From a virus, in the IMG/VR virus record IMGVR_UViG_3300017773_000073, positions 1 through 32,105 of that record: a DNA stretch of 32,105 nucleotides; one strand, given 5' to 3'. Shown piece after piece: positions 1-32,105 of the stretch (positions are counted from its first letter, which is position 1; the number at the start of each line of letters is the position of its first letter). The position numbers and the translations under genes were made by a program. The notes below the pieces were generated by a model. The model ran no database searches and was not told the DNA's origin. It worked only from the letters and a program-made list of their open reading frames with translations.

Positions 1-12
1 AAAAAAATTATC

Positions 13-18
13 TACAAT
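13..18 (+). promoter_or_regulatory. Possible -10 element for the riboswitch transcript
   Basis: TACAAT at 13-18 matches the bacterial -10 consensus at five of six bases and would start transcription near 24-26, which is where the aptamer P1 stem begins. The matching -35 would fall just past the scaffold stop codon, across the contig join, and no good TTGACA is seen there. The promoter is therefore inferred from spacing and remains uncertain. Confidence 0.4.
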
Positions 19-23
19 ACACA

Positions 24-97
24 TCCGTTCAGCCATATAGGTCGGAAGTAGGCATTTTGCCGAAGGAACGCATCTTAATCTAATAGAGAGGTGCGTT
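24..97 (+). promoter_or_regulatory. Glutamine riboswitch (glnA / Downstream-peptide class) with expression platform
   Basis: The aptamer shows the hallmarks of this class. P1 pairs CGTTC (26-30) with GAACG (66-70). P2 is a short GCC/GGT stem (32-34 with 40-42). The conserved CGGAAGTAGGC block is at 43-53. P3 pairs GGC (51-53) with GCC (59-61), followed by GAAGGAACGC. These RNAs bind L-glutamine and are known from cyanobacteria and marine metagenomes, often upstream of short peptides. An alternative hairpin is visible: 67-76 can pair with 88-97 (10 bp, two G-U pairs, loop 77-87), covering the GAGG ribosome binding site. It shares 67-70 with P1, so the two folds exclude each other. This predicts that glutamine switches translation of the 98-199 peptide on. 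A P2-loop pseudoknot, as in some members, was not evident. Confidence 0.88.
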
Positions 98-199
98 ATG
101 ACTGTATGTTATAGAGGTGTACGTGTACAAAAAGCTAGAAAGACTGTAAAAAAAATAAACAGTAATCTAGTATATCGTGGAATCAATCACGTTAAATAA
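98..199 (+). CDS. 33-residue basic YRG-repeat peptide under riboswitch control
   Basis: ATG 98 follows GAGAGG (86-91) by six bases; TAA ends at 199. The product is lysine/arginine rich and has two copies of a YRG motif, CYRGVRV near residue 4 and VYRGINH near residue 25. Paired YRG halves recall the small cyanobacterial DUF4278 proteins, and short peptides are the typical targets of Downstream-peptide riboswitches. No catalytic residues, signal peptide or membrane segment is visible. It sits alone between the riboswitch and an intrinsic terminator, so it is probably its own transcription unit. The function is unknown; a small inhibitor or adaptor of a host nitrogen-metabolism protein, by analogy with cyanobacterial glutamine synthetase inactivating factors, is speculation. 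Confidence 0.8.
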   Translation: MTVCYRGVRVQKARKTVKKINSNLVYRGINHVK

Positions 200-216
200 G
201 TTTATTTCTCCAGGTT

Positions 217-241
217 ATGCCCTGTAACAAGGGCATTTTTT
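217..241 (+). terminator. Intrinsic terminator after the YRG peptide
   Basis: A perfect 7-bp GC-rich stem pairs ATGCCCT (217-223) with AGGGCAT (230-236) around a six-base loop, and a T run follows (236-241). It lies 17 bases after the peptide stop and before the capsid promoter, so it isolates the riboswitch-peptide unit from the capsid gene. Confidence 0.9.
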
Positions 242-265
242 ATACTTAAAGTATTACTTGAAGTG

Positions 266-293
266 TTGACTTTAACTAGATATAGTCCATAAT
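266..293 (+). promoter_or_regulatory. Sigma70-type promoter of the capsid gene
   Basis: TTGACT (266-271) and CATAAT (288-293) each match consensus at five of six bases and are separated by 16 bases. The predicted start lies near base 300. It follows a terminator and precedes the major capsid gene by about 130 bases, as expected for a strong late promoter read by host-type RNA polymerase. No phage RNA polymerase gene is present in the genome. Confidence 0.65.
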
Positions 294-300
294 ATAAATA

Positions 301-338
301 CATTCCCAGATACCTATGTAAATAGCCTGTATGGAATG
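301..338 (+). other. Hairpin at the predicted 5' end of the capsid mRNA
   Basis: CATTCC (301-306) pairs with GGAATG (333-338), ATAC (310-313) with GTAT (329-332), and CTAT (314-317) with ATAG (322-325), closing on a GTAA loop. This gives 14 pairs with one three-base bulge on each side. It starts at the predicted transcription start, where hairpins often protect phage mRNA from decay. The rest of the 229-base gap (339-428) shows only the ribosome binding site GAGG at 417-420. Confidence 0.55.
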
Positions 339-428
339 ATTAGAGCAATTTTAATCGACCCATATTTGGATACTCGAAGCGAATAGCAAAACCTATTTTC
401 TTTAACTATTTTACATGAGGTACTCACA

Positions 429-1271
429 ATGAGTAAAAATCTCTCTCCTGTAGCTGTTACTGAGTTTGACAGCTTAGTCCACCAGGTTTATCAATCTAGT
501 GGCAAATTAGAAGGTTGCTACAAATTACGTGCTGGTATAACTGGTGACACTTACAAGTTCCGCACAATGGGTAAAGGGTTAGCAAACCAAAAAGCATCAC
601 AAGCTGATGTTACACCAATGGATGTTACTCACAGCCTAGTTTCTTGTACTCTTGAAAACTGGAACGCACCAGAGTATTCAGACATTTTTGATCAAGCAGA
701 AGTAAATTTTGATGAAAAAGCTGAATTAGCACAATCTATTGCTAATGCTCTAGGTCGCAGAAAAGACCAACTTATCATCGATGCACTTGATGCGGCACAT
801 ACTGCTGGCGGTTTAGCTGGTGATATAGCTGATGGTGGTGCGGCATTAACATTAGCACAAATGCTTTTAGCAAAAGAAGCATTAGACGCTAACGAAGTGC
901 CAGATGAAGGTCGTGTTTTCTTATGCCCACATCAATCATTATCAACAATGTTAGCTGAAACTAAAGTTTCATCGGCTGATTTTCATAACATCAAAGCATT
1001 AGTACATGGTGAAGTTGACACTTTCTTAGGTTTCCAATTCAAGTTTATTGGAACTCGCACAGAAGGTGGATTGAACTCTCCATCTGCAAATCACTTTGAT
1101 TGTTTTGCATATCATAAAGATGCTGTAGGTATGGCTGTAGGTATTGACCAGAAAACTGAAATCAACTATGTACCAGAAAAAACATCTTTCTTGGTAAATG
1201 GTATGATGAAAGCTGGTGCAGTAGCTATCGACAAAACTGGTATCGTAGCATTAACAGTTGACGAGTCTTAA
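429..1271 (+). CDS. Major capsid protein
   Basis: This 280-residue protein matches the shorter capsid proteins seen in many marine podoviruses (HK97-like fold, Phage_capsid_2-like). It starts SKNLSPVAVTEF, has a KLRAGITGDTYKFRTMG segment near residue 33, and a typical DKTGIVAL end. It builds the icosahedral shell, which forms around the scaffold encoded at 31222-31974. ATG 429 is preceded by GAGG eight bases away. It has a dedicated promoter and a structured leader, and the decoration-like gene follows, as usual for capsid operons. The length is short for T7 gp10 but normal for this family. The identity rests on family resemblance and on position between scaffold and tail genes. Confidence 0.88.
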   Translation: MSKNLSPVAVTEFDSLVHQVYQSSGKLEGCYKLRAGITGDTYKFRTMGKGLANQKASQADVTPMDVTHSLVSCTLENWNAPEYSDIFDQAEVNFDEKAELAQSIANALGRRKDQLIIDALDAAHTAGGLAGDIADGGAALTLAQMLLAKEALDANEVPDEGRVFLCPHQSLSTMLAETKVSSADFHNIKALVHGEVDTFLGFQFKFIGTRTEGGLNSPSANHFDCFAYHKDAVGMAVGIDQKTEINYVPEKTSFLVNGMMKAGAVAIDKTGIVALTVDES

Positions 1272-1315
1272 TAGTTAGCTAAACATTAATATTTTTTTAA
1301 TTGAGGTAATTAAAA

Positions 1316-1585
1316 ATGGCGTATGATAAATCGAAATGGGCGAGAGGTACTAGCCACGCTAATAGCGACATACCTACACTTTGGTGCTACAGCACTACAG
1401 ATGCAGAGTCAGATATAGAAGGTTCTGGCTACTTCAATTCTGTTGCTGACCAAGTAGTTGTAGGTGACCGCATTTTAATTCATGTTGATTCTGATGGTAG
1501 TGATACTTCGGAGTTTACTTGGGTTACTGCAAATGATGGTACTACTGTTACTATTCAAGGCTTAACTGCTTTAGCCGCAGACTAA
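1316..1585 (+). CDS. Probable capsid decoration or head-stabilising protein
   Basis: The 89-residue product resembles small phage proteins found just after the capsid gene. It has a short N-terminal segment, then a PTLWCYSTTDA stretch, a GYFNSVADQVVVGDRI core and a small beta domain ending in VTIQGL. Family members are thought to sit on the outside of the shell, sometimes as the base of a head fibre. A good ribosome binding site (GAGG at 1302-1305) precedes ATG 1316. There is no signal peptide or membrane segment. The assignment comes from position and the GYFN...VGD pattern; the exact role is not proven by the sequence. Confidence 0.6.
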   Translation: MAYDKSKWARGTSHANSDIPTLWCYSTTDAESDIEGSGYFNSVADQVVVGDRILIHVDSDGSDTSEFTWVTANDGTTVTIQGLTALAAD

Positions 1586-1608
1586 TTCTTAGCTCTCCGC
1601 TTGGAATA

Positions 1609-1643
1609 GGGGATGCACTTATACACCGCATAGGTGTGTCCCC
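1609..1643 (+). other. Intercistronic RNA hairpin
   Basis: GGGGATGCAC (1609-1618) pairs with GTGTGTCCCC (1634-1643) over ten positions, two of them G-U, around a 15-base loop. An inner hairpin of ACACC (1623-1627) with GGTGT (1633-1637) could compete. No T run follows, so it is not a classical terminator. It could limit read-through or be an RNase processing site separating the abundant head mRNA from the tail mRNA. Confidence 0.5.
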
Positions 1644-1664
1644 AACTTATAAAAGGATTACTGA

Positions 1665-2213
1665 ATGGCGACTAAGTTTGATATTGTTTCGCAAGCATTA
1701 TTATTAATAGGTGAATCGCCTATTTCTTCTTTTAGTGAAGGTGTAGCTGGATTAGTAGCATCAAATTTGTATGACACAACTAGGGATGCGTTTCTTACAT
1801 CTACTAGGTGGCGTTTTGCTGTCGGCAAACAAGCACTAAACAGACTAACTGACACACCACTAAACGAATACAACTATGCTTTCCAATTGCCTAGCAACTA
1901 TCTAATGGCTATAGGCACATATCCAGTAAGCAGATATGAGATATACGAAGATAAACTTTACACTAATAACAATACTGTAGAGTTAGATTATATCTTTAGA
2001 CCAGATGAAACAGCTTTCCCAGCATATTTTGTAGAAGCATTATCTGCACACTTAGCAGAAAGATTTTCTATACCTATTACGAATAACCAAACAATGCGTG
2101 AAGCCATGAAGTCATTGGCTGTAGATACCTACAAAAAAGCGGCATTTGTTGATGCACAAGGCAGAAGGATACAAGCTATAAAGCACAGACCTTATATTGC
2201 TGTAAGGGGTTAG
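1665..2213 (+). CDS. Tail tubular protein A (T7 gp11-like adaptor)
   Basis: This 182-residue protein has the pattern of podovirus tubular tail A proteins: an N-terminal DIVSQALLLIGE helix, an AFLTSTRWRFA segment near residue 42, then YAFQLPSNYL. It forms the ring joining the portal to the nozzle. It starts at ATG 1665 after AAGGA and ends one base before the tail tubular B gene, which fits their obligate partnership. Length matches the family (about 180-200). Confidence 0.85.
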   Translation: MATKFDIVSQALLLIGESPISSFSEGVAGLVASNLYDTTRDAFLTSTRWRFAVGKQALNRLTDTPLNEYNYAFQLPSNYLMAIGTYPVSRYEIYEDKLYTNNNTVELDYIFRPDETAFPAYFVEALSAHLAERFSIPITNNQTMREAMKSLAVDTYKKAAFVDAQGRRIQAIKHRPYIAVRG

Positions 2214-2214
2214 A

Positions 2215-4422
2215 ATGGCTAAGACCTATGCGTTGCAGTCTAGTTTTAACAAAGGTGTATTGGATAAGACCATGCGAGCACGTATGGACACTGAGCAATA
2301 CTTTCAAGGCGTAGAACAAGCAGACAACATATCTTTTATTCCACAAGGTGGTGCACGTAGACGACCAGGCACAGAGTATATTGCTACACTGACTGGTGAA
2401 TCACGTATTATTCCTTTGGTAATGAGTAATACACAAAGGTACATCCTAGCATTTTCTAATAATCAGCTAAAAGTATTTCGTGCAGACACCAATTTATTAA
2501 TAGATACAATAACTACTTCATATACTACAGCACAATTATTTGAGTTAGATTTTGCACAATCTGGCGATGATATGCTTATAGTACACGAAGATCACGTACC
2601 TAGAATAATATCAAGAGATGCACCTACAGCAACAATCAATAACACAGCACAGCAAAGTAATGTAACAGTAACAAGCCTAACTGGTACTTTAGTTGTTGGT
2701 ATGGTTATGACTGGCACAGGTATAGCTGACAACATAAAAATATCCAATTTAGATTCAACTACACAGTTTGATTTAGATACAGATTTAGGTGCATCAAAAA
2801 ATGGTGTAGCAGTTACATTTGAACAATTTAAAGTTACAGATGTTACATTTGTAGATCAGCCTACATTTGATTTCAATGATGCCCTGTCAACATCACCAAC
2901 TAGCGAAATACAAACTATTACATTTGGAAGTATGACAACAAGTGCTGGTTACAAACTAAATTTAGAAGGTTTAGATACAGACACATTATCGTATGCAGAC
3001 ACTGCATCACACGCAACAGAAATACAAGATGCACTCCATGCTTTATTTAATACACCAGATACAGGTATAACAGTTGCTAAAACAGGCACTAATGAATTCA
3101 CTGTTACATTTGCTAATTCTGCCGCAAAGAACTGGCGTGATCTAAATGGTCGTAGAATTGATGGTGGTAGTGCAACTATAACTGCCGCACAAACACAAGA
3201 GGGTGTATCAAGAATAGAAGATGTTTGGTCATCTGATCGTGGTTATCCTAAAACTTGTACATTCCATGAAGGCAGATTATGGTTTGGTGGAAGTAAAAGT
3301 ATGCCATCAACAGTATTTGGTTCGTATGTCAATTCGTTTTTTAACTTTGGTTTTGGCAAAGGTAGAGACGATGAAGGTATAATGTACCAACTACAAACAG
3401 ACCAAAACAATAAAATACAAGCTATATATTCTGCTAGAACATTACAAGTGTTTACTGCTGGTGGTGAGTTTGTTACCTATCAAAGTGAGTTTGATCCTAT
3501 TACACCAGCTAACATTAGGATAATGAATCATACTCGATATGGTGCAAGTGCTGTCAAACCTACAGATATAGAGGGTTCTGTTACCTACGTACAGCGTACA
3601 GGTAAGGCTATAAGAGAAATGGTATCTGAGCCAGGACAAGGTTATCAAGCACCATCTATATCTTATCTAGCACCTAGCCTAATATCTAACCCAGTAGAAT
3701 TAGACAGCGTAAGAGGTACAGCTAGTGACGATGCTAACTATATTCTTGTAGTAAATGGTGATGGGAATATTGCTGTATTTAATACATTGAAAGAACAACA
3801 AGTAGCCGCATGGTCTTTATGGTCCACAGATGGTGACTACACAAGTATAGCGGTAGCATTCGATGATATATACGTTGCAGTAAAAAGATCGATAAGTGGT
3901 TCAGACGTTTATTACTTAGAAAAATTTAATTCTAGCTACCATATGGATTCGACTAAAAGACAAACAAGTGTATCAAGTGCTACAGTAGGTAGTCTAAATC
4001 ATTTGGAAGGCAAAGAAGTACAAGTAAAAGCTGACGATGCAGTGTTGTTAAATAGAACAGTTAGTAGTAATGCTATAACTTGTGAGCGATCTGTGACAAA
4101 CGTAGAAGTTGGTCTACCATTTACAGTGACATTGAAAACAATGCCAGCAGTACAGCAAACGCAAGCTGGATTTAATTTAGACCAAGAACTACGAATTAGT
4201 AAATGCACAGTTGAACTTGCTGATTCTTTAGGTGTTATAATTAATGGAACAAGATTACCAGACAGACAGCTTGGTGATCCTGTTGGCACACCTACTACAG
4301 CGTTTACAGGTAAAAAGAACACACCATTATTAGGATGGGATAAAACACAACAAATAACAGTAACTCATACTGACCCAGTTGGTATGACATTGTTAGGATT
4401 ACAACTAGAGGTAAATTCATAA
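2215..4422 (+). CDS. Tail tubular protein B (T7 gp12-like nozzle)
   Basis: The 735-residue protein begins with the classic nozzle signature: QSSFNKGVLD, then an ISFIPQGGARRRPGTEYIA block near residue 40. The middle is beta-rich (beta-propeller-like in homologues) and includes VWSSDRGYPKTCTFHEGRLWFGG, a typical stretch of this family, near residue 336. It forms the tail nozzle. It starts one base after the tail A stop, and its TAATG junction overlaps the next start, showing translational coupling. Somewhat shorter than T7 gp12 (794 residues). Confidence 0.9.
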   Translation: MAKTYALQSSFNKGVLDKTMRARMDTEQYFQGVEQADNISFIPQGGARRRPGTEYIATLTGESRIIPLVMSNTQRYILAFSNNQLKVFRADTNLLIDTITTSYTTAQLFELDFAQSGDDMLIVHEDHVPRIISRDAPTATINNTAQQSNVTVTSLTGTLVVGMVMTGTGIADNIKISNLDSTTQFDLDTDLGASKNGVAVTFEQFKVTDVTFVDQPTFDFNDALSTSPTSEIQTITFGSMTTSAGYKLNLEGLDTDTLSYADTASHATEIQDALHALFNTPDTGITVAKTGTNEFTVTFANSAAKNWRDLNGRRIDGGSATITAAQTQEGVSRIEDVWSSDRGYPKTCTFHEGRLWFGGSKSMPSTVFGSYVNSFFNFGFGKGRDDEGIMYQLQTDQNNKIQAIYSARTLQVFTAGGEFVTYQSEFDPITPANIRIMNHTRYGASAVKPTDIEGSVTYVQRTGKAIREMVSEPGQGYQAPSISYLAPSLISNPVELDSVRGTASDDANYILVVNGDGNIAVFNTLKEQQVAAWSLWSTDGDYTSIAVAFDDIYVAVKRSISGSDVYYLEKFNSSYHMDSTKRQTSVSSATVGSLNHLEGKEVQVKADDAVLLNRTVSSNAITCERSVTNVEVGLPFTVTLKTMPAVQQTQAGFNLDQELRISKCTVELADSLGVIINGTRLPDRQLGDPVGTPTTAFTGKKNTPLLGWDKTQQITVTHTDPVGMTLLGLQLEVNS

Positions 4423-4829
4423 TGGCACAGTTAGCTATAATTGGCACAGCTATGAGTATGAGCCAACAAAGAAGGGCATACAAAGCAGAAGCTAGAGCTA
4501 TACAAAACCAAGCATCAAGAGAAGCTGAACAAGCTAAAATTACAGCAAATGAAAGAAAACTTGAAAGACTTGAATTAATTAATGATGCTTTATCAACAAC
4601 AATAGCTGGTAGTGGTGCATCTGGTGCTGGTCTTGGTGGCAGTACATATAACATTATTAAAAGTGATATCGAATCATATGGAAAAGAACAAGAGCGTGAT
4701 GATATGTCAACAAGAATACAAATAGGTGGAATCAAACAAAGTGCAGAAAATAGAGCACAAGCGGCAAGATACGCTGGTAGAATTGGTATGGCTACAACTC
4801 TTGTAAGCACTGCGGCTGGACTTTCATAA
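4422..4829 (+). CDS. Internal virion protein (T7 gp14-like)
   Basis: The 135-residue product is alanine-rich and helical. It has a heptad-like basic region at about 18-55 (many EAEQAKITAN-type repeats), a glycine-rich GSGASGAGLGGST stretch near residue 63, and a C-terminal AARYAGRIGMATTLVSTAAGL helix that could enter membrane. This is the layout of T7 gp14-type proteins, which are ejected first and form the outer-membrane part of the DNA channel. The place between nozzle and the two large internal proteins supports the call. T7 gp14 is larger (196 residues). Confidence 0.72.
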   Translation: MAQLAIIGTAMSMSQQRRAYKAEARAIQNQASREAEQAKITANERKLERLELINDALSTTIAGSGASGAGLGGSTYNIIKSDIESYGKEQERDDMSTRIQIGGIKQSAENRAQAARYAGRIGMATTLVSTAAGLS

Positions 4830-4839
4830 GGATTACATA

Positions 4840-7245
4840 ATGGCAACAAAAAGGTATCAAAGAAGATTTGGAAATTTGCCTAGAATGGTTACAGATCAAG
4901 GTGAAGTAGAATCTGCACGTAGAGTTAGTAGTGCATTAAATAATTTTACGTCTGTTGCTAGTGGTCTAGCTTTAAATGAAATAAATAAACTGCAAACAAA
5001 AAAAGGTAGAGAAGATGCCGCAGAATATGATCCAACAGGCGGTGCACCAGAATTACGAGAAGGTAATTTTTTTACGAGTAAAGCAGATGAAACGTACAAC
5101 AGACAAGTATTAGAAGCACATAATCTTTACATACAAAATCAAATAAGTGCTGATCTTAAAAACTTTCAAACACAATATGCAAACAATCCATCTGGCTATC
5201 AAACAGCAGTAAATCAATATTTGCAAACAACCAGTAATAATATCGATCCATCACTAGCTAATAAAATTCTACCTAAATACCAAGCACTAACAGATGCAAC
5301 CTACGATAGTATTAAATTTATTCATCAACAAAAAAATATAGAATTTGGAAAACAACAACAAAAAGCTCACGTTACCAACGAATTAGATGATTTAATAAAA
5401 AGTATTATTTCTACACAACCACCAGTTATAGAGCCTGGTGATGACGAAAAAACAATACAAGAAAAAACAAGTAAGTATCAAAATGATTTATCTGTGGCAC
5501 TCGGTAATGCACAACAGTTTTTAATTGATATAAGTCAAAGTTCATTTTTAACAACAGAAGAAGTACAAGCTATACAAAAAGCTGGAACACAAGGTATTTA
5601 CGAAGCAGAGGTAACAAATTTTTTAAACAAACAAGACCCAATAGATGCAATAGCAGATATTGAAAATTCATTACGTAATTTATACCCAGACATATATGAA
5701 AAAGATGAATGGGATGCGTTTATAAAGTCTGCAATTTCTTTGCAGAATACTAGAAATTCTTCGCAAACCAAAATAGAAGCTGATCGACAAAAAGAATTTA
5801 AAGATGTTGTTGATTTAATGGATATTTCTATTAATAGATTTGACCACACTACTACAGAAGAAGAAATTGTAGAAATGCAAAAATCTATCAATCAGCTTAG
5901 ACTGCAAGAATATGATGGCTGGGCTGATAAACAAAAAGCACTAGACAATAAAATTAAATCTATTGGTGTTGATAACCAAGCGTATAGTGAGTTATACGCA
6001 ACATTAGATAGTAACGCACCTTTTTATGGAAACATCAATGATGCACAGTTTACTAAGATTACTGATAGATACTTTGACGATATAAAAGACAATCCTAATA
6101 AATTAGATATTCAACTTAAGTTTATAGAAACTATAAACCAAGTACCTAATAGAATTGTTAATGAAGCAAAAAAAGGTCTGTTAGTAGATGACCCAACTAT
6201 TTTATTAGAATCTGCAAATACTGTAATGATGGTACAACAAACATCAGCAAACAGAAGAATAAAATTACCATTCGATGATTCTGATGTTGCATTTGCCCAG
6301 CATATTGTAGATGGTTTAGATTTAGGTCTAACTGCTAAAGAATCAATAGAAAAAGCACAATCAATAGTTAGCCCAACTAATTCTGCTGTATTAGATGCAA
6401 GAAAAAGAAAATTCGCAGACAAATATGGTAATGATGAAAAAGCCATTGAAAAATTTATAGGAAAAGCAAAAGGTATATATAGGTTTGCATCTGCTGACAA
6501 TCAAAATGATATTGTTATGGCAGAGGTTGGAGAAGATTACCAAAGACTTACTGAAAGATTTGTTATGTTAGGTCTTGATCCAGAAGATGCAGAAAAAAAA
6601 GCAAAGACACAAATAAAAGATATGTGGGGTAAAAGTATTGTTGGTAATGTAATGATGCGTATGCCACCAGAAAACATATACACTATTGATGGAAATAAAG
6701 AGTTAAGTGATCGAGATGATACATGGATACAAGAACAACTACTAGAAGATACACAAGGTCTAGGAATGACAGATGTATTTTTGTTTGCAGATGAAAGGAC
6801 ACTTAGAGAAGATTTACCATCATATGTAGTTTATGGTATGACAGAAAATGGTATACAAGTATTACCGCAAAGATACAGACCAGACACAGAAAAAGAAATA
6901 GCACGAAGAACAATACTTGGTTACAAAAAAGGTGCAGAGGACTTTTTAAGCGAGGTAGGCACAGAAAAAGTGCCAGTAACAAGAGAAAGTATTAGAACAG
7001 GAATACCAATCACAACAATGCAAGAGCAACCCGATCCAGATTTTGTTGAGCCAGAAACAATGCCAGGCGTAGCAACACCATTAGAATTTCCGTTTGAAGT
7101 ACCAGAAAGATTCGCTAATTTAGAAGATGGGCTATATCAAGATGAGCGTGGCACTTACTATGTTATCCAAAGTGGCAGAATGTTTGTTGACCCAGATTAT
7201 AAAGCTAGTTCACAACCTGGCGGTCGTAGAAGGGAAAGACGTTAA
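4840..7245 (+). CDS. Large internal virion protein (T7 gp15-like)
   Basis: This 801-residue protein is mostly helical and charged, with long asparagine/glutamine/lysine-rich stretches and no signal peptide. It begins TKRYQRRFGNLPRM and ends in a very basic GGRRRERR tail. By position (second of three internal proteins) and size it corresponds to T7 gp15, which assembles in the periplasm during genome ejection. Residues 690-760 hold a proline/glutamate-rich linker. No enzyme motif is seen. The stop overlaps the next start (TAATGG). The call depends on context more than on sequence identity. Confidence 0.68.
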   Translation: MATKRYQRRFGNLPRMVTDQGEVESARRVSSALNNFTSVASGLALNEINKLQTKKGREDAAEYDPTGGAPELREGNFFTSKADETYNRQVLEAHNLYIQNQISADLKNFQTQYANNPSGYQTAVNQYLQTTSNNIDPSLANKILPKYQALTDATYDSIKFIHQQKNIEFGKQQQKAHVTNELDDLIKSIISTQPPVIEPGDDEKTIQEKTSKYQNDLSVALGNAQQFLIDISQSSFLTTEEVQAIQKAGTQGIYEAEVTNFLNKQDPIDAIADIENSLRNLYPDIYEKDEWDAFIKSAISLQNTRNSSQTKIEADRQKEFKDVVDLMDISINRFDHTTTEEEIVEMQKSINQLRLQEYDGWADKQKALDNKIKSIGVDNQAYSELYATLDSNAPFYGNINDAQFTKITDRYFDDIKDNPNKLDIQLKFIETINQVPNRIVNEAKKGLLVDDPTILLESANTVMMVQQTSANRRIKLPFDDSDVAFAQHIVDGLDLGLTAKESIEKAQSIVSPTNSAVLDARKRKFADKYGNDEKAIEKFIGKAKGIYRFASADNQNDIVMAEVGEDYQRLTERFVMLGLDPEDAEKKAKTQIKDMWGKSIVGNVMMRMPPENIYTIDGNKELSDRDDTWIQEQLLEDTQGLGMTDVFLFADERTLREDLPSYVVYGMTENGIQVLPQRYRPDTEKEIARRTILGYKKGAEDFLSEVGTEKVPVTRESIRTGIPITTMQEQPDPDFVEPETMPGVATPLEFPFEVPERFANLEDGLYQDERGTYYVIQSGRMFVDPDYKASSQPGGRRRERR

Positions 7246-9008
7246 TGGCTATTGCTAAGATTGCTAGTAAATTAACAAAACAACCAGACGTTGATCTTAA
7301 TGATCGATTAATGATGTTCCACAATACAAATGCACAAAGATTATTAATACAAGACCAACAAAGCGGTTTAGATATACCATCTTTAGATTTTTTACGAACT
7401 AATAGAAATCCAGAGGGCATGGGTGATATTACTACAATAAGAAAGCCAGACACGTATGAGCCTATAGAAACAAATTTAGGTGATATGGTTGATCCTACGC
7501 AGTACATACCTAAACCAAAAACTACTTTTTCTTTTGATGATTTTAATGGTGCATTGATACCAAGAAATACTGACCAGGCAACTAGGGATATACTTAACAA
7601 ACACAAAATACCATACGAAGAATATTTTGATGAAGCTGATAGGGTTGCAAAAAAACAAACAGGTCTAAATGCAAAACTTGGTACACCATTAACTATGGCT
7701 GGTCTAGTCGGATATTCTATATTTAAATCAGATGATGCAGATGCCATACCTATTGCTAAAGCTGGTAAAATAATTATTGAAGCCTATCATGGCACACCAC
7801 ACAAAGTAGATAAATTTTCTAGTGAAAGAATCGGAACTGGTGAGGGTGCACAAGCATATGGTCATGGATTGTATTTTGCAGATCGTAAAGGTACGGCAAA
7901 AAGCTATAGGGATGCGTTAAGCACAACAGGATACAAGTCATTATCTGGCAAAGAATTGAAAGATATGCCTTCTAGTTATGGTTTTGCTAATTTGATGAAT
8001 GAAATGAGGAGAAGCAATAGAAGCGATGAAGATGTTGTAAAAATGTTGAGAAATGAAGCGGACAAAGACGACATCTATCCATTCCCAGAAAACAAGAAAA
8101 GATCAAAAGCTCTGCGGAAATTAGCAGACAAATTAGAGCAAGGTAAGATAGTCTATAAGAGCGATGGAAACCTTTACAAAGTAGAAATAGAAGCATCACC
8201 AGATGAATTTTTAAATTGGGATGAGCCATTAAAAAACCAACCAAAAAAAATACAAGATGCAGTTATAGAACGTTATAAAAGAAACAAAAGACATGATTTA
8301 GTTTGGAAACTATATAAAGACAGAAAATTTGGAAAAGTAAAGTTAAACGAAAAAGCTAATAAATTATTAGATGAATACGATTCTTCTTTTGACACTAAAA
8401 CAAAATTAGAATTAACAGATGCAGATGAAAAAATATTAGGTATAAATGTTAATGAAACATACCAAGAAGAAATAGATGCGTTGTTAAAAAGGTCTGGTCA
8501 ATCTGCATATTACAGAAGTGCTGGATCAGCAAGTCGTTTGCTTGTTTTGATGCAGTCTCAAGAGCAAAGAATAGCATCAGAAAATTTACTTGCAGAAGGG
8601 ATTAAAGGTATAAGATTTTTAGATGGTGCAAGCAGAAGCAAACCATTAAAACAATTTATACAAGAATTTAGAAAAGAACTGCCAGATGATGCAGACATTG
8701 AAGAAGTAATGGAGTTAGTGCATCAAGGACATTTTAACAAAGAACAAACAGAACTGTTACGTGCATTGTTTGAAGATGATTTTTTAGGATTTGATTATCC
8801 AGCACAAGCAGTTAGTGAAGCATTAAGGGGAAATCCTGTAAGTTTAGCGATGTTTGATCCATCACAAAGATTGCTTGATGCAATAGAAGCGTGTAAACCA
8901 AAAGACCTTACAAATAACTATGTTGTATTTGATGATTCATTAATAAATATTAAAACAGAAAATGATGTACCTATAACGCCTGTTGGCGAATTGACTAAGG
9001 TGAATTAA
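7245..9008 (+). CDS. Internal virion protein with ADP-ribosyltransferase (ART-PolyVal-like) domain
   Basis: A 587-residue protein inserted between the gp15-like and gp16-like proteins. Residues 25-65 carry an FHNT...IPS...GDITTI pattern seen in phage polyvalent proteins. From 181 a second domain has YHGTPH, then GTGEGAQAYGHGLYFA (197-212), the NAD-binding signature of ART-PolyVal proteins. Two canonical late pieces follow: GIKGIRFLDGASRS near 452 and NNYVVFDDSLINI at 557-569. In homologues these are almost adjacent; here about 90 residues separate them. It probably modifies a host protein after injection, as T4 Alt does. The target is unknown, and activity is inferred from the motifs. Confidence 0.8.
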   Translation: MAIAKIASKLTKQPDVDLNDRLMMFHNTNAQRLLIQDQQSGLDIPSLDFLRTNRNPEGMGDITTIRKPDTYEPIETNLGDMVDPTQYIPKPKTTFSFDDFNGALIPRNTDQATRDILNKHKIPYEEYFDEADRVAKKQTGLNAKLGTPLTMAGLVGYSIFKSDDADAIPIAKAGKIIIEAYHGTPHKVDKFSSERIGTGEGAQAYGHGLYFADRKGTAKSYRDALSTTGYKSLSGKELKDMPSSYGFANLMNEMRRSNRSDEDVVKMLRNEADKDDIYPFPENKKRSKALRKLADKLEQGKIVYKSDGNLYKVEIEASPDEFLNWDEPLKNQPKKIQDAVIERYKRNKRHDLVWKLYKDRKFGKVKLNEKANKLLDEYDSSFDTKTKLELTDADEKILGINVNETYQEEIDALLKRSGQSAYYRSAGSASRLLVLMQSQEQRIASENLLAEGIKGIRFLDGASRSKPLKQFIQEFRKELPDDADIEEVMELVHQGHFNKEQTELLRALFEDDFLGFDYPAQAVSEALRGNPVSLAMFDPSQRLLDAIEACKPKDLTNNYVVFDDSLINIKTENDVPITPVGELTKVN

Positions 9009-11920
9009 TGCTTATAGAAGATGATAGAGTGCCATTAAAAGGTTTGCAAGAAAAGTTGCGACCAGAACAACCTGTTGAGGAAGAAGATGGCTACACATTT
9101 TTAGAAAAACTACATACTGGTTTTTTACTAGAAAACACTTTAGGTTCTATGATTAACAACGATGTTATCGATGCACCTAGTGATCCTAATTACAATCCAT
9201 TTGAACATATTACAGACGAAGAATTTAGAGACGAAGTATTTTTAGACAATGCCTTACACGCACGATCAGAAATAGAATTAAATAGTATTAGAAAGCAAGT
9301 TGCAAAAGAGAGAGAACAAAAAGCTAAGATGACTGGTGTTGGTGGTATAACATCATATGGAATTGCCGCACTTGCAGACGTAGTAAATTTCGTGCCTATA
9401 GGTGGTGTGCTTACAAAAGCATATAAAGCTGGTAATGTATTAAAAGGCGGATTACAAACTGCTGGTGTAACTGCTGGTGTTGTGGGTGCTACAGAAGCAG
9501 TATTACAACAAAATCAACTTACTAGGTCTGGCGGTGAATCAGCAATTAATATTACAGCTAGTGCGGTACTAGGTGGGATATTAGGTAGTAGCATTTCATT
9601 GTTAAACAGATCACAAATAAATCGTGCAGTTAAAGATATTGAAGAATCTTTTTCTGATGACTTGGTAGGTTCTGTAGGTGCGATGGAAGCTAGCACATAC
9701 AAAATTAAAGGTCCGATATTAGAAAAAATGTTACGCAGAACTGCCTACGATCCATTAACTAGGTCACTTACACAACCTAGCCAAGCGGGAAGAAAGTTAG
9801 TCACTGAGCTAGTAGAGTCACCATTAGAAATTGATGGTATCAGTGAGATAGCGGCTGAAACTTCTGCAAAACAAGCTAACGATATGTATGTATATAGATT
9901 CATGCAAGGCAGAGACGAAGCCTATAAGAATTATCTAAAAGAAGAAGCAACATCAAAAATAGGTGCAAAATTCAAAAAAGACATTTTCTCACGAACAAAA
10001 TTTAATGAGTTAATTACAAAAGAAATTAGGAATCCTAATCCTAATACTAATATCCACGTTAAAAATGCGGCAAGGCACGTAGAAGATACTATATTCAATC
10101 CTGTAAAAAAAGACCTTATAGATAATAGATTATTGAAACCAGATGTTAAAGTTACAACTGCGGCTGGGTATGTAAATCGTGTTTGGAGTAGGGAACAGAT
10201 AATGGCTGACCTTCCTAGATTCACTGACAAAGTAGAAGATTGGTTAGTGTCAGTTGGCGTTTCAAGAGAAAACATTGGTGAAGGACCGCCAGCTAGATTA
10301 GTAGCAAGTCAAATAGCTAATAACATAATATCATCACATAACAGTATGCTACCTATGGACTATGTTTTGCCTGTAGGTGTAAAAGGTCCGTTGAAGTCAA
10401 GGGTGTTTGATATACCAGATGAATTAATAGAAGATTTTTTAGAAAACGATATAGAGGTTTTGGTTACAAGATACCTAAAACAAACATTACCAGATTTAGA
10501 AATTGTTAGAAAATTTGGTAGTCCAGATAAATCTATAAACAAAACATTAAATTTTGAAGATGAACTGTTGGAAATAGAAGAAGATTACAACGCACTTATA
10601 GCAGAAGCAAAAAGCCCAAAAGAAGCATTAAAATTAGACAAACAAAAAAAAAGAACAATAGATGATATACAAGCTATGCGTGATCGTATGCGTGGCACAT
10701 ATGGAGTACCGCAAGACATTAATAGTGGGTTTGCGAGATTTAACCAAGCGGCAAAAAACCTAAACTTTTTAAGATTAATGGGTGGTGTCACTATATCGTC
10801 ATTTCCAGACTACGCCAGGTTAATTATGGCTGATGGAATGATGCGAGCATTTGGCGGTTCATTTAGACATTTATCAAGAGCATTATCTGGCATGGATAAT
10901 CTAGCGGCAGAAGAACTTAGATATTGGGGTATTGGAACAGATGCGTTTGTAAATGGTCGTGGTGGAAGATTACAAGCTATATCAGATATAGGCGATTATG
11001 TAACAGGCAATACTAAAATAGAATCTGGTTTAGAGTTAGCATCAAACAAGATGGGACAAATAAACTTAATGAATCGCTGGACTGGTGCGATGAAACAAAT
11101 ACACGCAGTCGGTATGCAAACAAAAGTAATGGATTCTTTGTTAAAAGGCAAATACGATCATAGATTATTTAGACTAGGTATATCAGAAACAGATGCAAAA
11201 AAAATAAGAGACAGTGTACTCAAACATGGTAAAAAAGATGGAACAGCATGGGTATATAATGCAAAAGAATGGGATGATTCAGCACTAGCATTAAAATGGT
11301 ATCAAGCACTAAAAAAAGAAAGTGACAGAGTCATTATAGTTCCTGGTCAAGAAAAACCATTATTCATGTCAAGAGAGCTGGGTAAGATGGTTATGCAGTT
11401 TAAGTCATTTATGATGTCTGCAACACAGCGTGTCACTATTGCTGGAATACAAAGACAAGATGCACATTTTATACAAGGTGGAATATTTTTAGTGGCTATG
11501 GGTGCGATGACATATGTATTTAAAAATAAAGAAGCTGGTCGTGAAGTAGATATGTCACCTATGGCACTTGTTGTAGAAGGTATCGATCGTTCTGGTGCAC
11601 TAGGAATATTGATGGAAGTCAATAATACTGTTGAAAAAATAACCGAAGGCAATATAGGTTTGCGTAGAATAATGGGTGTTGAACAACCAGCATCAAGATA
11701 TGCTAGTAGAACTGTGCTAGAATCATTTTTAGGTCCTACATATGGTTCTTTATCTGAGCAAGGTTTAAGGGCGATAGGTTCTGTTACATCTGGTGATGAC
11801 TTCACAAAGTCTGATTTACGGAATCTAAGACGATTAGCACCCTGGCAAAACTTATCTGGCTTTAGAGTAGGTGTTGATAAGATAGAAGAATCGATAGGCG
11901 AACAATTTAATTTGAGGTAA
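9008..11920 (+). CDS. Large internal core protein (T7 gp16-like channel protein)
   Basis: The 970-residue product is the third internal virion protein. It has a hydrophobic Gly/Ala region around 113-200 (AALADVVNFVPIGG, then GGILGSSISLL) that may contact membrane. A conserved LRLMGGVTISSFPDYARLIM segment lies near 594, and MVMQFKSFMMSATQRV near 794 is typical of these proteins in marine podoviruses. The T7 gp16 lytic transglycosylase domain is not apparent, so the peptidoglycan-cutting step may be supplied elsewhere. ATG 9008 overlaps the preceding stop. It ends in a FNLR tail just before the fibre gene. Confidence 0.78.
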   Translation: MLIEDDRVPLKGLQEKLRPEQPVEEEDGYTFLEKLHTGFLLENTLGSMINNDVIDAPSDPNYNPFEHITDEEFRDEVFLDNALHARSEIELNSIRKQVAKEREQKAKMTGVGGITSYGIAALADVVNFVPIGGVLTKAYKAGNVLKGGLQTAGVTAGVVGATEAVLQQNQLTRSGGESAINITASAVLGGILGSSISLLNRSQINRAVKDIEESFSDDLVGSVGAMEASTYKIKGPILEKMLRRTAYDPLTRSLTQPSQAGRKLVTELVESPLEIDGISEIAAETSAKQANDMYVYRFMQGRDEAYKNYLKEEATSKIGAKFKKDIFSRTKFNELITKEIRNPNPNTNIHVKNAARHVEDTIFNPVKKDLIDNRLLKPDVKVTTAAGYVNRVWSREQIMADLPRFTDKVEDWLVSVGVSRENIGEGPPARLVASQIANNIISSHNSMLPMDYVLPVGVKGPLKSRVFDIPDELIEDFLENDIEVLVTRYLKQTLPDLEIVRKFGSPDKSINKTLNFEDELLEIEEDYNALIAEAKSPKEALKLDKQKKRTIDDIQAMRDRMRGTYGVPQDINSGFARFNQAAKNLNFLRLMGGVTISSFPDYARLIMADGMMRAFGGSFRHLSRALSGMDNLAAEELRYWGIGTDAFVNGRGGRLQAISDIGDYVTGNTKIESGLELASNKMGQINLMNRWTGAMKQIHAVGMQTKVMDSLLKGKYDHRLFRLGISETDAKKIRDSVLKHGKKDGTAWVYNAKEWDDSALALKWYQALKKESDRVIIVPGQEKPLFMSRELGKMVMQFKSFMMSATQRVTIAGIQRQDAHFIQGGIFLVAMGAMTYVFKNKEAGREVDMSPMALVVEGIDRSGALGILMEVNNTVEKITEGNIGLRRIMGVEQPASRYASRTVLESFLGPTYGSLSEQGLRAIGSVTSGDDFTKSDLRNLRRLAPWQNLSGFRVGVDKIEESIGEQFNLR

Positions 11921-11925
11921 ACACA

Positions 11926-12804
11926 ATGGCACACATAGTAGTTAATGACGTAACACCAGTAAAAGAATATACCGCTACTGGCGTGGAAACAGAGTTTACA
12001 GTTACATTTCCATTTTTTACAGATGCTAGTTTAGAAGTATACAAGACACTAAGTGGTGCAACAGCTAATGATGCAACTGATAAGTTGACATTGACCACAC
12101 ACTACACTGTAACTGGTGCTGGTAATGTAGAAGGTGCAACTAAAAAAATTACTTTAACATCTGGTAATGAAACGGCAAGTGGTGACAAGATTGTTATTCG
12201 TAGGAATGAGCCAGCAAAAAGAACAACAGACTTGCAAGAGCAAGGTGATTTTCTAGCGGCAACACATAATGACGAACAAGACCTGGTTATTATGTTAATA
12301 CAGCAAATAGAAGAACTTGTTGGTCGATCTATTATAAAAGGGGTAACAGGTGGTAACTGGGATGCACAGTCTACTGTCATAAGTAGTGCTGGTGATCCAG
12401 TTAGTGCACAAGATGTAGTAACAAAAGCCTACGCAGAATCAACAAACTTATCACTGTTTACTGCAACAGGTACAACATCTATAACGTCTGCGGCAACTCC
12501 CACACTTGCATTAACTGATGGCGGTAAAGTATTTGATGTCAATCAATCTGGCACATATGCTATTACTATACCACCAGCTTCTAGTGTTAATTTTGAAGAT
12601 GGCACAAGTATTACATTTTTAAATAGGGGTTCTGGTGCTGTCACATTTACTAGGGGTAGTGGCGTAGCATTGTATATTTACAATGGTGTTGATGCACCAG
12701 CCAATTCTAACAAATCATTAGCTACTGGTGGCGTATGTACTCTTATGAATTTAAGTGGTGATAACTGGGCTATATTTGGTAACACAGCATTGGTGAACAC
12801 ATAA
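11926..12804 (+). CDS. Tail fibre protein with T7 gp17-type N-terminus
   Basis: The first 150 residues match the particle-binding domain of T7-like fibres: EYTATGVETEFTVTFPFFTD near 14, a THYTVTG stretch, KIVIRRNEPAKRTTDLQEQG near 87, and DEQDLVIMLIQQIEELVGRSI. The rest is a serine/threonine/glycine-rich beta region (TGTTSITSAATPTLAL onward). The fibre is short (292 residues against 553 in T7) and has no recognisable receptor tip. The next gene, coupled by TAATGG, probably supplies the distal part. Confidence 0.85.
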   Translation: MAHIVVNDVTPVKEYTATGVETEFTVTFPFFTDASLEVYKTLSGATANDATDKLTLTTHYTVTGAGNVEGATKKITLTSGNETASGDKIVIRRNEPAKRTTDLQEQGDFLAATHNDEQDLVIMLIQQIEELVGRSIIKGVTGGNWDAQSTVISSAGDPVSAQDVVTKAYAESTNLSLFTATGTTSITSAATPTLALTDGGKVFDVNQSGTYAITIPPASSVNFEDGTSITFLNRGSGAVTFTRGSGVALYIYNGVDAPANSNKSLATGGVCTLMNLSGDNWAIFGNTALVNT

Positions 12805-13763
12805 TGGTAGCAAGAGCATTTACTGTAGCTGGCACACATACTTCTATACCTAATGTGCGTAAAATGACTGCTGGAACTAGCGGTACTGAAACTGGTCTGC
12901 ACGTAGGTAGTTATGGTTCTATTAATGGTAAGTATATAGGTGCACATGAATTAGTTAGAATATCCCACGATAGTGCTACATCAAAAACTACTGTGAGATA
13001 TAAAGAAGATGCTAACCACACACTTGCAGATGAGTTTTTTAATAGATTTACATTTTCAGACTTAGTAATAACTAATATTGGTGGAACATCTTATAGCCAA
13101 ACATTTAACTTCCAGGATGACAACACATTAGATTCTGTTACTGAGTCATCTAATGAAGTTATATTTGTATTTAATGTTAATACTGCGTTTGTTAATACTA
13201 ATAACTACAGAGTAGAGTTTGTACCAAGAAAAGGTAAAGGCGATTGTTACATACAACCAGCAGTTAATACAGGTCGATCTATCAACAGCAGAACATTTAA
13301 AGGTTATCATATTGAATATCCAAGAACTCTTGGTGGCACTCATTCTGAATTAGGCAACATATCATCTGGTAGTGCATCACAATTTTCACTTCCTAGACTT
13401 AGCTACGATGGCAATCCTTTGCATGGCGTACTACCAATAAAAACTTCAAATTATGGATATCTTATATATGCTGTTCTATTTATGGATCATACATCAAATT
13501 CATCATTAGATAGAGTTATATTATCTTTAGAAACAAATGGGGACTATACGCATAATTATGGTGTTTCTGAGGTGTCTGGATTTAATAGTATGACTATAGG
13601 TAGCACTACTTATAACCAATCAGATAGATTGCAAGGTGTAGGTAATGTTTCATTAACCAGTTCAGCTGGTAGTTTTTTACCAGGCGATTACATTATAGAA
13701 TGGGATGCTAGTGGTGGCGATCCATTTGGTGCTAACGCATCCGTGCGTGTCACCTTCGATTAA
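12804..13763 (+). CDS. Probable distal fibre or receptor-binding protein
   Basis: The 319-residue protein is beta-rich, low in cysteine and free of membrane segments. It begins VARAFTVAGTHTSIPNVRKM and contains many aromatic/asparagine turns. It has no clear enzyme motif. Translational coupling to the fibre gene and its position at the end of the structural block suggest a receptor-binding tip or a second fibre. It converges with the leftward gene at 13760-14050, and the two coding regions share four bases around their stop codons. No terminator separates them. Confidence 0.6.
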   Translation: MVARAFTVAGTHTSIPNVRKMTAGTSGTETGLHVGSYGSINGKYIGAHELVRISHDSATSKTTVRYKEDANHTLADEFFNRFTFSDLVITNIGGTSYSQTFNFQDDNTLDSVTESSNEVIFVFNVNTAFVNTNNYRVEFVPRKGKGDCYIQPAVNTGRSINSRTFKGYHIEYPRTLGGTHSELGNISSGSASQFSLPRLSYDGNPLHGVLPIKTSNYGYLIYAVLFMDHTSNSSLDRVILSLETNGDYTHNYGVSEVSGFNSMTIGSTTYNQSDRLQGVGNVSLTSSAGSFLPGDYIIEWDASGGDPFGANASVRVTFD

Positions 13764-14050
13764 TTATGGTATGAGTTACGCCTTGACCTAATACTAAAAA
13801 AGTTTTCAGATTGCGGATACATTTCCATATACTTACGTGCGTAATGTGATATCCAACCATCATCAATTTTAAAATCTTCTGTTTTGCGTTCTATAACTTC
13901 TTCCCAGCGTATACGATGAAATATTGCTTTGGCTGAATACTTATTACGAGCTATACGTGCACGATTAGTATACTTGCGAAATAGATCCCATATACGTGGG
14001 TTTTCTTGATCAAACTTAATAAAGTTTTCTTTAGACCATTTGCCATTCAT
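13760..14050 (-). CDS. Conserved phage protein of the WxxF...ENPRIW...YARKYM type
   Basis: This 96-residue basic protein belongs to a common phage family of unknown function. The pattern is FIKFDQENPRIWDLFRKYT, then YSAKAIFHRIRWE, then DDGWISHYARKYM and a final FFSIRSRR. Family members are usually early-region proteins, possibly nucleic-acid binding given the charge. It is the last gene of the leftward operon, has a strong AGGAGAG ribosome binding site, and ends four bases inside the convergent fibre gene. Confidence 0.72.
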   Translation of the reverse strand: MNGKWSKENFIKFDQENPRIWDLFRKYTNRARIARNKYSAKAIFHRIRWEEVIERKTEDFKIDDGWISHYARKYMEMYPQSENFFSIRSRRNSYHN

Positions 14051-14059
14051 AAAGCTCTC

Positions 14060-14296
14060 CTAATAATCCGTTGATATTTCGTGAGACATATTACCTTCTG
14101 AATCTTGCTCGTCAAACATAATTTCTTCGCAACAATCTGACTTTAATTCTTGGTGGACACTGGTTAAATATGTACCTTCTCCATAATCATAAGCATCACC
14201 ACCATATTCGTAGACTTCACCATAACATGATTTAGAACATCTACTACACCAGTAGTCTTTGTGGTTATGTAAAGTTTTAACAATATCATTAGACAT
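14060..14296 (-). CDS. Small acidic protein with possible zinc ribbon
   Basis: The 78-residue product has CSRCSKSC at residues 17-24 and DCCEE near 53, five cysteines that could bind zinc, plus a Tyr/Gly-rich middle (EVYEYGGDAYDYGEG). It is rich in acidic residues. I do not recognise the family. It is the second leftward gene; its start overlaps the end of the 48-residue gene by eight bases. A DNA-mimic or adaptor role is possible but not shown. Confidence 0.6.
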   Translation of the reverse strand: MSNDIVKTLHNHKDYWCSRCSKSCYGEVYEYGGDAYDYGEGTYLTSVHQELKSDCCEEIMFDEQDSEGNMSHEISTDY

Positions 14297-14435
14297 TATA
14301 TAACTCCCTTTTTAATTCCTCTTTAGCCCATTCTCTGGTTTCTAAACTTGGCGATTCATCTGCTAATCTTTGTAAGGCAATTTTTGCCCAGTTAACATCA
14401 GCAGTCATTTCTTCAAAATTTTTTTGTTTATTCAT
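14289..14435 (-). CDS. 48-residue helical protein, first leftward gene
   Basis: ATG (complement of 14433-14435) is preceded by GGAGAGC at ideal spacing and lies about 27 bases below the predicted leftward start. The product begins MNKQKNFEEM and ends KEELKRELYNV; it is amphipathic and charged. Its stop lies inside the start of the next gene, an operon-like overlap. I do not recognise it. The ribosome binding site and tight coupling are the main evidence that it is real. Confidence 0.6.
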   Translation of the reverse strand: MNKQKNFEEMTADVNWAKIALQRLADESPSLETREWAKEELKRELYNV

Positions 14436-14446
14436 AATGCTCTCCG

Positions 14447-14465
14447 TTTAGTTGACTTAACAATA
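14447..14465 (+). repeat. 19-bp operator-like repeat, copy 1
   Basis: TTTAGTTGACTTAACAATA at 14447-14465 matches the copy at 14507-14525 with one mismatch, and the two are exactly 60 bp apart. The inner GTTGACTTAAC is partly palindromic. This copy lies at about +1 to +19 of the predicted leftward transcript, where a bound protein would block transcription. Confidence 0.65.
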
Positions 14466-14468
14466 TAG

Positions 14469-14497
14469 AGAATACACACAGATATTATATTTGTCAA
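14469..14497 (-). promoter_or_regulatory. Leftward early promoter
   Basis: On the minus strand, a perfect TTGACA (14497-14492) is followed after 17 bases by TATTCT (14474-14469), which matches the -10 consensus at four of six bases. The start would be near 14462. It would drive the three leftward genes. It lies back to back with the rightward promoter. Confidence 0.55.
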
Positions 14498-14506
14498 ATA
14501 TTTTTT

Positions 14507-14525
14507 TTTAGTTGACTTAACATTA
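14507..14525 (+). repeat. 19-bp operator-like repeat, copy 2
   Basis: TTTAGTTGACTTAACATTA at 14507-14525 differs from copy 1 at one base. It contains the -35 box of the rightward promoter (14512-14517), so a protein bound here would compete with RNA polymerase. The Cro-like protein encoded at 14830-15027 is the obvious candidate to bind it. Confidence 0.65.
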
Positions 14526-14539
14526 CAGTTTGCTAAAAT
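14512..14539 (+). promoter_or_regulatory. Rightward early promoter with extended -10
   Basis: TTGACT (14512-14517) and TAAAAT (14534-14539) lie 16 bases apart, and TGC directly before the -10 makes it an extended -10 promoter. The predicted start is near 14546, about 22 bases before the first early gene. The same TGCTAAAAT string recurs in the lysis promoter at 19968-19976. Confidence 0.75.
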
Positions 14540-14567
14540 GTAATAGTTAGATAAAAAGGAGAGCAAG

Positions 14568-14840
14568 ATGGAATTACAACCTATACAGTATTTAGTCACA
14601 CACTGGTGGTCTACAGATAATAGTGACATCGCACCAGTATCAAGGTTATTTAGTAGCAAGTATCAAGCTATTGAACAGTTTAATAAACACGCAGTAGATA
14701 CTATATGTCCTATTGCTCATAATGATATTGACATTATAGATGTTAAATCTAAAGCTAAACCAATACATAAAGAATCAACTGGAAACATTTGTATTACTTG
14801 GATTTATGCAAATAATGACAAGGTATTTGATGATGAATAA
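14568..14840 (+). CDS. Early protein of unknown function
   Basis: The 90-residue product is the first gene after the rightward early promoter and has a strong GGAGAGC ribosome binding site. It has a THWWSTDNSDIAPVSRLFSSKYQA segment near residue 11 and no cysteine cluster, membrane segment or known motif. Its end overlaps the start of the Cro-like gene. I do not recognise the family. First-expressed phage proteins often modify host functions, but nothing here shows that directly. Confidence 0.6.
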   Translation: MELQPIQYLVTHWWSTDNSDIAPVSRLFSSKYQAIEQFNKHAVDTICPIAHNDIDIIDVKSKAKPIHKESTGNICITWIYANNDKVFDDE

Positions 14841-15027
14841 AACTACTTTTAAAAAACTTTTAAAACATTACGGATCGCAAACTGCTATAGCTAATGTTGC
14901 TGGTGTTAGTCGTGCATCCGTAAGTCATTGGAGACATAATAAAAATGGTTGCGGTGCGGTATCAGCTATTAAACTATCCAGAGATTGTGGTATTGATCCT
15001 GGTCAATTGTGCGGTGATTTGAAATGA
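14830..15027 (+). CDS. Cro/YdaS-like helix-turn-helix regulator
   Basis: The 65-residue protein is almost entirely one helix-turn-helix domain: FKKLLKHYGSQTAIAN, then GVSRASVSHWRHNK as the recognition helix (residues 25-38), then AIKLSRDCGIDPGQL. This matches the Cro/YdaS type of small DNA-binding repressors. ATG 14830 is chosen because AAGG (14820-14823) lies six bases upstream; ATG 14833 directly follows it. It is the second gene of the early operon and may bind the 19-bp repeats in its own promoter, giving negative autoregulation. There is no CI-type partner, so a true lysogeny switch is not supported. Confidence 0.82.
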   Translation: MMNKTTFKKLLKHYGSQTAIANVAGVSRASVSHWRHNKNGCGAVSAIKLSRDCGIDPGQLCGDLK

Positions 15028-15161
15028 AGATAAAAGAAAACTTTGATATACCAATAGAATATCGTGGTGATAACGCATCTGCACTAGCAGAGGAGTTATA
15101 TTTTAAACAGAAAAAAAAGGAGAGCAAGAATGGAAAGCGGAATCGTAAAAATACATGGTAA
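15024..15161 (+). CDS. Small 45-residue basic protein
   Basis: ATG 15024 overlaps the stop of the Cro-like gene (ATGA), and the frame runs 32 bases into the next gene. The product starts MKIKENFDIPIEYRGDNASAL and has a lysine/arginine/asparagine-rich tail. The tail is encoded by the next gene's A-rich ribosome binding region, so it may not be under selection. No family was recognised. The coupling supports expression; the function is unknown. Confidence 0.45.
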   Translation: MKIKENFDIPIEYRGDNASALAEELYFKQKKKESKNGKRNRKNTW

Positions 15162-15711
15162 AGAATATCGTACAGTTGGTAAGCGAATTGCTGACTTTCG
15201 AGAACAACATCCATATTTTACAATAAGTACAGAAGTATTAAGTTGTGCTAATTTAGTCCTAGTTAAAGCAACCATTATTGATGATTCTGGCAAAATTGTA
15301 GCAACTGGTCATGCAGAAGAAGATCGAGATAGTTCCAATTCAATAACTAAAACATCTGCATTGGAAGTATGTGAGACATCAGCAGTTGGTAGGGCATTAG
15401 CGTTTTTTGGTATGGGCGGTACAGAAATAGCCAGTGCTGACGAAGTAGTCAATGCACAGAATCAGCAGTCACAAAAAGAAACCTACGCTAAGATGGTTAC
15501 TTTTACAACAGCACTTAAAACGCACTGGATAGCATTACAAGCAATTTGTGAATACCTTGATGATCCAACAAGGGATAACGTAGCATACGCTAGAGAAGCA
15601 TTAAACGAGCTACCAGAGCAAGATCAGATGTACCTTATGCGACCACCAACAAAAGGCGGTTATTTTTCAACAGCACAAATTAAATTATTACGTGAAGGTT
15701 ATAGTGGATAA
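15130..15711 (+). CDS. Single-strand annealing recombinase (Erf/Rad52-like SSAP)
   Basis: The 193-residue protein has the core pattern of phage annealing proteins: RIADFREQHPYFTISTEVL near 20, VLVKATIIDDSGKIVATGHAEE, and TSALEVCETSAVGRALAFFGMGG near 79, ending the domain with IASADEV. These proteins anneal complementary single strands during phage recombination and replication. The C-terminal 80 residues form a variable helical tail, as in Erf-type proteins. It uses the strong AAGGAGAGC site seen in the other early genes. Its neighbours are an SSB-like protein, NinB and NinG, all recombination partners. Confidence 0.82.
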   Translation: MESGIVKIHGKEYRTVGKRIADFREQHPYFTISTEVLSCANLVLVKATIIDDSGKIVATGHAEEDRDSSNSITKTSALEVCETSAVGRALAFFGMGGTEIASADEVVNAQNQQSQKETYAKMVTFTTALKTHWIALQAICEYLDDPTRDNVAYAREALNELPEQDQMYLMRPPTKGGYFSTAQIKLLREGYSG

Positions 15712-15982
15712 TTTAATGCAAGAGATAAGAGATATTTTAAAAAGTGGTGGCAAATCTACTGTAGAAATAGCTACAATAGTGGGCTTGCCTTCACGCAAGA
15801 TATCACAAACTTTAATCAAGTTAAAAAATAGACATATTGTCTACACAACCAACGTGCCTAATCGCAGTCATTTATGGCATTTAGAAGCGAACATAAAAGA
15901 TACAGTTCGTTACAAAGTATTGACCAGGCGATGGGATAGTGATTTTAATATAAGCGGAGATGATTATGAAACTAGGAATTAA
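15704..15982 (+). CDS. Winged-helix DNA-binding protein
   Basis: The 92-residue protein has a winged helix-turn-helix near its N-terminus: an LMQEIRDILKSGGK helix, STVEIATIVGLPSRKISQTLIKLKNR with the recognition helix, then a strand pair (HIVYTTNVPNRSHLWHL) as wing. This looks like a MarR/IclR-type fold. GTG 15704 is preferred since GAAGG (15694-15698) lies five bases upstream; ATG 15716 is the alternative. It overlaps the SSAP end and runs into the next start. It may regulate the middle genes or act at a replication site; neither is shown. Confidence 0.62.
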   Translation: MDNLMQEIRDILKSGGKSTVEIATIVGLPSRKISQTLIKLKNRHIVYTTNVPNRSHLWHLEANIKDTVRYKVLTRRWDSDFNISGDDYETRN

Positions 15983-16268
15983 AATTAATCTTAATGTAAA
16001 AAAAATAGATAAGGAACGATTGATAAAAGGGGAGAAGGGTACATACCTAGATGCCATAGTCTTTATCGACACAGAAAAACAGCCAGAGTATGGCTCTATG
16101 ATTAAACATAGTTTATCTAAGGAAGAACGTAATAATGGCGTACAAGTAGATACAATAGGCAATGCGAAAGTATTTTGGATGGATATGCAGACCGAAAATA
16201 AAACGCAAGTTGAATATAAAAATAAACAAGATGCAGATGAATTTTTTGAGGATGACGTACCATTCTAA
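15966..16268 (+). CDS. SSB-like protein with acidic VPF tail
   Basis: The 100-residue protein resembles a group of small podovirus proteins with KGTYLDAIVFID near residue 25 and a GNAKVFW strand near 62. It ends in DEFFEDDVPF, very close to the DDDIPF tip of bacterial SSB that recruits host repair and replication proteins. This suggests an OB-fold single-strand DNA-binding protein. ATG 15966 is chosen over ATG 15960 because GGAG (15956-15959) then has a six-base spacing. Its location next to the annealing protein agrees. The OB fold itself is inferred. Confidence 0.6.
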   Translation: MKLGIKINLNVKKIDKERLIKGEKGTYLDAIVFIDTEKQPEYGSMIKHSLSKEERNNGVQVDTIGNAKVFWMDMQTENKTQVEYKNKQDADEFFEDDVPF

Positions 16269-16392
16269 ATTTATTTAGACCAGCTTTGATTCGAGTGGCG
16301 TTTCTGGACAAATAACGCAATCCGTAAAAGTGAACACGAGACAGACAACTGACTTTTGAGAGCGAGGATAAACAAGGGTACAGGACATAGGG
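16269..16392 (+). other. Leader or gap without clear gene, with hairpin at 16288-16322
   Basis: No convincing coding frame is seen in these 124 bases. GATT (16288-16291) pairs with AATC (16319-16322), and GCGTT (16298-16302) with AACGC (16314-16318), giving a nine-pair hairpin with a six-base bulge. The stretch looks less AT-rich than the genes around it. It may be a structured leader or the remnant of a lost gene. Confidence 0.35.
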
Positions 16393-16530
16393 GTGGGTTT
16401 AGACAGCCAGTCATGGAATGACGAAATGGTCCTTGATACTAGAAGTCTGTCGGAGAATATTAATATCCTAAGAGGGTGTCCAAACTGCTCTCTAAATGAC
16501 AACTATTGTCTAAATAAAGTGGAGATGTAA
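16393..16530 (+). CDS. Possible 45-residue cysteine-motif protein
   Basis: An open frame from GTG 16393 to TAA 16530 ends directly against ATG 16531 of the next gene. The product contains SWNDEMVLDTRSLSENI and then CPNCSLNDNYC, a zinc-knuckle-like cluster. The start is weak: there is no clean ribosome binding site, and ATG 16426 is an alternative that would give 34 residues. No family was recognised. The evidence is the cysteine pattern and the precise junction, so the call is tentative. Confidence 0.35.
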   Translation: MGLDSQSWNDEMVLDTRSLSENINILRGCPNCSLNDNYCLNKVEM

Positions 16531-16839
16531 ATGTATAAGAATATAGACCTATCACAGTTAGATTCAATAATAGATATAGAGGTGGCAGAAGAATTTATAG
16601 ACCATCGTATTTACAAGAAAGCTAGACTAACACAAGCAAGTTTTAATCGATTGATGAAAAAGGCAATCAAAATATCTCACCAGGTAAACATGACACCTAA
16701 CGAAATACTCACTGAAACAATAGACAATGGCTGGCAAGGTTTCAGATTAGAGTATTTTAAGAACAGACAGCCACAACAAGATGCGTTTGAAAAGCTAAAC
16801 GATAAATCATGGGCTAGTCATCTTAGGTTAATTAAATGA
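16531..16839 (+). CDS. Small helical replication-region protein
   Basis: The 102-residue protein has LTQASFNRLMKKAIKISHQ near 33 followed by NEILTETIDNGWQGFRLEYF near 57. This resembles the C-terminal tail shared by many phage replication-initiation and DnaT-like proteins (a helix ending NGWQG). Here only that tail-like domain is present, without the DNA-binding part. It has a good GGAG site six bases upstream and overlaps the NinB start. It might help to load host replication proteins; this is inference from the NGWQG resemblance. Confidence 0.55.
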   Translation: MYKNIDLSQLDSIIDIEVAEEFIDHRIYKKARLTQASFNRLMKKAIKISHQVNMTPNEILTETIDNGWQGFRLEYFKNRQPQQDAFEKLNDKSWASHLRLIK

Positions 16840-17294
16840 GTACGCACTGGGTAATAACAAATCTTAATCAATTCAAAGAGTTTCATAAGTTTCTTAAAGA
16901 AGAATATAAGAATGGCAAGTATATATATGTTTCATATAAGACTGCCAAGCAAAGATCATTAAGTCAAAATGCACTTTTTCATGTTTGGTGTAGAGAGTTT
17001 TCAGCACATCATTCTCGTTGCAAACTAAGTGAGGTCACACAACCCATGTTTGACAGCACAAAGTTCACATTTAAAAAACTTTTTTATCAACACACAGGCA
17101 ATCCAGAGTTAATTAAAAAAAATGTAGACATATTTACTGGTGAAGAAAAATCATTACCAGAGTCTACAGAAAAGTATAGTGTTGGCACAATGTATGATTT
17201 TATGGAGTTTGTGCAAAACCTAGCATCAACAAAGAACCTTATGCTAGAAAGTAAAGGTCAATATTTAGAACTTAAAAAAAGCGGTGGAGTATGA
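16836..17294 (+). CDS. ninB: NinB-like recombination protein
   Basis: The 152-residue product has the NinB pattern: a WVITNLNQFKEFHKFL start, KTAKQRSLSQNALFHVWCREFS near 37 (the RSxxQN motif of the family), and a C-terminal helix with MYDFMEFVQN. Lambda NinB (Orf) binds single strands and SSB and helps RecA or annealing proteins load. Its SSAP and SSB-like partners lie just upstream. The last 11 codons are repeated downstream of the following methyltransferase gene. TGA overlaps the next ATG. Confidence 0.82.
   Translation: MSTHWVITNLNQFKEFHKFLKEEYKNGKYIYVSYKTAKQRSLSQNALFHVWCREFSAHHSRCKLSEVTQPMFDSTKFTFKKLFYQHTGNPELIKKNVDIFTGEEKSLPESTEKYSVGTMYDFMEFVQNLASTKNLMLESKGQYLELKKSGGV
17256..17292 (+). 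repeat. 37-bp duplication at the ninB end, copy 1
   Basis: These 37 bases encode the last NinB residues (GQYLELKKSGGV) and the GGTGGAG ribosome binding site of the methyltransferase gene. They recur at 18297-18333 with one synonymous change (TAT to TAC). The two copies flank the methyltransferase gene exactly. Confidence 0.9.
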
Positions 17295-18295
17295 TAAAAA
17301 TAATTCAAGGTAATTGCTTAGAAAAGTTAAAAGAATTGCCAGAGCAATCTGTAAATACCTGTATTACCAGTCCACCTTATTGGGGTTTAAGGGATTATGG
17401 CACTGCTGAATGGGTGGGTGGTGATTCTAATTGCCCACACATGAGAACTACAAAAATAAGCAAAGATACATCAACAGGTCATAAAGCTATGTTTGATCAA
17501 GGTAATGTCGTTGGCGATGCCATTTATAAAAGTGTATGTCCTAAATGTGGTGCAATTAGAAAAGATAAACAACTTGGACTTGAAGATTCTCCAGAAGAAT
17601 TTGTTGAGAACTTGGTTGAGGTATTTAGAGAAGTAAAACGAGTGTTGCGAGATGATGGCACAGTTTGGCTAAATTTAGGAGATAGTTATTCAAGCGGTGG
17701 CAGAACTACAACGACTAATCAAAGTTTGCGAGGGGAAAAAAATTATGGTGTTACAAGACCTAAGCCCAGCAAAGATATTAAACCAAAAGATTTAATTGGC
17801 ATACCCTGGCGAGTAGCATTTGCATTACAACAAGATGGGTGGTATTTAAGACAAGATATTATCTGGCATAAACCTAATCCAATGCCAGAGTCAGTCCGAG
17901 ACAGATGCACAAAGGCACACGAGTATATCTTTTTGTTTAGTAAGAGTCCTAAGTATTATTTTGATAATGAAGCTATTAAAGAAGATAGTGTTAATGCTCT
18001 TGATAGTAAAAAAAATAAAAGGTCAGTCTGGACTGTAAACACAAAACCATTTAAAGATGCACACTTTGCAACTTTTCCAATGAAATTAATTGAGCCATGC
18101 GTATTAGCTGGCTGTCCTAAAGATGGCACAGTATTAGACCCTTTTGGCGGTAGTGGTACAACAGGCATTGTTGCCGATAATCATAATCGAAATGCAGTAT
18201 TGATAGAATTAAACACAGAATATATTGAAATAGCTAAGAAAAGAATACAAGATAGTGGTGGTTTATTTACTGATTTGGAGATAGTAAAAAAGTAG
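17291..18295 (+). CDS. N6-adenine/N4-cytosine DNA methyltransferase
   Basis: This 334-residue enzyme transfers a methyl group from AdoMet to an exocyclic amino group in DNA. The catalytic motif TSPPYW is at residues 26-31 and the AdoMet-binding DPFGGSGTTG is near 283, the order of the beta class. Residues about 50-100 carry CPH and CPKCG, a likely zinc-binding insert common in phage members. The SPPY form occurs in both N4-C and beta-class N6-A enzymes, so the methylated base is not settled. No restriction endonuclease is adjacent, so protection against host restriction is the likely role. It is flanked by the 37-bp duplication and was probably inserted as a cassette. Confidence 0.9.
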   Translation: MIKIIQGNCLEKLKELPEQSVNTCITSPPYWGLRDYGTAEWVGGDSNCPHMRTTKISKDTSTGHKAMFDQGNVVGDAIYKSVCPKCGAIRKDKQLGLEDSPEEFVENLVEVFREVKRVLRDDGTVWLNLGDSYSSGGRTTTTNQSLRGEKNYGVTRPKPSKDIKPKDLIGIPWRVAFALQQDGWYLRQDIIWHKPNPMPESVRDRCTKAHEYIFLFSKSPKYYFDNEAIKEDSVNALDSKKNKRSVWTVNTKPFKDAHFATFPMKLIEPCVLAGCPKDGTVLDPFGGSGTTGIVADNHNRNAVLIELNTEYIEIAKKRIQDSGGLFTDLEIVKK

Positions 18296-18296
18296 T

Positions 18297-18333
18297 GGTC
18301 AATACTTAGAACTTAAAAAAAGCGGTGGAGTAT
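18297..18333 (+). repeat. 37-bp duplication at the ninB end, copy 2
   Basis: The copy after the methyltransferase gene keeps the ninB reading frame (GQYLELKKSGGV) and its stop, TAA at 18334-18336, but nothing upstream is in frame. It is therefore a scar of the original ninB end, left before the cytosine methyltransferase gene, and it now supplies the GGTGGAG site of that gene. Confidence 0.9.
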
Positions 18334-18335
18334 AA

Positions 18336-19559
18336 ATGTGGATAATACCGAAGAATTACAAACTGTCATCTCATTTTGTAGCGGATATGGTGGAATCGAA
18401 AGAGGACTTGACCTTGCTGGAGTACGAACTAGAACACTCGCTTATGTGGAGATCGAAACCTTCGCAATTGCGAACTTGGTTAGCAAGATGGAAAGAGGGA
18501 TCTTGGATTCAGCACCTATTTACACGGATCTTAAAACCTTCCCAGCACACATCTTTCGAGGAGCAGTTGACATTATCACTGGCGGATATCCGTGCCAGCC
18601 GTTCAGCCAAGCTGGAAAAAGACAGGGCGAAGATGACCCACGACACTTGTTCCCCTACATCAAACAACACATTGATGCAATTAGACCTACTAGATGTTTT
18701 TTCGAAAACGTCACAGGACACATTACGATGGGACTCTCCACAGTCATCAGCGACATGGAAGAACTGGGTTACAAAACAACGTGGGGAATATTCAGTGCGG
18801 AAGAAGTTGGAGCACACCACCAAAGAAAACGAGTATTTATCATGGCAGACTCCAACAACAACTGACATACAAAGAACACCAGAATATGAAGATCGAACTT
18901 CTGTTAAAACTATGGCACTAATGACAGAGAAACAACTACGCAAAAAAATGAGCAATCTTACAACCAAAGTTAAATGGGAAACTGCCAACACAATGGATCA
19001 TTATTTTGAAACTGTAATTGCTAAACAAATGTTTCCTACACCTATGGTAGAAGAAGCTGGACAGTCAGACGATTTGTTATCTAATTTAGTTAATAAAAAT
19101 GGCGATCCTGTAGGTGAAAACGAAAGAGCATACGATAAGCGTACAGGTGCATTGGTGCAAATGACACTTAATAGAAAAATAGCATTACAACAAAAATATC
19201 CTACACCAACAGTGGGTGAAGAAAAATACAGATTACAAGGTAACTCACAAGCTAGTAAATGTTTAGAAGCAAAAGCTAGAAAAGGTGAGTTGCAACAAGA
19301 TATGCAGATGTCTCTCAATCCGTATTGGGTAGAAGCATTAATGGGATTGCCACAAGGATGGACTGCACTTGATGGTACAGAAAAAGAAATGCAAGGTACA
19401 TGGGCAGATAACTCATGGGAAGAAGGTATACCAAGAGTAATTAACGATTGTCCAAACAGAACAGATCGAATTAGAATGTGTGGTAATGGTGTAGTACCGC
19501 AAACTGCTTGTATAGCCTGGAGAATATTAAGTGGCAAAACGGAAAAGCAAGTCAGCTAG
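18336..19559 (+). CDS. Cytosine methyltransferase C-terminal part (target recognition, motifs IX-X) in the overlapping frame
   Basis: The open frame has 407 residues. From about residue 170 (SWQTPTTTDIQ onward) it holds the missing half of the neighbouring enzyme: a variable target-recognition region, NPYWVEALMGLPQGW near 328-342, and motif X GNGVVPQTA at 383-391. Before that it runs for 176 codons in the alternative frame of the catalytic gene, giving a Trp/Ser/Lys-rich sequence (SLMWRSKPS near 35). I recall similar overlapping frames in other phages. The start could be ATG 18336 or an internal codon giving only the C-terminal part. This is the layout of M.AquI, where two chains make one enzyme. 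It overlaps NinG by 29 bases. Confidence 0.7.
   Translation: MWIIPKNYKLSSHFVADMVESKEDLTLLEYELEHSLMWRSKPSQLRTWLARWKEGSWIQHLFTRILKPSQHTSFEEQLTLSLADIRASRSAKLEKDRAKMTHDTCSPTSNNTLMQLDLLDVFSKTSQDTLRWDSPQSSATWKNWVTKQRGEYSVRKKLEHTTKENEYLSWQTPTTTDIQRTPEYEDRTSVKTMALMTEKQLRKKMSNLTTKVKWETANTMDHYFETVIAKQMFPTPMVEEAGQSDDLLSNLVNKNGDPVGENERAYDKRTGALVQMTLNRKIALQQKYPTPTVGEEKYRLQGNSQASKCLEAKARKGELQQDMQMSLNPYWVEALMGLPQGWTALDGTEKEMQGTWADNSWEEGIPRVINDCPNRTDRIRMCGNGVVPQTACIAWRILSGKTEKQVS
18338..18865 (+). CDS. Cytosine-C5 DNA methyltransferase catalytic part (motifs I-VIII)
   Basis: The 175-residue product carries motif I FCSGYGGIERGLD (13-25), motif IV PCQPFSQ with catalytic Cys86, ENV (123-125) and QRKRVF (162-167), then ends at ADSNNN. 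The target-recognition region and motifs IX-X are lacking; they are in the +1 frame. It starts at GTG 18338 inside the overlapping ATGTG, so both frames share one ribosome binding site. A hand count gives about 45% GC over 18361-18840 against about 35% at 18901-19080, as expected if two frames constrain the sequence. A functional enzyme needs either association of two chains or a frameshift. Confidence 0.85.
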   Translation: MDNTEELQTVISFCSGYGGIERGLDLAGVRTRTLAYVEIETFAIANLVSKMERGILDSAPIYTDLKTFPAHIFRGAVDIITGGYPCQPFSQAGKRQGEDDPRHLFPYIKQHIDAIRPTRCFFENVTGHITMGLSTVISDMEELGYKTTWGIFSAEEVGAHHQRKRVFIMADSNNN

Positions 19560-19962
19560 TCAACTAAGAAAAGAAGCATTACAGCTATCTCAAAGACTAG
19601 CTAGAATGAAAGCATCAGATAATTTTGGCTACGCATCGTGTGTTACTTGTGGGAAAACAGACTATTATAAAAACATGGATGGTGGTCACTTTATCAGTAA
19701 AGGTTCATCATCTAGGTGGGCATTAGACCTAAGAAACATACATTGTCAATGTAAAGGTTGTAATGGGTTTGCTATGACACATGGAACTGCACAAATAGCG
19801 TACACAAGATATATGCAAGAAGAATATGGCGATAAATTTGTAGCACAAATGCTTAGAGAAAAGAAAAATATTTTAAAAATATCTACTGCTGAGTATAAAG
19901 ATATGGTAGATGATTTAAAAATAGAGATAAAAAAAGAAAAAATAAGATTGGGAGAATGTTGA
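19531..19962 (+). CDS. ninG: NinG/Rap-like recombination nuclease
   Basis: The 143-residue product matches lambda NinG (Rap): a basic N-terminus (KRKSKSASQLRKEA), CVTCGK near 37, GGHFISKG near 51, NIHCQCKGCN near 70, then a helical end. The Cys and His residues form the zinc-bound core of a Holliday-junction endonuclease related to HNH enzymes. It starts at GTG 19531, within the end of the methyltransferase frame. It is the last early recombination gene before the lysis promoter. Confidence 0.85.
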   Translation: MAKRKSKSASQLRKEALQLSQRLARMKASDNFGYASCVTCGKTDYYKNMDGGHFISKGSSSRWALDLRNIHCQCKGCNGFAMTHGTAQIAYTRYMQEEYGDKFVAQMLREKKNILKISTAEYKDMVDDLKIEIKKEKIRLGEC

Positions 19963-19976
19963 AATAGTGCTAAAAT
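19948..19976 (+). promoter_or_regulatory. Lysis promoter predicting a leaderless mRNA
   Basis: TTGGGA (19948-19953) and TAAAAT (19971-19976) are 17 bases apart, and TGC before the -10 gives the same extended -10 string as the early promoter. The start should be about seven bases after the -10, which is the A of ATG 19983. No ribosome binding site precedes that ATG, which agrees with a leaderless transcript. Confidence 0.5.
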
Positions 19977-19982
19977 TGTTGT

Positions 19983-20366
19983 ATGAGTACATATTTTAGC
20001 CCAAAAGAATACGAATGTAACTGTGGTTGTGGGTTTAACACAATGGCAAAAGCTACATTAGTTGCCGCAGATGCCATTAGGTCAGCACTTGGTAAGCCTA
20101 TTCGTGTTAATAGTGGGTGCAGATGCGTAGACCACAACAAAAAAGTAGGTGGTGCAAAGGCAAGCTGGCATTTACCTAGATATGCAAAACACATGACAAA
20201 TGAAGGATGGGTAGGTCACGCTATGGATTTAGGAATATCTGGTGATGACCAGCAAAAAGCTGTAGATTTATTAGAATTAGAATTAAATAAAATTACCTAC
20301 ATAAGATATAACACATTTTTACACATAGATTCAAGACCTAATAGATACGTAGGAGACAATCGATAA
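19983..20366 (+). CDS. Endolysin, M15-family zinc peptidase
   Basis: The 127-residue enzyme has the M15 pattern: SGCRC..HNKKVGGAKASWH with zinc ligand His63, GHAMDLG with Asp82, and FLHIDSRP with His114. It should cut peptide bonds in peptidoglycan (D-Ala-D-Ala or L-Ala-D-Glu type) and act as the endolysin. An N-terminal CNCGCG cluster is common in this family. It has no signal peptide, so it depends on a holin, encoded by the next gene (TAATG overlap). The absence of a ribosome binding site and the close -10 suggest leaderless translation. Confidence 0.9.
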   Translation: MSTYFSPKEYECNCGCGFNTMAKATLVAADAIRSALGKPIRVNSGCRCVDHNKKVGGAKASWHLPRYAKHMTNEGWVGHAMDLGISGDDQQKAVDLLELELNKITYIRYNTFLHIDSRPNRYVGDNR

Positions 20367-20755
20367 TGTGGGGTTCAGTAATAAGTGCAGTATCTAATTT
20401 AGGTTCTAGCTATCTACAAGAACGTAAAATCAAAGCAGAAAACAAATCAAATATTGAGCAAGCGAAAGTAGATGCACAGATAAAACAAATACAACAAATA
20501 TCTAAGTCAGAAGCAGACTATGATATAGAAGCATTAAGACAAACCCAGTACAGTTGGAAAGATGAGTTTGCGTTAGTGGTTATTTTAGCACCATTTATTG
20601 CATCATTTTTACCAATGACACAAGAGTATGTAGCAATTGGATGGGAGCATTTAAATACTCATGCACCAGACTGGTATTCAGCTATGTTCTGTGGTGCGAT
20701 TGCGGCAAGTATGGGTATCAGATGGGCGGTGAATCATACAGGCAAGAAAAAATGA
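20366..20755 (+). CDS. Holin-like membrane protein (3TM/GTA-type family)
   Basis: The 129-residue protein resembles the GTA_holin_3TM family: a soluble helical N-terminus (ERKIKAENKSNIEQ near 19), WKDEFALVVILAPFIASFLP as one membrane segment (about 63-84), and WYSAMFCGAIAASMGIRWAV as a second (about 102-121). Such proteins form the pore that lets endolysin reach the cell wall and times lysis. The coupling to the M15 gene is direct. The C-terminus is basic, which fits a cytoplasmic location. Confidence 0.8.
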   Translation: MWGSVISAVSNLGSSYLQERKIKAENKSNIEQAKVDAQIKQIQQISKSEADYDIEALRQTQYSWKDEFALVVILAPFIASFLPMTQEYVAIGWEHLNTHAPDWYSAMFCGAIAASMGIRWAVNHTGKKK

Positions 20756-20952
20756 AAGAAGCCCTAGAAGAATTACGTATGCACGAAAAAATATGTTCTA
20801 TCCGTTATCAACATATTGAAAAATCCTTAGAAGAAGGTCGAGAAAAATTTATAAGGATGGATACAAAGATTACAGGGCTATATGTTATTATTATTACAGG
20901 TGGTTTGTCGGTTCTTGGGGTTGTTAGCACTATTGCATACCAGCTTGCTTAG
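20752..20952 (+). CDS. Small protein with coiled coil and C-terminal membrane segment
   Basis: The 66-residue product starts at ATG 20752, overlapping the holin stop. Residues 1-40 are charged and helical (ALEELRMHEKICSIRYQHIEK), and residues 42-64 (GLYVIIITGGLSVLGVVSTIAY) form one membrane helix. It may be an accessory holin, an antiholin or part of a spanin-like system, since it sits in the lysis cassette. No family was recognised with certainty. It overlaps the next gene by 71 bases. Confidence 0.68.
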   Translation: MKEALEELRMHEKICSIRYQHIEKSLEEGREKFIRMDTKITGLYVIIITGGLSVLGVVSTIAYQLA

Positions 20953-21484
20953 TGCTAGTGATGCAACAGTAGGTGACTTTGGTACTAACCAACAAGCAGA
21001 TACCATTACGACCACTACAGAAACAACAGTAAATCAAGAGGGTATGCCTGTTACAACAGCAGTCAGTCCTTCTACACCTACATACCAAGCTGATACGTGC
21101 TATATCACATCTGGCACAGGTATGCAGACATTACAAATAGGATTTAGTTATTCCAAAATGGAGAGAGATAAGAATTGTGAAAGGTTAAAACTTTCACGAC
21201 AGTTATCTAGTCTTGGATTAAAAGTAGCCGCAACATCAGTGCTATGCCAAGACCCTAGAGTATGGTGGGCTATGCGTAATGCTATGACACCATGCCCAAT
21301 TAAAGGTCTTATAGGAGAGGAAGCAATTGAATACTATGTTAAAAACCCACAGTACATACCTAAACGTCTTGTTGTTGATCACGATCCTTTGCCCAAACTT
21401 GAAGGTAAATGCGAGCGAAAACGCATACGATATGACAGAATTACAAAACAACACATCTACAATAAACAATGTAGTACAGACTGA
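20882..21484 (+). CDS. Secreted cysteine-rich protein conserved in marine phages
   Basis: The 200-residue product begins with a hydrophobic signal sequence (to about residue 26, cleavage near SAS-DA). A Thr-rich linker follows, then a domain with NCERLKLSRQLSSLGLKVAA near 98, VLCQDPRVWWAMRNA and TPCPIKGLIGEEA. I recall this CERxKL...LCQD...TPCP pattern from other marine phages near lysis genes; its function is not known. Six or so cysteines after the signal could form disulfides in the periplasm. AGGG four bases before ATG 20882 supports the start. Its last 158 bases are shared with the next gene. Confidence 0.65.
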   Translation: MLLLLQVVCRFLGLLALLHTSLLSASDATVGDFGTNQQADTITTTTETTVNQEGMPVTTAVSPSTPTYQADTCYITSGTGMQTLQIGFSYSKMERDKNCERLKLSRQLSSLGLKVAATSVLCQDPRVWWAMRNAMTPCPIKGLIGEEAIEYYVKNPQYIPKRLVVDHDPLPKLEGKCERKRIRYDRITKQHIYNKQCSTD

Positions 21485-22136
21485 AATACAGAACTACATA
21501 CAGTGGACTACACAGTCTATGCTTGATGGCAATACTATTATTTATAACAATGATGATGGTATGCAATACGAACTAACGCCAGAACAAATGAATACATTTA
21601 ACCAGGCGTATGCAGATGGACTAGCAAACAGCACACCAGAAGCATTATCACTTGTTTTGCTTGCAGATATGATCGATCTTGAGCAAGACACCTACGAGCA
21701 AGAAAAAGAAACTTTAATCGAAGCGGCATCAGAAATATCAGCAGTTACCGAGTTGGCAGATATGATTGTTACTGGCGACCAGGCAACTAAAATTAATGCC
21801 GAAGCCTACGCTACAGAAAACGACCTACGTGCAATAAAAGAATCTAGTCGAGCAAAATTTAATACAAGTATTGATGGTATGCTTGAAGCTAGTATGACTA
21901 AGAACATGATCGAAAGTTATGCACAAGACAGTTTTGTTATAGATACTATTGCTCAATCATTTATGAGTACAAACACAATTATGGATTTTTTTACCAACAC
22001 ATCTGTATCGATAGATGCACTAATTCCTAGTCAACTAAATCTTGAATGGAATGAAGCATCTGTGGGTGTAAACAGTGTGATGTATGGTTTATATGCAAAT
22101 GACCCACAAGAAAGTTTGGAGACAATATTACAATGA
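21327..22136 (+). CDS. Exported helical protein starting inside the previous gene
   Basis: TTG 21327 is chosen because GGAGAGG (21314-21320) lies six bases upstream and the frame opens with a good signal peptide (LNVLLLITILC, cleavage near VNA-SEN at about 28-29). The mature part of about 240 residues is acidic and helical, rich in Ala, Glu, Thr and Ser, with no enzyme motif. Its first 158 bases overlap the 200-residue gene in another frame. ATG 21432 would give a shorter, non-exported form. I do not recognise the family; an envelope or virion-associated role is possible. Confidence 0.62.
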   Translation: MNTMLKTHSTYLNVLLLITILCPNLKVNASENAYDMTELQNNTSTINNVVQTEIQNYIQWTTQSMLDGNTIIYNNDDGMQYELTPEQMNTFNQAYADGLANSTPEALSLVLLADMIDLEQDTYEQEKETLIEAASEISAVTELADMIVTGDQATKINAEAYATENDLRAIKESSRAKFNTSIDGMLEASMTKNMIESYAQDSFVIDTIAQSFMSTNTIMDFFTNTSVSIDALIPSQLNLEWNEASVGVNSVMYGLYANDPQESLETILQ

Positions 22137-22516
22137 AACCACAAGACGTTGCGTTATGGATAGGTTTGGCTAGTTCTATAGGTGGTGTTGCTGTAGGCTA
22201 TGGAACATTAAATGAAAAAGTTGCACAGTTAGAAACATCAACTGATGCGACACATTTAGAACAAAGATTAACCACATTAGAGGTAAGAGTAAATGACAAC
22301 GATATTGGACACATTGGCACAGAAATACAAGAACTTCGTGGGCGTATTACAGGCAATACCGACAAAGTTGAAAGCCTTGTTATCCCCGATACAGGCATAT
22401 TGGAAACTCAAATTAAAGTCTTGGAAACGCAAATACAAACAATTAAAAAGGAACTTGAAAAAGTTGATAACCGATTTAAGGAAATAAAAAACAAGCCAGC
22501 TAATCCATTATTGTGA
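22133..22516 (+). CDS. Coiled-coil protein with N-terminal membrane anchor
   Basis: The 127-residue product has one membrane helix at 6-23 (VALWIGLASSIGGVAVGYG), then heptad repeats to the end (LEQRLTTLEVRV, ILETQIKVLETQIQTI). This shape fits an inner-membrane spanin or a structural rod. Its ATG overlaps the stop of the previous gene. Rz-type spanins have the same single anchor and coiled coil, and no other spanin is obvious in the genome, so this is a candidate. There is no lipoprotein partner that I can identify. Confidence 0.6.
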   Translation: MKPQDVALWIGLASSIGGVAVGYGTLNEKVAQLETSTDATHLEQRLTTLEVRVNDNDIGHIGTEIQELRGRITGNTDKVESLVIPDTGILETQIKVLETQIQTIKKELEKVDNRFKEIKNKPANPLL

Positions 22517-22532
22517 CATATTTCAAATATGT
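22516..22532. other. 17-bp palindrome after the coiled-coil gene
   Basis: ACATATTT (22516-22523) and AAATATGT (22525-22532) are perfect inverted repeats around one base. It overlaps the stop codon. As RNA it would give a weak 6-bp AT hairpin without a T run, so a terminator is unlikely. As DNA it could be an operator. Confidence 0.4.
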
Positions 22533-22558
22533 ACTACTCTTTATAAAAGGTTATTTGT

Positions 22559-22846
22559 ATGGCTACTAAGCATCCTACAAAGAGAAAAAAGAAACATACT
22601 AGTTTGGTACGTGCTGGCGTAGATAAGTTTAATCAAGCAAAGAGAACGCCAGGACATCCGACTAAAAGTCATGTTGTTGTAGCGAAGCAAGGTTCAAAAG
22701 TAAAATTATTGCGTTTTGGACAACAAGGCAAAACTGGTGACAAAGATGATACTGCTAGGTCAAGATCATTTAAAGCAAGGCATGGAAAAAATATTGCTAA
22801 GGGTAAAATGTCACGTGCATATTGGGCTAACAAGGTAAAATGGTAG
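22559..22846 (+). CDS. Small very basic conserved phage protein
   Basis: The 95-residue product is strongly basic: it begins with a KRKKKH stretch, then KVKLLRFGQQGKTG near 48, and ends in ARSRSFKARHGKNIAKGKMSRAYWANKVKW, a block (residues 66 onward) that I recall from many marine phages. The charge suggests binding to nucleic acid or to acidic virion parts. AAAGG lies eight bases before ATG. Its stop overlaps the phosphoesterase start. The function is unknown. Confidence 0.7.
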   Translation: MATKHPTKRKKKHTSLVRAGVDKFNQAKRTPGHPTKSHVVVAKQGSKVKLLRFGQQGKTGDKDDTARSRSFKARHGKNIAKGKMSRAYWANKVKW

Positions 22847-23997
22847 ATAAAAATTTACTTGAATATTGTCTGACAGAGAGACAAAAACAAGTAATAAAAG
22901 CACTACTACAATACAATACACAAGCACAAGCGGCTGTAGCACTTAATATATCTACAAGAGTCCTACAAACCCATTTGTCTAAAGTTCGTGCATACGCATC
23001 TACACAAGGCTACAGTCCACAGCACGACATGATACATCCCACCGCTAGTACCCATGCGTTAAAAGGCACATCGACCTTATATGGTGATAAGGGAGAGATT
23101 AAGCAACAATGGGTAAAAACTAACCTAAAACAAACAGATCAATTAGAAAGTCTTAAATCTGTATTAGAAGAATACTTAGCTGGTCACGTTGGCAAAAGCC
23201 CAAAAATTAAAACGCCAAAATTAAGTAAGGATAAACATACACTAGCAGTAATTAATATAGGCGATGCACACATAGGTATGCGAGCTAGTGAAGAAGTAAG
23301 CGGTCAAGAATATAACTTACAAATAGCTATCAACAAACACAAAGAAGTTTTTTTAAGATTGCTGAATAATGCACCAGATTGCGATACTTGTGTAATAAAT
23401 CAACTAGGAGATTATTACCATTTTGATAATTACGAAGCATCTACAACAAAAGGTACAAGAGTAGACGTTGATGATAATTTAGACAAAGTATTTATGTTAG
23501 GTCTACAGCTTATGACTTTTATGGTGGAACAATCTTTAAAAGTATTTAGAAAGGTAATCATAAGGCATAGTGCTGGCAATCACGACAGAGTTCTTACTAT
23601 TGGTTTACGTGCCCATCAAGAAGCCTATTGGAGAAACAATAAAAGAGTTGAGATTATCATGGATTCATCGCCATGCTGGGTGTATAGTTGGGGTAAAACT
23701 GCGTTTTTGGTTACGCATGGAGATGCACCAAAACCCATGCAATTAGGCGAATATTTTGCATCAAGATACCCAGAAAAGTGGGGTGAAAGCACACATCGAT
23801 ACGCTTGGCATGGTCATGTACATCACAAGAACGTAGCAAAAGAAAGTTATGGTGGGTGTATTACAGAATCTTGGGCTGGATTGCCACCAGCAGATCAATG
23901 GCATGATCGTTGTGGATATGTAAGTGGACAATCAATGTCTTTAATTGTCCTGGACAAAGACAAAGGAGAAATACGCAGATCAACAGAAAGGGTGTAA
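22840..23997 (+). CDS. Calcineurin-like metallophosphoesterase with N-terminal HTH
   Basis: The 385-residue protein has all metal-binding motifs of the family: GDAH (141-144), LGDYYH (189-194), GNHD (246-249), HGD (293-295) and HGHVHH (324-329). These bind two metals and cleave phosphodiesters or phosphomonoesters. Residues 10-60 form a LuxR/sigma-like helix-turn-helix (LTERQKQVIKALL, QAAVALNISTRVLQTHLSKV), as in many phage homologues encoded near terminase. A DNA nuclease or repair role is likely, but the substrate is not shown. No motif residue is missing. Confidence 0.85.
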   Translation: MVDKNLLEYCLTERQKQVIKALLQYNTQAQAAVALNISTRVLQTHLSKVRAYASTQGYSPQHDMIHPTASTHALKGTSTLYGDKGEIKQQWVKTNLKQTDQLESLKSVLEEYLAGHVGKSPKIKTPKLSKDKHTLAVINIGDAHIGMRASEEVSGQEYNLQIAINKHKEVFLRLLNNAPDCDTCVINQLGDYYHFDNYEASTTKGTRVDVDDNLDKVFMLGLQLMTFMVEQSLKVFRKVIIRHSAGNHDRVLTIGLRAHQEAYWRNNKRVEIIMDSSPCWVYSWGKTAFLVTHGDAPKPMQLGEYFASRYPEKWGESTHRYAWHGHVHHKNVAKESYGGCITESWAGLPPADQWHDRCGYVSGQSMSLIVLDKDKGEIRRSTERV

Positions 23998-23998
23998 T

Positions 23999-24199
23999 AT
24001 GGCTGAACTTACGGATCTAACAGAACATAGAAACTATACTTACGAGAACAGCGTACAATCAGATTTTTATAATGATATTGTTTTGTTGATTAACAAATAT
24101 CAAGCAGATAGCACACTTACAGCTACAGATATTGTTGGGTGTTTAGAGTGGGCAAAAACAAACACAATACTTTGTCACACAGAATATGCAGATGACTAA
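23999..24199 (+). CDS. Small acidic protein of unknown function
   Basis: ATG 23999 follows the phosphoesterase stop closely; the 66-residue product ends at the TAATG junction of the next gene. It is acidic, probably helical, with a DFYNDIVLLINKYQ helix near 22 and two cysteines. No family was recognised. The tight coupling on both sides argues that it is expressed. Confidence 0.6.
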   Translation: MAELTDLTEHRNYTYENSVQSDFYNDIVLLINKYQADSTLTATDIVGCLEWAKTNTILCHTEYADD

Positions 24200-24588
24200 T
24201 GTATTACTTAGCTTTTAATGCAAATTTTCGATTTATTCCAAATTTATTACCTGTAAATACAGTAATACCAGAGTATGTAAATGAAAAATTTGTGTTAGAA
24301 TGGGCAACTGAATACAGTTTTTCAGAAGAAACTATAGAAAATGGAACAAAAAATGCGTTTTTTATTGAATTTTCTGATAATGAAATGGATTCTGGCGAAA
24401 TTAAAGTTTTATTTAGTTTGCGAGGAATCGATCAAACTGGAATACAAACTGACCCAGCATACTACGCATTTAGTATTAATATTGCTGAACACAATATTGG
24501 CAAGTCAGCTAGTATCAACCTGGCTGATGGCGTAGATTTATCAATAGACGTTTTATCAAGTGGGGTTTTCAACTCAACATTACATTAG
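24199..24588 (+). CDS. Unknown beta-rich protein, possibly a virion component
   Basis: The 129-residue product begins MYYLAFNANFRFIPNLLP and shows alternating hydrophobic strands (GEIKVLFSLRGID, ASINLADGVDLSIDVL) without cysteines or membrane segments. It resembles small beta-sandwich structural proteins in general character only. It is translationally coupled to the 66-residue gene and followed by two further unknown beta-rich genes, which together may form one structure. Confidence 0.5.
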   Translation: MYYLAFNANFRFIPNLLPVNTVIPEYVNEKFVLEWATEYSFSEETIENGTKNAFFIEFSDNEMDSGEIKVLFSLRGIDQTGIQTDPAYYAFSINIAEHNIGKSASINLADGVDLSIDVLSSGVFNSTLH

Positions 24589-24600
24589 AGGTACAGAAAG

Positions 24601-24882
24601 ATGTCAAAGAATTATATTGAAATGGTTGTAGGAACTGCTGTAACACCTAGCATGAACTCAACATATGGTAATGGTGTTATCCAAATAGATTATGGAAATA
24701 CCGCAGTTACATTGTGGGGAAGTATTAACGGAACAGACTACGTAGTATTAGAAACATTTTCTGCTGACACTATAAAAGAATTAGTTAAATGTAATAATTT
24801 TAAGGTGAGTGGATCAAGTAGTGATATTACAACTACAATGGATACAAGCAAAGTTTACATATCAACAAGCATAGGTGACTAA
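24601..24882 (+). CDS. Unknown small beta-rich protein
   Basis: The 93-residue product begins SKNYIEMVVGTAVTPSMNST and shows strand-like pieces such as VIQIDYGNTAVTLWG and DYVVLETFSADT. It has no signal peptide. A ribosome binding site (GAGG at 24589-24592) precedes ATG 24601. It may be a decoration or fibre-associated protein with its neighbours; this is inferred from fold-like character alone. Confidence 0.5.
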   Translation: MSKNYIEMVVGTAVTPSMNSTYGNGVIQIDYGNTAVTLWGSINGTDYVVLETFSADTIKELVKCNNFKVSGSSSDITTTMDTSKVYISTSIGD

Positions 24883-24884
24883 TT

Positions 24885-25682
24885 ATGGCACAACCAACAA
24901 TTTTGAACCCTAATAGTGATGAGTCTGCCGCTAGTGCAGATTCTACTGTATATGGTCATGCTGGTGGATCTGGAAGGGCTAATCAAGATTTATCAACATC
25001 AGTAACTATTCCAGCCGAGGCAAACACTGTTATTGTAGTAGGTTTTGTTGATGGAGAAGATCATGCAGAACCAAGAGTTAGTGGGGCTACAATATCAGGC
25101 ATTGGAAGTCCTATTTTTACAGTAGATAATTTTGGATTCCATGATGATTCAACACAAACTTTAAGTGTAAATATGGTTGCTGTATCAGTTACTATCTATG
25201 ATGTTTCATCATTACCTGCTAAAACTGGTCTTACTTTAAATGCTACATTTAGTACAAGTACAGATAAAGCCTGTTTAGCGGCTGTTTTATGCACAGATGG
25301 TTTTGTACAAAATGCTTTCGTGCAAAATCAAACAGGTGGTACTGGAGTATTAGATGATAAATTTTTAATTCCAGATGCAGAAAATTCAATAGTAGCAGGA
25401 GTTTATTGTATTCAGACAGGTGGTTCAGCATCTTTAACAGCTAGGGAAAGCTCAACTGTATTATTTAAAACAACAGGCTCTATACCAGTTACTACAGGCG
25501 AGGCTTCGTGTGCAGGTTTAAGTCAAAGTAATTTTACTGGTTCTGAATATTTAAAAACTTTTAATTTAGTAGGTGAAACTAGCTCTGGAAAACCAAAATC
25601 AGCCGCTTATTTCTTTATTAACTCACAAAAAGATCCTTATCATGGTATAACTGGCAAATTAACAAGCCCAATAGTTAAGTAA
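24885..25682 (+). CDS. Unknown beta-rich protein, candidate appendage or adhesin
   Basis: The 265-residue product is rich in Ser, Thr, Gly and Val, begins AQPTILNPNSDESAASAD, and has strand patterns such as NTVIVVGFVDGE and SVTIYDVSSLPAKTG. The composition resembles phage fibre or fibre-tip domains and it lacks enzyme motifs. A second set of putative appendage genes so far from the tail block is unusual. It may be a head fibre. I do not recognise the family. Confidence 0.5.
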   Translation: MAQPTILNPNSDESAASADSTVYGHAGGSGRANQDLSTSVTIPAEANTVIVVGFVDGEDHAEPRVSGATISGIGSPIFTVDNFGFHDDSTQTLSVNMVAVSVTIYDVSSLPAKTGLTLNATFSTSTDKACLAAVLCTDGFVQNAFVQNQTGGTGVLDDKFLIPDAENSIVAGVYCIQTGGSASLTARESSTVLFKTTGSIPVTTGEASCAGLSQSNFTGSEYLKTFNLVGETSSGKPKSAAYFFINSQKDPYHGITGKLTSPIVK

Positions 25683-25721
25683 ATTAACAGTACATAAATC
25701 AATCAGATAGTTACAAAGTGT

Positions 25722-26006
25722 ATGCCTAGCAGACAAGGAAAACCAAATAGAAACAAGGTATTCTTATTAAATCGTTTACAAGATATGTATGGCGAGGACT
25801 TTCATCCAATAATGAAAATGTGTGAAAACGCTGTATTACTCCAGGCAGAAGCAGAAAACAATATAGATGTTAATACTTTAAAGACCGCTATTGATGCGTG
25901 GGATAAGGTAGCACAGTACACTGAGCCTAAACTGAAAGCGATTGAAGGCACATTAAGTGTAGATGCAGAAGTTATGATGAAAGATTTAAAAGGCGTACCA
26001 CGTTGA
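25722..26006 (+). CDS. Probable small terminase subunit
   Basis: The 94-residue product lies directly before terL and overlaps its start. It has KPNRNKVFLLNRLQDMYGEDFHPI at the N-terminus, an AIDAWDKVAQYTEPKLKAIEG helix near 52, and a DAEVMMKDL end, typical of short marine-phage small terminases. These form rings that recognise phage DNA for packaging. It lacks an obvious N-terminal HTH, which in this subgroup is often degenerate. Confidence 0.7.
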   Translation: MPSRQGKPNRNKVFLLNRLQDMYGEDFHPIMKMCENAVLLQAEAENNIDVNTLKTAIDAWDKVAQYTEPKLKAIEGTLSVDAEVMMKDLKGVPR

Positions 26007-27463
26007 TTAAATACGAGTTAGAGTACAGCCCACAAAGTGAGACACTAACTCAATTTCATAAGACATTGGACTATCATCACAGATTTATTAGAGGTCCATT
26101 AGGTTCTGCAAAGACGACTACAGTATGTATTGATATATTAGATTTGATATCTAATCAGCCAGCAGATACAAATGGTATGCGTAGATCAAGATGGTGTGCA
26201 GTACGAAACACATACAGCGAACTAAAGAACACGACAGTTAAAGAATGGCTAGAAGTATGTCCAGAAGAACTAGGCAGACTGAATTGGACTGATCTAACAC
26301 AACAGATAGAGTTTGAGAAAGAAGATGGCACGATAGTTAAGTCAGAGTTTATCTTCCTGGCACTTGATAAGCCACAAGACGTTAAGAAGTTACGAGGTCT
26401 ACAGCTTACAGGTGGGTGGCTAAACGAAGCAAAAGAGCTACCATTTGCAGTCTTATCGATGTTATTTGGTAGGTGTGGTAGGTATCCAAAGCAATCAGAG
26501 TCAAAAGAAAAGTATTGGTTTGGTGTAATAGGTGATACAAACTCACCAGATGAGGATAGTTGGTATTACGACCTAGCAGAGAATAAGAAGCCAGAAGGGT
26601 GGATATTCTTAACACAACCTGGTGGCGTAACTAAAGACAGTGTAAGTGGTGCATGGATTGTCAATGAGGGTGCAGACAACTTACATAATCTACCAATAGG
26701 TTACTATGACAACCAGATAGCTGGTAATGACGATGACTGGATAAACGTAAACTTAGCTAATAACTATGGGTTTATAAAAGAGGGCAAACCAGTACATCAA
26801 TGGTATAATGATACAGTACATACCAGTAAAGACATTATTAAACCAGATCATATTCGACCAATTTACTTAGGTTTTGATTTTGGTAGAACACCAGCTTGTG
26901 CGATGGCACAGAAAGATGCGATGGGTAGGTGGGTGTTTATTGATGAGTTTACAAGTGACAACATGAGTGCTGAGAACTTTGCACCAGAGTTAAAGAGATA
27001 CTTAGATAGTGAGTATGGGCAGTTTAAGTTTGAGTACGGATATGGTGATCCTGCTGGTGGCGATGGCAACCAGTCAACAGATAGAACACCATTTGATATA
27101 CTGAGGGCTAACGGAATACACGCTGGACCTACAAAGACCAACGATCCGTTAATAAGACGAACATCTATCAGTTCATTAGGTTTACGAAACTGTATGGATG
27201 GTAAGCCAGCATTACTGATTAGCCCAAAGTGTAAGATGTTGCGTAAGGGTATGGCTGGTGGATTCTGTTACAAAAGAGTACAAGTAAGCGGTGAGAAGTA
27301 TCAAGACAAACCAGATAAAGGAATATACTCGCACATTGTGGAAGCCGCAGAGTATTTGTTACAAGGACAAGGAAGTGGAAGTGAAGCAGTCTATGGTAAG
27401 CCTACATTTGTAGCACCTATCAAGACTAAACAATTTGACCCATTCAAGCGGAGACAACTATGA
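26003..27463 (+). CDS. terL: Terminase large subunit
   Basis: The 486-residue packaging motor has a variant Walker A, GPLGSAKTT (31-39), a Walker B-like GGWLNEAKE (137-145) with the catalytic glutamate, and a RNase H-like nuclease domain with GFDFG (Asp292), GYGDPAGGD (Asp349) and a late YSHIVEAAEY. It cuts concatemers and pumps DNA into the prohead through the portal. TTG 26003 overlaps the stop of the small subunit, and its own stop overlaps the next ATG. Length is normal for podovirus-type TerL. Confidence 0.93.
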   Translation: MIKYELEYSPQSETLTQFHKTLDYHHRFIRGPLGSAKTTTVCIDILDLISNQPADTNGMRRSRWCAVRNTYSELKNTTVKEWLEVCPEELGRLNWTDLTQQIEFEKEDGTIVKSEFIFLALDKPQDVKKLRGLQLTGGWLNEAKELPFAVLSMLFGRCGRYPKQSESKEKYWFGVIGDTNSPDEDSWYYDLAENKKPEGWIFLTQPGGVTKDSVSGAWIVNEGADNLHNLPIGYYDNQIAGNDDDWINVNLANNYGFIKEGKPVHQWYNDTVHTSKDIIKPDHIRPIYLGFDFGRTPACAMAQKDAMGRWVFIDEFTSDNMSAENFAPELKRYLDSEYGQFKFEYGYGDPAGGDGNQSTDRTPFDILRANGIHAGPTKTNDPLIRRTSISSLGLRNCMDGKPALLISPKCKMLRKGMAGGFCYKRVQVSGEKYQDKPDKGIYSHIVEAAEYLLQGQGSGSEAVYGKPTFVAPIKTKQFDPFKRRQL

Positions 27464-27786
27464 GAGAATTATTAGGTGATGGCGTTAAGCTGAAAGACCT
27501 AGAACCACATATGCCAATGTTATTGTTGACATTTGATTTATTTACACAAACAGCACAACCCAGAATAGTTAAGAAAGCAACAGCAGATGAAGTATTGTTT
27601 GATATGCGTAACAACATAAGTGCGATGCAGATTAGACGATTAATCATTGAGCCATTACAAAAGGCGATGCCAGAGTATGTTTGGACTGTTGACTTAATAC
27701 AAAGAACTATTAGTGCAAAAAGGGTTGAGATTGTAAGTGGGAAAAAACGTAAAGCAACAAAGTCTACTGAGATCACTGACGCATAA
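27460..27786 (+). CDS. Unknown protein after terL
   Basis: The 108-residue product starts in the ATGA overlap with terL. It is helical, begins RELLGDGVKLKDLEPHMPML, has an IRRLIIEPLQKAMPEY segment near 66, and a lysine-rich C-terminus. No family, membrane segment or cysteine cluster is seen. It belongs by position to the packaging/head group and may assist packaging. Confidence 0.6.
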   Translation: MRELLGDGVKLKDLEPHMPMLLLTFDLFTQTAQPRIVKKATADEVLFDMRNNISAMQIRRLIIEPLQKAMPEYVWTVDLIQRTISAKRVEIVSGKKRKATKSTEITDA

Positions 27787-28243
27787 AAGACTGCAGGGTT
27801 ACTTAGTATACACAGATGGTTGGTTATGGTTTGGTCACGTACACATAGTATTACGTACACCTAATAGTTGGGTTAAGATCAATCAAAACATGGCGTACAC
27901 TGACGTAGATGTAGTACCATTAGGTTGGGACTTAAACATGGAAGGTGAGGTGCATCCGTTTGTTATTGATGTACCCATAGAGCAGAAACGATATGGTATA
28001 GGTGCGTATTCGTGCGTACAGCAGATTAAATCTATACTGGGTATACGTGAATGGTGGATTTGTACACCTAAACAACTCAAGAGGTATATGAAATGGCGAA
28101 AGGATTATATGCAAACATACACGCAAAGCGGAAACGTATTAAAGCTGGTAGTGGTGAGAAAATGCGTAAACCTGGTGTTGAAGGTGCACCAACAGCTCAA
28201 GCGTTTGTACAGTCAGCTAAGACTGCTAAGAAACCATCGTTAG
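27737..28243 (+). CDS. Conserved phage protein, possibly a permuted NlpC/P60-like cysteine-peptidase fold
   Basis: The 168-residue frame starts at GTG 27737 inside the previous gene. Core residues 20-120 contain FGHVHIVLRTP (His), a WVKINQNM...TDVDVVPLGWD stretch, and YSCVQQIKSILGI (Cys) followed by TPKQLKRYM. A His before a Cys helix followed by TPxQL recalls circularly permuted NlpC/P60 proteins, so a peptidase or a relic of one is possible. The last 50 residues (from 28093) overlap another gene in a different frame and look non-conserved. Confidence 0.55.
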   Translation: MGKNVKQQSLLRSLTHKRLQGYLVYTDGWLWFGHVHIVLRTPNSWVKINQNMAYTDVDVVPLGWDLNMEGEVHPFVIDVPIEQKRYGIGAYSCVQQIKSILGIREWWICTPKQLKRYMKWRKDYMQTYTQSGNVLKLVVVRKCVNLVLKVHQQLKRLYSQLRLLRNHR

Positions 28244-28260
28244 TAAGGAGAATGTCGTGA
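28093..28260 (+). CDS. Small conserved phage protein of the GLYANIHAKRKRI type
   Basis: The 55-residue protein belongs to a very common family of short basic phage proteins. It reads KGLYANIHAKRKRIKAGSGEK, then MRKPGVEGAPTAQAF and SAKTAKKPSLVRRMS. Copies are usually found near portal and terminase genes and may be minor virion proteins; the function is unknown. GAGG (28081-28084) lies eight bases before ATG 28093. It overlaps the previous frame by 151 bases and the next 17-residue frame by one base. Confidence 0.82.
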   Translation: MAKGLYANIHAKRKRIKAGSGEKMRKPGVEGAPTAQAFVQSAKTAKKPSLVRRMS

Positions 28261-28313
28261 TGGGAATGAAAAAAAGAAAGAAACGTAAACCATCGATTGT
28301 AAGAGGTTACTAA
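28260..28313 (+). CDS. 17-residue basic peptide frame between overlapping genes
   Basis: ATG 28260 shares a base with the previous stop (TGATG), and its TAA shares a base with the next ATG (TAATG). The product MGMKKRKKRKPSIVRGY is basic and ends in the same PSIVRGY motif as the next gene (PSIIRGY). It may be a real peptide, a coupling device that carries ribosomes to the next gene, or a decayed duplicate. The embedded AAGAGG (28298-28303) serves as the ribosome binding site of the next gene. Confidence 0.45.
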   Translation: MGMKKRKKRKPSIVRGY

Positions 28314-28663
28314 TGGAATACAATACACCATTCATGCGTAGAGCTATGGAATCTGTTGAAAACAGAAAATCCATAATAAGCAAAGATGGTAAGGAACAAA
28401 CACATCGCATGGCGGCAGAGAAAGTAGATGGTACTTGGTATGCGTTCCCATTGATTGTTCAACAAGAAGATGGACAACTAAAGCAGTATAATGAAAAAGA
28501 TTGGATGTCTGCATTTAGAGATAACGTAAGCAAAAATAATGTCATATCGTTTGGACAAGACAAGGATAAAGCAATAGAGTTTGCAAGAGGTGGTTATAAA
28601 AAAGGAACACCACTAGAAGATAAACAACAAACAAAAATACCATCTATAATCAGAGGTTACTAA
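28313..28663 (+). CDS. Conserved phage virion-region protein (WYAFPLIV...GGYKKGTPL type)
   Basis: The 116-residue product matches a common family with THRMAAEKVDGTWYAFPLIV near 30, DNVSKNNVISFGQDKDKAIEFA near 70, and GGYKKGTPLE. Homologues occur in the portal region of many phages; the function is unknown. It ends KIPSIIRGY, repeating the end of the upstream 17-residue frame. Both ends overlap neighbours by one base. Confidence 0.72.
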   Translation: MEYNTPFMRRAMESVENRKSIISKDGKEQTHRMAAEKVDGTWYAFPLIVQQEDGQLKQYNEKDWMSAFRDNVSKNNVISFGQDKDKAIEFARGGYKKGTPLEDKQQTKIPSIIRGY

Positions 28664-28863
28664 TGCGTAGACCAAAAATTAAACCATACACACCTAGCGA
28701 AGAATCATTAGCTTTGCAACGTAAACAGTTAGAAGAAATGAACGAGCAGAAAAGTGAACTTGCAGAAAAACAAATGCGTGTAGCTCAACGTAATATGAAT
28801 CGATCATTAATAAGTTCTATTGCTGATCCAGACCAACAAGAAAATAAATTAGGGGTGGCGTAA
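28663..28863 (+). CDS. Small charged coiled-coil protein
   Basis: The 66-residue product is highly charged and helical: RRPKIKPYTPSEE, then LQRKQLEEMNEQKSELAEKQM with heptad character, then an Asp/Gln-rich end. It has one-base overlaps (TAATG) with both neighbours. No family was recognised. The location between two virion-region genes suggests a head or connector accessory role. Confidence 0.6.
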   Translation: MRRPKIKPYTPSEESLALQRKQLEEMNEQKSELAEKQMRVAQRNMNRSLISSIADPDQQENKLGVA

Positions 28864-29411
28864 TGGCAACACCAAGAACAGGTGGTAGTCCACCAGTGGG
28901 TGACAAAAGACCAGATAGAGCATACATACAAAGAACTGGCAACAAAGAAGGTAAGTTTATGTTTCCAGGTACTATGGGTGGTGGCAATTTTGGTTACTAC
29001 ACAAGAGGACCACAAGCTGGCAAAGTACCTTTATCTGTCAGTCAATATGTAGAAGATTTTGTAACTAATGATCCACGTTATCAAACTGCTAAAAGGTTAG
29101 GCATCTTAGAAGAAGCTGGTAAAAGATACAGCCAAAGTTTTACTGATCCTATGAATATAGCAACAAGAGATGTTAGAGGTCCTATACGCAAACCTGTTGA
29201 CCCATCTGCAAGTCTTGCAAGGTTAGAAGAATTTTCAAATGAGAGACAACTACAAGCATCACAAGAAGAAGATAAAAGAGCATTAACACAAGAGATTATG
29301 GAACGTGAGCAAAGAGTTACAAAGCGTAGACGTAATCCACGATCATTGTTAGCACAGCTACCGAACTTACAAGGCGGTACATTAGGCTCACCACAAACAT
29401 TAGGTGCATAA
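28863..29411 (+). CDS. Unknown protein upstream of portal
   Basis: The 182-residue product begins ATPRTGGSPPVGDKRPDRAYIQRT, has a Gly/Phe/Tyr-rich piece (FMFPGTMGGGNFGYYTRGP) near 32, then a charged helical region (LARLEEFSNERQLQASQEEDKR) and ends in LAQLPNLQGG...SPQTLGA. I do not recognise it. It ends two bases before the portal ATG and is coupled to the previous gene. A minor head protein is plausible. Confidence 0.55.
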   Translation: MATPRTGGSPPVGDKRPDRAYIQRTGNKEGKFMFPGTMGGGNFGYYTRGPQAGKVPLSVSQYVEDFVTNDPRYQTAKRLGILEEAGKRYSQSFTDPMNIATRDVRGPIRKPVDPSASLARLEEFSNERQLQASQEEDKRALTQEIMEREQRVTKRRRNPRSLLAQLPNLQGGTLGSPQTLGA

Positions 29412-29412
29412 T

Positions 29413-30984
29413 ATGTCAGCACAAGCAATATTAAAAAGATTTCAGAAAGCTAAAAATTTAAAGAATCAGAACTGGTTTAGTCACATGAAGGAGTGCTATG
29501 AATACGCATCTCCACAAAGAGAAACATTTTTTGACCATACGCCAGGCGAAAAGAAAAACACAACCATCTATGATGATACTGCTGTAGTTGCACTAGAAAC
29601 ATTTGCTAGTCGACTACAATCTTATATGACACCACCATATCAACAGTGGGCGTTAATAGGTCTAGGAAGTCGTGTACCAGATGAAGTGGGTGAGCAGAGT
29701 GTTACCTTTGATGGCAAAGATATGACTGTCAACGAAGCATTAGAGCTAACTACAGACATAATATTTGACTACATACATCGATCTAACTTCGACACACAGA
29801 TATTTCCAGCATTACTAGATTTGGGTGTGTCTACAGGCAACATCACAGTGGAGTACGATGCAGTACAAGACAAGCTAGTATTTAATTGTATACCTATGCC
29901 ACAAATATACTTAGAACCAGGACCTAATGGAACAATAGATAATCACTATCGAGAATGGGAAGTAGAACTAGGACACCTAGAAAGATTATTCCCAGATGCG
30001 AAGATAGGTGAAGATTTACAAAAAAGAATAGATAGCAATCCTACAAAGAAACAAATGTTTATTGAGGGTTGTATTTATAATGGTGTGAACTATCGATACA
30101 TGGTTATTGATAAGACAAAAAAAGAATTTTTAATAGATAGAGAAGATGAAAGTACACCATTTATAAGTTTTAGGTCTAGTGTTGCACCAGGCGAGACATA
30201 TGGTAGGGGTAGGATAATGTCTGTATTGCCTAGCATCAAGACTTTGAATTTAGTAGCTGAGTATGAAATGACTGCTGGAGCTATTGCTGCAAGTGGTGTT
30301 TATACTGGTGTGACTGATGGTCAGTTTAATCCCTATAACATAGAGATTGCACCTGGCGTTATCATTCCAGTACAGTCTAATGACACAAGAAATCCTAGTA
30401 TTAGACCATTACCAACTAACTTTGACTTTAATTTCACACAAGTACAAAAGACAGAACTGCAAAATGTCATCAATACAGTGCTATTTGCGAACCCTATTGG
30501 TTCAATGGATGACCCAACAAAGACCGCTACAGAGATTACAATGCGTAAACAGATGGATTTACAGCAGTCTGGTGGGTTTTTCTCACGATTATTTTCGGAA
30601 TTTATAGACGTTTTAATCAAAAGGATTGTATTTTTACTGGGCAAAGAGGGAATCATACCTAGTATAAGTGTAGATGGTACGAATTATGCAATCAAACATA
30701 CTTCACCATTAGCATTAGCTATGGACTTAGAAGATGTACAGAACTTAGATGAAGTAATACAGCGATTAATATCATATGATCCACAAGGTGCATTGTTTGC
30801 AAGTGGTATCAAGGTAGAAGATATACCAGCCTACGTAGCTAAGAAGGTAGGTTTAGATCCTAAATTAGTAAGAACGAAAGCGGAGATAGAACAAAAAACC
30901 CAAGAAGCTATGCAAGCACAACAACAAATGCAACAAGCACAAATGGAACAACAACAAATGGGCGGTGAGGTAGTTAATGAATAA
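29413..30984 (+). CDS. Portal (head-to-tail connector) protein
   Basis: The 523-residue protein matches T7-type connectors: SHMKECYEYASPQRETFF near 24, ETFASRLQSYMTPPYQQWALIG near 61, RGRIMSVLPSIKTLNLVAEYEM near 265 and TATEITMRKQMDLQQSGG near 370. It forms the dodecamer through which DNA enters and leaves. ATG 29413 is preferred over an in-frame GTG at 29404. The C-terminus is Gln/Met-rich (QAQQQMQQAQM). It overlaps the next gene by eight bases. Confidence 0.93.
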   Translation: MSAQAILKRFQKAKNLKNQNWFSHMKECYEYASPQRETFFDHTPGEKKNTTIYDDTAVVALETFASRLQSYMTPPYQQWALIGLGSRVPDEVGEQSVTFDGKDMTVNEALELTTDIIFDYIHRSNFDTQIFPALLDLGVSTGNITVEYDAVQDKLVFNCIPMPQIYLEPGPNGTIDNHYREWEVELGHLERLFPDAKIGEDLQKRIDSNPTKKQMFIEGCIYNGVNYRYMVIDKTKKEFLIDREDESTPFISFRSSVAPGETYGRGRIMSVLPSIKTLNLVAEYEMTAGAIAASGVYTGVTDGQFNPYNIEIAPGVIIPVQSNDTRNPSIRPLPTNFDFNFTQVQKTELQNVINTVLFANPIGSMDDPTKTATEITMRKQMDLQQSGGFFSRLFSEFIDVLIKRIVFLLGKEGIIPSISVDGTNYAIKHTSPLALAMDLEDVQNLDEVIQRLISYDPQGALFASGIKVEDIPAYVAKKVGLDPKLVRTKAEIEQKTQEAMQAQQQMQQAQMEQQQMGGEVVNE

Positions 30985-31222
30985 AGATGAAGTGACTGAT
31001 CGATTAAGAGAAAACAGACAACAAGATGCAAAGATGTACCACAATGTATTTGTAAAGAATCCAGATGGCAGTAAGATATTTGAGAACTGGATACAAAAGT
31101 ATTGCTTTAGCAATTTTACACCAGAGGATGCAACAATGTCTGAACTAGCAAAATCAGAAGCTAGGAGAGAATTTGTTGCTATGATTGTACAGAAAATTAA
31201 CTTAGCGGAGAGCGGAGACTAA
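30977..31222 (+). CDS. Bbp19-like small protein
   Basis: The 81-residue helical protein between portal and scaffold has a YHNVFVKNPDGSKIFENWIQKYC segment near 21 and SEARREFVAMIVQKIN near the end. This is the pattern of the Bbp19 family (a VF..PDG..VL start and an EGRR..V..I.. end), found at the same place in many podoviruses. The function is unclear; an assembly factor is likely. TAATG couples it to the scaffold gene. Confidence 0.72.
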   Translation: MNKDEVTDRLRENRQQDAKMYHNVFVKNPDGSKIFENWIQKYCFSNFTPEDATMSELAKSEARREFVAMIVQKINLAESGD

Positions 31223-31974
31223 TGAGCGAAGATAACGTAGCAGAAACAACAGAAGCACAACCAACAGAAACAACTGAGACTGCACCAGTAGAATCTACAT
31301 GGGCATGGAACAGTGAGTTACCTGGTTCTGGTGATGCACCAGAGTGGTTAAATACAGCCAAGTATGCTGATGTATCAGAACAAGCAAAAGCCTACAAAGA
31401 ACTTGAATCTAAGTTTGGTGGGTTTACTGGTGCACCAGATGACTATAAGGCACAAATACCAGATTCAGTGGTAATGCCAGAAGGTGCTGAAATACAGTTT
31501 GATAAAGATGATCCTATTTTCAAAGCAATAGCACCTGTTGCTAAAGAATTAAATATGTCACAAGAAGGATTAGATAAGATGCTAGGTGCATACTTTGGTG
31601 CTACTGTTGAGCAGATACAAGCTGAACAAATGACCGATAAGGAGTACGTTGAAAAAGAATTAAACAGTATCCCACAAGGCGTACAGCGTATTAATCAAAT
31701 GAACAGTTGGGCAAAAGCTAACCTATCAGAAGATGAGTACGAAGCATTTGCAGATTCTATTGTAGATGCTAAAACTGCATTGATGTTTGAAAAAATGATT
31801 AACAAAACTAGGTCTGCACCATTACCAACACCAACGGAAGCACAGACTAAAGCCTATTCTAAAGAAGATATAGATTCTGCTTTCCAAGAGAAAGACCAAG
31901 ATGGCAACAACAAGTACATTACAGACCCAGCACATAGGGCTAAAGTACAAAGAATGATGCAACAAACAAGGTAG
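31222..31974 (+). CDS. Capsid scaffolding protein
   Basis: The 250-residue acidic protein has a Thr/Glu-rich disordered N-terminus (about 1-30), then DVSEQAKAYKELESKFGGFTG near 50 and PDDYKAQIPDSVVMPEG, a typical podovirus scaffold block, and helical segments up to a basic C-terminus (HRAKVQRMMQQTR) that would bind the shell protein. It shapes the prohead and is then lost. Location after portal and, across the contig join, before the capsid gene matches T7 gp9. The riboswitch-peptide module lies between it and the capsid gene. Confidence 0.88.
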   Translation: MSEDNVAETTEAQPTETTETAPVESTWAWNSELPGSGDAPEWLNTAKYADVSEQAKAYKELESKFGGFTGAPDDYKAQIPDSVVMPEGAEIQFDKDDPIFKAIAPVAKELNMSQEGLDKMLGAYFGATVEQIQAEQMTDKEYVEKELNSIPQGVQRINQMNSWAKANLSEDEYEAFADSIVDAKTALMFEKMINKTRSAPLPTPTEAQTKAYSKEDIDSAFQEKDQDGNNKYITDPAHRAKVQRMMQQTR

Positions 31975-32005
31975 CAAGTAACAAAAAAATTATCTACAAT
32001 ACACA

Positions 32006-32079
32006 TCCGTTCAGCCATATAGGTCGGAAGTAGGCATTTTGCCGAAGGAACGCATCTTAATCTAATAGAGAGGTGCGTT
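32006..32079 (+). promoter_or_regulatory. Glutamine riboswitch, second copy by contig overlap
   Basis: This is the same RNA as at 24-97, seen again because the contig overlaps itself. It should be counted once. The -10-like TACAAT lies at 31995-32000. Confidence 0.85.
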
Positions 32080-32105
32080 ATGACTGTATGTTATAGAGGT
32101 GTACG
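32080..32105 (+). CDS. YRG peptide, truncated second copy
   Basis: The first 26 bases of the riboswitch-controlled peptide gene, cut by the end of the window. The complete copy is at 98-199. This is an overlap artefact and not a second gene. Confidence 0.85.

Follow-up and report, generated by a model that had tools for sequence, protein, structure and literature searches.

A predicted type-1 glutamine riboswitch and YRG micropeptide gene inserted beside the capsid gene of a marine phage

Genetic organization of the locus

The window, i.e., the whole stretch of DNA analyzed here (32,105 nt), is IMG/VR record IMGVR_UViG_3300017773_000073 and derives from a marine phage of 32 kb with T7-like tail genes. 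The ends of this virus record overlap by exactly 123 nt, positions 31983–32105 on the (+) strand being identical to 1–123. A cmscan search returned a second match to RF01739 at 32006–32056; since the terminal overlap holds a second copy of this stretch, the match represents the same element as that at 24–74, and a separate second riboswitch at 32006 was ruled out as being the overlap at the circular junction. The following features were annotated in and around the cassette, which lies within the head-gene cluster:

29404–30984 (+), portal/head-tail adaptor (phrog_332, E = 8.4e-89)
31222–31974 (+), scaffold/protease-like gene, next upstream across the circular junction (phrog_458 protease, E = 2.1e-5)
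13–18 (+), possible −10 box TACAAT, 7 nt before P1 (TATACT at equal distance in sister cassettes L007 and L015; suggestive only)
24–74 (+), aptamer of a type-1 (glnA) glutamine riboswitch (RF01739, 50.9 bits; gathering cut-off, 35)
26–30 (+), 5′ strand of P1, CGUUC, pairing with GAACG at 66–70 (Rfam alignment)
66–70 (+), 3′ strand of P1, of which 67–70 are also used by the hairpin over the ribosome binding site (Rfam alignment)
67–97 (+), sequestering hairpin, 67–76 with 88–97 (10 bp) and inner pairs 79–81/85–87 (folding and covariation)
86–91 (+), Shine-Dalgarno-like GAGAGG, 6 nt before the ATG (sequence)
98–199 (+), ORF for a 33-aa YRG peptide, MTVCYRGVRVQKARKTVKKINSNLVYRGINHVK, DUF4278-like (PF14105, E = 3.5e-4, 21.3 bits; cut-off, 25.3)
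217–241 (+), intrinsic terminator 3′ of the peptide ORF, stem 217–236 plus T-run (at the position of the terminator of cassette-free relative L175 by alignment)
266–293 (+), promoter-like TTGACT-16-CATAAT for the capsid gene (stretch conserved in L175)
429–1271 (+), major capsid protein, next gene downstream of the peptide ORF (PF19821, E = 1.3e-71)

The scaffold/protease-like gene corresponds in position to the "capsid assembly protein" of phage MEP301. A promoter scan returned no full promoter for the cassette, and the idea that phage leaders generally have a −10 box at constant spacing was not supported, the 7-nt distance occurring in 4 of 27.

Identity of the aptamer

The first-pass annotation of this locus had described a combined glnA/Downstream-peptide signature with P1 at 26–30/66–70 and had suggested a covariance-model search. 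That search placed RF01739 at 24–74 on the (+) strand, well over its cut-off, with an E-value of 1.6e-8 over the whole window and the model complete (positions 1–53 of 53), and the Rfam alignment gave the same P1. RF01704 (Downstream-peptide, type-2) had no match at E ≤ 1 within 1–400, so the glnA half of the proposed signature stands, the Downstream-peptide half does not, and the element is type 1 rather than a mixture with type 2. It resembles type-2 elements in the kind of short peptide encoded downstream and in shared core letters, but differs in lacking a match to their covariance model. In the RF01739 alignment, P3 is formed by 51–53/59–61 and the strongly conserved core letters are all present (CGGAAGUAgGC / GCCGAAGGAACGC), while P2 (32–34/40–42) has 3 bp, including one G-U, versus 5 bp in the consensus. 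On these sequence features, the phage element would be expected to bind L-glutamine.

The shortened P2 raises the question of whether the aptamer is a decayed hitchhiker from a host, with the hairpin alone giving constant low translation of the peptide. Almost all chromosomal copies from host-like genomes score higher (53.7 to 68.2 bits, above the cut-off), and the cassette seems newly acquired, with none of 80 scanned relatives carrying it (see below). However, the conserved core is intact, and sister cassettes argue against decay: the same short P2 recurs with an intact core in L007 (46.4 bits), and L015 scores 55.1 bits. We consider decay improbable.

The closest characterized counterpart is the type-1 riboswitch upstream of gifB in Synechocystis, which has the same aptamer by covariance model, precedes the same type of gene (DUF4278) and follows the ON logic (as reviewed in PMC6316151) that we also read for the phage element. 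Unlike the Synechocystis switch, the present one is phage-borne, precedes a 33-aa ORF with two YRG motifs and without the rest of IF17, and has a hairpin reaching 4 nt into P1.

A covarying hairpin over the ribosome binding site

The hairpin at 67–97 covers GAGG at 88–91, 6 nt ahead of the ATG at 98. Its predicted energy of −12.7 kcal/mol (z = −2.46) beat 197 of 200 shuffled sequences, with 3 of 200 being as good, and this bears out the 10-bp hairpin 67–76/88–97 over the ribosome binding site that had been proposed earlier. The sequence contains no T-run 3′ of the hairpin, which argues for control at translation rather than termination; control by transcription termination was ruled out for the same reason.

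We then considered leaders in which a short spacer precedes an ORF, drawn from 53 viral contigs with the exact aptamer core and from among the matches listed in bacterial genomes; a second group of phage leaders of other layout (GAACGCATTGA...) was set aside from the folding and covariation sets. All 18 leaders folded had a hairpin sequestering the ribosome binding site and starting at or inside the 3′ strand of P1. Over a set of 13 distinct leaders from phages and bacteria, the pairs of the hairpin had a covariation score of 0.323 (0 of 500 shuffles as high) in a register picked from the predicted folds, a choice that favors that register. Four pairs were changed on both sides among these 13 leaders, all slid registers scored lower, and the inner pairs of the hairpin are those that covary across phage and bacterial leaders. 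A swap test, in which leader i was combined with the ribosome binding site of leader j, is independent of predicted folds and included the second group (32 leaders); native combinations paired better, with 6 of 5,000 permutations reaching the native value for any pairing and 15 of 5,000 for pairing that overlaps P1.

An alignment of related phages had also been suggested as a check on whether both folds covary. The hairpin does so, by the covariation score given above, whereas pairing of 88–97 with four P1 bases is retained in no leaders other than those of the sister cassettes L007 and L015. The four-base invasion of P1 is thus particular to the window and these two cassettes (plus L033 and L049, which have the same leader as L015). 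In the other leaders the same hairpin begins at or beside the P1 boundary, and most bacterial and other phage leaders overlap P1 by 0–1 nt, so in most of them P1 is not the sole competitor.

Competition between folds and the direction of control

P1 and the hairpin have only bases 67–70 in common. The first-pass annotation had held that the two folds exclude each other; competition for 67–70 is evident, but full exclusivity is not, since a 6-bp hairpin (71–76/88–93) stays when P1 is forced and the ribosome binding site is mostly paired in the computed ensemble. This remnant has an energy of −3.2 kcal/mol versus −12.7 kcal/mol for the whole hairpin. Ribosomes are scarcely impeded by a hairpin of about −3 kcal/mol but are by one of −12 kcal/mol, and the ON direction therefore stands. 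On these modeled energies, the best reading is ON control via weakening of the hairpin, not full release of the ribosome binding site.

The same remnant could instead mean that the element binds glutamine but acts as an OFF switch or a weak one, the 6 bp stacking on P1 in the bound state and keeping the ribosome binding site closed. The mostly closed site in the P1-forced ensemble and the 0–1-nt overlap in most other leaders both fit such a switch. Nevertheless, the remnant is weak, the window and its two sister cassettes take the hairpin exactly 4 nt into P1, which fits competition best, and characterized members of the class are ON switches (review PMC6316151). We regard an OFF or weak switch as unlikely. 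According to the same review, both types of glutamine riboswitch mainly precede DUF4278 genes and activate expression upon glutamine binding. Weakening of the hairpin upon binding, i.e., a type-1 glutamine riboswitch with ON translational control of the 33-aa DUF4278-like YRG peptide, is in our judgment the likely function of the element.

By secondary-structure energy, the ligand-free hairpin fold (−25.4 kcal/mol) is ~6 kcal/mol better than the P1 fold (−19.3 kcal/mol), a gap too wide for weak binding to make up at equilibrium. We infer from this difference that the decision to switch is set during transcription, and the modeled mode is probably kinetic, acting when the aptamer has already been transcribed and the ribosome binding site has not. 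In the proposed mechanism, the 3′ strand of P1 and the bases following it would pair with the ribosome binding site (67–76/88–97) when glutamine is absent, and the peptide would not be made. Glutamine bound while the RNA is being transcribed would let P1 form, at the cost of the four outer hairpin pairs; the hairpin, at about −12.7 kcal/mol before, would be weakened to about −3.2 kcal/mol, allowing ribosomes to start on the peptide. Such a switch would report host nitrogen status.

The YRG peptide

The product of the ORF at 98–199 carries two YRG motifs in 33 aa, was aligned with 11 riboswitch-linked peptides, and matches phrog_5049 and phrog_545, phage families of unknown function. We term it "DUF4278-like" because its PF14105 score is under the cut-off. 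Over aligned codons it is 66% and 58% identical to the L007 and L015 peptides, respectively, and all indels are whole codons. The pN/pS values of 0.35–0.38 against these two peptides indicate purifying selection and, together with indels in threes, identify the ORF as a real gene. tblastn found no match to the peptide in isolate phages, and blastn gave chance-level matches only. An AlphaFold model (mean pLDDT, 70; pTM, 0.21) has two weak beta hairpins around the YRG motifs and supports no further interpretation.

In cyanobacteria, DUF4278 makes up the N-terminal portion of IF17, a factor that inactivates glutamine synthetase (PMC6316151). The phage ORF stops after the YRG part, and Pfam reported no further domain (the comparison with GifB being by domain content); because the phage peptide comes without the rest of IF17, a role as a glutamine synthetase inhibitor would be a guess. 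By analogy with cyanobacterial DUF4278 proteins, we tentatively suggest host nitrogen metabolism as the most likely target of the peptide.

Alternatively, the ORF could be a leader whose glutamine-gated translation tunes read-through at the terminator 217–241 and hence capsid expression. From its stop codon (197–199) to the terminator stem the distance is 17 nt, and the capsid gene comes next. Yet a promoter-like site of the capsid gene's own lies past the terminator, in a stretch kept in L175, the peptide sequence itself is under purifying selection, and homologues exist that do not adjoin capsid genes, e.g., in a SAR86 genome. A leader function is accordingly very improbable.

The cassette as an insertion

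The closest relative by capsid protein (L175, 75%) has the same gene order without the cassette. In L175, the scaffold stop is followed directly by the terminator and then by the ACTTAAAGTA...TTGACTTTAACTA promoter stretch as in the window, where the aptamer and peptide ORF lie between scaffold stop and terminator; L175 thus displays the empty site. The cassette spans ~220 bp and is absent in related phages. Specifically, the aptamer core occurred in 0 of 80 capsid-gene relatives, 77 of which include more than 300 nt of upstream sequence, and no Rfam match was obtained in 32 of the 80. The empty site and the lack of an aptamer core in these relatives identify the cassette as an insertion, which looks recent. 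An artefact of contig ends is unlikely, as the flanks each enter the cassette separately, the terminal overlap is exact (123 nt), and closing the circle gives the scaffold-capsid order of L175.

Like phage morons, the cassette is a small unit absent from relatives and located between conserved structural genes. As to a promoter and terminator of its own, in which it may differ from them, the cassette has no more than a −10-like hexamer, shared with L007 and L015, and its terminator sits at the position of that of L175; the terminator at 217–241 is probably the operon's own rather than the cassette's. Since the insertion lies between the scaffold gene and the terminator/promoter before the capsid gene, the peptide would be expressed together with the late head genes or alongside them.

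Sister cassettes and other phage riboswitches

The phages carrying sister cassettes L015, L033 and L049 have no other gene in common with the window. The L015 cassette is flanked by the gene that follows the portal gene and by the major head gene; among isolates, the latter has its closest relatives in KPP25-like Pseudomonas phages (49%). The capsid protein of L001 is 62% identical to that of Roseobacter phage CRP-212, and that of L044 is 34% identical to that of the cyanobacterial Mastigocladus phage CHP58. Given these differing capsids, at least four lineages unrelated to one another have YRG cassettes in or beside their head modules. One possible, still tentative, interpretation is a mobile glutamine-sensing cassette (aptamer, ribosome-site hairpin and YRG peptide) that was independently inserted into the head modules of unrelated marine phages, twice directly before the capsid gene, and whose micropeptide may link late phage development or host glutamine synthetase to the nitrogen status of the host, with hosts including non-cyanobacteria.

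Glutamine riboswitches have been published in phages Melnitz (OM43), Mosig (SAR11) and AG-345-P14 (PMC9004378), and T4-like cyanophages have been mentioned as carriers (PMC9964418, PMC9602691). The first-pass annotation had called a metabolite switch inside a phage head operon unusual, which holds for the setting in a head-gene cluster but not for a phage-borne glutamine riboswitch, given these reports. All of these phages resemble ours in being marine and carrying the riboswitch; that of Melnitz, however, adjoins a tmRNA gene in a T4-like myophage, whereas that of the window drives a YRG peptide in a head-gene cluster. The pairing of riboswitch and DUF4278 is likewise already published for cyanobacteria. 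We found no paper on a riboswitch-YRG peptide cassette in phages, in a search that was thin on subscription journals and hence is no proof. What is unusual here is the strand-exchange geometry and the repeated insertion beside capsid genes. Phages rarely have metabolite-gated genes, and in few of these can one see the fold, name a small product and locate the insertion site. The cassette offers a compact test of whether a phage adjusts to host nitrogen status late in infection, and an entry to the function of the DUF4278/YRG peptides, which are under glutamine-riboswitch control in cyanobacteria and a SAR86 genome.

Two further observations concern other members of the set. Small ORFs (36–65 aa) judged by eye to be unlike YRG lie directly behind the same riboswitch and hairpin in phages L002, L016, L024 and L039, where they share an "NGNGT.GY" stretch, and similar non-YRG ORFs of this size occur in bacteria (L075, L119, L120, L155 and L169). 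CTAAATA/TATAAATA boxes resembling T4-type late promoters lie just upstream of the riboswitches in phage contigs L005, L012, L013, L017, L018, L023, L029, L035 and L052; as judged from these sequences, they suggest late expression there too.

Occurrence in bacteria and the host

Among the matches listed, the aptamer was found in genomes titled SAR86, SAR116, Pelagibacterales, Porticoccaceae, other marine proteobacteria and cyanobacteria. Glutamine riboswitches have been stated to be restricted to cyanobacteria (PMC6316151), which is contradicted by this wide occurrence in marine proteobacterial genomes; marine metagenome examples were already included in Weinberg et al. (PMC2864571). The bacterial riboswitches (genome loci L056–L174) are often in tandem, an arrangement known for this class (PMC9481103), and the genes that follow them resemble glutamine synthetase, ammonium transporter and glutamate synthase genes, as judged by first residues. 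SAR86 genome L101 has a tandem riboswitch pair with a DUF4278 gene above the cut-off. YRG peptides under glutamine riboswitches beyond cyanobacteria were seen in L101 and in L079, L143 and L172 (Porticoccaceae/gammaproteobacteria). By capsid protein, the nearest cultured relative of the phage is the OM43 phage MEP301 (51%); a search for the host with the capsid protein in ~775 genomes of four aptamer-holding orders gave nothing closer than 30%.

A putative structured RNA in the capsid-gene leader

The capsid-gene leader of the window (~307–395) contains a pair of hairpins with a common internal loop (AYACC opposite GC), which they carry in opposite orientations. The hairpins are also present upstream of the capsid gene in L175–L254, with many compensatory changes. 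A descriptor built from some of the same 43 leaders that were searched found the first hairpin in 29 of the 43, the second in 19 and both in 15, compared with 8%, 5% and 0.1% of shuffles, respectively; in the window's own leader, the first hairpin passes the threshold and the second is one pair short. Scans of the window and its relatives gave no Rfam family match for this RNA, and RNAalifold returned no pairs on the leader alignment, probably because stem lengths vary. The structure seems to be undescribed and may be more novel than the riboswitch cassette. In the isolate phage MEP301 (L263), the last 90 nt before the capsid gene contain, by eye, a hairpin like the second leader hairpin (GGCCCAGACTTTCTGGCATACC).
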